A stretch of 64,000 bases of DNA from Nocardioides mesophilus. Its GTDB lineage: Bacteria; Actinomycetota; Actinomycetes; Propionibacteriales; Nocardioidaceae. Shown here piece by piece: positions 1 through 64,000 of this stretch; the first letter of the stretch is position 1, and every line of letters begins with the position of its first letter. The notes below the pieces were generated by a model, which was not told where the DNA came from, made no database searches, and saw only the letters and a list, made by a program, of their open reading frames with translations. The translations under genes and the position numbers were made by a program. Location of the stretch: contig NZ_CP060713.1 of NCBI RefSeq assembly GCF_014395785.1, positions 3,252,501 to 3,316,500 on the forward strand, in the 5' to 3' direction.

Positions 1-404
1 CCGGCGCCGCGCCCCTGGTGGGCGGCGAGCCGGTGCGCGACCCGGAGACGGTGGCCTCGGCGATCCGGATCGGCAACCCGGCGTCGTGGCACCTCGCGGT
101 CGCCGCCCAGCGTGAGTCCGGCGGCAGCTTCCGGGCGGTCACCGACCGGGAGATCCTCGACGCGCAGCGCGCGCTGGCGGCGCACGAGGGCGTCTTCGTC
201 GAGCCGGCCTCCGCGGCCGGGGTGGCCGGCCTGCTCCAGGAGGTGGCGGCCGGAACGACGTACGCCGGCCAGCAGGTCGTGGTCACCGTGACCGGTCACG
301 GGCTGAAGGACATCGACACCGCGCTGTCCACGTTCACCGAGCTCGTCGACACCGTCGTCGACCCGGACGTGGAGGCGGCCGCCGAGGCTGCCGGGCTGCG
401 CTGA
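1..404 (+). CDS. thrC: threonine synthase, C-terminal part
   Basis: This reading frame enters from the left edge and ends in a stop at 402-404, giving about 134 C-terminal residues of a PLP-dependent enzyme. Threonine synthase converts O-phosphohomoserine to threonine. The segment has the family's typical late features: a stretch around IRIGNPASW, a serine-rich loop near ESGG, an [11 protein letters not shown] segment and a [10 protein letters not shown] strand. The PLP lysine lies outside the window. The stop overlaps the start of thrB by one base, as expected for a hom-thrC-thrB operon, which supports the call. Confidence 0.93.
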
Positions 405-1306
405 TGCCGACGCTGCTCACCGGGCCGGTGACCGCGACGGTCCCGGCCACGAGCGCGAACCTGGGACCGGGCTACGACGCGCTCGGCGTGGCGCTGTCGC
501 TGCGCGACCGGGTCACCGCCCAGGTCGTCGACGGCCCGGACGAGGTGCTGGTCACCGGTGAGGGCGCGACCACGGTGCCGCGCGACAGCACCCACCTGGT
601 GCACCGCTCGATGCAGGCGGCGTTCGAGCACATGGGGTGCGAGACCCCCGCGCTCCGGCTGACCTGCGAGAACGTGATCCCGCACGGGCGCGGCCTCGGC
701 TCGTCCTCGGCGGCGATCGTGGCCGGGGTCTGCCTGGCCCGCGGGCTGGTGGCGGGCGGCTCGCTGCTCATGGACGACGACGCGGTCTTCGCGCTCGCGG
801 CCGACCTGGAGGGCCACCCCGACAACGTCGCGCCCGCCTTCTACGGCGGCTTCACCATCGCCTACGCCGAGGCCGGCCGGTTCCACGCCGTGTCCGTGGC
901 GCTGGACCCCCGCGTCTGCGCCGTGGCGCTGGTGCCGCCGGACCCGGTGGAGACCACGGTGGCCCGTGCCCTGCTCCCCGCGGTCGTGCCGCACGCCGAC
1001 GCGGCGGCGAACGCCGGGCGGGCGGCGCTGCTGGTGGCGGCGCTGAGCCGGCAGCCCGAGCTGCTGCTGGCGGCGACCGTCGACCGGCTCCACCAGGACT
1101 ACCGCGAGCCCGCGATGCCGGCGTCGCTGGACCTGGTGCGGACGCTGCGTGCCGAGGGGTTGGCGGCGGTCGTCTCCGGTGCCGGTCCCAGCGTGCTGGT
1201 GCTCACCGACCTCGGGGGCGCGGCTGCCGTGGCGGCGCGTGCGCCGGCCGGTTGGCGGGCCTGGACGCTGTCGTTGGAGACCGACGGCGCCCGCGTCGAA
1301 CGCTGA
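404..1306 (+). CDS. thrB: homoserine kinase
   Basis: Homoserine kinase (GHMP family, 300 residues, the usual size) phosphorylates homoserine to O-phosphohomoserine, the substrate of ThrC. The N-terminus shows the substrate-binding stretch PATSANLGPGYDALG at residues 14-28. The ATP-binding GHMP loop PHGRGLGSSS lies at residues 93-102. A C-terminal VSGAGPSVL motif marks the third GHMP signature. The ATG overlaps the thrC stop by one base, so the two are translationally coupled. This is the last gene of the threonine operon; rho follows after about 300 bases. Confidence 0.95.
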   Translation: MPTLLTGPVTATVPATSANLGPGYDALGVALSLRDRVTAQVVDGPDEVLVTGEGATTVPRDSTHLVHRSMQAAFEHMGCETPALRLTCENVIPHGRGLGSSSAAIVAGVCLARGLVAGGSLLMDDDAVFALAADLEGHPDNVAPAFYGGFTIAYAEAGRFHAVSVALDPRVCAVALVPPDPVETTVARALLPAVVPHADAAANAGRAALLVAALSRQPELLLAATVDRLHQDYREPAMPASLDLVRTLRAEGLAAVVSGAGPSVLVLTDLGGAAAVAARAPAGWRAWTLSLETDGARVER

Positions 1307-1605
1307 GCGCGAGGGGTCGGCACGGGGAAGATCCGGGCTCGTCGAGGCGTTGTGCGGTATGCCACGTCGGCCGCGGGACTAGTGCTAGGGTGCAGGTGCG
1401 CCGGTGATCGAGCGGTCACGCCGATCAGGTCCCATCGATCCGCTTCTCTCGATCCACACCACGCGCACTCCTCTTTCGCACTTGCCCCAGGGCGACTTCG
1501 GTACGACGTGCCGACTCGTCCGGCACCGCGATCGGACAACCACACTCATATGAAGGCTGACCGGGGGAACCACCTCCGACAGCCTGGACGTGGGAAGGAC
1601 CTCAC
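1307..1605 (+). other. rho leader region
   Basis: This 299-base gap between thrB and rho has no convincing gene. It carries an extended -10-like element at 1383-1391 and a Shine-Dalgarno sequence GGGAAGGA at 1592-1599. If transcription starts near 1398, the rho mRNA has a leader of about 200 bases. Long leaders are common for autoregulated rho genes. I do not recognise a defined RNA structure in it. Confidence 0.4.
1383..1391 (+). promoter_or_regulatory. candidate rho promoter (extended -10)
   Basis: The sequence TGC-TAGGGT matches an actinobacterial TANNNT -10 box preceded by the TGN extension. No good -35 box lies 16-18 bases upstream. The same TGC-TAG arrangement occurs before the atp genes at 9708. 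This is a motif-based guess. Confidence 0.35.
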
Positions 1606-3732
<2,127 letters not shown>

Positions 3733-3789
3733 CCGCCCGGCCGCGCCCGAGCCGTCCGCGGCCCGGGCCGGGGGAGTACGTCGACCCGG

Positions 3790-3827
3790 CGGGTCGTTCC
3801 GGCAGCAGGAGCCGCCGGGACGACCCG
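3790..3827 (+). terminator. hairpin after rho
   Basis: A 13-bp stem pairs 3790-3802 with 3815-3827, with one G-U wobble and a 12-base loop. There is no U tract, as is common in high-GC actinobacteria. It lies 58 bases after the rho stop and before the transporter gene, so it is the likely end of the rho transcript. Confidence 0.6.
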
Positions 3828-3954
3828 TCGGTTGCGCCCGACACCGTCGGGAGCAGGACCGCGAGCGGGCAGCGTGATGCGGTGAGACGCCGGACACGTC
3901 GCTACGACACGCCTGCCGGGAATAGTTGCACCCCTCAACGACTTGAAGCCACCC

Positions 3955-5295
3955 ATGACCCAGCTCCGCACCCCCGAGGCCACGACCGGGGACCCGACCC
4001 CGACCCTCGCGGGTGCCGCGGCGGCCACCGAGGTGGCGGCCGCACCCGATTCCCGCGCGACGGCGGGCGGGGCCCCCGGGCGTCCGGAGCCGCTCACCCG
4101 GGGCCGGCACGTGCAGCTGATCGTGGTCCTCGGGCTGCTGATCGCGCTGGGGCCGCTCTCGATCGACATGTACCTCCCGGCCTTCCCCGACATCGCGACG
4201 GACCTGTCCGCCTCGACCTCGGCGGTCCAGCTCACCCTGACCGGCATGCTCGCCGGGCTGGCCGTCGGGCAGCTGGTCATCGGGCCGCTGTCCGACGTCT
4301 TCGGTCGGCGCAGGCCGCTGCTGGCCGGGCTCGCCGTGCACCTGCTCGCCTCGCTGCTGTGCGCGATCGCGCCGACCGTGGCGGTGCTCAGCGTCGTGCG
4401 GGTGCTCCAGGGCTTCGCCGGTGCCGCGATCTCGGTGGTGGCGCTGGCCACGGTCCGTGACCTGTTCACCGGCTCGGCGGTGGCGCGGACCATGTCGCGG
4501 CTGATGCTGGTGATCGGGCTGGCCCCGATCCTGGCGCCGACGCTCGGCGGCTTCGTCCTCGCGGTCACCGACTGGCGGGGGATCTTCGTCGTCCTCGCCG
4601 GCGCCGCGCTGCTGCTGAGCGCGGTCGCGTTCTTCGGGCTGCGCGAGACGCTCCCGCCCGAGCGCCGCAGCGCCCCCGGGGTGCGCTCGACGCTGCGCAC
4701 CTACCGGTCACTGTTCCGGGACCGGACCTTCGTGGCGCTGGTGCTGATCGGCGGGCTGATGTTCGCCTCGATCTTCGCCTACGTCGGCAGCGCCTCGTTC
4801 GTGCTCCAGGACGGCTACGGGCTCGACGAGCGCAGCTTCGGGCTCGTCTTCGGCCTCAACTCGCTGGCCCTCACCGTGCTGTCGCAGTTGAACCCGACGC
4901 TGATCGGCCGGTTCGGGACCGCCAACGTGCTGACCTTCGCGATCTTCATGTCGCTGGCGGCCGCGCTTGGCGTGGTCGTCACCGGTGCCAGCGGGGCCGG
5001 GGGTCTGGTCGGCGTGCTGGTGCCGCTCGGGCTGGTGCTCGGCGCGGCCGGGCTGGCGATGCCCAACACACCCGCGCTGGCGCTGACCCGGCACGGGGAG
5101 TCCGCCGGCACCGCATCGGCGCTGCTGGGCTCGGTGCAGTTCGGGATCGGGGCCATGGTGGCGCCGCTGGTCGGCCTGTTCGGTGGCACGAGCGCGGTCC
5201 CGATGGGCGCGACGATGGCCGGCGTGACCGGGCTGGCCGCGCTGCTGATGGTGCTGGTCGTGCGGCGCGACCCGTCCGTGCACCACCTCGACTGA
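3955..5295 (+). CDS. Bcr/CflA-family drug efflux transporter (MFS)
   Basis: This is a major facilitator superfamily exporter of about 446 residues with roughly 12 hydrophobic segments after a 45-residue polar N-terminus. It shows the Bcr/CflA-type opening [20 protein letters not shown] in helix 1. The MFS loop 2-3 motif [14 protein letters not shown] follows. Helix 5 has the antiporter-like [11 protein letters not shown]. Such proteins expel drugs such as bicyclomycin, sulfonamides or chloramphenicol with protons; the substrate here is unknown. Bicyclomycin inhibits Rho, and this gene lies right after rho, but I would not read more than coincidence into that. A TTG at 3943 is an alternative start. 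Neither start has a clear Shine-Dalgarno sequence. Confidence 0.88.
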
Positions 5296-5473
5296 CCCGA
5301 CCGACCCCGCGAGGACCGATCCCGCCGGTGCGGCGGCGGCCGCCGTACCGGGGGAGGAAAACGGGGAATTCGCGCCGGGCACGCGTTGTTTGGCACACTG
5401 TATGGCTGGTTCCGGTTCACGTCCTCGCAGCAGAGCGACGGACGACCCGGCGACTGCACCGCGAGAGGACACC

Positions 5474-5695
5474 ATGAAGAAGGACATCCACCCGACCTAC
5501 GTGGACACCCAGGTCACCTGCACCTGTGGCAACACGTTCATGACGCGCAGCACCTCGCCGAGTGGCTCGATCCACGCCGACGTGTGCGCGAAGTGCCACC
5601 CGTTCTACACCGGCAAGCAGAAGATCCTCGACACCGGCGGCCGCGTCGCCCGCTTCGAGGCGCGCTACGCCAAGAAGGACGCTGCCAAGAAGTAG
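5474..5695 (+). CDS. rpmE: 50S ribosomal protein L31, zinc-binding type
   Basis: Ribosomal protein L31 (73 residues) bridges the 50S and 30S subunits. It begins MKKDIHPTY and has four cysteines at positions 16, 18, 38 and 41 arranged for one zinc ion. It is therefore the zinc-containing form. Under zinc shortage bacteria with both forms switch to a cysteine-free paralogue under Zur control; that paralogue is not in this window. Longer in-frame upstream starts are possible, but the ATG at 5474 matches the family N-terminus. A very strong hairpin follows at 5704-5742. Confidence 0.97.
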
Positions 5696-5703
5696 CGCCC
5701 TGG

Positions 5704-5742
5704 AAGCGCCGGCCCCCGCACCCGATGCGGAGGCCGGCGCTT
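5704..5742 (+). terminator. intrinsic-type hairpin after rpmE
   Basis: An 11-bp perfect stem (5704-5714 with 5732-5742) continues after one mismatch into a 5-bp inner stem (5716-5720 with 5726-5730) with a 5-base loop. It starts nine bases after the rpmE stop and separates rpmE from prfA. Confidence 0.75.
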
Positions 5743-5843
5743 CGTGCGTCTGCGGGTCCGCCCCCTGGACGTCGTGCCCGACGGGGCCCCGTGCCTCCGG
5801 CTCGTACGACGTCCGCAGCACCACCCCACGAGGAGGAAAGCCG

Positions 5844-6925
<1,082 letters not shown>

Positions 6926-6929
<4 letters not shown>

Positions 6930-7789
6930 GCGCGGCCGCGGACCCGCGCACGCTGGTGCGGACGGCGGCGCGGACACTCGCGGCCGCCGGGGTGGCGAGC
7001 CCGGAGCACGACGCCGCGGAGCTGCTCGCCCACGTGCTGGGCACCAGCCGCTCGCGCCTCGCGCTGGTCGCGGACGTGGACCAGGGCCGCCAGCGGGAGT
7101 ACGCCGCGCTGGTGGCCCGGCGAGCGGCCCGCGAGCCGTTGCAGCACCTGGTCGGCACCGCGGCCTTCCGCTACGTCGAGCTGGCGGTCGGCCCCGGGGT
7201 GTTCACGCCCCGGCCCGAGACCGAGCTGCTGGCCGGGTGGGGGATCGACCGGGCCCGCGAGCTCCTCGCCGCCGGCCGGACGCCGCGGGTGGTGGACCTG
7301 TGCACCGGGTCCGGGGCGATCGCCCTGGCAGTGGCCACCGAGGTGCCCGACGCGCACGTGCACGCGGTCGAGCTGAGCGAGGACGCACTGGCCTGGGCCG
7401 AGCGGAACCTCGCCGGCAGCGGCGTCGACCTGCGCCAGGGCGACATGGCCGACGCCTTCCCCGACCTGGACGGCACGGTCGACGTGGTCCTCTGCAACCC
7501 GCCCTACATCCCGCTCGAGGCCTACGAGTCGGTCGAGCCGGAGGCGCGCGACCACGATCCGGAGCTGGCGCTGTTCTCGGGCGAGGACGGGCTGGTCGCC
7601 ATGCGGGTGCTCGAGCAGGTCGCCGCCCGGCTGCTGCGCACCGGGGGACACGTCGGCGCCGAGCACGCCGACCTGCAGGGCGAGCTCGCGCCCGCGGTCT
7701 TCGGATCGACCGGCCGCTGGGCCGACGTACGCGACCACCAGGATCTGGCAGGGCGTGCGCGCTACCTGACCGCCCGCCTGGCACGATGA
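6926..7789 (+). CDS. prmC: peptide chain release factor N5-glutamine methyltransferase
   Basis: PrmC uses S-adenosylmethionine to methylate the glutamine of the GGQ motif in release factors. The 287-residue protein has an N-terminal helical domain and a Rossmann-like domain. The SAM-binding stretch [14 protein letters not shown] is near residues 122-135, and the substrate-binding NPPY motif is at residues 191-194. The GTG start overlaps the prfA stop (GTGA). The prfA-prmC-sua5 order is conserved in many bacteria. Confidence 0.95.
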
Positions 7790-7871
7790 CCCCATCACGA
7801 TGAGAGTCCCCGGCGGCTCCGTCGCGTCCAGCCGAGCCGGGTTCTTGAGCACCGACGGGAGGGCCCCTGCG

Positions 7872-8531
7872 TTGACGCAGCGCTACCGCACCACCGAGCC
7901 CGAGGAGCGGGAGGCGGGCATCGCCGCGGCCGCCCTGGCGGTCCAGCGAGGCGAGCTGGTCGTGCTGCCCACCGACACGGTGTACGGCGTCGGGGCCGAC
8001 GCGTTCTCGCCGGAGGCGGTGAAGCGGCTGCTGGAGGCCAAGGGCCGCGGCCGCAGCATGCCGCCGCCGGTGCTGGTCTCCGCGGCGACCACCCTGGACG
8101 CGCTCACCGTCGGCGTCCCGGCCTACGCCCGCGCCCTGGTCGAGGAGCTCTGGCCGGGCCCGCTGACGCTGGTCTGCACCCAGCAGCCGTCGCTGCAGTG
8201 GGACCTCGGCGACACCCGCGGGACCGTGGCGGTGCGGATGCCCGACCACGAGGTGGCCCTCGAGCTGCTGGCGCGCACCGGCCCGCTGGCGGTCAGCAGC
8301 GCGAACCGCAGCGGGCTGCCGCCGGCCACCGACGCCGATGCCGCCGAGTCGATGCTCGGGGAGAGCATCTCGGTCATCGTGGACGCCGGCAGGTCGGCGG
8401 GGGAGACGCCGTCGACCATCGTCGACGTCACCGGCGCGACCGGACGGCTGCTCCGCTCCGGCGGGGTGCCGCTGGAGCGGCTGAACGAGATCGTCGAGCG
8501 GTTCGGCACCGAGATCCTGGACGAGGGGTAG
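7872..8531 (+). CDS. L-threonylcarbamoyladenylate synthase (Sua5/YrdC/TsaC)
   Basis: This 219-residue YrdC-domain protein makes threonylcarbamoyl-AMP from threonine, bicarbonate and ATP, the first step of the t6A37 tRNA modification. It shows the family motif LPTDTVYG at residues 32-39, a basic stretch EAKGRGR, and SSANRSG in the C-terminal half. I chose TTG at 7872 because GGGAGGG lies eight bases upstream and the N-terminus then reads like the family. An ATG at 7800 would add 24 residues with no similar signal. It ends 17 bases before the next gene. Confidence 0.9.
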   Translation: MTQRYRTTEPEEREAGIAAAALAVQRGELVVLPTDTVYGVGADAFSPEAVKRLLEAKGRGRSMPPPVLVSAATTLDALTVGVPAYARALVEELWPGPLTLVCTQQPSLQWDLGDTRGTVAVRMPDHEVALELLARTGPLAVSSANRSGLPPATDADAAESMLGESISVIVDAGRSAGETPSTIVDVTGATGRLLRSGGVPLERLNEIVERFGTEILDEG

Positions 8532-8548
8532 CGAGATGGTCCACACCG

Positions 8549-9679
8549 GTGCGTGAGTACCTCACCGTCTTCCTCGTCGCCGCCGCGGTCACCTACCTGC
8601 TGGGCGTGTTCGCCCGCGAGATCGCGCTCCGCACCGGAGCGGTGGCGAAGGTCCGGGACCGCGACGTGCACGCGGTGCCGATCCCGTACTTCGGCGGGAT
8701 CGCGATGCTGGGTGGCCTGGTGGCGGCGTACCTCGTCGCGGCGCGGCTGCCGTTCCTCTCCGACCCCAGCCACGAGCAGGTGTTCCGCGACGCGGCCGTG
8801 GTGCTCTTCGCGGGGGCGCTGATCTGCCTGCTGGGGGTGCTCGACGACCTCGTGGAGCTGGATGCGCTGACCAAGCTCGGCGGCCAGCTGCTGGTCGCCG
8901 GCGTGCTGGTCGCCTTCGACGTCTACTACTACTCCTTCCAGCTCCCCGGCGGGGGCCAGTTCAGCGCGGACCCGGTGCAGGGCCAGCTGGTGAGCGTGAT
9001 CGTGGTGGTGGCCACCATCAACGCGGTGAACTTCGTCGACGGCCTCGACGGGCTGGCCGCCGGCGTGGTCGGCATCGGCGCCGTGGCCTTCTTCCTGTTC
9101 TCCTACAAGCTGGCCGACGCCAACGGCGAGACCCTGGCGATCACGGCGGCGCTGCTGTGCGCCGCGCTCGGCGGGGCCTGCGCCGGCTTCCTGCCGCACA
9201 ACTTCTTCCCGGCACGGCTCTTCATGGGCGACTCGGGCTCGATGCTGATCGGGCTGGTGCTCTCCGGCTCCGCGCTCACCCTCACCGGACAGTTCGCCAC
9301 CGTCGACATGACCCGGGGCGCCGGTGGCTCCGAGGCGAGCCTGCTGCCCACCCTGCTGCCGATCATCCTTCCGATCTCGATCCTGATCGTCCCGTTCGCG
9401 GACCTGGTGCTCGCGGTGATCCGACGCACGCGCGCCGGGCGCTCGCCCTTCGCGGCCGACAAGCAGCACCTGCACCACCGCCTGCTGGAGATCGGGCACT
9501 CCCACCGGCGCGCGGTGCTGATCATGTGGCTGTGGGCCGGGCTGATCGCCTTCGGGGGAGTCCTGGCCAGCCTCTACGCCGGCCGGGTCACGACCCTGAT
9601 CCTGACGGTCTGGGTGGCGCTGACCGTGGCCCTGACCTTCCTGGTCCCGCGCGTGCAGGCCCCGCACCAGCACTCCTGA
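8549..9679 (+). CDS. WecA/Rfe-like undecaprenyl-phosphate GlcNAc-1-phosphate transferase
   Basis: This polytopic membrane enzyme of the MraY/WecA family (376 residues, about 10-11 membrane segments) transfers a phospho-sugar from UDP-GlcNAc or a similar donor to undecaprenyl phosphate. This starts a cell-wall-linked glycan. The acidic pair of DDLVELD is at residues 99-100, NFVDGLDG at 161-168, a MGDSGS loop near 226-231, and a His-rich HLHHRL loop typical of WecA near residue 302. The order wecA then atp genes is conserved in mycobacteria and relatives. GTG at 8549 gives the family N-terminus MREYL; its Shine-Dalgarno sequence is weak. The exact sugar is inferred. Confidence 0.87.
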   Translation: MREYLTVFLVAAAVTYLLGVFAREIALRTGAVAKVRDRDVHAVPIPYFGGIAMLGGLVAAYLVAARLPFLSDPSHEQVFRDAAVVLFAGALICLLGVLDDLVELDALTKLGGQLLVAGVLVAFDVYYYSFQLPGGGQFSADPVQGQLVSVIVVVATINAVNFVDGLDGLAAGVVGIGAVAFFLFSYKLADANGETLAITAALLCAALGGACAGFLPHNFFPARLFMGDSGSMLIGLVLSGSALTLTGQFATVDMTRGAGGSEASLLPTLLPIILPISILIVPFADLVLAVIRRTRAGRSPFAADKQHLHHRLLEIGHSHRRAVLIMWLWAGLIAFGGVLASLYAGRVTTLILTVWVALTVALTFLVPRVQAPHQHS

Positions 9680-9707
9680 ACCGGATTTCCAGCCCACCCG
9701 GACTTTG

Positions 9708-9716
9708 TGCTAGTTT
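9708..9716 (+). promoter_or_regulatory. candidate promoter of the atp operon (extended -10)
   Basis: TGC-TAGTTT forms a TANNNT -10 box with the TGN extension. It sits in a short, locally AT-richer gap between the wecA-like gene and the atpI-like gene. A weak -35 candidate lies at about 9687-9692. A Shine-Dalgarno sequence GGAGGAG follows at 9730-9736. Confidence 0.4.
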
Positions 9717-9750
9717 TCACAAGCACATCGGAGGAGCCTGGCCCACAGCC

Positions 9751-10335
9751 ATGGGGCCTCCGACCACCGCCCGTCAGACCCACAGAACGGCCGCCGACAT
9801 GACGACCGCCCCGCGGATCTCCGGCTCCGGGAAACGTCCCGGCAGCATCGGTCCTGTGGTGCGCCGGGCCCTGTCGGTCACCTTCCTGATCGGCCTCGTG
9901 GCCGCCGTCGCCGGCGGTGTCCTGGGCGGTGCCCCGGCTCTCGTGGGCGCCCTCATCGGGGCCGCGATGGTGGCGCTGTTCTTCGGCCTCGGCGCGCTGG
10001 TGCTCGACGTGGTGGCCGGTCTGGCCCCGGCGATGTCGCTGCTGGTGGCGCTGATGACCTACACGCTCAAGGTGGTCCTCGTCGGCCTCACCTTCGTGGC
10101 CCTGAGCCGCTCGGGCGCGCTCGAGGGCAGCGTCGACGGCCGCTGGCTCGGCGGCACGGTGATCGCCGCCACGATCGGCTGGCTCGCCGCCCAGGTGCTC
10201 GCCAGCACCCGCGCGCGGATCCCTGTCTACGACCTCCCCGAGACCCCCGGTCCGAGCTCTGCGAGCAGCCGGGAGAGCCGTCCCGGACGAGGCCCCGGGG
10301 GCGTCTCGGGACCGACCCGGGCGAGTGCGCGATGA
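9751..10335 (+). CDS. AtpI-like membrane protein (ATP synthase protein I type)
   Basis: This small membrane protein has four hydrophobic segments between about residues 40 and 155, separated by short polar turns. An Arg-rich, proline-rich C-terminal tail follows. Its place just before the atp structural genes and its four-helix layout match the AtpI-type proteins found upstream of atpB, for example the Rv1303 position in M. tuberculosis. AtpI is thought to help c-ring assembly. The ATG at 9751 is 14 bases after GGAGGAG; an in-frame ATG at 9799 is equally plausible and would give 178 residues. Confidence 0.7.
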   Translation: MGPPTTARQTHRTAADMTTAPRISGSGKRPGSIGPVVRRALSVTFLIGLVAAVAGGVLGGAPALVGALIGAAMVALFFGLGALVLDVVAGLAPAMSLLVALMTYTLKVVLVGLTFVALSRSGALEGSVDGRWLGGTVIAATIGWLAAQVLASTRARIPVYDLPETPGPSSASSRESRPGRGPGGVSGPTRASAR

Positions 10336-10365
10336 CCGGCCCCGGCTGCTATTGTCCGGAGCGCG

Positions 10366-10713
10366 ATGTCACCGCGACTGCCCTCCTCACCCTCCGGCGG
10401 CGACGCTTCCCAGGACACGCCGCAGGGCGACCCCTGGCACGCGTTCGGCTATCTCGTCTCGGGGGTGCTGATGTATGGCGTCCTCGGATGGCTAGCGGAC
10501 CGGTGGCTGGGCACCTCCTTCGTGGTGGTCGTCGGGATCCTGTTCGGTGCCGGCCTGGGGATCTACATGACGTTCGCGCGCTTCAACCGGCCGTGGGCTC
10601 TCGCAGACCAGGCTCGTCCGGGGCGAGGATCGTCCGGCCGGCAGGAGCGTCACCAGCACCAGGCAGGCCAGCACCAGCAGGACCCCCACGTGAACGAGCA
10701 CCACGAGATCTGA
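10366..10713 (+). CDS. AtpZ/AtpI-family small membrane protein
   Basis: This 115-residue protein has two predicted membrane helices: about residues 26-42 (a GVLGWLADRWLG-type motif at the end) and 52-70 (a glycine-rich VGILFGAGLGIYM). A His- and Gln-rich tail follows. The pattern GxLGWxxDRxLGT, then a short loop and a Gly-rich helix, is that of AtpZ-type (gene 1) proteins of ATP synthase operons. They have been linked to magnesium or calcium handling or to assembly of the rotor. The gene lies 22 bases before atpB. Confidence 0.75.
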   Translation: MSPRLPSSPSGGDASQDTPQGDPWHAFGYLVSGVLMYGVLGWLADRWLGTSFVVVVGILFGAGLGIYMTFARFNRPWALADQARPGRGSSGRQERHQHQAGQHQQDPHVNEHHEI

Positions 10714-10735
10714 TGCAGATGACACAGGAGACGCC

Positions 10736-11560
10736 GTGAGTTTTGTCGGGACGACGTCGGTTCGCGCCGAGGGGTTCACGCCCCCGGGGCCCGGCGACTT
10801 CAACCTGCCCCCGATCGGCCCGGACAACACCTTCGAGTTCCTCGGGCAGTCGATGTACGCCGGCGTCACCAAGCCGATGCTGCAGCTCGTCCTGGCCGCC
10901 GTGCTGATGTTCGTGGTCTTCCGCGCCGCCTCGGCCAAGCGGGCGATGGTGCCGAACCGGCTGCAGTTCGCCGGCGAGGCGATGTACGGCTTCGTCCGCA
11001 ACTCGATGGCCCGCGACATCATCGGCAGCCGCGACTTCATGCGGTTCGTGCCCTACCTGTTCGCCCTCTTCTTCTTCATCCTGCTCAACAACCTCTTCGC
11101 CACGATCCCGTTCATCCAGTTCCCGACGTTCTCGCGGGCCGGCATGGTCTACGGGCTGGCGGCGCTGAGCTGGGTGATCTACAACGTCGCCGGCATCAAC
11201 AAGCACGGTTTCGTCGGCTACCTCAAGCTGCAGACCGTGCCGGCCGGGATCAAGGGCCCGATGCTGCTCCTGCTGGTGCCTCTCGAGTTCATGTCGAACA
11301 TCGTGGTGCGGCCGGTCACGCTGGCCCTGCGTCTGTTCGCCAACATGCTCGCCGGCCACCTGCTGCTGATCCTGTTCGCCCTCGGCGGCGAGTACCTCCT
11401 CTTCGAAGCGGCCGGTGCGGTCAGGCCCGTCGGGCTGCTCGCCTGGCTGCTCTTCATCGCGATCGCGTTCCTGGAGCTGCTGGTGCAGTTCCTGCAGGCC
11501 TACGTGTTCGTCCTGCTCAACGCCATGTACATCTCCGGTGCTCTCGCTGACGAGCACTGA
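10736..11560 (+). CDS. atpB: F0F1 ATP synthase subunit a
   Basis: Subunit a (274 residues) forms the proton half-channels next to the c-ring. Several long hydrophobic helices are visible. The essential arginine lies in LRLFANMLAGH at residue 199. The C-terminal helix ends FVLLNAMYISGAL, typical of the family. The GTG start at 10736 follows AGGAG at 10724-10728. Confidence 0.96.
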   Translation: MSFVGTTSVRAEGFTPPGPGDFNLPPIGPDNTFEFLGQSMYAGVTKPMLQLVLAAVLMFVVFRAASAKRAMVPNRLQFAGEAMYGFVRNSMARDIIGSRDFMRFVPYLFALFFFILLNNLFATIPFIQFPTFSRAGMVYGLAALSWVIYNVAGINKHGFVGYLKLQTVPAGIKGPMLLLLVPLEFMSNIVVRPVTLALRLFANMLAGHLLLILFALGGEYLLFEAAGAVRPVGLLAWLLFIAIAFLELLVQFLQAYVFVLLNAMYISGALADEH

Positions 11561-11598
11561 GACTTTCCAAAGAGAAATAACCGAAAGGAACCATCGCC

Positions 11599-11814
11599 AT
11601 GACTGGTGATCTCAACGGCAACCTGAACATGATCGGCTACGGCCTCGCCGCGATCGGTCCGGGTGTCGGTATCGGACTGATCTTCGCCGCCTACATCAAC
11701 GGCGTCGCTCGTCAGCCGGAGGCCCAGAGCCGCCTGCAGTCGATCGCCATCCTGGGCTTCGCGCTCGCCGAGGCGCTCGCGATCATCGGTATCGCCCTCG
11801 CGTTCGTCCTCTGA
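11599..11814 (+). CDS. atpE: F0F1 ATP synthase subunit c
   Basis: Subunit c (71 residues) is a two-helix hairpin; many copies form the proton-driven rotor ring. The polar loop ARQPE is at residues 37-41, and the proton-carrying glutamate is E58 in FALAEAL. An acidic residue at this place binds protons, and the same helix is the target of bedaquiline in mycobacteria. The gene is preceded by a 38-base spacer that is clearly AT-richer than its surroundings and by AAAGGAA at 11582-11588. Both suit the high translation needed for a multicopy subunit. Confidence 0.97.
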
Positions 11815-11823
11815 CCTGACTGA

Positions 11824-12401
<578 letters not shown>

Positions 12402-12402
<1 letters not shown>

Positions 12403-13211
12403 TGCGTGGCGCTTCCGCGGAGTCCGTGGCGACGCTGACCGAGGCCCTCGAGGCCACGGTCGACGCCGGCGCGGACGCCACCCGGCTCGCCGACGACCTC
12501 CTCGGGGTCGCCGCGATCCTGCGTCGGGAGGCCGGCCTGCGCCGGATCGCCACCGACGTCTCGATCGCTCCCGCAGCCAAGTCGGACCTGGTCCGACAGG
12601 TCTTCGGCTCGCAGCTCGCCCCGGCGTCGCTCGACCTCGTGGCGCAAGCCGCGGGTCGGCGCTGGGCAGGCAGCCGGGACCTCGGCGACGCCCTCGAGAA
12701 GCTCGGGGTGATCGCCGTGGTGCGCGGGGCCGACGACGCCGGCCAGGCCGACGCGCTCGAGGACGAGCTCTTCGGGTTCTCCCGGCTGGTCTCGCAGAAC
12801 CCCGAGCTGCGCGACGCTCTCTCCGACCCGGCCCGTTCGGCGGAGGACAAGCGGACGCTGCTGCACGGCCTGCTCGAGGGCCGCGTCACCGCCGCGACCA
12901 TGCGGCTGGCGGAGCAGTCGGTCGCCGGCTTCCACCGCACGGTGGCGGTCGCCCTCGAGGAGTACCAGAAGGTCGCCGCCCAGCACCGCAACCGGCTCGT
13001 CGCCACCGTCCGGGTGGCACGCGAGCTTCCCGCCGCGGACGAGCAGCGTCTCCAGGGTGCGTTGGCACGCCAGTACGGCAAGCCCGTGCACCTCAACGTC
13101 GTGGTCGACCCCCGGGTCGTCGGCGGCATGAGTGTCGAGATCGGTGACGACGTCATCGACGGGACCGTGTCCAGCCGCCTCGACGAGGCCCGCCGCCGGC
13201 TCGCCGGCTGA
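12402..13211 (+). CDS. atpH: F0F1 ATP synthase subunit delta
   Basis: Subunit delta (OSCP-type, 269 residues) joins the peripheral stalk to the alpha-beta head. The N-terminal half is helical, and the C-terminal part has the conserved stretch [23 protein letters not shown] followed by a basic [10 protein letters not shown] end. The protein is longer than the roughly 180 residues of E. coli delta, as is usual in actinobacteria. The ATG at 12402 overlaps the atpF stop. Confidence 0.94.
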
Positions 13212-13269
13212 GGCCCCCAGCCACACCGCCCAGCAACAGAGCACCGAATCCAAGAGAGCAGGGAAGAAC

Positions 13270-14910
13270 ATGACGGAGCTTTCGATCCGTCCGGACGAGA
13301 TCCGGGACGCGCTGCAGCGCTTCGTGTCCGACTACAAGCCGGAGACCGCCAGCCGCGAAGAGGTCGGCACCGTGGCAGAGGCCGGTGACGGCATCGCCCG
13401 TGTCACCGGGCTGCCGTCCGTCATGGCCAACGAGCTGCTCGAGTTCGAGGACGGGACTCTCGGCATCGCCCTGAACCTCGACACCCGCGAGATCGGCGTC
13501 GTCGTGCTGGGTGACTTCGAGAAGATCGAGGAGGGTCAGGCGGTGCGTCGCACCGGGGAGATCCTCTCGGTGCCGGTCGGCGAGGGCTACCTCGGCCGCG
13601 TGGTCGACCCGCTCGGCACCCCGATCGACGGTCTCGGCGAGATCCAGACCGACGGTCGTCGTGCCCTGGAGCTGCAGGCGCCCGGTGTGATGTCGCGCAA
13701 GTCCGTGCACGAGCCGCTCGCCACCGGCATCAAGGCGATCGACGCGATGACCCCGATCGGTCGCGGTCAGCGTCAGCTGATCATCGGCGACCGCGCGACG
13801 GGCAAGAGCACGATCGCGATCGACACGATCATCAACCAGAAGCAGAACTGGGAGTCCGGCGACCCCACGAAGCAGGTGCGCTGCATCTACGTCGCCATCG
13901 GCCAGAAGGGCTCGACCATCGCCTCCGTGCGGGGCGCGCTCGAAGAGGCCGGCGCGCTGGAGTACACCACCATCGTGGCCTCGCCCGCCTCGGACTCCGC
14001 CGGCTTCAAGTACCTCGCCCCCTACACCGGCTCGGCCATCGGTCAGCACTGGATGTACGACGGCAAGCACGTCCTGATCGTCTTCGACGACCTGACCAAG
14101 CAGGCCGAGGCCTACCGCGCCGTGTCGCTGCTGCTGCGCCGGCCGCCGGGCCGCGAGGCCTACCCCGGTGACGTGTTCTACCTGCACAGCCGGCTGCTGG
14201 AGCGTTGCGCCAAGCTCTCCGACGAGCTCGGCGCCGGCTCGATGACCGGCCTGCCGATGGTCGAGACGAAGGCAAACGACGTGTCGGCGTACATCCCGAC
14301 CAACGTCATCTCGATCACCGACGGCCAGATCTTCCTGCAGTCGGACCTGTTCGCCGCCAACCAGCGGCCGGCGATCGACGTGGGTGTCTCGGTGTCCCGC
14401 GTGGGTGGCGCCGCCATGACCAAGGCGGTCAAGAAGGTCACCGGCTCGCTCAAGGTCGACCTCGCGCAGTTCCGCGCGATGGAGGCCTTCGCGATGTTCG
14501 CCTCGGACCTCGACGCGGCCTCGCGCCAGCAGCTCGACCGTGGTGCGCGGCTGATGGCGCTGCTCAAGCAGCCGCAGTACTCCCCGTACCCGGTCAACGA
14601 GATGACCGCGTCGCTGTGGACCGGGACCACCGGTCGGCTCGACCGTGTCCCGGTGGAGGACGTGCTGCGCTTCGAGAGCGAGTTCCTCGACTACCTCAAG
14701 CGCGAGCACAGCGGCATCATGTCCACCATCGCGGAGACCAACGACTTCACCGACGACACCGCGGAGGCGCTGGAGAAGGCCTACGACTCCTTCCTCGACC
14801 AGTTCGAGACCTCCGAGGGGCAGTCGATCAAGCCGGGCCGCGAAGAGGTCGAGGCGCTGCCGGCCGACGAGGTCGAGCAGGAGCAGATCGTCAAGCAGAA
14901 GCGGGGCTGA
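13270..14910 (+). CDS. atpA: F0F1 ATP synthase subunit alpha
   Basis: Subunit alpha (546 residues) carries the regulatory nucleotide sites. The P-loop GDRATGKST is at residues 173-181. The family's [19 protein letters not shown]-like segment and the [13 protein letters not shown] stretch are present. A longer in-frame upstream extension exists but overlaps atpH. ATG 13270 is preceded by AGAGCAGGGAAGAA and gives the normal N-terminus [11 protein letters not shown]. Confidence 0.97.
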
Positions 14911-14914
14911 CCCA

Positions 14915-15853
14915 ATGGCAACCTCAGTGCGTGAGCTACGTGCACGGACCAAGTCCGTCACGTCGATGAAGAAGATCACGCGCGCCATGGAGCTCATCGC
15001 TGCCTCCCGGATCATCAAGGCGCAGCAGCGGGCCCAGGCGGCAGCGCCGTACGCCCGTGAGCTGACCCGCGCGGTCTCGGCGGTGGCGACGTACTCCAAC
15101 GTGGAGCACGCCCTCACCACCGAGCCGGAGAACCCCAAGCGCGCCGCGATCCTGGTGATCACCAGCGACCGCGGGCTTGCGGGGGCCTACTCCTCCAGCG
15201 TGCTCAGGGAGGCCGACCGACTCGCGGAGAAGCTCCGCGGCGAGGGCAAGGAGGTCGACTCCTACATCGCCGGACGCAAGGGTCAGGCCTACTTCAGGTT
15301 CCGCAACCGTCCGGTCGCGGCGTCCTGGAGCGGAGCCTCCGACCAGCCGACCTACGACCTGGCCCGGGAGATCGGCGAGGCGCTGATCGAGGCGTTTCTC
15401 GCCGGGGAGGACAACCCGGAGATCGAGCTGCGCGACGGTGCCGGCGAGGTCGACGAGGTCCACGTGGTCTACACGCGGTTCCGGTCGATGCTGACCCAGG
15501 AGCCCACCGCGACCCGGCTGCTGCCGCTGGAGATCGTCGAGGGGGAGGCGCCGGTCTCGAAGGAGGAGGTGCTGCCGCTCTACGAGTTCGAGCCCAGCGC
15601 CGCCGAGGTGCTCGACTCGCTGCTGCCGCGCTACGTCCAGAGCCGGATCTACTTCGCCATGCTGCAGGCGGCCGCCTCCGAGCTGGCCGCCCGCCAACGG
15701 GCGATGAAGGCGGCGACGGACAACGCCGATGAGCTCATCAAGAAGTACACACGGTTGGCCAACCAGGCCCGCCAGGCCGGAATCACACAGGAAATCAGCG
15801 AGATCGTCGGTGGCGTGAACGCGCTCGCCGATGCGACTGCCGGGAGTGAGTGA
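14915..15853 (+). CDS. atpG: F0F1 ATP synthase subunit gamma
   Basis: Subunit gamma (312 residues) is the central rotor shaft. The N-terminal helix reads [17 protein letters not shown], followed by the [11 protein letters not shown] segment. The C-terminal helix reads [13 protein letters not shown]. An insertion of charged residues is seen in the middle (about residues 190-240), as in other actinobacteria. The start lies four bases after the atpA stop. Confidence 0.96.
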
Positions 15854-17317
<1,464 letters not shown>

Positions 17318-17399
17318 CCCGCTCCCGGCACGCCCACGGCGCCGTCCCACCCCCGGGTGGGTCGCGCCGGGGCGCGCCGGGACCCAGAGAGGAATGCGC

Positions 17400-17801
17400 A
17401 TGAGCGACTCCGTGATGCAGGTGGAGCTGGTGGCGGCCGACCGCCTCGTGTGGTCGGGCGAGGCCTCGATGGTCATCGCTCGCACGACCGAGGGCGACGT
17501 CGGCATCCTGCCGAACCACGCCCCGATGCTCTCCACGATGGTGGACGGGATCGTCGACGTCACCACCGCGGACGGCGAGACCTGGATCGCCGCCGTGGAC
17601 GCGGGCTTCCTGTCCGTGGCCAACAACCGGATCTCGATCCTGTCCGAGCACGCCGAGATGTCCCACGACATCGACCTCGAGCGGGCCCGCGCCGACCTCG
17701 ACCGCGCCAAGCAGGCGGGCGAGCTGCTCAACGAGCCCGAGGAGCGTGCCCAGGCCGCGTGGGCGGAGGCCCGGATCCGGGCCGCCGAGAAGGCGTCCTG
17801 A
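17400..17801 (+). CDS. atpC: F0F1 ATP synthase subunit epsilon
   Basis: Subunit epsilon (133 residues) sits on gamma and restrains ATP hydrolysis. The N-terminal beta-sandwich begins MQVELVAADRLVWSGEASMVIART and carries the GDVGILPNHAPML motif. A C-terminal pair of helices (ERARADLDRAKQAGEL and onward) follows. The start at 17400 is about seven bases after GAGAGG; an ATG at 17394 adds two residues. It closes the atp operon. Confidence 0.95.
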   Translation: MSDSVMQVELVAADRLVWSGEASMVIARTTEGDVGILPNHAPMLSTMVDGIVDVTTADGETWIAAVDAGFLSVANNRISILSEHAEMSHDIDLERARADLDRAKQAGELLNEPEERAQAAWAEARIRAAEKAS

Positions 17802-17820
17802 GGAGTCGGATCACACAGAC

Positions 17821-17835
17821 CATGACCAGGTCATG
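17821..17835. promoter_or_regulatory. 15-bp palindrome between atpC and DUF2550
   Basis: CATGACC-A-GGTCATG is a perfect inverted repeat with a one-base centre. It overlaps a second palindrome GGTCATGACC at 17828-17837. It lies 20 bases after atpC and 31 before the DUF2550 start. Its shape suits a dimeric regulator site, but no partner is known. Confidence 0.3.
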
Positions 17836-17865
17836 ACCGGGCCATTCGGACCCGAGGGGCGATAG

Positions 17866-18309
17866 ATGGCGTGGTGGCAGTGGCTGGTCGACTCCGCCGG
17901 GCTCGTCCTGCTGCTCGTCTTCGGCTACGGGCTCTGGCTGGTCATCCGCCGTCGGTGGATCTCTCGGAACGGCGGCACCTTCGAGTTCAGCGTCCGCGTC
18001 CGGTCCGGAAGGGCCGGACGCGGATGGATTCTCGGCGTGGGTCGCTACTCCGGTGGCGACCTCGAGTGGTTCCGGGTGTTCTCGGTCTCCCCGCGGCCCA
18101 AGAAGGTCTTCAGGCGCGCCGACCTGTCCTACGTCGGCCGTCGCGACCCGGGTGGGGTCGAGGCGTACTCGTTGTACTCCGGCCACGTGGTGGTCTCCTG
18201 CAAGACCCCTAAGGGGCTCGTCGAGGTGGCCATGAGCCCCGAGGCGCTGACCGGCTTCCTGGCCTGGCTCGAGGCGGCCCCACCGGGGCAGCGCAACCGC
18301 CAGCGCTGA
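17866..18309 (+). CDS. DUF2550 family membrane-anchored protein
   Basis: This 147-residue protein has one N-terminal membrane helix (about residues 7-28) followed by basic residues and a soluble domain. Its sequence (GGTFEFSVR, WILGVGRY, FRVFSVSPRPKKVF) and position right after atpC match the DUF2550 proteins that follow atpC in mycobacteria and other actinobacteria (the Rv1312 position). The function is unknown. Start ATG 17866 is preceded by GAGGGGC. Confidence 0.85.
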   Translation: MAWWQWLVDSAGLVLLLVFGYGLWLVIRRRWISRNGGTFEFSVRVRSGRAGRGWILGVGRYSGGDLEWFRVFSVSPRPKKVFRRADLSYVGRRDPGGVEAYSLYSGHVVVSCKTPKGLVEVAMSPEALTGFLAWLEAAPPGQRNRQR

Positions 18310-18338
18310 GCCGAGCCCTTCCGGCCGCCGGCCAGGTG

Positions 18339-18367
18339 TTCACTTCACTCCCCGCTGACCCTACGTT
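18339..18367 (+). promoter_or_regulatory. candidate promoter of the MBL-fold gene
   Basis: TTCACT (18339-18344) is 17 bases from TACGTT (18362-18367). The ATG follows six bases after the -10 box, so the mRNA is probably leaderless. Confidence 0.4.
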
Positions 18368-18373
18368 GGCCTC

Positions 18374-19066
18374 ATGCGGGTCGAGGACGTCGCGAGGATC
18401 GAGCTGGGGTCGTTCGTCCGCCCCCCGGAAGAGACCGGCACGGCCGACTACAGGGTCGAGACCGTGCTCGGGTACGTCGCCCGGACGCCGGCCGGGATGC
18501 TGCTGCTCGACACCGGTCTGGGAGAGACCGACCAGGAGACGGAGCGCTGGTACCGCCCCCGACGGGTCCAGATCCACGAAGCGCTGCGCCGGGTCGGTCT
18601 GACGGTGGAGGCGATCGACCTGGTCGTCAACTGTCACCTGCACTTCGACCACATCGGCGGCAACCCGGCGTTCCCCGGTCGGCCCCTGCTCTGCCAGCGT
18701 CGCGAGCTGGAGACCGCGCACACCGGTGAGTACACGGTTCCTGCCCTCGTCGACTTCCCCGGCGCGCGCTACGAGCTGCTCGACGGCGAGGCCGAGGTTG
18801 CGCCCGGCGTCCATGTGATCCCGACGCCGGGGCACGTGGCCGGCCACCAGTCGATCGTCCTCGAGTGCGAGGACGGCTCCCTCGTGCTGGCGGGGCAGGC
18901 CCACGACATCGCCTCCCAGTGGTCGGCCGACGTCATGGCGGCCCGCGCCACCCGGCTCGGGCACGAGCCACCCCTCCCGCTCCCGAGCTCGTGGATGGAG
19001 CGACTCCTCGAGTTCGATCCCCGACGCGTCGTCTTCGCGCACGACCACGCCGTCTGGATGCCCTGA
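18374..19066 (+). CDS. metallo-beta-lactamase-fold hydrolase (AHL-lactonase-like)
   Basis: This 230-residue protein has the zinc-binding HLHFDH motif of the metallo-beta-lactamase fold, a downstream TPGHVAGHQ metal site and a C-terminal FAHDH. The arrangement resembles N-acyl-homoserine-lactonase-type enzymes, but the fold covers many esterases and lactonases, so the substrate is not known. There is no signal peptide, so it is cytoplasmic. No Shine-Dalgarno sequence precedes the ATG; a promoter-like pair ends six bases upstream. Confidence 0.8.
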   Translation: MRVEDVARIELGSFVRPPEETGTADYRVETVLGYVARTPAGMLLLDTGLGETDQETERWYRPRRVQIHEALRRVGLTVEAIDLVVNCHLHFDHIGGNPAFPGRPLLCQRRELETAHTGEYTVPALVDFPGARYELLDGEAEVAPGVHVIPTPGHVAGHQSIVLECEDGSLVLAGQAHDIASQWSADVMAARATRLGHEPPLPLPSSWMERLLEFDPRRVVFAHDHAVWMP

Positions 19067-19128
19067 CCTGCGGGCTCTGTGGCGGACACGACGCGCGCGC
19101 GGTCCCTGGTGGACCCAGCGCCACTGTG

Positions 19129-19776
19129 ATGGGATGGAGCGTGGCACCGCTGACGGACTGGGAGTCGTGGCACGACGCCTACGAGGACCCGGACTCCCTG
19201 CTCTCCGAGCGGCTCCGGGTGGTGCAGCAGCACATCAGCGAGTGGCTCGATGCGCGGCCGGGGGAGGTCACCGTGGTGAGCGCGTGCGCCGGGGACGGCC
19301 GTGACCTTCTCGGGGTGCTCCAGGGGAGAGCGGACCGCCGGCGGGTCCGCGCGACCCTGCTCGAGGCCGACCCCGGGATCGCCCGGCGTGCTGCTGAGAC
19401 CGTCCATGCGCTCGGCCCGGCGGACATCGAGGTGCGGTGCACCGACGCGGGAATCACGACTGCGTACGCCGGGGCCGTCCCGGCCGACCTGGTCCTGCTC
19501 TGCGGGATCTTCGGCAACGTGGCCGACGAGGACGTGCAGCGCACCGTCGCTGCTGCCGCGCAGCTCTGCAAGACCGGGGCCCGCGTGATCTGGACGCGGC
19601 ACCGTCGGGCCCCTGACCTCACCCCGCAGATCCGTGCCTGGTTCGTCGAGCACCACTTCGCGGAGGAGCACTTCGTCGCTCCGCAGCACGGGACCTACTC
19701 GGTGGGGGTCCAGCGTTTCCTCGGCGATCCGGAGCCGCTGGAGCCTGACAGGCGACTCTTCTCGTTCAACAAGTGA
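19129..19776 (+). CDS. class I SAM-dependent methyltransferase-like protein
   Basis: This 215-residue protein starts MGWSVAPLTDWESWHDAYEDP. A SAM-binding-type strand and glycine loop, VTVVSACAGDGRDLLGVL, is followed by acidic LLEADPG, as in class I methyltransferases. A cytoplasmic enzyme is likely, but the acceptor is unknown. It resembles a small conserved family seen in other actinobacteria. It lies 62 bases after the hydrolase gene and may share its transcript. Confidence 0.65.
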   Translation: MGWSVAPLTDWESWHDAYEDPDSLLSERLRVVQQHISEWLDARPGEVTVVSACAGDGRDLLGVLQGRADRRRVRATLLEADPGIARRAAETVHALGPADIEVRCTDAGITTAYAGAVPADLVLLCGIFGNVADEDVQRTVAAAAQLCKTGARVIWTRHRRAPDLTPQIRAWFVEHHFAEEHFVAPQHGTYSVGVQRFLGDPEPLEPDRRLFSFNK

Positions 19777-19861
19777 GGGCGCCACGTGTGTCGCCGGTCA
19801 CCGGTCCGCGCCGTTCCCGGCCACCGGGCAGGACTCGCCGCGGTGGCAGCAGCCGCTGCGG

Positions 19862-20281
19862 CTAGGGCGCACCTGCGGCGAGGTCCTCGTAGATCGCCTC
19901 GCGCTCCTTCGACGCCACCGAGTCGGCGACGAAGACCGCGAAGGAGTCCTGGTCGGACCGGACTCCCAGGACCTTCGTCGGTGGGTAGCCACTGAACGTC
20001 CACGTCGTGACCGTGTGCGGGGACGCGGGGAAGACCGGACCGGCAGCCTCCGAGCCGACGTCCTGACACTCGGCCTCCTCCGCCGACGCGTGCTTGCGGG
20101 CCTGACGGTCGGAGTACCCGTGCGAGGTGTAGACGATGCCGTCCGCCCGGAGCTGTGCTGAGCAGTCGACGGCCGCCGTCGGCTCCCCGGTGTCAGACGA
20201 ACAGCCGCCGACTGCGGCAGCCGCCACCGTCATCACGCAGACACATGCGACTCGCAGCAGGCCGTTCAGAAGAGAGGTCAC
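19862..20281 (-). CDS. small secreted lipoprotein, unknown function
   Basis: This 139-residue protein on the minus strand has a hydrophobic signal ending in a lipobox VGGC with the lipid-bearing cysteine at position 27. The mature part contains two further cysteines and no domain I recognise. It should be anchored on the outer face of the membrane. It is convergent with the methyltransferase gene. Function unknown. Confidence 0.6.
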
Positions 20282-20327
20282 GCCACTAGGACGTCGCCCT
20301 CGCGCGTTCGGTTCCCGCCACTCGTGC

Positions 20328-20433
20328 CGGCTCGCGCTGACCCGCTCGCTGCGCTCGCTCTCACCGCTCCCCGCGGTGCTGACGGGCGGCTCGCGCCGAC
20401 CCGCTCGCTGCGCTCGCTCTCAGCGCTCCCCGC
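20328..20433. repeat. two 47-bp direct repeats
   Basis: Copies at 20328-20374 and 20387-20433 differ at two positions and start 59 bases apart. Each contains GCTCGCTGCGCTCGCT, an imperfect palindrome. The second copy covers the last codons of the cobalamin adenosyltransferase gene. Confidence 0.85.
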
Positions 20434-20992
20434 CGGGGGTCCAGAGCACGTCGCCGGCCTCCCGGTTGGCGTGCCGGGCGAGGATGAACAGCAGGTCCGA
20501 GAGCCGGTTGAGGTACTTGATCGCGGCGACGTTCATGGTCTCGCCGTGCTGCTCGTACGCCGCCCACGCCGCCCGCTCCGCACGTCGCACCACCGTGCGG
20601 GCCACGTGCAGCAGGGCCGCCCCCGGCGTGCCGCCGCTGAGGATGAACGAGCGGAGGTTCGGCAGGTTCTCGTTGTAGGCGTCGCACCAGGCCTCCAGCC
20701 GGTCGACGTACGCCTCCTCGATCCGCAGCGGCGGGAACTCCGGGTTCTCCACGACCGGGGTGCAGAAGTCGGCACCGACGTCGAAGAGGTCGTTCTGGAC
20801 CGTCGTCAGGACCTTGACCACGTCCTCGTCGAGCCCACCCAGGGCCACCGCCGCACCGATCTGGGCGTTCGCCTCGTCGACGTCGGCGTAGGCATGCAGC
20901 CGCAGGTCGTTCTTCGTCGTCACGCTCATGTCGCCCAGGCGGGTCTCGCCGGCATCGCCGGTGCGGGTGTAGATGCGGGTGAGGTTGACCAT
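20420..20992 (-). CDS. PduO-type ATP:cob(I)alamin adenosyltransferase
   Basis: This 190-residue enzyme transfers the adenosyl group of ATP to cob(I)alamin and so makes coenzyme B12 for the mutases elsewhere in this window. The N-terminal ATP-binding motif TRTGDAGET is at residues 9-17. The C-terminal half has the family helix [11 protein letters not shown] and the segment [12 protein letters not shown]. It is divergent from murA. A TAGGCT box lies six bases before the ATG, which suggests a leaderless mRNA. The C-terminal end runs into a direct repeat. Confidence 0.93.
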
Positions 20993-20998
20993 GCCCTC

Positions 20999-21004
20999 AG
21001 CCTA
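20999..21004 (-). promoter_or_regulatory. -10 box of the adenosyltransferase gene
   Basis: On the minus strand this reads TAGGCT and ends six bases before the start codon at 20992. That spacing fits a transcript starting at or near the ATG. No clear -35 box was found. Confidence 0.35.
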
Positions 21005-21068
21005 GGCCCCGGCACCCGACCCGGCGGGACGGCCGTGGTCGGCGGGCTGCCCCGACGTCGTCCACGTC

Positions 21069-21074
21069 TACGAT
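21069..21074 (+). promoter_or_regulatory. -10 box of murA
   Basis: TACGAT lies eight bases before the murA ATG. There is no Shine-Dalgarno sequence, so the mRNA is probably leaderless. Confidence 0.35.
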
Positions 21075-21082
21075 CGTCCTCG

Positions 21083-22390
21083 ATGGAAGGCTTCCAGGTC
21101 GTCTCCGACGGTCCGCACACAGCTCCCCTGCACGGCTCCGTCCACGTCGGCGGAGCCAAGAACAGCGCCCTGAAGCTGATGGCCGCCACGCTGCTGGCCG
21201 CCGGACGCAGCACCCTCACGAACGTGCCCGACATCCTCGACGTGCACGTGATGGGACGGTTGCTGGAGGAGCTCGGCTGCACCGTCACCGTCGAGCACCC
21301 CGACGGTGCGCCGGGATCGTCGGGGACGGTCATCGTCGACGTGCCCGAGCAGCTCGGCCACGAGGCGCCGTACGACCTGGTCCGCCGGTTGCGCGCCTCG
21401 ATCACCGTCCTCGGACCGTTGGTCACCCGGTGCGGCCGGGCACGGGTCGCGCTGCCCGGCGGCGACAACATCGGCTCGCGCGGGCTGGACATGCACATGA
21501 CCGGGCTCCGCGAGCTCGGTGCGACGGTCGGGGTCGAGCACGGGTACGTCGTCGCCGACGCCGGGGCGGGGCTCCGCGGAGGCAACCTCTGGCTCGACTT
21601 CCCCAGCGTCGGGGCGACCGAGAACCTGCTGATGGCCGCGGTGCTGGCGCACGGCACGACGGTCATCGACAACGTGGCACGCGAGCCGGAGATCATCGAC
21701 CTGTGCCAGATGCTGCAGGCCATGGGCGCCCTGATCGACGGGGTCGGCACCTCGACGCTCACCATCGAAGGCGTCACCGCGCTGTCGCCCGTGGAGCACA
21801 CGACCGTGAGCGACCGCATCGTCGCCGGCACCTGGGCCTTCGCCGTCGCCCTCGCCGGCGGCGACCTCACAGTGGTCGGCGGCCGGGCCCGGCACCTCGA
21901 CATCGTGCTCGACAAGCTGGTCGCGGCCGGCGGCCACGTGGACGCCGACGAGCACGGCTTCCGGGTCTGCGTCGACAAGCGGCTCACCTCCTTCGACGTC
22001 GTGACGCTGCCCTACCCCGGCTTCCCGACGGACCTGCAGCCGTTCGCGATGGCGCTCGCCGCGGTCAGCGGTGGCACGGCGATGATCACCGAGAACGTCT
22101 TCGAGGCCCGGTTCATGTTCGCCCAGGAGCTGGCCCGGCTCGGGGCGGACCTGCGCACCGACGGGCACCACGCCGTGGTCCGGGGCACGACGGTCCTCTC
22201 CGGCGCGCCCGTGGTCGCCCACGACATCCGGGCCGGTGCGGCGCTGGTGCTCGCCGGTCTGGCCGCGCAGGGCACCACGACCGTCGCGGACGCCCACCAC
22301 ATCGACCGGGGGTACCCACGGTTCGCCGAGACCCTCGCCGGCCTCGGTGCCCGGGTGTCCCGGGTGCCGCTCCAGGAGCCCGCCGACTGA
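21083..22390 (+). CDS. murA: UDP-N-acetylglucosamine 1-carboxyvinyltransferase
   Basis: MurA (435 residues) transfers enolpyruvate from phosphoenolpyruvate to UDP-GlcNAc, the first committed step of peptidoglycan synthesis. The substrate lysine-asparagine pair is K26-N27 in GGAKNSAL. The active-site loop reads [16 protein letters not shown], so the residue that is cysteine (C115) in E. coli is aspartate D128 here. The C-terminal [15 protein letters not shown] carries the other catalytic aspartate. An Asp in the loop is known from M. tuberculosis MurA and makes the enzyme insensitive to fosfomycin. The start at 21083 gives the normal family length. Confidence 0.96.
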
Positions 22391-22516
22391 GCCCGCGGGT
22401 TGCGAGTTGGTTACGAGACCGGCGAGTTTCGGCGCGGCTGCAACCTTTCGGCTGTGATCCGCGTCATAGTGGGTACACGGTGGTCGTCGGGGGACCGCCA
22501 GGCTGAGGTGGAGACT

Positions 22517-22822
22517 ATGGACGTGACGGTCCGCGGTGACACGATCGCACTCTTCGGACGGCTCGACGGCCGTTCCACGGCGCAGGTTCGCGACCTGCTG
22601 CACCAGACACTCGAGCAGCATCTCGACGTGGTGGTCGACCTCTCCCACGTGGACTCCGTCGACGTGACCGGGCTGACCATGCTGGCCGCGACCAGCAAGC
22701 TGCTCGAGCGCGAGGGCCGCATGCTGCTGCTGCGCGGCTGCAGCCCGGCACTGCGGCGGGTGATCGCCTTCACCCGGATGCGGAGCCTGCTGCAGGTCGA
22801 GGCCTCGGCGGAGACCGCCTGA
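22517..22822 (+). CDS. STAS-domain protein (anti-anti-sigma factor-like)
   Basis: This 101-residue single STAS domain begins MDVTVRGDTIALFGRLDGRS and has the typical VVDLSHVDSVDVTGLTML core. In anti-anti-sigma factors this region has the pattern DSSGL, with the second serine phosphorylated by an anti-sigma kinase. Here the matching position is Thr51 (DVTGL). It may act in partner switching with an HATPase-type anti-sigma protein, such as the one at 25650. GAGGTGGAG lies four bases before the ATG. Its 3' end overlaps the convergent membrane-protein gene by 53 bases. Confidence 0.8.
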   Translation: MDVTVRGDTIALFGRLDGRSTAQVRDLLHQTLEQHLDVVVDLSHVDSVDVTGLTMLAATSKLLEREGRMLLLRGCSPALRRVIAFTRMRSLLQVEASAETA

Positions 22823-23231
22823 GGCCGATCAGCGCCACCACGAAGCCGATGGCGCTGCCGACCGCGGCGATCCCGAGCAGGATCCTGGTGACCAGCTCCC
22901 AGGTGGAGGAGCCGTCGAAGTCGAACGGGAACACCCGCCACATCGCCACGATCGCGGCCAGCCCGACACCGGTGGTCAGCATGGTGCCGAAGCTCTTGAG
23001 CCAGGCCGGGTCGCGGAGCAGGTAGACCAGGTTCGTCAGCAGCCCGGCCAGGATCGAGGCGTTGACGAAGCCGACCACCCGTTCGGTGTCCGCGGTGAGG
23101 AACGGGACGGCGTCCCAACCCGGCCACAGGTTGACGAGGACGAGCAGGACCGCATTGACCAGGGCTCCGACGCCGTAGCCGACACGACGCGCGCCGGCAG
23201 GGGCGGCGGCTGACCCGGCGGCGTGCGTCAT
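22770..23231 (-). CDS. four-helix membrane protein, unknown function
   Basis: This 153-residue protein has four hydrophobic segments: about residues 18-38, 55-72, 82-97 and 112-136. Both ends are short and polar. It is conserved in style with small actinobacterial membrane proteins, but I do not recognise a family. Its last 18 codons lie antisense to the end of the STAS gene. Confidence 0.6.
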   Translation of the reverse strand: MTHAAGSAAAPAGARRVGYGVGALVNAVLLVLVNLWPGWDAVPFLTADTERVVGFVNASILAGLLTNLVYLLRDPAWLKSFGTMLTTGVGLAAIVAMWRVFPFDFDGSSTWELVTRILLGIAAVGSAIGFVVALIGLRRSPPRPRPAAGSASG

Positions 23232-23385
23232 CGGGGTCTCCTGGTCTGAAGCATCGCTCTCACGCTAGGCAGCGCGGCGCGGGTCGCTGGAGGGGCGAAG
23301 GTCACCGGAGCCCCGGCCGAGCCGGCCGAGCGGGTGATCGGTCCGGTGTGACCTACTTGGCAGAGTGGCACAGTTCACAAGCAGG

Positions 23386-23414
23386 TTACCGACGGGTTCG
23401 GGCCGCCGTACGCT
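23386..23414 (+). promoter_or_regulatory. candidate promoter of ecm
   Basis: TTACCG (23386-23391) is 17 bases from TACGCT (23409-23414). The ATG follows after six bases with no Shine-Dalgarno sequence, so the mRNA is probably leaderless. Confidence 0.4.
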
Positions 23415-23420
23415 CCCTGC

Positions 23421-25472
23421 ATGAGCCAGCAGCCCGGCCCCGTCGCCGCCGACGCGCCCCACGTGAAGGACCGGCCGTGGGTGATGCGGACCTACGCCGG
23501 GCACAGCTCGGCGACGGAGTCGAACCTGCTCTACCGCCGCAACCTCGCCAAAGGGCAGACCGGGCTCTCGGTCGCCTTCGACCTGCCCACCCAGACCGGC
23601 TACGACCCGGACTCCCCGCTGGCACGCGGGGAGGTCGGCAAGGTGGGGGTCCCGGTCCCGCACCTCGGTGAGATGCGACGGCTGTTCGAGGACATCCCGC
23701 TGACCGCGATGAACACCTCGATGACGATCAACGCGACCGCCATGTGGCTGCTCGCGCTCTACCAGGTGGTGGCCGAGGAGCAGGTCGCCGACGGCGGCAC
23801 CCTGGGCGAGGAGCAGCTGGCGCAGGTGCACGGCCAGCTGGCCGGCACCACCCAGAACGACATCATCAAGGAGTACCTCTCCCGGGGCACGTACGTGTTC
23901 CCGCCCGAGCACTCGATGCGGCTGACCAGCGACCTGATCGCCTACACCGTCAACCACATCCCGAAGTGGAACCCGATCAACATCTGCAGCTACCACCTGC
24001 AGGAGGCGGGGGCGACCCCCACGCAGGAGCTGGCCTACGCGCTGACCACCGCGATCGCCGTCCTGGACGCGGTGCGCGGCTCGGGCCAGGTGAAACCCGA
24101 GGACTTCCCGACGGTGGTCGGCCGGATGTCGTTCTTCGTCAACGCCGGCGTCCGGTTCGTCGAGGAGACCTGCAAGATGAGGGCCTTCGTCCGGCTCTGG
24201 GACGAGATCACCCGGGAGCGCTACGGCGTCGAGGACGAGAAGCTGCGCCGCTTCCGCTTCGGGGTGCAGGTGAACTCGCTGGGGCTGACCGAGGCGCAGC
24301 CGGAGAACAACGTCCAGCGCATCGTGCTCGAGATGCTGGGCGTCACCTTGTCGAAGAACGCGCGGGCGCGGGCGCTGCAGCTGCCCGCCTGGAACGAGGC
24401 GCTGGGCCTGCCCCGGCCCTGGGACCAGCAGTGGTCGCTGCGGCTCCAGCAGGTGCTGGCCTTCGAGTCCGACCTCCTCGAGCACGAGGACATCTTCGAC
24501 GGCTCCCACGTCATCGAGGCGAAGGTCGCCGAGCTCGTCGCCGGAGCGCGGGAGGAGATCGACCGGGTGCAGGCGATGGGTGGCGCGATCGCCGCCGTGG
24601 AGTCGGGCTACATGAAGCAGGCCCTGGTCTCCTCGCACGCGGCCCGGCGGGCCCGGATCGAGTCCGGCGCGGAGAAGGTGGTCGGCGTGAACGCCTTCGA
24701 GACCACCGAGCCGTCGCCGCTGACCGCCGACCTGGAGACCGCCGTCCAGACCGCCGACCCCGAGGCAGAGGCGTCCGCGCTGGCTGGCCTGCGAGCCTGG
24801 CGGGAACAGCGCGACCAGGCGGCGGTCGACGCCGCCCTGGCCCGGCTGGTCGCCGACGCGAAGGGCGACGCCAACCTGATGGAGGCCACGTTGGCCGCCG
24901 CCCGCGCCGGCGCCACCACGGGGGAGTGGGCGGGTGCGCTGCGCGGGGTGTTCGGCGAGTTCCGTGCCCCCACCGGCGTCTCGGGCGCGATCGGCGTGGC
25001 CGAGGCCGGTGCCGACCTGACCCGCGTCCGGCAGGACGTCCGCCGTACCGGGGAGGAGATCGGCGGCCGCCTGCGGCTGCTGGTCGGCAAGCCCGGGCTC
25101 GACGGACACTCCAACGGGGCCGAGCAGGTCGCCGTCCGGGCGCGGGACGCCGGCTTCGAGGTGGTCTACCAGGGGATCCGGCTCACCCCCGAGCAGATCG
25201 TCGCCGCTGCGGTGGCCGAGGACGTGCACTGCGTCGGGCTCTCGATCCTCTCCGGGTCGCACATGGAGCTGGTGCCGGCCGTGCTCGACGGGCTGCGCGC
25301 GCACGGCCTCGACGACCTGCCGGTGATCGTCGGCGGCATCATCCCGCCTGCCGACGCGGCCCGACTCAAGGAGCTCGGCGTCGCGGCTGTGTTCACCCCC
25401 AAGGACTTCGGGCTGACCGAGATCATGGCCGGCATCGTCGCCACCATCCGGTCCGCGCACGGGCTCGACTGA
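23421..25472 (+). CDS. ecm: ethylmalonyl-CoA mutase
   Basis: This 683-residue coenzyme-B12-dependent mutase converts ethylmalonyl-CoA to methylsuccinyl-CoA, a step found only in the ethylmalonyl-CoA pathway. It was formerly annotated meaA. Catalytic-domain signatures are MRTYAGHSSATESN, DLPTQTGYDPD and the Ecm-type segment PPEHSMRLTSD near 161-170. Tyr25 and Arg155 sit where methylmalonyl-CoA mutase has Tyr89 and Arg207, which fits a carboxylated acyl-CoA substrate. The C-terminal B12 domain has the DGHSNG motif with the cobalt-ligand histidine at 563. Length and domain order match known Ecm proteins. MeaB at 46552 is its likely repair chaperone. Confidence 0.92.
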   Translation: MSQQPGPVAADAPHVKDRPWVMRTYAGHSSATESNLLYRRNLAKGQTGLSVAFDLPTQTGYDPDSPLARGEVGKVGVPVPHLGEMRRLFEDIPLTAMNTSMTINATAMWLLALYQVVAEEQVADGGTLGEEQLAQVHGQLAGTTQNDIIKEYLSRGTYVFPPEHSMRLTSDLIAYTVNHIPKWNPINICSYHLQEAGATPTQELAYALTTAIAVLDAVRGSGQVKPEDFPTVVGRMSFFVNAGVRFVEETCKMRAFVRLWDEITRERYGVEDEKLRRFRFGVQVNSLGLTEAQPENNVQRIVLEMLGVTLSKNARARALQLPAWNEALGLPRPWDQQWSLRLQQVLAFESDLLEHEDIFDGSHVIEAKVAELVAGAREEIDRVQAMGGAIAAVESGYMKQALVSSHAARRARIESGAEKVVGVNAFETTEPSPLTADLETAVQTADPEAEASALAGLRAWREQRDQAAVDAALARLVADAKGDANLMEATLAAARAGATTGEWAGALRGVFGEFRAPTGVSGAIGVAEAGADLTRVRQDVRRTGEEIGGRLRLLVGKPGLDGHSNGAEQVAVRARDAGFEVVYQGIRLTPEQIVAAAVAEDVHCVGLSILSGSHMELVPAVLDGLRAHGLDDLPVIVGGIIPPADAARLKELGVAAVFTPKDFGLTEIMAGIVATIRSAHGLD

Positions 25473-25649
25473 CCCCCCCTCTCACCGAAGCCGCCGCAGG
25501 ACGCGTCGGGCGAGGTGTCCAGGGACCGGTCCACCGATGTTTCCGATCCCTCCGGGGAGGAGAAAAGGAAGTTCCCGCTCTACGCCGTTGTTCGGGCCGT
25601 GGGTCGGGGTCCTCAGGCCGAGGGCGGGGTCGGCCGACCAAAGCAGAAT

Positions 25650-27005
25650 GTGGGGCCACTGGACGTGGGCGCAACGACGTGCTCCTCCGCGCGTGCGGAG
25701 TCGTTCGAGCGCACCCTGCCACCGCTGCCCTCCAGCGTCTCCGAGGCGCGGCGTCTCTTCCGTGACCTGCTCCGGGGGGCCGTGGTCGAGGAGCTGGTCG
25801 ACAACGTCGCGGTGGTGGTCAGCGAGCTGGTCACCAACGCCATGCTGCACGCCGGCACTCCGATCGTCGTGGTCGGCCGGATCGTCGGCGACCGGGTCCG
25901 CGTCGAGATCGCCGACGGCAGCCAGCACCTGCCGATGCCGCGCCGATACGCCCCCACCGCCGGCACCGGTCGGGGACTCATGCTGATCGAGCAGCTCGTC
26001 GACAGCTGGGGCGTGGAGCATCACGCCACCGGCAAGACCGTGTGGTGCCTGCTCTCCGCGGACGGCGGTACGGCGGCGCGCGCCGAACCGTCCTGGACCT
26101 CGTCCGACCCGCTGGCCGTCCGGGTCGCCCCCGGGAGCGAGCACGACGGGGTGACCGTCCGGCTGCTCCGGATGCCGCTGCTGCTGCACGAGGCCTGGCG
26201 CGAGCACGCCGAGGCGCTGCTGCGCGAGTGCCTGCTGGCCTCCCTCGACAGCCTCGACGACCTCGCCGGCACCGGTGACCTCGACGCCATCCAGGTCCAT
26301 GCCGACGCCACGGACGCGGTCGCCCTGCTCGAGGAGCAGGTCCCCGCCGCGGACGTGGACATGGACCCGGCCCGGCTGATGGCCGGTGCGACCGAGCCGC
26401 TCGTCTCCGCCGACGAGGTCCGGCTCGAAGTGCCGACCGACTCGGTGGCCCACTTCCTCGTGCTGGACGAGGCGATGGACCGGGCTCTCGCGCTGCACCG
26501 CGACGGCCGGGTGCTGGCGCCGCCGACGCAACCCGAGGTGCAGCAGTTCCGGCGCTGGGTGTGCCGCCAGGTCCGCGACCAGGCGGACGGCCTGCCACCG
26601 CAGGCCTGGTCGTTCGCCGTCGACCCGGGGCCCGCCAGCCTGCCGGCACCTCCCTGGGACACCACCGAGGTGGAGGCGGCCGGTGCGGCGATGATCGCCG
26701 CCGACGACACCAACCGGATCCTCGCGGCCAGCCCAGCCGCCCTGGAGCTGCTCGGCTACGACTACGGCGAGCTGGTCGGTCGGCGTCTGGTCAGCATCAT
26801 CCCCGGACGGTTCCGGCAGGCCCACGTCGCCGGCTTCACGCTGCACCTGCTGGTCGGCCGCGCGCCGCTGCTGGATCGTTCCGTCGCCGTACCCGCGCTG
26901 CACCGGGACGGCAGGGAGGTGGACGTGGAGCTCACCGTGTCGGTGCAGCAGACCGGCGCGAACCGGCGCGTGTTCGTCGCCCTGATGAGCCCGATCCGGT
27001 CCTGA
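25650..27005 (+). CDS. HATPase (anti-sigma-like) and PAS domain regulator
   Basis: The protein has an N-terminal GHKL ATPase domain of the RsbW/anti-sigma type. Its N box reads SELVTNAMLHAG, the next motif is EIADGS, and the glycine lid is GTGRGLMLIEQL. A helical region without a clear family match follows. A C-terminal PAS domain has the typical ILAASPAALELLGYDYGELVGR and IIPGRFRQAH segments. No receiver, histidine-kinase or phosphatase domain is seen. It probably phosphorylates or binds a STAS protein in response to a signal sensed by PAS. The start is uncertain: GTG 25650 gives a compact protein, and an in-frame start at 25515 adds 45 residues. Confidence 0.7.
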   Translation: MGPLDVGATTCSSARAESFERTLPPLPSSVSEARRLFRDLLRGAVVEELVDNVAVVVSELVTNAMLHAGTPIVVVGRIVGDRVRVEIADGSQHLPMPRRYAPTAGTGRGLMLIEQLVDSWGVEHHATGKTVWCLLSADGGTAARAEPSWTSSDPLAVRVAPGSEHDGVTVRLLRMPLLLHEAWREHAEALLRECLLASLDSLDDLAGTGDLDAIQVHADATDAVALLEEQVPAADVDMDPARLMAGATEPLVSADEVRLEVPTDSVAHFLVLDEAMDRALALHRDGRVLAPPTQPEVQQFRRWVCRQVRDQADGLPPQAWSFAVDPGPASLPAPPWDTTEVEAAGAAMIAADDTNRILAASPAALELLGYDYGELVGRRLVSIIPGRFRQAHVAGFTLHLLVGRAPLLDRSVAVPALHRDGREVDVELTVSVQQTGANRRVFVALMSPIRS

Positions 27006-27062
27006 GCCCCGTTCCGGCGGCTGCGCTGCGCGGACGGTGCCCGGTCGGGCAGACTCGGGGCC

Positions 27063-27992
27063 ATGGCGCGCGTGATCGTGATCGGGGCTGGGGTCGTCGG
27101 GCTCTCGTGCGCGGTGCGGCTGCTCGAGCAGGGCCACCGCGTCGACGTGCTCGCCCGGGACCTTCCGCTGGAGACCACCTCGGCGGTCGCGGCAGCGCTC
27201 TGGTACCCCTACCGGGCCTACCCCTTCGAGCAGGTGACGGCCTGGTCCGCCGCGTCCTACAAGGAGCTCGAGCGGCTCGCCGGCGACGAGGCCACCGGAG
27301 TGGTGATGCGGCACGGCACCGAGGTGCACCGGGTGCGCACCGCCGATCCGTGGTGGGTGACGGCCGTCCCCGCGCTCACCCGGGTGACCACGATGCCGGC
27401 GCCGTACGTCGACGCGTGGAGCTTCGAGGCGCCGGTCGTCGAGATGCCGGTGTACCTGCCCTGGCTGCGCAGGCGCGTGGAGTCGCTGGGCGGCACCGTC
27501 ACCCGGATGGCGCTCAGCGCGCTGCCGGGCGGTCCGGACGGGCCGGAGGTGGTCGTCGACGCCAGCGGCCTCGGCGCCCGGTTGCTTGCGGGCGACCCCT
27601 CGGTGCAACCGGTTCGCGGGCAGGTGGTGTACGTCGAGCAGGTGGGTCTGGACCGGTGGTGGCTCGACGGGTCGGGGCCGGTCTACGTGGTGCCGCGCTC
27701 CCACGACATCGTGGTCGGTGGCACTGACGAGGAGGGCGACTGGGACCGGCAGCCGCGTCCCGAGGTGGCCCGGCGGATCCTGGAGCGGGCGAGCGAGCTG
27801 GTGCCCGCGCTGCGCCGGGCCGAGGTGCGCGGACACCGGGTCGGGCTGCGGCCGGCCCGACCGCAGGTGCGCCTCGACGTGGAGCGGCGCGGCGCGTCCC
27901 TGGTGGTGCACTGCTACGGGCACGGGGGAGCCGGCGTCACGCTGTCCTGGGGGTGTGCGGACGAGGTGGCCGCGGTCGTCGCCGGCCGCTGA
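27063..27992 (+). CDS. D-amino-acid oxidase family flavoenzyme
   Basis: This 309-residue FAD protein starts MARVIVIGAGVVGLSCAVRL, with the dinucleotide-binding GxGxxG at residues 8-13. The middle has VRGQVVYVEQ. The C-terminus has the substrate-arginine region GLRPARPQVRL and the end motif HCYGHGGAGVTLSWG. These match D-amino-acid oxidases, which oxidise D-amino acids to keto acids, ammonia and hydrogen peroxide. The preferred substrate cannot be told. A CAGACT box seven bases before the ATG and no Shine-Dalgarno sequence suggest a leaderless mRNA. Confidence 0.88.
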   Translation: MARVIVIGAGVVGLSCAVRLLEQGHRVDVLARDLPLETTSAVAAALWYPYRAYPFEQVTAWSAASYKELERLAGDEATGVVMRHGTEVHRVRTADPWWVTAVPALTRVTTMPAPYVDAWSFEAPVVEMPVYLPWLRRRVESLGGTVTRMALSALPGGPDGPEVVVDASGLGARLLAGDPSVQPVRGQVVYVEQVGLDRWWLDGSGPVYVVPRSHDIVVGGTDEEGDWDRQPRPEVARRILERASELVPALRRAEVRGHRVGLRPARPQVRLDVERRGASLVVHCYGHGGAGVTLSWGCADEVAAVVAGR

Positions 27993-28070
27993 GCCGACCA
28001 GCGGGCGGTGTGCTCGTCGGGGTTAGGCTGCCCGAGCAACGCACAGCCCGAACACGACGAGGGGGACATC

Positions 28071-28958
28071 ATGGACAACGCCTACCGCACCGTCACGCTG
28101 CCCGACGGCCGACAGCTGGAGTACCTCGTCGAGGGCGACCCCGACGGCGTCCCGCTGGTGCTGCACCACGGCACTCCCGGCTCTGCCGTGCCGTTCCCCC
28201 GCGCCTCCGAGGCGGCCGCCGCGCGCGGGCTGGCGCTGGTGATGTGCTCGCGGGCCGGCTACGGAGGCTCGAGTCCCGACGAGGGGCGCACCGTCGCCAG
28301 CGTCGCGGCCGACGTCGCGGCGCTGCTGGACTCCCTGGACCGCACGGAGTTCCTCTCGCTGGGCTGGTCGGGCGGCGGGCCGCACTCGTTGGCCTGTGCC
28401 GCGCTGCTGCCCGAGCGCTGCCGCGCCGCCGCGACCGGCGCCGGCGTCGCGCCCTACGACACCGGTGGCGAGCTGGACTTCCTCGCCGGCATGGGGCCGG
28501 AGAACGTCGAGGAGTTCGGCGCCGCGCTCGCGGGGCGGGAGGCACTGGCGCCGCTGCTGAAGCGGGAGGCCGCGAAGCTGACCGGGGTGACACCGGAGGA
28601 GGTCGCCGAGGCACTGGGCGGACTGGTCTCGCCGGTGGACAAGGCCTACGCGACCGGCGAGGTGGCGGGCCGGATGCTGGCCTCGTTCACGCACGGCTGT
28701 GCGAACGGCACCGACGGCTGGGCCGACGACGACCTGGCCTTCACCCAGCACTGGGGCTTCGACCTGCAGGACATCACGGTGCCCGTCTCGATCTGGCAGG
28801 GCGGCCAGGACCGCATGGTGCCGTTCGAGCACGGGCAGTGGCTCGCCGCCCACGTGCCGGGCGCGCGGGCGCACCTGTACGACGACGAGGGGCACCTGTC
28901 GTTGTGGAACAAGCTCGACGAGGTCTTCGACGACCTCAAGGAGCGGGCCGGGCTCTGA
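28071..28958 (+). CDS. alpha/beta-fold hydrolase
   Basis: This 295-residue alpha/beta hydrolase has the oxyanion segment HHGTPGSA, the nucleophile serine at 100 in GWSGGGPH, a late acid in GGQDRMVP and the histidine in DEGHLSL. It is cytoplasmic, with no signal peptide. The substrate is unknown. The ATG at 28071 follows GAGGGGGAC. A TAGGCT box at 28024 is a possible promoter. Confidence 0.85.
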   Translation: MDNAYRTVTLPDGRQLEYLVEGDPDGVPLVLHHGTPGSAVPFPRASEAAAARGLALVMCSRAGYGGSSPDEGRTVASVAADVAALLDSLDRTEFLSLGWSGGGPHSLACAALLPERCRAAATGAGVAPYDTGGELDFLAGMGPENVEEFGAALAGREALAPLLKREAAKLTGVTPEEVAEALGGLVSPVDKAYATGEVAGRMLASFTHGCANGTDGWADDDLAFTQHWGFDLQDITVPVSIWQGGQDRMVPFEHGQWLAAHVPGARAHLYDDEGHLSLWNKLDEVFDDLKERAGL

Positions 28959-29072
28959 CCCGACCCGACGGGACAGGTCATCCGCTGCTCGACCGCCGTT
29001 CACCACCAGCGGGGCCGTTGGTTCACCTGACTCTGGACGAATGAGGAGGAACCCACTTCTCTCGGAGGTCAG

Positions 29073-30641
29073 ATGTCCCAGCCGCGTGATGCCCAGACCG
29101 ACCCGTCGTCCGCACTCACCCGCCGAACGCTGCTGGGAGGGGGAGCTGCCGCGGTCGGCGCGACCGCGTTCGGCTTCTTCACGCCGGCCTCGGCGGCGGC
29201 CCGGCCGGCGGGCCGGATCCGCGACCCGTTCACCCTGGGCGTCGCCTCCGGCGACCCGACGCCGGGAGGCGTGGTGCTCTGGACCCGGCTGGCGCCCGAT
29301 CCGCTGGCCGGTGGCGGCATGCCGGCCCGGCCGGTCCCCGTGGCCTGGCAGGTCGCGACCGACGAACGGTTCCGTGACGTCGTGGCGAGCGGGGCCGAGG
29401 TCTCCAGGCCGGAGCTCGGCCACTCCGTCCACGCCGAGGTCGACGGTCTGAGGCCCGGGCGTGAGTACTTCTACCGTTTCCGGGTGGGCGCCGAGCTGAG
29501 CCCCGTCGGCCGTACACGCACCGCACCCGCGCCGGGAGCCGCGCTCGCGAGCTTCGCGTTCGCCTTCACCTCCTGCCAGAGCTACCCGGCCGGCTACTTC
29601 ACCGCTCACCGCCACCTGGCCGAGGAGGACCTCGACCTGGTCGTGCAGCTCGGCGACTACATCTACGAGGGCCGGCCGGACCCCCGGGACCTGCGGCCGC
29701 ACGAGGGGAACGGCGAGCCGATCACCCTGGTGGAGTACCGCAACCGGCACGCGCAGTACCGCGGCGACCCCGATTTGCAGGCCGCGCACGCGGCGTTTCC
29801 CTGGGCGGTCGTCCTGGACGACCACGAGATCGACAACAACTGGGCCGACGAGGTGCCCCAGGACCCGGCCCGGCAGTCCCGGGAGGCCTTCCTGGCCCGC
29901 CGGGCGGCCGCCTTCCAGGCCTACTACGAGCACATGCCGCTGCGACGGACCTCCCTGCCGCGGGGCATCGACATGCAGCTCTACCGCCGGCTCACGTTCG
30001 GCGACCTCGTCGACCTGCACCTGCTCGACACCCGGCAGTACCGCAGTGACCAGGCGCCGCAGAGCCAACGGCTCGACCCGACGCGGACGATCCTGGGCGA
30101 CCAGCAGGAGTCGTGGCTGCAGGCCGCGGTGGCCGGGCGCACCGCTCGCTGGAACGTGCTGGCCCAGCAGGTGTTCTTCTCCCAGCGCGACTTCGCCTCG
30201 GGGGACGCGTTGAGCCTCAGCAACGATGCCTGGGACAACTACGTGGCCGACCGCGACGGCCTTCGCGACCACCTGGTCGCGGTGGGCACGTCCAACCCGG
30301 TCGTGCTCACCGGCGACGTGCACGCCAGCTACGTCTGCGACGTCAAGGCCGACTTCGACGACCCCGACTCCGCCACCGTCGCCACCGAGCTGGTGGGCAC
30401 GTCGGTCACCTCCGGCGGCGACGGCCGCGACCAGAACCCCTCCGACGCGGTTCAGCTGGCGGAGAACCCGCACATCAAGTTCATCAACCGCAACCGCGGC
30501 TACGTCCGCAACGTGGTCACCGCGTCGGGCTGGACGGCCGACTACCGGGTCGTCGACGTCGTGACCGCGCCGGGTGCGCCGGTCCGGACGCGCGCCTCGT
30601 TCGTGATCGAGGACGGGGTGCCGGGGGCACAGCCGGCCTGA
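29073..30641 (+). CDS. PhoD-like alkaline phosphatase, Tat-exported
   Basis: This 522-residue secreted phosphatase has a Tat signal with twin arginines at 17-18 (LTRRTLLGGG), a hydrophobic stretch and an Ala-X-Ala cleavage region near residue 40. An N-terminal beta domain precedes the metallophosphoesterase core. Metal-binding motifs are FTSCQSY, QLGDYIYEG, DDHEIDNNW and LTGDVHAS. PhoD enzymes hydrolyse phosphodiesters and monoesters with iron and calcium, often under phosphate limitation. GGAGG lies eight bases upstream of the ATG. I saw no clear Pho box. Confidence 0.92.
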   Translation: MSQPRDAQTDPSSALTRRTLLGGGAAAVGATAFGFFTPASAAARPAGRIRDPFTLGVASGDPTPGGVVLWTRLAPDPLAGGGMPARPVPVAWQVATDERFRDVVASGAEVSRPELGHSVHAEVDGLRPGREYFYRFRVGAELSPVGRTRTAPAPGAALASFAFAFTSCQSYPAGYFTAHRHLAEEDLDLVVQLGDYIYEGRPDPRDLRPHEGNGEPITLVEYRNRHAQYRGDPDLQAAHAAFPWAVVLDDHEIDNNWADEVPQDPARQSREAFLARRAAAFQAYYEHMPLRRTSLPRGIDMQLYRRLTFGDLVDLHLLDTRQYRSDQAPQSQRLDPTRTILGDQQESWLQAAVAGRTARWNVLAQQVFFSQRDFASGDALSLSNDAWDNYVADRDGLRDHLVAVGTSNPVVLTGDVHASYVCDVKADFDDPDSATVATELVGTSVTSGGDGRDQNPSDAVQLAENPHIKFINRNRGYVRNVVTASGWTADYRVVDVVTAPGAPVRTRASFVIEDGVPGAQPA

Positions 30642-30668
30642 CCGCTCACCGACCAGGCGTGCGGCCGC

Positions 30669-31343
30669 TCAGAACAGCCGCTGGCTGGGGTCGTCGATGC
30701 CGCGCAGCGCGTCGTAGTCGACCACGGCACAGGCGATGCCGCGGTCGGTGGCCAGCACGCGGGCCTGGGGCTTGATCTCCTGCGCGGCGAAGATGCCGCG
30801 CACCGGACGCAGCTGGGGGTCGCGGTTGAGCAGCTCGAGGTAGCGGGTCAGCTGCTCCACCCCGTCGATCTCGCCGCGACGCTTGATCTCGACCGCCACG
30901 GACCGGCCGGCCGCGTCGCGGCACATCAGGTCCACCGGGCCGATCGCGGTGGGGAACTCCCGTCGGACCAGCGTCAGCCCCTCCGCGAGGCTGGCCGGGT
31001 GCTCGGCGAGCAGCTCCTGGAGGTGCTTCTCGACGCCGTCCTTCTGCAGCCCGGGGTCCACGCCGAGCTCGTGGAAGGAGTCGTCGTGGATCTGCTCGAG
31101 CACGATCCGGAGGGTGTCCCCGTCCTTGCCGGTGACCGTCCACTCCACCACGCCGTCGTCGTTGGTGGCCTCGGCGACCTTGCACGGCGGCGACATCCAG
31201 TTCAGCGGCTTGTACGAGCCGCCGTCGGAGTGCACCAGCACGGAGCCGTCGTTCTTGACCATGATGACCCGGTTGGCCATCGGCAGATGGGCGGTCAGCC
31301 GGCCGGCGTAGTCGACCTGGCAGCGGGCCACGACCAGTCTCAC
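30669..31343 (-). CDS. nucS: mismatch-specific endonuclease NucS/EndoMS
   Basis: NucS is the non-canonical mismatch repair nuclease of actinobacteria and archaea, which lack MutS/MutL. It cuts both strands at G-T, G-G and T-T mismatches. The N-terminus [21 protein letters not shown] is the family signature. Catalytic residues of the RecB-like core are D138, E152 and K154, in VDLMC and VAVEIKRRG. The C-terminal RLF fits the sliding-clamp-binding motif. I chose GTG 31343 because known proteins start there; a GTG at 31352 adds three residues. It is convergent with phoD. Confidence 0.94.
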
Positions 31344-31523
31344 GGGGGTCACCTCGGGTGGGGAGCGGGGGAGTCGGGCAGCAATCTACCTGCGTCGTCG
31401 CCGGCGCCCGGCGGGGTGGCGCCCCCGGCCGGAGCGTGAGCACCGGCGGCCGGCCCGTGGTGCTCGGGCCCCGGGTGAAATGGGTCACGGCACCGGTGCC
31501 GGGGCGCGTGCCAGAATGCGCCC

Positions 31524-33314
31524 ATGACCAGCAACGGGCGTGACTTCCGCACCATCGGCGTAGTGGGACTGGGCACGATGGGGGCGGGCATCGCCGAGGT
31601 GTTCGCCCGCAACGGCTACGACGTCGTCGGCGTCGAGGTGGGTGAGGAGTCCCTCGAGCGCGGCCGCCAGCACGTCCAGCACTCGACCGACCGCGCCGTG
31701 AAGCGCGGCAAGCTCTCCCCGGAGGACCAGGCGACGCTGGTCGGGCACATCACCTTCACCACCTCGCTCGAGGATGTGAAGGGCTGCGACCTGGTGGTCG
31801 AGGCGATCGTCGAGCAGCTGCCGGTCAAGCAGGAGCTGTTCCGCCGCCTCGACGCGGTGGTGGGCCCCGAGACCGTGCTGGCCACCAACACCTCGTCGCT
31901 CTCGGTCACCGAGATCTCCACCTCCACCTCCAGCCCGGGCCGGGTCATCGGGGTGCACTTCTTCAACCCGGCCCCGGTGCAGAACCTCGTCGAGATCGTC
32001 CGGACCGTCGTCACCGAGCCCGACGTCCTCGAGGACGTCGCCGGGCTCGCCCGGTCGCTGAACAAGACGCCGGTGATCTGCGGCGACAAGGCCGGTTTCA
32101 TCGCGAACGCGCTGCTGTTCGGCTACCTCAACCACGCGGTCGCGATGTACGAGGCGAAGTACGCCTCCCGCGAGGACATCGACGCCGCGATGCGCTTCGG
32201 CTGCGGCTACCCGATGGGCCCGCTGGCGCTGCTGGACCTGATCGGTCTGGACACGGCGTACGAGATCCTGGACACGATGTACAAGCAGGGTCGGGACCGC
32301 CTGCACGCGCCGGCGCCGATCCTCAAGCAGATGGTCGCCGCCGGCCTGCTCGGCCGCAAGACCGGCCGTGGGTTCTACACCTACGAGGCGCCCGACAGCC
32401 CGATCGTCGTCGAGGACGCGCTCACGCCCTCCGAGGCCGACCAGCCGCAGCTGCGCCACGACATCGCGACGGTCGGCGTGGTCGGCACCGGCACGATGGC
32501 CACCGGCATCGTCGAGGTGTTCGCCAAGGCCGGCTACCCGGTCACCTACGTGGGCCGGACCGCTGACAAGGTCGAGGGGGTGCGCGCCGCGATCGAGAAG
32601 TCGCTGGACAAGGCGATCCAGCGCGGCAAGCTCGAGGAGTCCGCCCGCGAGGAGGTGCTCGGCCGGCTGACCGGGACCACGTCGCTCGACGACCTCGCCC
32701 GGGTCGACCTCGTCGTCGAGGCGATCGCCGAGGACCTCAAGATCAAGACCGTGCTCTTCGAGAACCTCGACGAGATCTGCCGGCCGGGGGCGATCCTGGC
32801 CACGACCACGTCGTCGCTGCCGGTGATCTCCCTGGCGCGGGTGACCTCACGGCCGCAGGACGTCGTGGGGCTGCACTTCTTCAACCCGGCTCCGGTGATG
32901 AAGCTGGTCGAGGTGGTCAGCACGGTCAGCACCTCCGACGCGGTCGCCGAGACCGCCCGCGCGCTGTGCGGCCGGATCGGCAAGGTGGCGGTCTCCTGCG
33001 GCGACCGGGCCGGCTTCATCGTCAACGCGCTGCTGTTCCCCTACCTCAACGACGCGGTCAAGATGCTCGAGGCGCACTACGCCACCGCCGACGACATCGA
33101 CACGGCGATGAAGTACGGCTGCGCGCTGCCGATGGGCCCCTTCGAGCTGCTCGACGTGGTCGGCAACGACGTGTCGCTGGCCATCGAGCGCGAGCTCTAC
33201 CTCGAGTTCCGGGAGCCGGGCTTCGCCCCCGCGCCGCTGCTCGAGCACCTGGTGACCGCGGGCTACCTCGGACGCAAGTCCGGGCGGGGCTTCCGCGACC
33301 ACAGCGTGCGCTGA
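31524..33314 (+). CDS. tandem (double-domain) 3-hydroxyacyl-CoA dehydrogenase
   Basis: This 596-residue protein is two copies of a roughly 285-residue 3-hydroxyacyl-CoA dehydrogenase in one chain (residues about 8-295 and 312-594). Each half has an NAD-binding loop, an HFFNPAP motif with the catalytic histidine, and an N-ALLF segment. The first half is canonical (GLGTMG at 15-20, NTSSL). In the second the loop reads GTGTMA (321-326) and the Asn of NTSSL is Thr. The likely role is 3-hydroxybutyryl-CoA dehydrogenase, linking acetoacetyl-CoA to crotonyl-CoA before Ccr. Similar double proteins occur beside ccr in Streptomyces. A CAGAAT box six bases before the ATG suggests a leaderless mRNA. Confidence 0.88.
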   Translation: MTSNGRDFRTIGVVGLGTMGAGIAEVFARNGYDVVGVEVGEESLERGRQHVQHSTDRAVKRGKLSPEDQATLVGHITFTTSLEDVKGCDLVVEAIVEQLPVKQELFRRLDAVVGPETVLATNTSSLSVTEISTSTSSPGRVIGVHFFNPAPVQNLVEIVRTVVTEPDVLEDVAGLARSLNKTPVICGDKAGFIANALLFGYLNHAVAMYEAKYASREDIDAAMRFGCGYPMGPLALLDLIGLDTAYEILDTMYKQGRDRLHAPAPILKQMVAAGLLGRKTGRGFYTYEAPDSPIVVEDALTPSEADQPQLRHDIATVGVVGTGTMATGIVEVFAKAGYPVTYVGRTADKVEGVRAAIEKSLDKAIQRGKLEESAREEVLGRLTGTTSLDDLARVDLVVEAIAEDLKIKTVLFENLDEICRPGAILATTTSSLPVISLARVTSRPQDVVGLHFFNPAPVMKLVEVVSTVSTSDAVAETARALCGRIGKVAVSCGDRAGFIVNALLFPYLNDAVKMLEAHYATADDIDTAMKYGCALPMGPFELLDVVGNDVSLAIERELYLEFREPGFAPAPLLEHLVTAGYLGRKSGRGFRDHSVR

Positions 33315-33317
33315 GCC

Positions 33318-33563
33318 GTGCCCGGACTCCAGGACCGGATCGAGGACTTCGGCGGCGAGGAGTACGTCGTCAGACGGGTGACCGGTGCGGCCACCCGCAA
33401 GACCTACACCTGCCCCGGGTGCCGGCAGCCGATCCGGCCGGCGACGCCGCACGTGGTCGCGTGGCCGGTCCTGCCGGCCTCGTTCGCCCGCGACGCCACC
33501 GGCCTCGACGAGCGCCGGCACTGGCACGGCGCCTGCTGGTCCGCACGCAACCGGCGGCGTTGA
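33318..33563 (+). CDS. small conserved protein with zinc-ribbon-like cysteines
   Basis: This 81-residue protein starts at GTG 33318, three bases after the dehydrogenase stop, so it is probably cotranscribed with it. It has TCPGCRQPIRP followed 30 residues later by RRHWHGACW, a CxxC plus H-C pattern that could bind one zinc ion. I have seen similar small proteins in other actinobacteria, often labelled ATP/GTP-binding without support. Function unknown. Confidence 0.65.
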   Translation: MPGLQDRIEDFGGEEYVVRRVTGAATRKTYTCPGCRQPIRPATPHVVAWPVLPASFARDATGLDERRHWHGACWSARNRRR

Positions 33564-33663
33564 TCGTGCCGTGGCGGCGCCCCCGACCGCCGCGAGCCGA
33601 CGGGGCCGCGTGCCTGACGCGCCGGCGACGGTGTGGCTACCAGGCATGGGGTACCACAGGGGT

Positions 33664-34278
33664 ATGACGATGCGACTTGCCCTGCTCGGCGACTCGATCG
33701 CGCACGGGCAGGGAGCGTCCCGGCCCGGGGACGCGCTCGCGCCGCGGCTCACCTCGGCGCTGGCGCAGCGCGGCTTCGAGGTCACCAGCCGGGTGTTCGC
33801 CGTGCGCGGCGCGCGTAGCGCGGACCTGGCTCGGCAGCTGCCCGCAGCCCTCGGCTGGCGCCCCCAGGTGGCGCTGGTGGTGATCGGCGCCAACGACCTG
33901 ACCCACCGGGTCGCGCCGGACCTGGCGGCCCGCGCGCTCGGGGAGGCGGTGCGACGGCTGCGCGAGCTCGAGGCCGAGGTGGTGGTGGCACCGGCACCCG
34001 ACCTGAGCCTGGTGCCGCACGTGCCGCCGGAGCTGCGCGACCTGGCGGCGGCGGGCAGCAGGCTCTTCCGCGGCCTGCAGGTCGAGGCGGTCCACTCTGC
34101 CGGCGGTCGCGTCGCCGACCTGCACGGCGAGACCGCGGCCGGGTTCGCCGCCGACCTCGCGCTCTTCTCCGGGGACCGGTTCCATCCCTCGAGCGCCGGC
34201 TACGCCGTGATCGCCGACGCGTTGCTGCCCGAGCTGGTCGAGGCCTTCGCCCGGGTCCGCGACCGCCGTCCCGACTGA
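33664..34278 (+). CDS. SGNH/GDSL-type esterase
   Basis: This 204-residue SGNH hydrolase has the catalytic serine at 11 in LLGDSIAHG, block III VIGANDLTH and block V DRFHPSSAGY, which holds the Asp and His. It has no signal peptide, so it acts in the cytoplasm. It probably cleaves acyl or acetyl esters; the substrate is unknown. An in-frame ATG at 33645 is a possible earlier start. Confidence 0.87.
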   Translation: MTMRLALLGDSIAHGQGASRPGDALAPRLTSALAQRGFEVTSRVFAVRGARSADLARQLPAALGWRPQVALVVIGANDLTHRVAPDLAARALGEAVRRLRELEAEVVVAPAPDLSLVPHVPPELRDLAAAGSRLFRGLQVEAVHSAGGRVADLHGETAAGFAADLALFSGDRFHPSSAGYAVIADALLPELVEAFARVRDRRPD

Positions 34279-34338
34279 CCACCCGCGTCGGGTGCGGGCG
34301 GCGGCCGGAGCGGTCGGGCGTTGCGCGACAATGGCGCC

Positions 34339-35124
34339 ATGGCCCCCATCCGTGCGAACTCGGTCCTGCCCGCGCGCCGCGAGGCGATCACCCTGCACAC
34401 CGCTGACGGCCTCGCGCTGGTCGGGGAGCTCGCGCTGCCCGTGGACCGCGACCCGGTCGGCACCCTCGTGTGCCTCCACCCGCTGCCGACCCACGGCGGG
34501 ATGATGGACAGCCACATCTTCCGCAAGGCCGGCTTCCGGTTGCCGGCGCTGGCCGGGCTGGCCGTGCTCCGCTTCAACACCCGGGGCACGTCGAGCGAGC
34601 AGGGCACCTCTGAGGGGAGCTTCGACTACGCCGACGCCGAGCGCTTCGACGTGGCCGCGGCCCTGGAGTACGCCGAGTTCCACGACCTGCCGAACATCTG
34701 GGTGGTGGGCTGGTCGTTCGGCACCGACCTGGCGCTCATGCACGCCCAGGACCCGGCGGTCGCCGGGGCGATCCTGCTCTCGCCGCCGTTGCGCTACAGC
34801 CGGCCCGAGCACCTCGCGGCCTGGGCGGAGTCCGGCCGGCCGCTGACCGCGCTGGTGCCCGAGCACGACGACTACCTGCAGCCGCCGGAGGCCCGGGAGC
34901 GGTTCGCGGTCGTGCCGCAGGCCGAGGTGGTCGCGGTCGAGGGGGCCAAGCACCTGTGGGTAGGCGACGCCGAGACCGTGCTGGACCAGATCGTCGCCCG
35001 CGTCGCCCCCGACGTCGACGTACCCCTGCCGCGGGAGTGGGACGGTCCGATGACGACCGCGGACACCAGCGGCTACGCCGACCGGACCACCGCGGTCTTC
35101 AAGGAGCTGCCGCGCCCCGAATGA
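34339..35124 (+). CDS. alpha/beta-fold hydrolase
   Basis: This 261-residue alpha/beta hydrolase has the strand-turn CLHPLPTHGG, the RFNTRGTSSSE-like oxyanion region, the nucleophile serine in VGWSFGTDLAL, a late Asp in VPEHDDYLQP and a His in GAKHLW. It resembles the short-chain esterase family that includes dienelactone-hydrolase-like proteins. The substrate is not known. A GACAAT box lies six bases before the ATG with no Shine-Dalgarno sequence. A large hairpin follows the stop. Confidence 0.83.
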   Translation: MAPIRANSVLPARREAITLHTADGLALVGELALPVDRDPVGTLVCLHPLPTHGGMMDSHIFRKAGFRLPALAGLAVLRFNTRGTSSEQGTSEGSFDYADAERFDVAAALEYAEFHDLPNIWVVGWSFGTDLALMHAQDPAVAGAILLSPPLRYSRPEHLAAWAESGRPLTALVPEHDDYLQPPEARERFAVVPQAEVVAVEGAKHLWVGDAETVLDQIVARVAPDVDVPLPREWDGPMTTADTSGYADRTTAVFKELPRPE

Positions 35125-35126
35125 CG

Positions 35127-35168
35127 CGTGCGGCCCGGCCCGGGGGCTGCCCCGGGGCGGACCGCACG
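35127..35168. terminator. hairpin between convergent genes
   Basis: CGTGCGG (35127-35133) pairs with CCGCACG (35162-35168). Inside is a GC-rich 7-bp stem CCCGGGG/CCCCGGG with a four-base loop. It lies between the hydrolase gene and the convergent AI-2E-type permease gene and could serve both. Confidence 0.55.
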
Positions 35169-35188
35169 ACGTGCGCAGGCGTGCCGGG

Positions 35189-36301
35189 TCAGCGGCGGTT
35201 CATCTTGGGCGCGACGACCTCGCGGACGATGAGCAGGATCGCGGCGGCGGTGGGGATCGCCAGCAGCGCCCCGATCACGCCCAGCAGCCCGGCTCCGAGC
35301 AGGGCCGCGATCACGATCACCGAGCCCGGGATGTCGACCGAGCGGGACATCACCCGCGGGTAGATCACGTAGTTCTCGATCTGCTGGTAGACGACGTAGA
35401 AGATCAGGCAGGCGATGCCGGTCGTCGGGTCGGTGGCGAAGCCGATGGCGGTCACCAGCACAGCGCCGAGCGTGGCCCCGATCATCGGGATCACGTCGAG
35501 GATGGTCACGACCGCGGCCAGGGCCACGGCGTACTCGCTGAGACCGGCAGCGAACAGGAAGATCAGCGAGCTGATCCCCGCGCACATGGCGACCAGGAAC
35601 GCCCCGGAGACGTAGGAGCCGACGTTCGCGACGATCCGGTCGCCGAGCTCGGTGACCCGCTCCCGCCTGCTGGCCGGGGCCAGGCCGTAGGCGGCTCGGG
35701 TGATCTTGGGCAGCGATGCCAGGAAGTAGAGCGTCAGCACGATGACCACGAAGGAGTTCGCCAGCCGCGAGAGCACGGCCATCCCGAAGCCGATCACGCC
35801 GCCGAACACCTTGGAGCCGAAGTCGCCCTGGGTGACGTAGTCCTGGGCCCGCTGCAGCACGTCGTAGCGGGTGTCGAGCTGCCGGAACAGGTGGTTGTGC
35901 CGCAGCGACTCGATCCACCCGGGGGCGTTGTCGATCATCGTGCTGACCTGGTCGACGATCACCGGCACCAGCGCGACGAGGAACAGCGCGATCGCGGCCA
36001 GCACCATCAGGGTCACCGTGAGCACGGCGTACGGACGGCGCATGCCGCGCCGACCCAGCCAGACCACCAGCGGGTTGAGGCCCGCGGCGAGGAAGGCCGC
36101 GACGACGATCAGGATGATGATCGAGCTGACCGCGAGGATCAGGGTGCCGAGCCAGTAGGCGACCAGCACGCCGGCGGCGGCGAAGAAGCCGACCCGGAAC
36201 GGGTGCACCAGCAGGGCGCGCACCGGCTCGGCGGCACGGGCCTTCTCCGAGACGGATGCTTCACGGGTGACGCGACCGGGGGTCTGGACCGAGCCGCTCA
36301 C
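35189..36301 (-). CDS. AI-2E transporter family (UPF0118) permease
   Basis: This 370-residue integral membrane protein has about seven or eight hydrophobic helices. The family's late pattern is present: LDVIPMIGATLGAVL, then YVVYQQIENYVIYPRVM, then GALLAIPTAAAILLIV. Members export the autoinducer AI-2 or act as sodium/proton antiporters; the substrate here is unknown. It is translationally coupled (GTGA overlap) to the coiled-coil gene upstream, so the two may work together at the membrane. Confidence 0.88.
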   Translation of the reverse strand: MSGSVQTPGRVTREASVSEKARAAEPVRALLVHPFRVGFFAAAGVLVAYWLGTLILAVSSIIILIVVAAFLAAGLNPLVVWLGRRGMRRPYAVLTVTLMVLAAIALFLVALVPVIVDQVSTMIDNAPGWIESLRHNHLFRQLDTRYDVLQRAQDYVTQGDFGSKVFGGVIGFGMAVLSRLANSFVVIVLTLYFLASLPKITRAAYGLAPASRRERVTELGDRIVANVGSYVSGAFLVAMCAGISSLIFLFAAGLSEYAVALAAVVTILDVIPMIGATLGAVLVTAIGFATDPTTGIACLIFYVVYQQIENYVIYPRVMSRSVDIPGSVIVIAALLGAGLLGVIGALLAIPTAAAILLIVREVVAPKMNRR

Positions 36302-37527
36302 TGCTGCGTGTCGCTCTCCGGCTTGTCCGCGGGGGCCTGCGGCGGCTCGTCGCCGCCGAAGCCGGCGACCACGTCGCGCAGCGCCCCGAGCTGGGCGACG
36401 ATGGCGTCGCGACGCTTGGCGAGCCGGTCGACCTCGGTGCGCAGGGTGAGCAGCTCGCGCTCGGCGTCGGCCTGGCCGGCCGCGACGAACGTGTGCGCCT
36501 GGGTCTGGGCGGAGGCGACGATCTGCTCGGCCTCCCGGCGAGCGTGGCTGAGCAGCCGCTCCGCCTCGGTCTGTGCCTGCTGGCGGGCGGAGGAGGACTG
36601 CTCGTTGGCCTCGCGGGCGCGCTGCTCGGCCGCGGTGGCCCGCTGCTCGGCCTCCTTGACCAGCCGCTCGGTCTCGGCGGTGGCGCTGGTGTGGTGCTCG
36701 GCCGCCTCGCGGGTCAGCCGCTCCTTCTCCACCGCGAGCGCCCGGCGGGCCTCCTGGACCTCGCGGTCCGCGGCCGCCCGGGCCTGCTCGGCCTCGCGCT
36801 TGGCGCCGGTGCGCACGGTGTTGGTCTCCTGCTGGGCGGCGAGCCGCAGCTGGTCGGCCTCGCGGCGGGCCGAGGCGAGGATGTCCTCGGCCTCGCTCTT
36901 GGCGAGCTCGCGCTCGCGCTCCACGTCGGCGACCGACCGGGTGCGGGCCTCGTCGAGCTCCTTGAGCTGGACCATCCGCATGTCCTCGGCGTCGCGGGCG
37001 GCCTGGGCGCGCAGCGACTCGGCGTCCTTGCCGGCCCGCTCCAGGATCTCCGCGCGCTGCGCGCGGGCCTGCCCGAGCACCTCGTCGGCCTGCTCCTCGG
37101 CGAGCCGGAGCATCTCGCTGGCGCGGCCGCCGAGACCGGCGTACGTCGGGTTCTCGTGCTCGCGCACGGTCGTCTCGAGCTCGCCGATCCGCTGCTCGAG
37201 CGCGGCGATCCGGCCCCGGGCCTCGGTGAGGCTGGTGGTCAGGCCGGCCTTCTCGCCGGCGAGCGACTGCACCGCCCGGTCCACGGCCGCCGGGTCGTAG
37301 CCGCCGCGGCGGACCACCGGGAAGCCGGCCGGACGGGAGGCAGCCGGCGGGGCTGCCGCGGGAGGGGCGGCGGTGGCGCCGGTGCCACCGGTGGGTCGGG
37401 GCGCCGACGTGCCGGACGAGGCCGGTGAAGGGGCGCCGACGGCCGGGATCACCTGGGTCGCGTCGTCAGCGCTGCTTCCGGTGTCGCCGTCGTCGTCGAA
37501 GATGGACAGGCCGGGGCGCTCGGTCAT
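36298..37527 (-). CDS. long coiled-coil protein (DivIVA/FilP-like)
   Basis: This 409-residue protein has a proline- and alanine-rich N-terminus (about 1-75), a short GFPVVRRGGYDPAAVDRAV segment resembling the DivIVA start, then an almost unbroken coiled coil from about 95 to 385. The coil is rich in Ala, Glu, Arg and Gln with 11-residue-like periodicity (repeats such as EAEQRA, AREANEQ). Actinobacterial DivIVA and FilP-type proteins with this build organise polar growth or scaffolding. The start follows the ATG that gives MTERPGLSIFDDD. It is followed by the AI-2E-type permease gene in an overlapping operon. Confidence 0.72.
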   Translation of the reverse strand: MTERPGLSIFDDDGDTGSSADDATQVIPAVGAPSPASSGTSAPRPTGGTGATAAPPAAAPPAASRPAGFPVVRRGGYDPAAVDRAVQSLAGEKAGLTTSLTEARGRIAALEQRIGELETTVREHENPTYAGLGGRASEMLRLAEEQADEVLGQARAQRAEILERAGKDAESLRAQAARDAEDMRMVQLKELDEARTRSVADVERERELAKSEAEDILASARREADQLRLAAQQETNTVRTGAKREAEQARAAADREVQEARRALAVEKERLTREAAEHHTSATAETERLVKEAEQRATAAEQRAREANEQSSSARQQAQTEAERLLSHARREAEQIVASAQTQAHTFVAAGQADAERELLTLRTEVDRLAKRRDAIVAQLGALRDVVAGFGGDEPPQAPADKPESDTQQ

Positions 37528-37771
37528 CGCTGGGATCACTCCAAAGTCGTGTTCGTGGGTCGCGTCGAGCCTAAGTCTGTCGGACACCGAAGGCCATCGG
37601 CGTGAGGCTCCCCGGACGACTTGCCGCGGGTCGCGGCCGTCCCGCGGGCAGCCTCGACGGCGACCCGGTCGTGGGTCGGCCTCGGGGGGCCGCACCGGGA
37701 CGCCGTACCCCCGGACCGTCGCGGCATTCCCGACCGCGGTCCGTGGACGAGCGCGAGGTGCCGGGAGCCGG

Positions 37772-39109
37772 TCAGATCCCCCGGAAGCGGTTGATCTCGT
37801 CGAGGTGGGCGGCCCGCATCGCCACGTCGCGGACGCCCAGACCCTCCTCGGGGGCGAGGCAGAGCACCCCGACCTTGCCCTGGTGGAGGTTGTGGTGGAC
37901 GTCGAGGGCCGCCTGGCCGACCTGCTCGAGCGGGTAGGCCTTGGACAGCGTCGGGTGGATCATCCCCTTGGCGATCAGCCGGTTGGCCTCCCAGGACTCG
38001 CGGTAGTTGGCGAAGTGGGAGCCGATGATCCGCTTGAGGTTCATCCACAGGTAGCGGTTGTCGTACTGGTGCATGTAGCCGCTGGTGGAGGCGCAGGTGA
38101 CGATGGTGCCCCCCTTGCGGGCGGCGAACACCGAGGCGCCGAAGGTCTCGCGGCCGGGGTGCTCGAAGACGATGTCGACGTCCTCACCGCCGGTCAGCTC
38201 GCGGATCCGGGCCCCGAAGCGCCGCCACTCCGACTGGTCCTGGGTGTGCTCGTCCTTCCAGAACCGGAAGCCCTCCGCACTGCGGTTGATGATCAGCTCG
38301 GCGCCCATCCGGCGGCAGATGTCCGCTTTCTCCTCGTTGCTGACCACGCAGACCGGCACGGCGCCGCCGTTGAGGGCGTACTGCGTGGCGAAGCCCCCGA
38401 GCCCGCCGCTGGCCCCCCAGATCAGCACGTTGTCGCCCTGCTTCATGCCGGCGCCGTTGCGGGAGACCAGCTGGCGGTAGGCGGTGGAGTTCACCAGGCC
38501 CGGCGCCGCGGCCTCCTCCCAGGTGAGGTGCGCCGGCTTGGGCATCAGCTGGTTGGACTTGACCAGCGCGATGTCGGCGAGCCCGCCGAAGTTGGTCTCG
38601 AAGCCCCAGATCCGCTGCTCGGGATCGAGCATCGTGTCGTTGTGGCCGTCCGGGCTCTCGAGCTCCACCGAGAGGCAGTGGGCGACGACCTCGTCGCCGG
38701 GCTTCCAGGAGTGCACCCCCGCCCCGGTCTTGAGCACCACGCCGGAGAGGTCCGAGCCGACCACGTGGTAGGGGAGGTCGTGCCGCTTGGAGAGCGGTGA
38801 CATCCGGCCGTACTTCTCCAGGAAGCCGAAGGTCGGCATCGGCTCGAAGATCGAGGTCCAGACCGTGTTGTAGTTGATCGCGCTGGCCATCACCGCGATG
38901 AAGGCCTCGCCCGGACCGAGCTCGGGCAGCGCCACGTCCTCCACGTGCAGCGACTTGCGGGGGTCCTTGTCGCGGCTCTCCAGACCCTCGAACATCGCCG
39001 TCTCGTCCTTGTGGACGGTGACCGCGCGGTAGTGGTCCGGGAGCTCGAGGGCGGCGTACTCCTCCGCGGTGGTGTCACCGGCGAGGATGGCGTCGAGGAT
39101 CTGCTTCAC
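37772..39109 (-). CDS. ccr: crotonyl-CoA carboxylase/reductase
   Basis: Ccr (445 residues, MDR superfamily) reduces crotonyl-CoA with NADPH and fixes CO2 to give (2S)-ethylmalonyl-CoA. It is the key enzyme of the ethylmalonyl-CoA pathway and also supplies polyketide extender units. The CO2-binding residues described for the Kitasatospora enzyme are all present at the same numbers: N81, F170, E171 and H365. The NADPH-binding loop is WGASGGLGG at about 231-239. The GTG start at 39109 follows AGGAG and gives the family N-terminus. A good promoter lies 70-100 bases upstream. Confidence 0.96.
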   Translation of the reverse strand: MKQILDAILAGDTTAEEYAALELPDHYRAVTVHKDETAMFEGLESRDKDPRKSLHVEDVALPELGPGEAFIAVMASAINYNTVWTSIFEPMPTFGFLEKYGRMSPLSKRHDLPYHVVGSDLSGVVLKTGAGVHSWKPGDEVVAHCLSVELESPDGHNDTMLDPEQRIWGFETNFGGLADIALVKSNQLMPKPAHLTWEEAAAPGLVNSTAYRQLVSRNGAGMKQGDNVLIWGASGGLGGFATQYALNGGAVPVCVVSNEEKADICRRMGAELIINRSAEGFRFWKDEHTQDQSEWRRFGARIRELTGGEDVDIVFEHPGRETFGASVFAARKGGTIVTCASTSGYMHQYDNRYLWMNLKRIIGSHFANYRESWEANRLIAKGMIHPTLSKAYPLEQVGQAALDVHHNLHQGKVGVLCLAPEEGLGVRDVAMRAAHLDEINRFRGI

Positions 39110-39179
39110 GGGTTCTCCTGTGGTTGCACCGAGGCACCTGGTCTCACCTGTCGCGGAGCGGCCCACGACGGTGAGTCGG

Positions 39180-39209
39180 AATCTACCCAGGAGTAACCAC
39201 AGGTGTCAG
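39180..39209 (-). promoter_or_regulatory. candidate promoter of ccr
   Basis: On the minus strand CTGACA (39209-39204) is separated by 18 bases from TAGATT (39185-39180). Both boxes are close to the housekeeping consensus. The leader to the GTG start would be about 65 bases, with AGGAG before the start. Confidence 0.55.
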
Positions 39210-39276
39210 CAGGGTGTGACGTATCTGGCCCGGACGGGTGGCTCCGCGGCGAGCAGGCCCCGGTCGGCGGACGGGG

Positions 39277-40010
39277 CTAGGCCACCGGGCTCGCGCCGAA
39301 GGCGGTGACCAGCTGCCGCTCGGCCGCGGACAGGTAGCTCGCCATCTGCTCGGCGGCCTCGGCCGCGCGCCCGGCCGCGACGTGCTCGGCGATCCGGGCG
39401 TTCTCCTCCAGGTAGGGGCGGTGGAACTCCTCGGCGCCGTCCATCTGGTGGAAGAAGAGCCGCATCTCCGCGAGCAGCAGCTCCATCGTGGCGTCGAGCC
39501 GGGGACTGCCGGCCAGCGCCACCACCGCGCGGTGGAAGTGCTGGTTCGCGCTGGCCACGCCGTCCCAGTCGTCGCGGTCGGCGGCAGCGCGCCCCTCGCT
39601 CACCGCAGCACCGAGAGCCGGCACCCGCGCCGCCGCGCCGCCGAACGTGGGGAACTCGCGCAGCACCGCGGGCTCGAGCAGCCGACGCACCCGGTAGACG
39701 TCGGCCACGTCCCCGACCGAGGGGCGGCCACCAGCACGCCCCGGTGCGCCTCGCGGACCAGGATCCGCTCCGCGACCAGCTGGCTCAGCGCCTCACGCAG
39801 CGTGTTGCGGGAGACTCCCAGCGCCGAGGCGAGCTGCTCCTCGGGCAGGCGGGTGCCGGAGCGGAGCCGTCCCTCGACGACCTCCTCGCGGACGACGCGC
39901 GCGGCCCGGTCGGCCGAGGTGCTGAGCACCAGGCGGTGCGAGCGGCGCTGCTCGGCCAGCGCTCCGAGGACCTCGGTGAGGTCGGACCGGCCGGCACGCT
40001 GCGCTGTCAT
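39277..40010 (-). pseudogene. GntR-family (FCD-type) regulator with a frameshift
   Basis: The N-terminal 100 or so residues, from ATG 40010, form a GntR winged helix (RLPEEQLASALGVSRNTLREALSQLV). After LVAAP the frame is lost. The matching C-terminal FCD ligand domain (DVYRVRRLLEPAVLREF to the end at 39277) continues in another frame. One extra C after the C4 run (plus-strand G4 at 39721-39724) would restore a single protein of about 244 residues. It could be a true mutation or a sequencing error. The DNA-binding part alone remains readable. Its neighbours suggest control of the divergent pxp operon and perhaps ccr. Confidence 0.8.
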
Positions 40011-40043
40011 GGCACCAGTGTACGGATTCGTTCACCGTGGGTA

Positions 40044-40073
40044 TTGCGGAATTGTTCAACAATCCCCTACGGT
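40044..40073 (+). promoter_or_regulatory. candidate promoter of the NRAMP-pxp operon
   Basis: TTGCGG (40044-40049) lies 18 bases from TACGGT (40068-40073). A GntR-type palindrome sits in the spacer, where a bound repressor would block RNA polymerase. Confidence 0.5.
40051..40063. promoter_or_regulatory. GntR/FadR-type operator palindrome
   Basis: ATTGTT-C-AACAAT is a perfect palindrome of the type bound by FCD-class GntR regulators. It lies 41 bases before the regulator start and inside the promoter of the divergent transporter operon, so it could serve both. Confidence 0.6.
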
Positions 40074-40183
40074 TCAGGGAAGCAATGTGACGACGCACAC
40101 ACTCGGCCCCTGCTGGGGGCTCCAGGCCGAGGGCCGGACCGACTGGTCAGGTGGACGTCGCGCTCGGGAGCGAGGAGACCCCC

Positions 40184-41512
40184 ATGACCCAGCCAGACCT
40201 GCCCGGCCGCCCGGCGGCACCCCCAGTGGCCGCACCCGTGGCTGCAGCGGCCGACCGGAGCGGCGTCCACGGTGACGTCGGCACCGGCCCCGCGGGCGGC
40301 ACCCCGGCAGGAGGCCCCACGGCGGCGTCGGACCGGCGGGCCGGTCGCTCGGCCGTCATAGGCGCCATCTTCTTGATGGCCACCAGCGCGATCGGTCCCG
40401 GCTTCATCACCCAGACCGCCACGTTCACCGCTCAGCTCGGCGCCGCCTTCGCCGCGGCGATCGTGATCTCGGTGATCGTCGACGTCGCGGTCCAGATGAA
40501 CGTCTGGCGCGTCATCGGCGTCTCCGGGCAGCGGGCCCACGAGCTCGGCAACCACGTGCTCCCCTGGCTCGGCTACGCGCTGGCGGCTCTCGTCGTGGCC
40601 GGTGGACTGGTCTTCAACATCGGCAACATCGCCGGCACCGGTCTCGGTGCCAACGCCATGCTCGGCCTGGACCCGAAGATCGGCGGCGCGGTCTCCGCCG
40701 CGATCGCCATCTGCATCTTCCTGAGCAAGCGGGCCGGCATGGCCCTCGACCGGATCGTGCTGTTCCTGGGTCTGGTGATGATGTCGGCCACGGTCGGCAT
40801 CGCGGTCACCTCGGGGCCGCCGGTGGGGGAGGCGCTGCGCAACACCGTGCTGCCCGAGAGCTTCGACTTCGTGGTGGTGACGACGATCATCGGCGGCACG
40901 GTGGGTGGCTACATCACCTACGCCGGCGCCCACCGGCTGCTGGACTCCGGCCGGACCGGCGTGGACCACGTCCGGGAGATCACCCGCAGCTCCGTGATCG
41001 GCGTCGTGCTCACCGGGGTGATGCGGGCGCTGCTCTTCCTGGCCGTGCTCGGCGTCGTCGCCGGCGGGACCGCACTCGCCTCGGACGACCCGGCCGGGTC
41101 GGCGTTCCGGGCGGCCGCCGGCGACGTCGGCCTCCGGGTCTTCGGTGTGATCCTGTGGGCGGCGGCGATCACCTCGGTCATCGGCGCGGCGTACACCTCG
41201 GTGTCGTTCATGACCAGCTCGCGCACGCCCGAACGCACCCGCAGCCTGATGACCGTCGGCTTCATCGTGCTGACCGGCGGGGTGTTCCTGCTGCTCGAGC
41301 AGGCGCCCGTGACGCTGCTGATCTTCGCCGGCACCTTCAACGGCCTGATCCTGCCGCTCGGCTTCGGGATGCTGCTGTGGGTGGCCTGGCGCCGTCGCGA
41401 CCTGCTCGGCGGCTACCGCTACCCGACCTGGCTGCTGGTGATCGGCGGCCTCACCTGGCTGCTCACCGTGTACCTCGGCTACAACGCCCTGCTGCAGCTG
41501 GGGAACCTGTGA
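40184..41512 (+). CDS. NRAMP-like divalent metal/proton transporter family protein
   Basis: This 442-residue protein has a 60-residue Ala/Gly/Pro-rich polar N-terminus followed by about 11 membrane helices. Helix 1 contains [11 protein letters not shown], similar to the unwound DPGN region of NRAMP proteins but without the DPGN tetrapeptide. A related gene, ycsG, sits in the ycsF-ycsG-ycsI-kip cluster of Bacillus subtilis with the same partners as here. Loss of the metal-binding DPGN suggests it may carry an organic substrate such as 5-oxoproline instead of a metal. That is inference. ATG 40184 follows GAGGAG. Confidence 0.78.
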
Positions 41513-42279
41513 TCAGCGTCGACCTGAACAGTGACGTCGGGGAGTCCTACGGCCGCTGGGAGCTGGGCGACGACGCGGCCGTGCTCGCCGCGGTGACCAG
41601 TGCCAACGTCGCCTGCGGCGCCCACGCCGGTGATGCCAGCACGCTGCGCCGCACCTGTGCGGAGGCGCTGGCCCAGGACGTGATCGTCGGCGCCCAGGTG
41701 GGGTACCGCGACCTCGCCGGGTTCGGCCGGCGCTTCGTCGACATGGACCCGGTGGAGCTGGCCGACGACGTCGTCTTCCAGATCGGGGCGCTCGAGGGGC
41801 TGGCGCGGGTGGTCGGCACGCGGGTTCGCTACGTCAAGCCGCACGGGGCGCTCTACAACGCCGTCGTGCACCACGAGGAGCAGGCGCAGGCGGTCGTGGA
41901 CGCGGTGCGCGCCTACGACCCCGACCTGCCGGTGCTCGGGCTGCCGGGCTCGCTGCTGCTCCAGAAGGCGGAGCGGGCCGGGCTGCGCCCGGTGCGCGAG
42001 GCGTTCGCGGACCGGGGCTACACCCCGGAGGGGACCCTCGTCTCCCGCCGGCTCGAGGGCGCGGTGCTCCACGACCCGGTGGAGGTGGCGCGGCGGGTGG
42101 TGCAGATGGTGGTCGAGGGCACGATCACCGCGGTGGACGGCTCCACGGTCAAGGTGGACGCGGAGTCGATCTGCGTCCACGGCGACTCCCCGGGGGCGGT
42201 GCAGATGGCCGAGCAGGTGCGGGCACGGCTGCTCGCGGCCGGCGTCGAGCTGGTCCCCTTCACCAGGGGCCTGCTGTGA
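41509..42279 (+). CDS. pxpA: 5-oxoprolinase subunit A (LamB/YcsF family)
   Basis: PxpA (256 residues) works with PxpB and PxpC to open 5-oxoproline to glutamate at the cost of ATP. The N-terminus [14 protein letters not shown] and the motifs [18 protein letters not shown] and VKPHGALYN are those of the YcsF family. GTG 41509 overlaps the stop of the transporter gene, so the operon is translationally coupled. Confidence 0.94.
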
Positions 42280-42902
42280 CCCGGTCGGTGCTCGCCTACG
42301 GCGACCGCGCCCTGCTCGTCGAGCTCGGCAGCACCGAGGCGGTCGTGCGGTACGTCGACGCCCTCCGGGCCCGGTCGTTGCCCGGCGTGGCCGACCTGGT
42401 CCCGGCCGCGGAGACCGTGCTGGTCGTCGCCGCCGCCGGTACGTCGACCGGCTCGCTGCGTCAGGCTCTGGCCGACCTGGAGGCCACCGCCGACGGCGGC
42501 CCCGCCGGCGAGGACCACTCGATCGAGATCCCGGTGCGCTACGACGGCCCGGACCTGGCCGACGTGGCCCGGCTGACCGGCCTCACCGAGGCCGACGTGG
42601 TGGCAGCCCACACCGGCGCGGCCTGGCGGGTCGCCTTCGGCGGCTTCGCCCCGGGCTTCGGCTACCTCGTCGGTGGCGACGCGCGGCTGGAGGTGCCGCG
42701 TCGTGACAGCGCCCGCACCTGCGTGCCGGCCGGTGCCGTCGGCCTGGCCGGCAGCTACTCCGGGATCTACCCGCGCGAGTCGCCGGGCGGCTGGCAGCTG
42801 ATCGGCACCACCAGCGCACCGATGTGGGACCTGGACCGGGAGCCGCCGGCGCTGCTGCGTCCCGGCGCGGTCGTGCGGTTCGTCGAGGAGGAGAGCAGAT
42901 GA
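42276..42902 (+). CDS. pxpB: 5-oxoprolinase subunit B (KipI family)
   Basis: PxpB (208 residues, carboxyltransferase domain 1) shows the family motif [11 protein letters not shown] and the segment [17 protein letters not shown]. In B. subtilis the homologue KipI also inhibits the sporulation kinase KinA, but no such role is expected here. It overlaps pxpA (GTGA) and pxpC. Confidence 0.94.
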
Positions 42903-43816
42903 GTCAGGCAGACAGCACCCGGTCGGCCGGCCGGCCGGCGCGCGTGCGGGCCGCGGGTCCGGCGTTGCGGGTCCGGCGCACCGGCCCGCTGGCGCTCGTG
43001 GAGGACCTGGGCAGGCACGGCCTCTCGGCGATCGGGGTCGGTCGCTCCGGTGCCGCGGACCGGGCCGCGCTGTGCCAGGCCAACCGAGCGCTGGCCAACC
43101 CCGAGGGCGCGGCCGCCGTCGAGGTCACCCTCGGTGGGCTGGAGGTGCAGGTGGTGGGCGGTCCGGTGTGGCTGTGCGTCACCGGTGCCCCCACCCCGGT
43201 CCACGTCGACGACCGCGAGGTCGGGCCCTACGCGGTCGTCCCGGCCGGCGACGGAGCGGTCGTCCGTCTCGGCACCCCGCCGCGGGGGCTGCGCTCCTAC
43301 CTCGCGGTGCGCGGCGGCCTCGACGTCCCCGACGTCCTCGGCTCCCGCAGCCACGACGTGATGGCCGGGCTCGGGCCCGCGCCGCTGGCGGAGGGCGACC
43401 TGCTCCGGGTCGGGCCGGCCCCGGCGACGTACCCGAGCGTGGACCACCTGCCGCCGCTGGTCCTGGACGACGAGGTCGTCCTCGACGTGGTGCGCGGCCC
43501 CCGCGACGCCTGGGTGCGGGACGTCGAGCAGCTGGTGGCGCTCCGGTGGCGGGCCTCGGAGCGCAGCAACCGGATCGGCATGCGGCTCAGCGGCGGCGCG
43601 ATCGCGCACCTCGACGCCGACCGGCAGCTGCCCAGCGAGGGCGCCTGCCGCGGTGCGGTGCAGGTGCCGCCGAGCGGGGAGCCGGTGCTGTTCCTGGCCG
43701 ACCACCCGGTCACCGCCGGCTACCCGGTGGTCGCGGTCGTGGTGGACGCCCACGTGGACCGGGCCGCGCAGGTGCGGCCCGGACAGGCCGTCTCGTTCCG
43801 GTGGGTGCGGGCATGA
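42899..43816 (+). CDS. pxpC: 5-oxoprolinase subunit C (KipA family)
   Basis: PxpC (305 residues, carboxyltransferase domain 2) has [23 protein letters not shown], the [12 protein letters not shown] segment and [18 protein letters not shown], all typical. Together PxpA-C form the prokaryotic ATP-dependent 5-oxoprolinase. ATG 42899 overlaps the pxpB stop. An extra 25-residue basic N-terminus precedes the conserved part. Confidence 0.94.
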
Positions 43817-44604
43817 CCGGCGTGAAGGACCCGGCCGGGCTGTCCCCGGCCGCGGCGCGGCAGCTCTTCCGGGAGGGGCTGGTGACGCCGACGGCCGGGT
43901 TCGCGAGCGGCTACGCCCAGGCCAACCTGGTCGCGGTGCCGCGAGAGCTCGCCTATGACCTGCTGCTGTTCGCGCAGCGCAACCCCAAGCCGTGCCCGGT
44001 CCTCGACGTGCTCGACGCCGGCGAGGTCTCCGGCCCGATCCTGGACGGCGACGTCCGCACCGACCTGCCCGCCTACCGCGTCTTCGTCGACGGCGAGCTG
44101 GTCGAGGAGACCCCCGACGCCCGGTCCTGGTGGCGTCCGGACCTGGTGACCTTCCTGATCGGCTGCAGCTTCACCTTCGAGACGGCGCTGGTGCTGGACG
44201 GCGTGCCGGTGCGCCACCTCGAGCAGGGCGTCAACGTGCCGATGTACCGCACCTCCCGCCGCTGCCGGTCGGCCGGCGCGCTGGCCGGGCCGCTGGTGGT
44301 CTCGATGCGGCCGGTGCCCGCCGACCGGGTCGCCGACGCGGTGCGGATCACGGCGCGCTACCCGGCCGTCCACGGCGCCCCGGTCCACGTGGGAGACCCG
44401 GGAGCGCTGGGGATCGCGGACCTGGGCCGACCCGACTACGGCGACCCGGTGGAGGTCCGGCCGGGCGAGGTGCCGGTGTTCTGGGCGTGCGGCGTCACGC
44501 CGCAGGCCGCCATCGCGGAGTCGCGCCCGGCGCTGGCGATCACGCACGCGCCGGGGCACATGCTGGTCACCGACGCCCGGGACGCGGCCTACCAGCAGCC
44601 GTGA
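43813..44604 (+). CDS. D-glutamate cyclase-like/putative hydro-lyase (DUF1445, YcsI family)
   Basis: This 263-residue protein of the DUF1445 family shows the hallmark segments [48 protein letters not shown] and [11 protein letters not shown]. The related domain of mammalian DGLUCY turns D-glutamate into 5-oxo-D-proline. In this operon such an activity would feed or complement the 5-oxoprolinase. This is inferred from family and context. The ATG overlaps the pxpC stop. Confidence 0.88.
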
Positions 44605-44610
44605 GCCGGG

Positions 44611-45084
44611 TCAGTGGGTCCCGGCGGGCGCCGGCTCGACGAGCTCGACGAGCACGCCGCCGGCGTCCTTCGGGTGCACGAAGTTGATCCGGCTGCCCGC
44701 CGTACCCCGCCGCGGGACGTCGTAGAGCAGCCGCAGGCCCCGCTCCCGCAGGACCGCCGAGACCTGGTCGACGTCGGTGACCCGGTAGGCCAGCTGCTGC
44801 AGTCCCGGACCGGAGCGGTCCAGGAACTTCGCGATCGGCGAGGTCGCGTCGAGCGGCGCGAGCAGCTGGATGCACGAGCCGGAGTCACCCACGGCGACCA
44901 TCGCCTCGCGGACGCCCTGCTCCTCGTTGGTCTCCTCGTGCTGCACGTGCATCCCGAACGCGTCGCGGTAGAACGCGATCGCCTGGTCCAGGTCGGGCAC
45001 GGCGACCCCGACGTGGTCGATGCAGACGAAGAGGTGCTCGGGCAGGGCGGGGCCGGCTTGACCGGGCTGCGGGGGGACGCTCAT
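44611..45084 (-). CDS. mce: methylmalonyl-CoA (ethylmalonyl-CoA) epimerase
   Basis: This 157-residue VOC-fold metalloenzyme interconverts the 2R and 2S forms of methylmalonyl-CoA or ethylmalonyl-CoA. It follows the Propionibacterium enzyme closely ([37 protein letters not shown]). By that alignment the metal ligands would be H24, Q73, Q97 and E147; the third ligand is His91 in Propionibacterium but Gln here. As I recall, Streptomyces homologues share this. ATG 45084 gives a normal length; an upstream extension is not conserved. It is convergent with the pxp operon, with only six bases between stops. Confidence 0.92.
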
Positions 45085-45290
45085 CCGGCCATCGTCGTAC
45101 GCCGGCCGGCCGGGCGGCCACGGACTGTGACCTGTCCGACACCGGCAGGGTCCCTCGGCCCCTCCCGCGCCGGCCAGGACGGTGGGTATGGTCCGGTGAG
45201 GAGCCGTGCCGTCCACGTGCGTCGAACGTCCGTCGCGCGCGGCGAACGGTGACCCGCGTGGAGCGGCACCCATCAGTCATAGGAGGCGTC

Positions 45291-46478
45291 ATGTCCGGAT
45301 CCGTCATCGTCGCAGGGGCTCGCACGCCCATCGGCCGGCTGCTCGGCGGTCTGAAGGACCAGAGCGCCGCCGACCTCGGGGGAGTCGCGATCAAGGCGGC
45401 CCTGGCGAAGGCCGGGGTCACCGGCGACCAGGTGGAGTACGTGATCATGGGCCAGGTGATCCAGGCCGGAGCCGGTCAGATCACCGCCCGTCAGGCCGCG
45501 GTCAAGGGCGGGATCCCGATGACCGTCCCCTCGATCACCATCAACAAGGTCTGCCTCTCCGGCATCAACGCGATCGCGCTGGCCGACCAGCTGATCCGCG
45601 CCGGCGAGCACGAGATCGTCGTCGCCGGCGGCATGGAGTCGATGACGCTCGCGCCGCACCTGCTGCCGAAGTCGCGCGAGGGCTACAAGTACGGCGACGT
45701 CGCGATCGTCGACTCGATGGCCTACGACGCCCTCTACGACCAGTTCACCGACCAGGCGATGGGCGCGCTCACCGAGCAGTGCAACGCCGCCGCGGCCGGC
45801 CTCACCCGCGAGGAGCAGGACGCATTCGCTGCCCGCTCCCACCAGCGCGCCGCCGAGGCGTGGAAGAACGGCGTGTTCGACGACGAGGTCGTCCCGGTGG
45901 AGATCCCGCAGCGCAAGGGCGACCCCGTGGTGGTCTCCCAGGACGAGGGCATCCGCGGCGACACCACCGTGGAGTCGCTGGGCCGGCTGCGTCCGGCGTT
46001 CAGCAAGGACGGCACCATCACCGCCGGGTCGGCCTCCCAGATCTCCGACGGCGCCTGCGCGGTCGTGGTGATGAGCAAGGCCAAGGCCGAGGAGCTCGGC
46101 CTGGAGTGGCTCGCCGAGATCGGGGCGTCCGGCCAGGTCGCCGGCCCCGACTCCACCTTGCAGACCCAGCCGTCCACGGCGATCCGCAAGGCGGTGGAGA
46201 AGGAGGGCATCTCGGTCTCCGACCTCGACCTGGTCGAGATCAACGAGGCCTTCGCCGCGGTCGGCATCGTCTCCGCCCGCGAGCTGGGCCTCGACGAGGA
46301 CAAGGTGAACGTCAACGGCGGCGCGATCGCGCTCGGCCACCCGGTGGGGATGTCCGGCGCCCGGATCGCGCTGCACCTCGCGCTGGAGCTCAAGCGTCGC
46401 GGCGGCGGCACCGGTGCGGCCGCGCTGTGCGGCGGCGGCGGTCAGGGTGACGCGCTGATCCTGCACGTCCCGGCGTGA
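45291..46478 (+). CDS. acetyl-CoA C-acetyltransferase (thiolase)
   Basis: This 395-residue thiolase joins two acetyl-CoA to acetoacetyl-CoA or works in reverse. The nucleophile is Cys88 in NKVCLSG. The second triad is H350 in [11 protein letters not shown] and C380 in [13 protein letters not shown] lies before them. AGGAGG at 45281-45286 precedes ATG 45291. The gene runs with meaB and is divergent from mce, so it likely supplies the entry step of the ethylmalonyl-CoA pathway or polyhydroxybutyrate turnover. Confidence 0.94.
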
Positions 46479-46497
46479 CCGGCCGACGCGGCGCGAC

Positions 46498-46542
46498 GTC
46501 CGCCCGGTCCGCCCGGTCCGCCGGGTCCGCCTGGTCCGTCCG
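46498..46542. repeat. five tandem 9-bp units
   Basis: GTCCGCCCG is repeated five times with small changes in the last copies. It fills most of the 73-base gap between the thiolase gene and meaB. Confidence 0.85.
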
Positions 46543-46551
46543 GGGGATCGG

Positions 46552-47529
46552 GTGAGCGCCCCGGGCGGGCGGCGCCGCGCGGTCTCCGTCCCCGACCTGG
46601 TCGAGCGGGCCCGCAACGGCGAGGCGCGGGCGGTCGCCCGGCTGATCTCGCTGGTCGAGGACGCCTCGCCGCTGCTGCGCGAGGTGATGGCCGGTCTCGC
46701 GCCGTTCACCGGGCACGCCCAGATCGTCGGCATCACCGGCTCACCGGGCGTGGGGAAGTCGACCTCGACCAACGCGCTTGTCACGTCGCTGCGCGCGGCC
46801 GGGAAGCGGGTGGGCGTCCTGGCGGTGGATCCGTCCTCGCCGTTCTCCGGCGGGGCTCTGCTCGGCGACCGGGTGCGGATGCAGGACCACGCGCTCGACA
46901 AGTCCGTGTACATCCGCTCGATGGCCTCCCGCGGCCACCTCGGCGGGCTGTCCTGGTCGACGCCGCAGGCGCTGCGGGTGCTCGACGCGGCCGGCTGCGA
47001 CGTGGTGCTGATCGAGACCGTCGGCGTGGGGCAGAGCGAGGTGGAGGTCGCCGGGCTCGCCGACACCACGATGGTGCTGCTGGCACCGGGCATGGGCGAC
47101 GGCATCCAGGCGGCGAAGGCCGGCATCCTCGAGATCGGCGACCTGTACGTCGTCAACAAGGCCGACCGCGACGGGGCCGAGCAGGTCCGTCGCGACCTGC
47201 GCAACATGCTGGCGCTCGCCGACCGCACCGAGGACTCCTGGCGGCCGCCGATCGTGCTGACCGTCGCCCAGACCGGCCAGGGGGTCGACGAGGTGGTGGA
47301 GAAGCTCGACGAGCACCGGGCCTGGATGCAGCGCAGCGGCGAGCTGACCCGCCGCCGGGTGCGCCGGGCGCGCGACGAGATCGAGGCGATCGCGGTGACC
47401 GCGCTGCGGGCGCGGTGGAGCGACGTCCACACCCGCACCGAGCTCGACGACCTCGCCGAGAAGGTGGCGTCGGGCGACTCCGACCCCTACGCCGCGGCCG
47501 ACGTGCTGCTCGAGGCCTACACCGACTGA
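46552..47529 (+). CDS. meaB: methylmalonyl-CoA mutase-associated GTPase MeaB
   Basis: MeaB (325 residues, SIMIBI G3E-related GTPase) gates the loading of adenosylcobalamin into acyl-CoA mutases and protects them from inactivation. The P-loop GSPGVGKST is at 63-71. DPSSPFSGGALLGDR, the switch IETVGVGQSE and the base-recognition NKAD motif follow. The GTG start gives an N-terminal helix typical of the family. The likely clients here are Ecm (23421) and IcmA (57661). The stop codon lies inside a perfect 14-bp hairpin arm. Confidence 0.94.
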   Translation: MSAPGGRRRAVSVPDLVERARNGEARAVARLISLVEDASPLLREVMAGLAPFTGHAQIVGITGSPGVGKSTSTNALVTSLRAAGKRVGVLAVDPSSPFSGGALLGDRVRMQDHALDKSVYIRSMASRGHLGGLSWSTPQALRVLDAAGCDVVLIETVGVGQSEVEVAGLADTTMVLLAPGMGDGIQAAKAGILEIGDLYVVNKADRDGAEQVRRDLRNMLALADRTEDSWRPPIVLTVAQTGQGVDEVVEKLDEHRAWMQRSGELTRRRVRRARDEIEAIAVTALRARWSDVHTRTELDDLAEKVASGDSDPYAAADVLLEAYTD

Positions 47530-47564
47530 GCCGGCCCGGCCCGGACTGGCCCGGCTCAGTCGGT
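47521..47564. terminator. perfect 14-bp bidirectional hairpin
   Basis: 47521-47534 pairs perfectly with 47551-47564 around a 16-base loop. The 5' arm includes the last codons and stop of meaB. It sits between meaB and the convergent gene at 47582 and probably ends both transcripts. Confidence 0.7.
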
Positions 47565-47581
47565 CGGCCGGTCAACCCTGC

Positions 47582-48070
47582 TCAGCGCTCGTTGGCCTCG
47601 CGGCCCGGGGAGTCCGGGGTCGCGCTGTGGTCGGGGTGCCCCTGGGTGCGGCGTTCCTCCTTCAGCGAGGCTTCGTACAGGTGCCGGCGGCCGTGGGTCA
47701 GCTCCTCGCGGGTGCGCCGCTCGAGGTCGCGGAAGAACGACCAGTAGGTGTCGTCGTAGTCCTCCATCACCTGGAACGTCCAGCGCCCGGGGAGCACGTT
47801 GCGGCCGACCAGGTCCCGCTCGATCTCGTCGGCGAGGTCGGTGTGGCCGGCCTCGCGCAGCTGGTCGGCGGCGTCGCTGATCTGGAAGTCGGCGGTGCCG
47901 GTGAGCTGGTGGAAGGTGTAGAGGTGCCCGCGGGCACGCTCCACGGTCTCCAGCGCCTCGGTGAGCCGCCCGACCGCCTCGGCGGTGGCGCGGTCGACGT
48001 CCGCGGGCATCCGGTGCTGCGGGCGCGGCTGGTCCTGCTGCTGGTCGTCCTGGTGATCGGTCTGGGTCAC
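47582..48070 (-). CDS. conserved hypothetical protein, soluble and charged
   Basis: This 162-residue protein starts with a Gln/Asp-rich tail (residues 1-22) followed by a helical domain (DRATAEAVGRLTEALETVERAR) and aromatic GRWTFQVMEDYDDTYWSFF. It ends with a charged tail. I do not assign a family. It has no signal or membrane segment. Similar soluble proteins are common in actinobacteria. It is convergent with meaB. Confidence 0.65.
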   Translation of the reverse strand: MTQTDHQDDQQQDQPRPQHRMPADVDRATAEAVGRLTEALETVERARGHLYTFHQLTGTADFQISDAADQLREAGHTDLADEIERDLVGRNVLPGRWTFQVMEDYDDTYWSFFRDLERRTREELTHGRRHLYEASLKEERRTQGHPDHSATPDSPGREANER

Positions 48071-48226
48071 GGTTACTTCTCTCCTCGGGGGCTGCGGCTG
48101 CCGTGCCGTACCCGGCGACCGCGATGCTCACGCCCCGCGTGCCTCCCACGCGCGCCGTCCCGGCTCTGCCAGGATGACGGGCGAGGCGTGCACGGGCGCG
48201 CCCGGACACTCGGGACGGAGAGAAGC

Positions 48227-48382
48227 ATGCGCAAGCTGGGAATCGGCATCGCACTCCTGTTCGTGCTGTTCTACATGGTCACCCAGCCGGCCGCGGCGGC
48301 CGGCGCGGTGCGAGGCGCCGCGGACGCACTCTTCGTGGCGTTCGAGAGCCTCATCGAGTTCTTCGGCGCGCTGTTCAAGTAG
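48227..48382 (+). CDS. small hydrophobic protein, unknown function
   Basis: This 51-residue protein has one hydrophobic helix near the N-terminus (GIGIALLFVLFYMV) after a short basic start, and a second amphipathic stretch (ALFVAFESLIEFFGALF). GGAGAGAAG lies just before the ATG. It ends seven bases before the PH-domain gene, so the two are likely cotranscribed and may interact in the membrane. Confidence 0.6.
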   Translation: MRKLGIGIALLFVLFYMVTQPAAAAGAVRGAADALFVAFESLIEFFGALFK

Positions 48383-48389
48383 GACGGGT

Positions 48390-48950
48390 ATGCCCACGAC
48401 GGTCCGGGTGCGCCGGACCACGCGCCAGGGGTGGTTCGCCCGGACCTTCGACCCCAAGATCGGGTCGCACCTGCTCCGCGACGAGGGCGAGGTCATCGTC
48501 GACGACGTCCACCACCACTGGGTGGTCTACCTCGTGCCCGGCCTCGAGGCCCTGCTGGCGCTGTTGCTGCTCTACCTCTTCCTGATCTCGCCGGTCGACC
48601 TGGCCTGGGTGCCGCTGGTCGCCGCCTTCGTGGTGCTCGTGCACGCCTGCTGGCGCGCGCTCAACGAGCACATGGACCGGTTCGTGATCACCAACATGCG
48701 GGTGTTCCGGGTGCGTGGCGTGCTGTCGCAGAAGATGGCCACGATGCCGCTCGGCCGGATCCTCGACATCACCGTGGAGAAGCCGCTCAGCGGGCGCCTG
48801 GTCGACTACGGCCACTTCGTCTTCGAGTCCGCCGCGCAGGAGCAGGGACTGCGCGACATCCGGTTCGTCGCCCGTCCCTACGAGCGGGACCTCACGATCC
48901 AGCGGGTCGTGCAGCGCGCCGGCCTGCGCGGGCCGCGCAACGTCAACTGA
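48390..48950 (+). CDS. membrane-anchored bacterial PH-domain protein
   Basis: This 186-residue protein has two membrane helices (about residues 50-70 and 75-92) followed by a YdbS-type bacterial PH domain (RFVITNMRVFRVRGVLSQKMATMPLGRILDITVEKPLSGRL region). The function of these proteins is not established; they are often linked to envelope stress or cell-envelope assembly. The ATG lies seven bases after the stop of the small hydrophobic protein gene. Confidence 0.8.
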   Translation: MPTTVRVRRTTRQGWFARTFDPKIGSHLLRDEGEVIVDDVHHHWVVYLVPGLEALLALLLLYLFLISPVDLAWVPLVAAFVVLVHACWRALNEHMDRFVITNMRVFRVRGVLSQKMATMPLGRILDITVEKPLSGRLVDYGHFVFESAAQEQGLRDIRFVARPYERDLTIQRVVQRAGLRGPRNVN

Positions 48951-49101
48951 GCGCATCGGCCAAGATCACGGTTTCGCCACGACCCGGGAAACGGTGTTGC
49001 GCCCCGGCACTCCTGGCGCCACAGTCGTCCGACGGATCTGGCCCGGCGGCAGCCGGCCGGTCCGTCGGGGGCGGCACGAGACGGGGGAGAGCACAGCAGT
49101 C

Positions 49102-49836
49102 ATGGGAACGACGCCGTTGGACGGGGCGGCCGCACTGGTCGGACTGGACCTGAGAGTCGTCGGACCGGGCCGGCTCCTGCTCGACGAGGTGTCGGTGACG
49201 GCGTCGCCGGGCCGCATGCTCGCGGTCACCGGCTCCTCCGGATCGGGCAAGACCACGCTGCTCAGCGTGCTGGGCGGCCTGCTGCGGCCGGACTCCGGGC
49301 AGGTGTCGTACGCCGGCGGCCCGGTCGGCACGCGGCACGGTGAGCCGCGGGCGGGGACGGCGCTGGTGCTGCAGACCTACGGCCTGGTGCCGAGCCTGAC
49401 CGCCGAGGAGAACGTCTCGGTCGCGCTGCGCGCCCGCGGGGTCGGGCCCCGGGACGCGGTCAGCCGGTCGACCGCCACCCTGGACCGGCTGGGCGTCGGT
49501 GACCTGGTCGACCGGCTCATCTCCGAGCTGTCCGGAGGCCAGCTCCAGCGCGTCGCGGTCTCCCGCGCGCTCGCCGTGGAGCCCGAGGTGCTGCTGGCCG
49601 ACGAGCCCACCAGCGAGCTCGACGAGACCAACCGGGACCGGGTGGTCGCCGAGCTGCGGGCCGAGGCCGACCGCGGGGCGGTGGTGGTGGTGGCCACGCA
49701 CGACCCCGACGTCGCCGCGGCCTGCGACGACGAGCTGCACCTCGTGGACGGCCGGGTCGAGGGCCTGCCCGCCGGTGTGCCGGTCGAGGTCATCCCCGGG
49801 CACGAGCACGACCCGTTCCGCAGGCCCGGCTCATGA
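49102..49836 (+). CDS. ABC transporter ATP-binding protein (MacB/LolD-like)
   Basis: This 244-residue ATPase has Walker A GSSGSGKTTLL, signature LSGGQLQR, Walker B EVLLADEPTSELD and the switch histidine in ATHDP. The LolD/MacB style, with an FtsX-type permease two genes on, indicates a mechanotransmission exporter or envelope-remodelling complex, not an importer. It overlaps the next ATPase gene by four bases. Confidence 0.9.
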   Translation: MGTTPLDGAAALVGLDLRVVGPGRLLLDEVSVTASPGRMLAVTGSSGSGKTTLLSVLGGLLRPDSGQVSYAGGPVGTRHGEPRAGTALVLQTYGLVPSLTAEENVSVALRARGVGPRDAVSRSTATLDRLGVGDLVDRLISELSGGQLQRVAVSRALAVEPEVLLADEPTSELDETNRDRVVAELRAEADRGAVVVVATHDPDVAAACDDELHLVDGRVEGLPAGVPVEVIPGHEHDPFRRPGS

Positions 49837-50702
49837 GCACCGCAGTGGCCCGACGTACCGGGGTGGCGGTGCGCTGCGTCAACGTCGTGCAGATCTACAC
49901 CACCGCCGGCGGCCACGACGTCGTCGCGCTGCGCGGGGTCAACCTCGACATCCGGGCCGGTGAGCAGGTCGCGCTGCTCGGTCCGTCTGGCTCGGGGAAG
50001 TCGACGCTGCTGAGCCTCTTCGGCGGGGTGCTGCGTCCCTCGGCCGGCAAGGTGATCGTGGACGGCCACGACGTCTCGCGGGTCAGCGAGGGCGAGCTCG
50101 GCCGGATGCGCTCGGGCACCGTCGCCTCGCTGCTGCAGGGCGCCTCGCGGAACCTGCTCCCCTACGCCGGCGCGGTGGAGAACATCGAGTTCGCGCGCCG
50201 GGCCCTACCCACCGCCGTACGCCGCAGCCTGCCGTCCGCGGTCGAGCTGCTCGACCGGCTCGGCATGCGCGACCTGGCCGGACGGCCGCTGGGCACCATG
50301 TCCGGGGGCGAGAAGCAGCGGATCGCGTTCGCCGCGGCGGTCTCCTCCGGGGCCGGCCTGCTGCTGGCCGACGAGCCCACCTCGCAGCTGTCCCACGACG
50401 ACCGCGACGCGATGCTGGCGCTGCTGCACCTGGTCAACCGCGAGTTCGGCACCACGGTGGTGCTGGTGACCCACGACCCGGAGGTCGCCTCGGCGATGCC
50501 GCGCTCGATCACCATCCGCAACGGCCGGATCGGCTCCGAGGGCCGCCACGGCTTCGACTTCGGCGTGGTCGACGAGGACGGTGCGGTGCACCTGCCCGAC
50601 GACCTGGCGGACCGGTTCCCGGCGGGCACCCTCGTGCAGTTCGAGCAGACTCCGGACGGCGTGCTGCTGCGCGCCGTCGACGAGACGGGAGCGCAGGAGT
50701 GA
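49833..50702 (+). CDS. ABC transporter ATP-binding protein with C-terminal extension
   Basis: This second ATPase (289 residues) has Walker A GPSGSGKSTLL, signature MSGGEKQR, Walker B LLLADEPTSQLS and THDPEV. A tail of about 55 residues with the pattern RHGFDFGVVDEDGAVHLPDD follows the core and is not part of the usual domain. It probably pairs with the preceding ATPase as a heterodimer. It overlaps the permease start. Confidence 0.88.
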   Translation: MSTAVARRTGVAVRCVNVVQIYTTAGGHDVVALRGVNLDIRAGEQVALLGPSGSGKSTLLSLFGGVLRPSAGKVIVDGHDVSRVSEGELGRMRSGTVASLLQGASRNLLPYAGAVENIEFARRALPTAVRRSLPSAVELLDRLGMRDLAGRPLGTMSGGEKQRIAFAAAVSSGAGLLLADEPTSQLSHDDRDAMLALLHLVNREFGTTVVLVTHDPEVASAMPRSITIRNGRIGSEGRHGFDFGVVDEDGAVHLPDDLADRFPAGTLVQFEQTPDGVLLRAVDETGAQE

Positions 50703-53700
50703 AGGTCCTGCTGGTCGGGCTGTGGGCCCGCCGTGGGCTCAACGCGGCGGCGCTGCTGGTGATCTGGGTGGCGGCCGGGGCGGCCGTGCTGGGTCCGATG
50801 TACGGCCGTGCGGCCTCCGAGCACCTGGTGGACACGCGGCTGGGGGAGCGGGCGCCGTACACCACCGGCCTCTCCTACTCGGTGCCGTCGCTGCAGGACG
50901 AGCCGCCCGCCGACGACCCCGCGAGCTTCGTCGCGCCGGACCCGACCTCGCTGGTCGAGAAGGCGTCCGCCGCGGTGGACCGGGACGGCGTCGACCGGTT
51001 CTGGCCGCAGGAGACCGCCTGGCTGCGCGACCGCGGCCCGACGATGAAGCACGGGCCGCTCGTCTTCGAGGTGCCGTTGTACTGGCGCGAAGGCATGTGC
51101 GACCTGGCCGAGATCACCGGCAGCTGCCCGACCGGGCACGACCAGGCGCTGGTCCAGGAGCGGATGGCCGCGGCGCTCGGCGTCGCCCCCGGGGACCGGA
51201 TCGACCTGACCGTCACCGACAAGTACCTCGTGACCACGAAGGTCGACGGGCAGGAGACCCGGACCGAGGCGGAGCGGAAGTCCGACCGCAGCTTCGAGGT
51301 CGTCGGCACCTACCGGGTGGCGGACCCCGACTCGCCCGCCTGGTTCGACCTGTCCCGGTTCACCGGGCTGGAGAACCTGGTCGCCCCGCCGGGCAAGGGC
51401 GACGTGTCCGAGGCGAGCCCGGCGACCCCCGCGCTGCTGGTCGCGCCGGCCGCCTTCGACTCCCAGACCTTCCGCGGTGGCGTCGACCGGCCGATCGACC
51501 CGCACGCGGTCGACCTGGACACGATGGGCACCGCGCAATCGCTCGCCACCCGGTTCCAGGAGCGGCTGATCGCCTCCAGCACCGGCGGCGAGGTCGAGCA
51601 GCTCGAGCTGCGCAGCCTCTTCGACGGTGTCCGGTCCGAGCACACGCTGCTGTCGCGGGTGATGATCGCGGCGCTGGCACCGCTGGTCGTGCTCGCGCTC
51701 CTGCTCCTCTTCGCCCTGGTCTCCGCCGGTGCGGCGGTCCGGCGCCCGCACGTCGCGCTGGCCAAGCTGCGCGGGCACTCCCGGGCGCAGGTCTTCGCGT
51801 TCGCCGTCGGCGAGCCGTTCCTGGTCGTCGCGCTCGCGGTGCTGCCGGCACTGGCGCTGGCCGTGCTGGCCACCCACGCCATCGCCCGGCTCTGGCTGGT
51901 GCCGAGCATCCCGGTGGTCGTCGACCCGGTCGCCTGGGGGGCGCTGGCGGCCGTCGTCGGCTCAGCTCTCGTCGCCTCCGCGGTTGCCGCCCTCGACGTG
52001 ATCCGCGAGCCGCTCGGGCAGGCGCTGAAGGCGTCGCTGTCGCTGCGCGGGATGTCCCGGGTCGGCCTCGTGCTGCGCAGCGCCGTGGTCGCCGTCGCCG
52101 TGGCGGCGGTGCTCCAGCTGGTCACCTCCGCCGACCAGTCCAGCCAGCTGCTGGCGCTGCTCGCGCCGCTGCTGATCGCGCTGGCCGTCGCCGTCGCCGG
52201 CGCCGCGCTGCTGCGGCAGGTCAGCGAGCGCTGGCTCCGGCGGACCTCCGGAGGCAGCAGCACGCCGGCCTACCTGGCCTCGCGGCGGCTGGCCCGCCGG
52301 CGCGACCTCGCCCACCTGATGATCCCGCTGCTGCTGGCGGTCTCGGTCATCGCGTTCGCCTCGACCGCCACGGCCGTCTCCGACGACTGGCGGGTCAGCC
52401 GGGCGCGGGCCGAGGTCGGCGCGGCGCGGACCTTCCAGACCGAGGTGTCGGCGAACCGGCTGCTGCGCGTCACCCGCCAGGTCGACCCCGAGGGCCGCTA
52501 CCTCGCGGCGGCGGTCGTGGAGAACGGGGCGGACGGGATCGGTCGCCGGCTGCTCATCGACTCCACCCGGCTGGTGCGGGTCGCCGCCTGGGACCCGTCC
52601 TGGTCCTCGGAGTCGCTGGCCGGCATCGCCCGCTCGCTGCGCCCCGCCCCCGGCGCGCCGATCACCTTCAGGGGCCGGTCGCTCGGCGCCACGGTCGACG
52701 ACGTACACCTGCGCTCGGGCACGCGCACGAAGCCGGTGCTGCAGGTGCAGTACCTCAACGACGTCGGCGAGCTGCGCCGGGTCCCGCTCGGCGGGCTGCG
52801 CAACGGGGCCGCCCCGGCGACGCTGACCACCAAGGTCTACGACTGCGGGCACCGCTGCGTGCTCCAGCAGGTCATCCTCACCGGGACGAGCTCCTCGGTG
52901 CTCGACGCCGACGGCGAGCTGACCCTGACCGGGATCAGTGCCGACGGCGCTCCTCTGGAGCTCGGTCTCGACGACACGGCGGCCTGGCGCCCGGCCCGGC
53001 CCTTCCCGGTGTCCCTGGTCGACCCGCCGGTGGTGCTGGCGTCGGGACCCGCCGGGCTGCACTGGGAGGTCCACCTCGGCAGCCTGCCCCGCGGTCCGGG
53101 CGGAGAGGCCACGATGGTCTCGGGGTTCGCGGCGATCACGCCGGCGACGACGCCGGACGTCCAGCCGGTGGTGGTGACGAGCTCGGTGACGCCGACCACC
53201 GCGCACGTCGCCGGGAGCGGCCTCGCGCTCTCCTACGACCGGTCGGTCGTGCAGGGCGTCGGTCTCAACGGCCAGAAGGTGCCGATGCGGGTCGTCGCCC
53301 GCACGCAGGCGCTCCCGGGACTCGGCGCCGAGGGGTCGATGGCCGACCTGCAGACCTCCCTGGTGGAGTTCGCGCCACCGGCCGGCGCCGTCGTGCTGCC
53401 GCAGCTCTGGGTCGCCCGGGGCACACCGGAGGCGGTGCTGGACGCGGTTCGCGACCAGGGGGTCCCGCTGCGACCGATCGGCGTGATGGACACGACGCTG
53501 CAGCAGCTGCGCACCGACGCCTTCACCCTGGGCCTGCGGCTGTTCCTGGTCGTCGGCCTGGCGACGCTGCTGCTCGCCGTGTTCGGGGTGTTCGCCTCGG
53601 CGGTGCTGCAGTCGCGCTGGCGCTCCTACGAGGTGGCGTCGCTGCGGGTGGTGGGTGTCTCGCAGCGCACGCTGCTGCGGGCCTCGGTGCTGGAGTATGT

Positions 53701-53953
53701 CGTGATGCTCGGCCTCGCCGTCGTGCTCGGGGTGGCCTCCGCGCTGCTCGCCGTGCTGCTGGTGCTGCCGTCGCTGAGCCTCGGCACCGCCGGTGAGTTC
53801 GAGCCGTCGCCGGCGTACTCCTCGCACCCGGCGATCCTCGCCGGCGTCGGACTGGTCCTGTTCCTGGTGGCGACGGTCATCGCCTTCGTCGTGTCCCGGC
53901 GGACCACCCGGCTCGGGCGGCCCTCGAGCCTGCGGTGGGCCGAGCAGGGCTGA
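50699..53953 (+). CDS. FtsX-like ABC transporter permease, large
   Basis: This 1084-residue permease has an N-terminal membrane helix (about residues 14-34) and a long extracytoplasmic part. A first FtsX-type block of helices (about 315-500) has the region RRPHVALAKLRGHSRAQVF. A second large extracytoplasmic part follows, and then a C-terminal FtsX block (about 945-1075) with ASLRVVGVSQRTLLRAS. It should export a lipid, peptide or lipoprotein, or transmit force in the wall; no substrate is evident. No accessory periplasmic protein gene lies nearby. Confidence 0.87.
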   Translation: MKVLLVGLWARRGLNAAALLVIWVAAGAAVLGPMYGRAASEHLVDTRLGERAPYTTGLSYSVPSLQDEPPADDPASFVAPDPTSLVEKASAAVDRDGVDRFWPQETAWLRDRGPTMKHGPLVFEVPLYWREGMCDLAEITGSCPTGHDQALVQERMAAALGVAPGDRIDLTVTDKYLVTTKVDGQETRTEAERKSDRSFEVVGTYRVADPDSPAWFDLSRFTGLENLVAPPGKGDVSEASPATPALLVAPAAFDSQTFRGGVDRPIDPHAVDLDTMGTAQSLATRFQERLIASSTGGEVEQLELRSLFDGVRSEHTLLSRVMIAALAPLVVLALLLLFALVSAGAAVRRPHVALAKLRGHSRAQVFAFAVGEPFLVVALAVLPALALAVLATHAIARLWLVPSIPVVVDPVAWGALAAVVGSALVASAVAALDVIREPLGQALKASLSLRGMSRVGLVLRSAVVAVAVAAVLQLVTSADQSSQLLALLAPLLIALAVAVAGAALLRQVSERWLRRTSGGSSTPAYLASRRLARRRDLAHLMIPLLLAVSVIAFASTATAVSDDWRVSRARAEVGAARTFQTEVSANRLLRVTRQVDPEGRYLAAAVVENGADGIGRRLLIDSTRLVRVAAWDPSWSSESLAGIARSLRPAPGAPITFRGRSLGATVDDVHLRSGTRTKPVLQVQYLNDVGELRRVPLGGLRNGAAPATLTTKVYDCGHRCVLQQVILTGTSSSVLDADGELTLTGISADGAPLELGLDDTAAWRPARPFPVSLVDPPVVLASGPAGLHWEVHLGSLPRGPGGEATMVSGFAAITPATTPDVQPVVVTSSVTPTTAHVAGSGLALSYDRSVVQGVGLNGQKVPMRVVARTQALPGLGAEGSMADLQTSLVEFAPPAGAVVLPQLWVARGTPEAVLDAVRDQGVPLRPIGVMDTTLQQLRTDAFTLGLRLFLVVGLATLLLAVFGVFASAVLQSRWRSYEVASLRVVGVSQRTLLRASVLEYVVMLGLAVVLGVASALLAVLLVLPSLSLGTAGEFEPSPAYSSHPAILAGVGLVLFLVATVIAFVVSRRTTRLGRPSSLRWAEQG

Positions 53954-54080
53954 GCCTCCCGGAGCGGGGGAGCGGCCGGTCCCGGTGCGCCTGCGCAATT
54001 CGGACATTCCGCTGCAGGGCGTCCCGGGGGGACCGACACTGGGGCGGAATGCTGGGAGGCGTGGAAGGGGGATCCGCGTG

Positions 54081-54376
54081 GTGCGGCTTGCGGTGCAGCG
54101 ATCCGCGGGGAGCGACGGTCCGGCCGACCTCGTCTCCGCGGACGGGGGCGTGCACGCCGACCGCGCGGTCGACGACGAGCCCGGGCCCGCGCCACGCCGG
54201 CACGCCCCGCGCAGCCGTCCTCCCGCCGCCGGCGCCGCCCCCGCGGGGGAGCCGCCGGGCGGACGCAGCCGCAGCTGCGCACCCTGCAGCTGGCGCTGGT
54301 CCTCACCGCGCTCTACCTGCTGTGGCTCGACGCCGGCCTCGGCGGCCCGCGGCTGAGGGCGGCGGTCAGCGACCTG
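54081..54376 (+). other. probable 5' part of the GGDEF/EAL gene, out of frame
   Basis: GTG codons at 54078 and 54081 follow a strong Shine-Dalgarno stretch GGAAGGGGGA (54063-54072). They open a proline- and arginine-rich N-terminus (VRLAVQRSAGSDGPADLVS and onward). That frame stops at 54356. The frame of the downstream gene, read backward from 54377, encodes a good membrane helix (LQLALVLTALYLLWL) but has no start codon. Adding one G to the G5 run at 54245-54249 would join the two. Confidence 0.55.
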
Positions 54377-56944
54377 GTGTTCGTCGTCGCCCCGCTGGTG
54401 GCGGGCCACCGCTGCTGGACCGCCCACCGCCGACGCGGCCAGACCCACACCGGCTGGGCGTGGTTGGCGGTGGGCTGCCTCGTGTGGGCCGGGGGCTCGA
54501 TGGCGTTCGCCGCCTACGACCTCGGCGTCGGGTCGGCCCCGCCGCTGCCCTCGCCGGCGGACCTCGGCTACATCGGCTACGCGCTGCCGGTCATCATCGG
54601 CGCCTCCCGGTTCCCGGTCGCGCAGAGCGTGGTCTGGTCGCACTGGCGGCTCACCTGGGACGGTGGGGTGATCGCCTGCTCGCTGCTGCTGGCCAGCACC
54701 GTGTGGGTGCTCGAGCCGCTGGTCGAGGCGTCGTCGCTGAACGCCGCGACCGCCGTCGCGATGGCCTACCCCCTCGCGGACGTGGCGGTGGCGGCGGCCG
54801 TGCTGACCCGGTTGATGGTCGTGCCGCGGACCCAGTGGCGCGTGTGGGGGCCCCTGGGCGCCGGCTGGCTGGTGCTCACCCTCACCGACAGCATCTACGT
54901 GACCCGGACCTTCCACCACCAGTTCGCACCCGGCGGGCTGGTCGACCTCGGGTGGCTGCTCAGCTTCGCGCTGGTCGCCGTGGCCGCCGCGTCCCCGCCG
55001 GTGGAGTGCGAGGTCGCCGGGCCGGTCGCCGTCGCCGACCCGCCGTCGGTGCTCCAGCAGCTGCTTCCCTACGCCTCGCTCGCTCTCGCCGTCTCGGCGG
55101 TGGTCGCGAAGCCGGCGCTGACGCACGGCCCGTTGCTGTGGCTGGTGGTGCCGCTGGCCATCGCCGCGACCGGTCGGCAGTGCATCGTGGTCGCCGACCA
55201 CACCGCCTCGGCCAGGCACCTGTCCGAGGCCGTCGCACGACGTACCGCCGAGCTCGGCCACCGCGAGCAGTGGTGGCGCGAGGTGGTCCACAACCTGACC
55301 GACGTGGTCGTGGTCATCGACACCCGCGGCGCGATCGAGTACCGCAGCCCGTCCGCCGAGAGCACGCTCGGCTCCTGGCCGTCGGGCGTCACCACGGCCG
55401 AGGCGCTCGCCGCGCACGTGCACCCCGAGGACCTCGGGCCCGTGATGGGGGTCGTGGAGCCGGTGGTGCTCGGCCGTCGGCGTACCGGCTTCGTGGAGTG
55501 CCGCGTCGAGCTCTCCGACGGCAGCTGGGGCTGGTTCGAGGTGACCGTGGTCGGTCAGCTCGCCGAGCGGGCGCTGAAGGGCACCGTGCTCACCCTGCAC
55601 GACGTCAGCGAGCAGCGCCGGCTCACCGACCGGCTCACGCACGAGGCGTCGCACGACGCGCTGACCGGGCTGCCGAACCGGACCCTGCTGATGCGCCGCC
55701 TCGCCGAGGTGCTCGCCGAGGGGCAGCGGCGGCGCTCGGCGCTGCTGCTCATCGACCTCGACGACTTCAAGGTCATCAACGACCGGCACGGCCACGCGTC
55801 CGGCGACCTCGTCCTCGAGGTGATCGCCCGGCGGCTCCGCAGGGCGGTCCGGGCCGACGAGACCGTGGCCCGGCTCGGCGGCGACGAGTTCGCGCTGCTG
55901 ATGCGCGGGGACCGGGCCCAGGTGCAGGACCGCGCGCGGCGCCTGATCGAGCGGATCGGCAAGCCCGTTCAGGCCGGCGGGCGGACGTTCCTGGTGCGGG
56001 CCAGCATCGGCGCCGTGTTCGCCGGCGAGAGCGACGAGACGCCGCACTCGCTGCTCTCCCACGCCGACATCGCGCTCTACGAGGCGAAGGCCCGGGACAA
56101 GGGCGGCATGGTGCTCATCGACGGCGACGAGCGCGCCATGGCCGCCCAACAGGTGCACCTGCGCGAGCAGATCGCCCAACCCGACCTGGAGCAGTTCACC
56201 GTGGTGTACCAGCCGATCGTCGACCTGGCCGACCTGCGGGTCCGTGGCGTCGAGTGCCTGCTGCGGTGGAACCAGCCCGACATCGGGGCGGTGCCGCCGG
56301 ACCAGTTCATCCCGATGGCCGAGGCGGGTGGCTCGATCCAGGTGCTCGGCTGGCACGTCCTGCGCGAGGCCTGTGCGCAGCTCGCGCGGTGGAAGCAGGA
56401 GCGGCCCGACCACCGGATCGCCGTCGGCATCAACGTCTCCAGCCGCCAGCTCGACGAGCCGGGCTTCGCCGCGGCGGTGCTCCGGCTGATCGCGCAGCAC
56501 GACCTCGACCCCGAGCTGGTCGTCGTCGAGCTGACCGAGCAGTCGCTGGCGCTGGACTTCGAGACCGCGGTCGCGGTGGTCAAGGACCTCCGGGCCGGCG
56601 GCGTCTCGGTGGCGGTCGACGACTACGGCACCGGCTACTCCTCGCTGCGCTACCTGCACCGCTTCGACGCCGACGTCGTGAAGATCGACCGGAGCTTCAT
56701 CTCCCACCTCGTGGACAGCCCGCACACCCAGAAGATCGTCCGCTCGGTCATGCACATGGCCGACTCGCTGGACCTCCAGTCGATCGCCGAGGGGATCGAG
56801 ACCTGCGACCAGCTGGCGCTGGTGCGTGACCTCGGCTGCGCACTGGGCCAGGGCTACCTCTTCTCGCGGCCCGTCGCCGCGGAGGAGATCCTGCCGCTGA
56901 TCGGTCCCGACGGGGTGCTGGTGACGGCGCCGGCCCTCAGCTAG
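54377..56944 (+). CDS. membrane-anchored PAS-GGDEF-EAL cyclic-di-GMP enzyme
   Basis: From GTG 54377 the product has 855 residues, but the natural start is probably upstream in another frame (see 54081). An N-terminal set of about seven or eight membrane helices is followed by a PAS domain (about 305-410). The GGDEF domain has an intact GGDEF at 501-505. The EAL domain has the signature glutamate at 626, but EAL reads ECL. NVSSRQL, ELTEQSL, DDYGTGYSS, KIDRSF, AEGIE and GQGYLF are all kept, so both synthase and phosphodiesterase activities are possible. It probably tunes cyclic-di-GMP in response to a membrane or PAS signal. Confidence 0.85.
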   Translation: MFVVAPLVAGHRCWTAHRRRGQTHTGWAWLAVGCLVWAGGSMAFAAYDLGVGSAPPLPSPADLGYIGYALPVIIGASRFPVAQSVVWSHWRLTWDGGVIACSLLLASTVWVLEPLVEASSLNAATAVAMAYPLADVAVAAAVLTRLMVVPRTQWRVWGPLGAGWLVLTLTDSIYVTRTFHHQFAPGGLVDLGWLLSFALVAVAAASPPVECEVAGPVAVADPPSVLQQLLPYASLALAVSAVVAKPALTHGPLLWLVVPLAIAATGRQCIVVADHTASARHLSEAVARRTAELGHREQWWREVVHNLTDVVVVIDTRGAIEYRSPSAESTLGSWPSGVTTAEALAAHVHPEDLGPVMGVVEPVVLGRRRTGFVECRVELSDGSWGWFEVTVVGQLAERALKGTVLTLHDVSEQRRLTDRLTHEASHDALTGLPNRTLLMRRLAEVLAEGQRRRSALLLIDLDDFKVINDRHGHASGDLVLEVIARRLRRAVRADETVARLGGDEFALLMRGDRAQVQDRARRLIERIGKPVQAGGRTFLVRASIGAVFAGESDETPHSLLSHADIALYEAKARDKGGMVLIDGDERAMAAQQVHLREQIAQPDLEQFTVVYQPIVDLADLRVRGVECLLRWNQPDIGAVPPDQFIPMAEAGGSIQVLGWHVLREACAQLARWKQERPDHRIAVGINVSSRQLDEPGFAAAVLRLIAQHDLDPELVVVELTEQSLALDFETAVAVVKDLRAGGVSVAVDDYGTGYSSLRYLHRFDADVVKIDRSFISHLVDSPHTQKIVRSVMHMADSLDLQSIAEGIETCDQLALVRDLGCALGQGYLFSRPVAAEEILPLIGPDGVLVTAPALS

Positions 56945-56994
56945 CGGCCCGCGGACCGGTGACGGGCGCCCGCAGCGGGTGCCGCGGTCGGCAC

Positions 56995-57000
56995 TAGGGT
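56995..57000 (+). promoter_or_regulatory. -10 box of the MarR gene
   Basis: TAGGGT ends eight bases before ATG 57009. There is no Shine-Dalgarno sequence, so a leaderless mRNA is likely. Confidence 0.35.
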
Positions 57001-57008
57001 GTCCGAGC

Positions 57009-57503
57009 ATGGGGAGGAAACTGCCGTTCGACCCGATCGACGAGGCCGCCCGGCAGTGGGGTCTGCGCTGGGGTGCCGTCGAGCAGATGCACGCCGTCAC
57101 GTCACTGATGCGGGTCCAGCAGCTGGTGCTCGCCGAGCTCGACGAGCTGCTCCGTCCGCACGGGCTGACCTTCGCCCGCTACGAGGCGCTCGTGCTGCTC
57201 ACGTTCTCGCGGACCGGCGCGCTGCCGCTGGGCAAGATGGGGGAGCGGCTGCAGGTGCATGCCACCTCGGTGACCTCGATCGTCGACCGGCTGGAGACCG
57301 CCGGGCTCGTCGTACGCCGTCGCCACCCCGAGGACGGGCGCGCGGTGCTGGCAGAGATCACCGACGCCGGCCGTGAGCTGGTCGAGCGCGCCACCGCCGA
57401 CCTGGTCGCCGCCCGGTTCGCGCTGACCGCCCTGGACCCGGCCCAGCTGCACGAGCTCTCCCAGCTGCTGCGTCCGGTGCGCGAGCAGGCCGGCGACTTC
57501 TGA
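57009..57503 (+). CDS. MarR-family transcriptional regulator
   Basis: This 164-residue winged-helix regulator has an N-terminal dimer helix, the recognition region GERLQVHATSVTSIVDRLETAGLVVRR and the wing HPEDGRAVLAEITDAGREL. It is the gene just before icmA on the same strand. Regulators of this class often bind acyl-CoA or aromatic ligands. A 12-bp palindrome overlapping the icmA promoter is its most likely target. An in-frame ATG at 56979 is an alternative start. Confidence 0.88.
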   Translation: MGRKLPFDPIDEAARQWGLRWGAVEQMHAVTSLMRVQQLVLAELDELLRPHGLTFARYEALVLLTFSRTGALPLGKMGERLQVHATSVTSIVDRLETAGLVVRRRHPEDGRAVLAEITDAGRELVERATADLVAARFALTALDPAQLHELSQLLRPVREQAGDF

Positions 57504-57528
57504 CCCGCGCCTCCCGCGTCCCGGGATT

Positions 57529-57606
57529 ACCACGGGATGTCGGCGTTCTGATGCTTCCCGGGGGCTGTGGCCCATGGGGAGCGTCAAAAGTCCGACATCC
57601 CATGGT
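57529..57606. repeat. 78-nt rod-like inverted repeat
   Basis: 57529-57543 pairs with 57592-57606 (15 bp, one mismatch). A partly paired internal loop follows, and 57550-57559 pairs with 57576-57585 (10 bp with two G-U). A small GGGC/GCCC hairpin closes the top. It lies between marR and icmA, upstream of the icmA promoter. It could be the marR terminator or a separate structured element. Confidence 0.6.
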
Positions 57607-57638
57607 GTTCTGCGACCGCGCGGCTCGACGGGAGATAG

Positions 57639-57650
57639 TAGGACGTCCTA
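57639..57650. promoter_or_regulatory. operator palindrome at the icmA promoter
   Basis: TAGGACGTCCTA is a perfect 12-bp palindrome. It overlaps the start of the icmA -10 box at 57649 and fills part of the -35/-10 spacer, the classic place for a repressor. The MarR protein encoded upstream or a TetR-type protein could bind it. Confidence 0.5.
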
Positions 57651-57654
57651 GTAT
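57649..57654 (+). promoter_or_regulatory. -10 box of icmA
   Basis: TAGTAT ends six bases before the ATG at 57661, with no Shine-Dalgarno sequence. The transcript is probably leaderless. Confidence 0.45.
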
Positions 57655-57660
57655 CGGGGC

Positions 57661-59400
57661 ATGACCCAGGACGCCACACCCGCCGAGTCCGCACGCCGCC
57701 GCTGGGAGGACCGCTACGCCCGCTCCCTCGAGCAGGGGCGGGTCCGCGAGGCGGACTTCACCACCGTGTCGGGCCTGGAGGTCGAGCCGGCCTACGGCAC
57801 CGACGGGTCGGAGTGGCCCGGGGAGTTCCCGTTCACCCGCGGCCTCTACCCGACCGGCTACCGCGGTCGCGCCTGGACGATCCGCCAGTTCGCCGGCTTC
57901 GGCAACGCCCAGCAGACCAACGAGCGCTACAAGATGATCCTGGGTCGTGGCGGAGGCGGCCTGAGCGTGGCCTTCGACATGCCGACGCTGATGGGCCGCG
58001 ACAGCGACGACCCGAAGGCGCTCGGCGAGGTCGGCCACTGCGGGGTGGCGATCGACTCGACCGCCGACATGGAGACGCTCTTCGACGGCATCGACCTCGG
58101 CGACGTCACCACCTCGATGACGATCAGCGGCCCCGCCGTGCCCGTCTTCTGCATGATGATCGTCGCCGCCGAGCGAGCGGGCGTCGACACCGGCAAGCTC
58201 AACGGCACCCTGCAGACCGACATCTTCAAGGAGTACATCGCGCAGAAGGAGTGGCTCTTCGCACCCGAGCCGCACCTGCGCCTCATCGGTGACCTGATGG
58301 AGTACTGCGACGAGAGGATCCCGGCGTACAAGCCGCTCTCGGTCTCCGGCTACCACATCCGCGAGGCCGGCTCGACCGCCGCGCAGGAGCTCGCGTTCAC
58401 GCTCGCCGACGGGTTCGGCTACGTCGAGCTCGGCCTCTCGCGCGGCCTCGACGTCGACAGCTTCGCCCCCGGCCTGTCGTTCTTCTTCGACAGCCACGTG
58501 GACTTCTTCGAGGAGATCGCCAAGTTCCGCGCCGCCCGCCGGATCTGGGCGACCTGGCTGCGCGACGTCTACGGCGCCAAGACCGAGAAGGCGCAGTGGC
58601 TGCGCTTCCACACCCAGACCGCCGGCGTCTCGCTGACCGCGCAGCAGCCCTACAACAACGTGGTCCGCACCGGCGTCGAGGCGCTCGCCGCGGTCCTCGG
58701 CGGCACCAACTCGCTGCACACCAACGCGCTCGACGAGACGCTGGCGCTGCCCAGCGAGCAGGCCGCCGAGATCGCGCTGCGCACCCAGCAGGTGATCATG
58801 GAGGAGACCGGCGTCGTCAACGTCGCCGACCCGCTCGGCGGCTCCTGGTACGTCGAGGCGCTCACCGACAAGATCGAGGCCGAGGCCTACGCGATCTTCG
58901 ACAAGATCCTCGCGATGGGCGGGTCCACGATGACCTCGCGCGACACCGAGGCGCTGGCCGAGGCCGTGCGCCAGGGCACCGGGACACCCGACGGAGCCGT
59001 CTGGCCGATGACCCGGGGCATCCTGCGCGGCATCGAGGAGGGCTGGTTCATGTCGGAGATCGCCGAGGCCGCCTTCCAGTACCAGGTCGCCCTGGAGAAG
59101 GGTGAGAAGAAGATCGTCGGCGTCAACTGCCACGCCGAGTCCATCACCCACGACCTGGAGATCCTCCGGGTCTCGCACGAGGTCGAGGTCGATCAGGTCC
59201 GCGAGCTGGCCACCCGCAAGGCCGGACGCGACCAGGCCGCGGTCGACGAGGCCATCGCCCGGATGGTGGCGGCCTCGGGCAGCGACGACAACATGATCCC
59301 GGCGATGCTCGACGCCTGCCGCGCCGAGGCCACGCTCGGCGAGATCTGCGACGCGCTGCGCGCGGTCTGGGGCGAGTACCGCGAGCCGGCCAGATTCTGA
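57661..59400 (+). CDS. icmA: isobutyryl-CoA mutase large subunit
   Basis: This 579-residue catalytic subunit of a coenzyme-B12-dependent mutase has no C-terminal B12 domain. It must therefore pair with a separate small subunit (IcmB), which is not in this window. Substrate-specificity positions are Phe77 (AWTIRQFAGF) and Gln195 (EYIAQKEW). Methylmalonyl-CoA mutase has Tyr and Arg there, hydroxyisobutyryl-CoA mutase Ile and Gln, and isobutyryl-CoA mutase Phe and Gln. The sequence also agrees closely with Streptomyces IcmA as I remember it. It interconverts isobutyryl-CoA and n-butyryl-CoA, linking valine breakdown to butyryl-CoA. MarR control is likely. Confidence 0.88.
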   Translation: MTQDATPAESARRRWEDRYARSLEQGRVREADFTTVSGLEVEPAYGTDGSEWPGEFPFTRGLYPTGYRGRAWTIRQFAGFGNAQQTNERYKMILGRGGGGLSVAFDMPTLMGRDSDDPKALGEVGHCGVAIDSTADMETLFDGIDLGDVTTSMTISGPAVPVFCMMIVAAERAGVDTGKLNGTLQTDIFKEYIAQKEWLFAPEPHLRLIGDLMEYCDERIPAYKPLSVSGYHIREAGSTAAQELAFTLADGFGYVELGLSRGLDVDSFAPGLSFFFDSHVDFFEEIAKFRAARRIWATWLRDVYGAKTEKAQWLRFHTQTAGVSLTAQQPYNNVVRTGVEALAAVLGGTNSLHTNALDETLALPSEQAAEIALRTQQVIMEETGVVNVADPLGGSWYVEALTDKIEAEAYAIFDKILAMGGSTMTSRDTEALAEAVRQGTGTPDGAVWPMTRGILRGIEEGWFMSEIAEAAFQYQVALEKGEKKIVGVNCHAESITHDLEILRVSHEVEVDQVRELATRKAGRDQAAVDEAIARMVAASGSDDNMIPAMLDACRAEATLGEICDALRAVWGEYREPARF

Positions 59401-59432
59401 CCCGCGGCTTCATCCACCAGGTCGTGTCGCCG

Positions 59433-59467
59433 GTCTGCTCCGGCGAGGCGTCGCCGGACATGCAGAC
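59433..59467. terminator. hairpin between icmA and the DUF559 gene
   Basis: An inner 7-bp stem CCGGCGA/TCGCCGG (59440-59446 with 59451-59457) with a four-base loop is enclosed by GTCTG/CAGAC (59433-59437 with 59463-59467). It lies between two convergent genes and can serve both. Confidence 0.55.
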
Positions 59468-59486
59468 AGGGCTGCACCGTCGCGGA

Positions 59487-60383
59487 TCAGGCGGCGCTCT
59501 TCCTCGCCTCGTGCACCTTCGTAGGTCCGTCTACGAGCGCGACGAACGCCTCCAGGCACTCGCGCACGTAGTCGGGGTGGAACATCACGTCCTCCCAGGC
59601 GAACCTCAGGACCCTCCAGTCGAGCAGCACCAGCTTGGTGTAGCGGCGACAGTCCCTTCGGAGCGCGCCGCGGCGGCTGTGCCAGGAGTGCGACTCGGCC
59701 TCGACGACGAGCCGTCGTTCCACGTCCACGAGGTCGGGCCGTCCACGACCCTGCTTGTCCGCGATGACGACCTGCGGTCGCAGGTCGAGCCCTGGTACGT
59801 CGAGGCCGATCGCGCGGAGCACCGACTCGAACGGGTTGGCCGCCAGCGGCGAGGCGGCGTCGGCGATTCGCCGTGCTCGTCGGGCACCGCGCCCGCTCAT
59901 CCCCGCCGCGATGGCCCGGAGCTCGGCGGGCGTCACGCTGCCGTTCCTGAGCGCCGAGTCGGCGATCGTGAGCGCCTCGTCGAAGGGGAGGAGGCGCAGG
60001 CAGTCGACCAGGGTGCGGCGCCGAGAAGTGACCCACCCGTCGATGTCGCCGGGCGCGAGGTCTGCCCAGTGCAGGCAGACGTCACTGCCGTAGTGCGCAC
60101 GTCGACGACGGCTCCTCGGCACGGTGACGTCGGGGTGCGGCGGCGGCTGCTTGACCTGCCACCCCCAGTGCAGCGCGGCGCTGCGGTGCGACACCACACC
60201 GCACAGTCCGCCGGCGGCACGAAGAGCATCGTGCGCCACCGGCGCGGCGTACCGGCCACGCGAGAGCCGGACGATCTCACCCGCGGCGAGGGCCAGGTCC
60301 ACGTCAGCGCGCGAGGTCTCAGCGATGAGGTCCGCGCGCGAGGCGACGCCACCGAGCCGGACGAGATGGGAGGCAACGTTCAT
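59487..60383 (-). CDS. AbiEi-like HTH and DUF559 (Vsr-like nuclease) domain protein
   Basis: This 298-residue protein has an N-terminal winged-helix region of the AbiEi antitoxin type (SHLVRLGGVASRADLIAET, then LSRGRYAAP). A central part contains HPDVTVPRSRRR. The C-terminal DUF559-like domain has RPDLVD and VVEAESHSWHS, a PD-(D/E)xK-like pattern, followed by WRVLRFAWEDV. Such genes are numerous in actinobacteria; whether they act in defence, repair or mobility is unknown. No partner toxin gene is adjacent. It is flanked by short CGGACATGCA repeats. ATG 60383 gives the usual N-terminus. Confidence 0.75.
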   Translation of the reverse strand: MNVASHLVRLGGVASRADLIAETSRADVDLALAAGEIVRLSRGRYAAPVAHDALRAAGGLCGVVSHRSAALHWGWQVKQPPPHPDVTVPRSRRRRAHYGSDVCLHWADLAPGDIDGWVTSRRRTLVDCLRLLPFDEALTIADSALRNGSVTPAELRAIAAGMSGRGARRARRIADAASPLAANPFESVLRAIGLDVPGLDLRPQVVIADKQGRGRPDLVDVERRLVVEAESHSWHSRRGALRRDCRRYTKLVLLDWRVLRFAWEDVMFHPDYVRECLEAFVALVDGPTKVHEARKSAA

Positions 60384-60590
60384 GGCGGTCAGCCTGACGC
60401 GTTCGGGCGCCACGTGCGCGCGCTTGTCCACAGGGCCGCGGCGGCCGTCCACGCCGAGACGATGGGCCGGGCCCGGCGGGCGTCGTAACCGGACATGCAT
60501 TGGTGTCCCCCATGCGCCTGTGCCAGGCCTCGCCAGCGCACTGTTTGCATGTCCGTCTCCGACGCGCGGGCCCGCTGTCGTGCCGAGGGG
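60384..60590. other. intergenic gap with an inverted repeat
   Basis: This 207-base gap holds no gene I can support. It contains CGGACATGCA at 60490-60499 and its reverse complement at 60546-60555. Confidence 0.5.
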
Positions 60591-61562
60591 TCAGCGGTGC
60601 CCGGCGACCGCGTGCGGCAGGTAGCCCGCGCCGAGCTCCTCGAGCTCCTCGTCGCTGAGCTCGAGGTCAACCGCGGCCACCGCGTCGTGCAGGTGGTGCG
60701 GCTTGGTGACGCCCACGATCGGTGAGGTGACGCCCGGCTGCGCCATCAACCAGGCCAGCGCCACCTGGGCCCGGGGCACCTCGCGCCGCTCCGCGACCCG
60801 GCCGACCGTCTCCACGATCGCCCGGTCCTCGTCGCGGTAGAGGCTGGAGCCGAACTCGTCGGTCTCGGTGCGGGCCGTGGTCGCGTCCCACTCCCGGGTG
60901 AGGCGACCTCGTGCCAGCGGGCTCCACGGCAGCACCCCGACGCCCATGTCCTCGCAGAGCGGCAGCATCTCCCGCTCCTCCTCGCGATAGATCAGGTTGT
61001 AGTGGTTCTGCATCGAGACGAACCGCGTCCAGCCCCCGAGGTCGGCGGCGTGCTGGGCCTTCGCGAACTGCCAGGCGTACATCGAGGAGGCGCCGATGTA
61101 GCGGGCCTTGCCGGCCTTCACCACGTCGTGCAGCGCCTCCATCGTCTCCTCGATCGGGGTGTGCGGGTCCCACCGGTGGATCTGGTAGAGGTCGACGTAG
61201 TCGGTGCCGAGCCGGCGCAGGCTGTGGTCGATCTCGGTCATGATCGCCGCGCGCGAGAGACCCGCGCCGTTGGGACCCGGCCGCATCCGGCCGTGCACCT
61301 TGGTGGCCAGCACGACGTCCTCGCGCCGGGCGAAGTCGTTCAGCGCCCGGCCGGTGATCTCCTCGCTGCTGCCGCCGGAGTAGACGTTCGCGGTGTCGAA
61401 GACCGTCACGCCCGCCTCCAGCGCGTCCTTGATCACCGACCGGCCGGCGTCCTCGTCGAGCACCCACGGATGCCCGCCACGCGCCGGGTCGCCCCAGCTC
61501 ATGCAGCCCAGGGTCAGCACCGAGACCTCGAGACCGGTGGAGCCGAGATTGGTGTAGCGCAT
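60591..61562 (-). CDS. aldo/keto reductase
   Basis: This 323-residue NADPH-dependent (beta/alpha)8 oxidoreductase has catalytic tetrad segments FDTANVYSGG (Asp, Tyr), LATKVHGR (Lys) and LYQIHRWD (His). A C-terminal IVGVTKPHHL phosphate-binding stretch follows. The substrate is unknown. AAGGAGG lies seven bases before the ATG at 61562. It follows a second aldo/keto reductase gene on the same strand with 89 bases between them. Confidence 0.9.
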   Translation of the reverse strand: MRYTNLGSTGLEVSVLTLGCMSWGDPARGGHPWVLDEDAGRSVIKDALEAGVTVFDTANVYSGGSSEEITGRALNDFARREDVVLATKVHGRMRPGPNGAGLSRAAIMTEIDHSLRRLGTDYVDLYQIHRWDPHTPIEETMEALHDVVKAGKARYIGASSMYAWQFAKAQHAADLGGWTRFVSMQNHYNLIYREEEREMLPLCEDMGVGVLPWSPLARGRLTREWDATTARTETDEFGSSLYRDEDRAIVETVGRVAERREVPRAQVALAWLMAQPGVTSPIVGVTKPHHLHDAVAAVDLELSDEELEELGAGYLPHAVAGHR

Positions 61563-61651
61563 GGCGCTCCTCCTTGATGGGTGTCCGACTAGGTCCGTCG
61601 AGGGCGTCCGCCCTGCCGACGGGGTGACTGTGCAGGGGCCGTGCCGAGCTC

Positions 61652-62539
61652 TCAGACGGCGGCGGAGAGGGCGGCAGACTCCTCGTCGGTCAGCTCGATC
61701 CGCGCCGCCGCGGTGTTCGACTCCAGGTGGTCCACGCTCGACGTGCCGGGGATCGGCAGCATCACCGGGGAACGGCGCAGCAGCCACGCCAGCGCCAGCT
61801 GCGACGGGGTGGCGTCGTGGCGCTCGGCGGCCTCGGCCAGCGGGCCGTCGTGCTTGGACAGCTCGCCGGTGGCCAGCGGGAACCACGGGATGAACGCGAT
61901 GTCGTTGCGCTCGCAGTGCTCGAGCAGCGGCTCGGCGTCGCGGTTGGCGAGGTTGAACAGGTTCTGCACCGAGACGATGGTCGCGGTCTTCTGCGCCTCC
62001 TGCAGCTGCTCCACGCTGACCTCGGAGAGGCCGATGTGGCGGATCTTGCCCTCGTCCTGCAGCTGCTTGAGCTCACCGACCTGGTCCTCGAGCGGGACGT
62101 CGGGGTCGATGCGGTGCAGCTGGAAGAGGTCGATCCGCTCCAGGCCGAGCCGGCGCAGGCTGAGCTCGCACTGCTGGCGGAGGTACGCCGGCCGGCCGAC
62201 CGGCGTCCAGATGCCCGGGCCCTGGCGGGTGAGTCCGGCCTTCGTGGCGATCACCACGTCGTCGGCGTACGGGTGCAGCGCCTCGCGCAGCAGCTGCTCC
62301 GCGACCTCGGGACCGTAGGAGTCGGCGGTGTCGAAGAACGTGATGCCGAGCTCGACCGAGCGTCGCAGCACGCGGATCGCCTGGTCGCGGTCGCGCGGCT
62401 CGCCCCAGACGCCGTCACCGGTCAGCTGCATCGTGCCGTAGCCGAGCCGGACCACCGGCAGGTCGCCGCCGATCGAGTAGCCGCCGGACGCGCCGGCGAG
62501 AGAGTCGGTGGCGGGAGTGCTGCTGGTGGTGACGGTCAT
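61652..62539 (-). CDS. aldo/keto reductase
   Basis: This 295-residue aldo/keto reductase has VRLGYGTMQLTG near the start, tetrad segments FDTADSYGP, IATKAGL and LFQLHRID, and the C-terminal IPGTSSVDHLE. It is only distantly like the reductase downstream, so the pair is not a recent duplication. A 25-residue Ser/Thr/Ala N-terminus precedes the conserved domain. It is divergent from the YbbN-like gene. Confidence 0.9.
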   Translation of the reverse strand: MTVTTSSTPATDSLAGASGGYSIGGDLPVVRLGYGTMQLTGDGVWGEPRDRDQAIRVLRRSVELGITFFDTADSYGPEVAEQLLREALHPYADDVVIATKAGLTRQGPGIWTPVGRPAYLRQQCELSLRRLGLERIDLFQLHRIDPDVPLEDQVGELKQLQDEGKIRHIGLSEVSVEQLQEAQKTATIVSVQNLFNLANRDAEPLLEHCERNDIAFIPWFPLATGELSKHDGPLAEAAERHDATPSQLALAWLLRRSPVMLPIPGTSSVDHLESNTAAARIELTDEESAALSAAV

Positions 62540-62650
62540 GGAGCTCCTCGGAATCGGTACAGGGGGGGACTTAGCCACCCTAGTCCGGCGCTGGAGCCGC
62601 TCAAGTCGGCCCCGTGTCGGCGCCGACCGTGCGTCGGTCAGAATGGCCTC

Positions 62651-63607
62651 ATGAGCACGACACCGTTCTCGCGTCCCGGCGCCGTCGACCTGTCCGCCCT
62701 CAAGCGTCCGGCGGGCGGTGCCCCCGGAGCGGGACCGCGGCCGGGCAGTGCTGCGTCTCCCGCCCCGGGCAGCGCGGGACCCGCCGGCTCCTACGCCGTC
62801 GAGGTCGCCGAGGAGAACTTCCAGCAGGTGCTCGAGGCGTCGATGAACGCGCTGGTGCTGATGGTCTTCTACTCGCGCACCCAGATGCCGGCCAGCGCCC
62901 AGCTCGCCGACGACCTGACCACCCTGGCCGACGAGTTCGAGGGCAAGTACCTCCTGGGCCGGGTCGACGTCGACGCGGTCCCGCAGATCGCGCAGGCCGT
63001 CCAGATCCCGACCGTGCCGTACGTCGTCGCGGTGGTCCAGGGCCGTCCGATGCCGCTGTTCCAGGAGGTCGCGCCGATCGACGACCTGCGTGCCGCGCTG
63101 ACCCAGGTGATGCAGCAGCTCGCCACCCAGGGGGTCGCCGGTCGGCACCAGCCGCTCACCCAGGCGATGGCCGAGGAGGAGGGCGAGGAGCTGCTCGACC
63201 CGCGCTACGCCCCCGCCCAGGACGCGCTGGCCGCCGGGGACCTCGACGGCGCGGTCGCGGAGTACCAGAAGCTCGTCGACGCGAACCCCGCCGACGTCGA
63301 GGCCGCGGGCGGTCTGGCGATGGCCAAGGTGCTCCAGCGCACCCAGGGCGCGGACCTGGCGCAGGCCCGGCAGGCCGCGGCCGACCAGCCCGAGGACGTG
63401 GACGCCCAGACCCTGGTGGCCGACCTGGACCTGGCCGGCGGCCACGTCGACGACGCGTTCGCCCGGCTGGTGGACCTGGTCCGGCGTACCTCCGGCGACG
63501 ACCGGGACCGGGCGCGCACCCACCTGCTCGGCCTGTTCGCGGCGGTCGGCAACGACGACCCGCGGGTGCTCAAGGGTCGTCGCGACCTCGCCTCCGCGCT
63601 GTTCTGA
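62651..63607 (+). CDS. YbbN-like thioredoxin-domain co-chaperone with TPR region
   Basis: This 318-residue protein has a proline- and glycine-rich N-terminus (residues 1-50), a thioredoxin fold (about 50-160) and a TPR-type helical C-terminus (about 185-318). The redox CxxC is absent; the site reads SRTQMPAS. It keeps the cis-proline strand IPTVPYVVAV. This is the build of YbbN/CnoX proteins that hold unfolded proteins for GroEL or DnaK. A CAGAAT box six bases before the ATG suggests a leaderless mRNA. Confidence 0.85.
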   Translation: MSTTPFSRPGAVDLSALKRPAGGAPGAGPRPGSAASPAPGSAGPAGSYAVEVAEENFQQVLEASMNALVLMVFYSRTQMPASAQLADDLTTLADEFEGKYLLGRVDVDAVPQIAQAVQIPTVPYVVAVVQGRPMPLFQEVAPIDDLRAALTQVMQQLATQGVAGRHQPLTQAMAEEEGEELLDPRYAPAQDALAAGDLDGAVAEYQKLVDANPADVEAAGGLAMAKVLQRTQGADLAQARQAAADQPEDVDAQTLVADLDLAGGHVDDAFARLVDLVRRTSGDDRDRARTHLLGLFAAVGNDDPRVLKGRRDLASALF

Positions 63608-63745
63608 CCGGCCCGCCCCGCGCACTGCTGGTCTCCCGCCGCAGAGCTCGCGGTGGCCCGCTTGCGTGAGGCCTGCGGGTCGCGGAGGCTGGTGCGGACC
63701 GTGACCAAGCGCGGCTACCTGCTGGCGACGAAGGAGAGCGCGTGA
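63608..63745 (+). pseudogene. C-terminal remnant of a winged-helix (HemD-type/OmpR-type) gene
   Basis: Right after the YbbN stop, the same frame encodes a stretch with AVARLREACG and RTVTKRGYLLA. This is the end of an OmpR-type winged-helix domain, the tail commonly fused to uroporphyrinogen-III synthase in actinobacteria. Only about 30 family residues remain and no ATG precedes them; a GTG at 63653 would give 30 residues. It overlaps the chelatase start as an intact gene would. Confidence 0.6.
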
Positions 63746-64000
63746 AGGACCCCGCCCTGGTGGCCTGCTCGCACGGCACCGCCGACACCGACGGCACCGC
63801 CGCCGTCTCCGGCCTGGTGACCGCGGTCGCGGCCGCGGTCGAGGTACCCGTCAGCGAGGCGTACGTCGACGTGCACGGGCCGTACGTCGCCGACGTGGTC
63901 ACCGGGCACCGCGGGGACGTCGTGGTCGTCCCGCTGCTGCTCGCCGCGGGCTTCCACGTGCACGTGGACATCGCCGAGGCCGTCGCGGCGTGGCCGCAGG
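63742..64000 (+). CDS. sirohydrochlorin chelatase/CbiX-like protein, N-terminal part
   Basis: The reading frame starts at GTG 63742 and runs off the window. The 86 visible residues include ACSHGT with a metal-binding histidine and LLLAAGFHVHVDI with a second one. These are the marks of the CbiX/SirB chelatase family, which inserts iron or cobalt into sirohydrochlorin for siroheme or cobalamin. The GTG overlaps the stop of the winged-helix remnant. Confidence 0.85.
   Translation, partial: MKDPALVACSHGTADTDGTAAVSGLVTAVAAAVEVPVSEAYVDVHGPYVADVVTGHRGDVVVVPLLLAAGFHVHVDIAEAVAAWPQ

Follow-up and report, generated by a model that had tools for sequence, protein, structure and literature searches.

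The intergenic hairpin between a MarR-family regulator gene and a methylmalonyl-CoA-mutase-family gene of Nocardioides mesophilus is probably a solitary copy of a mobile palindromic repeat. On this reading the copy is non-autonomous and REP-like, derives from a full gene-carrying element and entered the gap after the marR stop codon in this lineage, and an AbiEi-nuclease protein would act on its ends. The hairpin belongs to a family dispersed through the genome, and its presence at this site is lineage-specific. Elsewhere in the same genome two inverted copies bracket a single gene, which encodes the AbiEi-nuclease protein, and this layout recurs across the class with ends that vary by lineage. 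From this association we infer that the protein moves the hairpins.

The hairpin was confirmed in the window, by which we mean the whole 64,000-nt stretch of DNA that was analysed. Its natural extent is 57525-57610, or 86 nt, which adds 4 nt at each end to the 57529-57606 of the preliminary description. The features at this site are as follows.

57009..57503, + strand: MarR-family regulator (Pfam MarR, 7.5e-13)
57525..57610, no strand assigned: complete palindromic repeat copy, 86 nt, with two outer ends (L-L form; from copy comparison, a gap-free 86-column alignment and 22 places in the genome)
57525..57543, + strand: left outer arm, GATTACCACGGGATGTCGG flavour (arm comparison among copies; helix 1 of the pairing analysis)
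57547..57565, + strand: left arm of the inner core hairpin, TCTGATGCTTCCCGGGGGC (arm comparison; helix 2 of the pairing analysis)
57570..57588, + strand: right arm of the inner core hairpin (arm comparison; helix 2 of the pairing analysis)
57592..57610, - strand: right outer arm, GAACACCATGGGATGTCGG flavour on the - strand, a sub-variant unlike the left arm (arm comparison; helix 1)
57636..57654, no strand assigned: palindrome TAGTAGGACGTCCTAGTAT, between the repeat and the mutase gene and outside the repeat (GGACGTCCTA core kept in 6/6 congeners)
57661..59400, + strand: methylmalonyl-CoA-mutase-family gene, previously called icmA (TIGR00641, 660.9 bits against a cut-off of 303.8; Pfam MM_CoA_mutase)

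The repeat copy follows the marR stop codon by 21 bp. The palindrome ends 6 nt upstream of the mutase ATG, and the hairpin sits upstream of the palindrome. Every part of the two-tier structure first described (a 15-bp outer stem with one mismatch, an internal loop, an inner stem and an apical hairpin) is present. When 57529-57606 was folded, as had been proposed, the + strand gave -55.0 kcal/mol (z -7.2) and the - strand -52.0 kcal/mol (z -8.7), and none of 200 shuffles equalled the fold on either strand. A terminator had been among the suggested functions. The U-tailed form is not supported, as there are no terminator-like sites in 56900-58200. No sigma-70-type promoter was found in that interval either. 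Rfam 15 gave seven matches in 57400-57760, all of them far below gathering scores with E values of 0.93 or worse.

To find further copies, we searched the genome (4,488,624 bases, one contig) with a 118-nt query, which returned 52 rows at E <= 10. Merging rows at E <= 0.003 placed the repeat at 22 distinct positions, the window copy included; the best other copies are 87-89% identical over 82-96 nt. When arms are compared from the centre, the copies follow a common plan in which a conserved core half, about TTTGATGCTTCCCATGGGC, is joined to an outer module. This module is of type L (GATTACCACGGGATGTCGG, GAACACCATGG... and variants) or type R (CTTCCCATGG, which nearly repeats the core). By our reading, the window copy and six others carry L on both sides, and the remaining 15 combine an L side with an R side. 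The repeat unit starts with GATTACC or GAACACC. Two side observations concern the surroundings of individual copies: one copy has a short direct duplication of CCTGATCTGACGAGCGCGAAGCGCGAGGCAG next to it (L012:2885-2970), and several similar GGTAC[AG]CCGGG...CCGATCC blocks follow another (L017:3140-3380).

Eleven two-sided copies from N. mesophilus, its congener G005 and the genome G028, each trimmed to 86 nt around its centre and with the two-sided own copy L027 omitted, align without gaps over 86 columns. Therefore, we took the window unit as 57525-57610. Across these 11 copies, 90.2% of cells are paired and 15 of 38 pairs have changed on both sides. None of 500 shuffles reached as high a pairing score, and slid versions of the alignment scored far lower. 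The family has a narrow range. Among 58 genomes, including that of N. mesophilus, matches occurred in N. mesophilus, in G005 and at one weak place in G028. A scan of GTDB contigs with the core pattern found nine stretches in two Nocardioidaceae MAGs, and also one Syntrophomonadaceae contig whose flanks are unlike the repeat family.

We compared the same spacer in six congeners (G001 to G006), in all of which the MarR and mutase genes adjoin. Four of them (G002, G003, G005 and G006) have a short space before the GGACGTCCTA-core palindrome, without a hairpin, and G004 has about 1.3 kb of other sequence before the palindrome, again without a hairpin. The spacer of G001 contains a hairpin of unrelated sequence. 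Within G001 this hairpin recurs at 20 distinct places (25 rows); the other genomes searched for it, G002, G003, G004 and G006, have no copy. Since five of the six spacers are hairpin-free and the sixth holds an unrelated family, the stem is not conserved with the marR-mutase pair. Lack of conservation in related spacers, which the preliminary description had named among its refuting observations, speaks against a function tied to this gene pair. A conserved marR-icmA regulatory RNA was likewise rejected, there being no Rfam match and no hairpin in five of six congeners. No target-site duplication was visible around the window copy, for which the congeners are too diverged to give a base-exact empty site, or by eye at five two-sided own copies, for which a close empty site for comparison is lacking.

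The palindrome beside the hairpin is a separate matter. TAGTAGGACGTCCTAGTAT is likely an operator that overlaps a promoter, and it is perhaps bound by the MarR protein. It lies close to the mutase ATG in G001, G002 and G004 as well as in the window, and farther from it in G003, G005 and G006. The preliminary description placed the hairpin outside a leaderless mutase mRNA. This fits the window, but a leaderless start is not general because of the greater distance in those last three genomes.

A full element is present in the N. mesophilus genome at C1:2146727-2147975, about 1.25 kb long, and consists of a hairpin end, one gene and the same end inverted. The two inverted copies have their L ends outward and bracket one ORF on the - strand (L016:3134-4207), the N-terminal part of which matches AbiEi_4 at 4.5e-8. 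The ends of this element and the solitary copies have outer and core arms in common. The neighbouring genes read, from their translations, as a CoA-transferase and a monooxygenase. We compared this locus in N. mesophilus, G005, MAG TY_ISSM_2_bin.39, G004, G001 and G003, all of which could be judged; G002 and G006 could not be. In G005 and in TY_ISSM_2_bin.39 (L070), a homolog at the same locus is bracketed by the same kind of ends, outer ends outward, and the three proteins are 54-59% identical. In G004 the element is absent, and a 34-bp gap separates the matches. In G001 and G003 the locus holds a distant homolog, about 26-30% identical to the N. mesophilus protein, between different inverted hairpins.

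Homologs of the AbiEi-nuclease gene are common. Of 98 related genomes, 76 carry one at E <= 1e-10; in a class-level sample of 295 genomes, 94 do so at E <= 1e-15. Both counts include N. mesophilus. We examined 73 homolog loci from 22 families for flanking repeats: 30 came from the relatives, 24 were new from the class sample and 19 were taken at about one per further family. The families f9, f16, f18, f35 and f40 had matches and were left out of this sample. A pair was scored when inverted repeats lay 700-1600 nt apart at E <= 1e-2, and under a strict rule they also had to flank the gene. An inverted pair was detected in 67 of the 73 loci, from 18 of the 22 families. It strictly flanked the gene in 63 loci, 54 of them at E <= 1e-6. 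Among the ten loci that failed the strict rule, four have a pair on contigs cut short (L093, L174, L175 and L201). At the thresholds used, no pair was detected in six: L101, which is on a short contig, and L182, L195, L196, L197 and L213.

Such pairs are rare in other DNA. Among 86 control stretches, ten had some inverted pair, one had a flanking pair and none had a flanking pair at E <= 1e-6. The controls were 31 tiles of the window and 36 tiles of the N. mesophilus genome placed around solitary copies, together with 19 loci of other genes from the relatives and N. mesophilus; they overlap mutually, the window tiles by half and the own-genome tiles pairwise. The single flanking control is L010a (27 nt, E 0.004). 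The pair in L011 passes E <= 1e-6, in two overlapping tiles, and fails the flanking rule.

The ends themselves vary in sequence by lineage. In 52 of the first 54 loci, those with a pair, the arms have a median length of 79 nt at 84% identity, and the outer spans are 1140-1455 bp. By our count, 43 of these 52 loci have self-complementary stretches in the arms, and nine have none at the threshold used. In the folds of many ends, an outer hairpin precedes a core hairpin. A GTAC tag common to the inner ends proved unconvincing: 31 of 104 ends have it, where 22% would be expected. An outer tag resembling GTTT[AC]C occurs at 41 of 104 ends, a count made without a control.

Dispersal of the ends is also not peculiar to N. 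mesophilus. We checked four families of ends, each of which occurs at 20-43 places (43 being a lower bound), and one of which has short paired derivatives. The G028 end is present at no fewer than 43 places in G028, is abundant in the congener G065 and is absent from G018, G034 and G074. The G034 end is present at 26 places in G034 and at none in G018, G028, G036 and G014. In G028, at least five inverted pairs lie less than 400 bp apart. The one small pair that was read out consists of an end, a spacer of about 90 nt and an inverted end, the layout expected for internal deletion derivatives. Separately, at G028:C1:736495-737581 (L192), two inverted units bracket an ORF that reads as a SAM-dependent methyltransferase and not as the nuclease gene.

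The N-terminal region of the protein is consistently AbiEi-like, a domain of the winged-helix type. Among 20 homologs, all 20 match Pfam AbiEi_4 (E <= 1) and all 20 match PADLOC AbiEi (E <= 0.1). We aligned 32 rows, in which the N. mesophilus protein appears twice, L093 and L101 are absent because no protein was found, and the diverged window protein stands outside the count. Residues E205, P218, P220, Q223, D238, E249, D251, G252 and R276 are invariant, and K255 is kept in 30 of 32 rows. We read the resulting E...D...ExD...K pattern as a putative PD-(D/E)XK-type active site. Scores to nuclease families are weak, with DUF559 in 2/20 homologs and MTES_1575 in 1/20 at a best E of 0.05. A PDB profile search gave Bax1 as its sole match (E 0.38), and a single-sequence fold model of the MAG homolog L070 was too poor to use (pLDDT 38). 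Together, the conserved residues and the weak relatives suggest that the C-terminal region is a nuclease. In plasmids, phages and viral contigs, the repeat family had no match and the protein had no confirmed relative, and carriage by phage, plasmid or virus was rejected on these grounds.

We propose that the DNA-binding domain of the AbiEi-nuclease protein would recognise the hairpin ends, and that its putative nuclease domain would cut there or close by, perhaps while the ends are in cruciform or single-stranded form. Permissive gaps behind genes could then receive full elements as well as bare hairpins through repair or copying. It is unlikely, in our estimation, that the repeat is mobile through something else, either a transposase unrelated to this protein or slippage during replication together with gene conversion, with the AbiEi-nuclease gene as a passenger or as a gene that is itself targeted to hairpins. 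Such an account takes its strength from three points: a role of the nuclease in movement is what we infer, the G028 units also bracket the methyltransferase-like ORF, and the transposase search in the N. mesophilus genome covered the Y1 family. It is opposed by the pairing with the AbiEi-nuclease family in 67 of 73 loci and 18 of 22 families, which persists although the ends change. The Y1 result also counts against it. The Y1 transposase domain PF01797 had no match at E <= 1 in the N. mesophilus genome, and ten of 14 control genomes were positive. A RAYT-driven REP is rejected on this evidence, Y1 being the transposase family searched.

Where the copies sit bears on a second alternative. By heuristic gene calls, the 22 N. 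mesophilus copies comprise eight in tandem gaps, eight in convergent gaps, three in divergent gaps and three inside a called ORF, so that 19 of 22 lie outside ORFs. The 18 distinct G001 places examined divide into seven, seven, one and three in the same order, also by heuristic calls. Background gaps of at least 50 bp (72 in all) are 45 tandem, 12 convergent and 15 divergent. The preliminary description had offered a REP-like element among its possibilities, and this was right as to behaviour: the hairpin is a dispersed palindrome, mostly extragenic and often close behind stop codons. This preference also suits RNA 3'-end elements that serve the host, such as bidirectional terminators or stabilisers of mRNA, which selection would have multiplied and two of which would simply border the nuclease gene. 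The enrichment in convergent gaps (8/22 in N. mesophilus and 7/18 in G001 versus 12/72 in the background), the strong fold on both strands and the covariation of paired positions all agree with such elements. We nevertheless consider them very unlikely as the explanation. There is no U-tract, the hairpin is absent from the site in five of six congeners, the sequences are unrelated between species of one genus, and one gene family is bracketed far above the controls. Under the mobile-repeat reading, the inserted hairpin may still have secondary effects: it may mark or protect the 3' end of the marR RNA, with a possible side role in forming that end, and may serve as an insulator for the mutase promoter.

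In a third alternative, the AbiEi-nuclease gene has the hairpins as its operators and terminators and the dispersed copies as its regulon. AbiEi antitoxins are autoregulatory, and this alternative is consistent with the AbiEi-type N-terminus in 20/20 homologs and the palindrome upstream of the gene, but the second copy downstream of the gene and the scarcity of solitary copies between divergent genes (3/22 in N. mesophilus and 1/18 in G001) leave it hardly any credibility.

N. mesophilus and G001 have hairpins of unrelated sequence at four orthologous sites: the marR-mutase spacer, the element locus, L017/L132 and L012/L136. This is a point against the mobile-repeat reading in its simple form, since independent random insertion does not predict these common sites well; they could reflect preferred landing sites (hot spots) or turnover of the sequence in place. 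The probability of three or more common sites was estimated at 0.002-0.02, a figure that is indicative only, given rough inputs (17 and 21 places, with 600-1500 sites assumed).

The window also encodes a possible relative of the nuclease. MTES_1575 genes in general show a weak association with repeats: the genome has seven matches, mostly far from repeat copies. One of these genes (L185) has a tandem array of a 32-nt unit on either side, in inverted orientation, at 1047-1200 and 2234-2453 (4.9 and 6.9 copies). Another (L183) has palindromic arrays on both sides, at 1465-1824 and 2883-3162, with periods of 132 nt and 50 nt. L184 has a weak inverted pair (E 0.001), and L186, L187, L188 and L189 have none at the E 0.001 threshold. 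The last of these, L189, is the window gene at 59487-60500 on the - strand, which has weak MTES_1575/DUF559/AbiEi similarity. A hairpin with CCGGACATGCA...TGCATGTCCG lies near the 5' end of this gene (60477-60568, fold z -2.1), and GGACATGCAGAC lies downstream of the gene at 59456-59467. Close to the 5' end of a related gene, in L187, is a similar palindrome, GGACATGCA/TGCATGTCC. The window gene and its hairpin are possibly a second, degenerate hairpin-nuclease pair.

On a broader scale, we see about an even chance that these elements are a class-wide, undescribed form of mobile DNA. In each single-gene element, an AbiEi-PD-(D/E)XK nuclease would recognise its own hairpin ends and would spread, along with bare hairpins, into the gaps behind genes. 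The hairpin sequence would diverge together with the enzyme, giving families private to each lineage and forming an analogue of the REPtron with a different enzyme. Where an enzyme is known for REP-like repeats, the tie is to Y1 transposases, and here it is to an AbiEi/nuclease-like protein across many actinobacterial families. Such proteins would be annotated as AbiEi antitoxins or as unknown nucleases. If the nuclease does move the hairpins, this would be a new mechanism of DNA mobility, and a common group of AbiEi-like genes would gain a function. It would also provide a source of intergenic hairpins in high-G+C genomes, where they may shape RNA 3' ends.

The recurring gene-plus-hairpins arrangement points to an apparently undescribed kind of small mobile element. 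No description of AbiEi/DUF559-type genes bracketed by hairpin repeats was recognised in the literature searched, which comprised titles and abstract openings, with most subscription journals and all preprints outside its range. Several known systems resemble it in part. MITEs are non-autonomous derivatives of DNA transposons, and here too short derivatives (the window copy and the small G028 pairs) carry the ends of a gene-carrying element. Unlike MITEs, these show no target-site duplication by eye and no known linked DDE transposase, Y1 being the family searched. The REP13E12 repeats of mycobacteria are an actinobacterial repeated element with a nuclease-type ORF. Taken as generally described, they share that kind of ORF with the present elements and differ in that their protein is of the HNH/DUF222 type. 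The AbiEi domain found at the N-terminus of 20/20 homologs is that of AbiEi, the antitoxin of the AbiE type IV toxin-antitoxin system. The present proteins differ from it in their nuclease-like C-terminal region, in being bracketed by hairpins and in having neighbours at the N. mesophilus locus that read as CoA-transferase and monooxygenase genes, not as a toxin gene.

By our reading, the residue pattern is similar to that of Vsr/DUF559-type PD-(D/E)XK nucleases, and a few members give weak DUF559/MTES_1575 scores. In the passages of PMC12907096 that treat them, these nucleases are discussed as mismatch-repair-like enzymes, and gene-flanking repeats are not mentioned there. REPtrons and TIRtrons, as defined in the relevant passages of PMC3733652, are REP or TIR repeats together with RAYT or TIRYT tyrosine transposases; the word Actinobacteria does not occur in the main text of that paper. 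According to those passages, a REP is a unit of 20-40 nt with a GTAG or CGTC tag at one end, whereas the unit here is 86 nt and lacks such a start tag. As in the REPtrons and TIRtrons described there, the palindromes are dispersed, extragenic and near gene 3' ends, and the enzyme gene is bracketed by repeats (PMC3733652). The copies likewise occur singly, in pairs and in groups, and some TIRs are double palindromes (PMC3733652). On the strength of these passages, the REPtron/TIRtron is the closest described system (PMC3733652), and the difference lies in the enzyme, which here is AbiEi-type and PD-(D/E)XK-like in place of an HUH/Y1 transposase.
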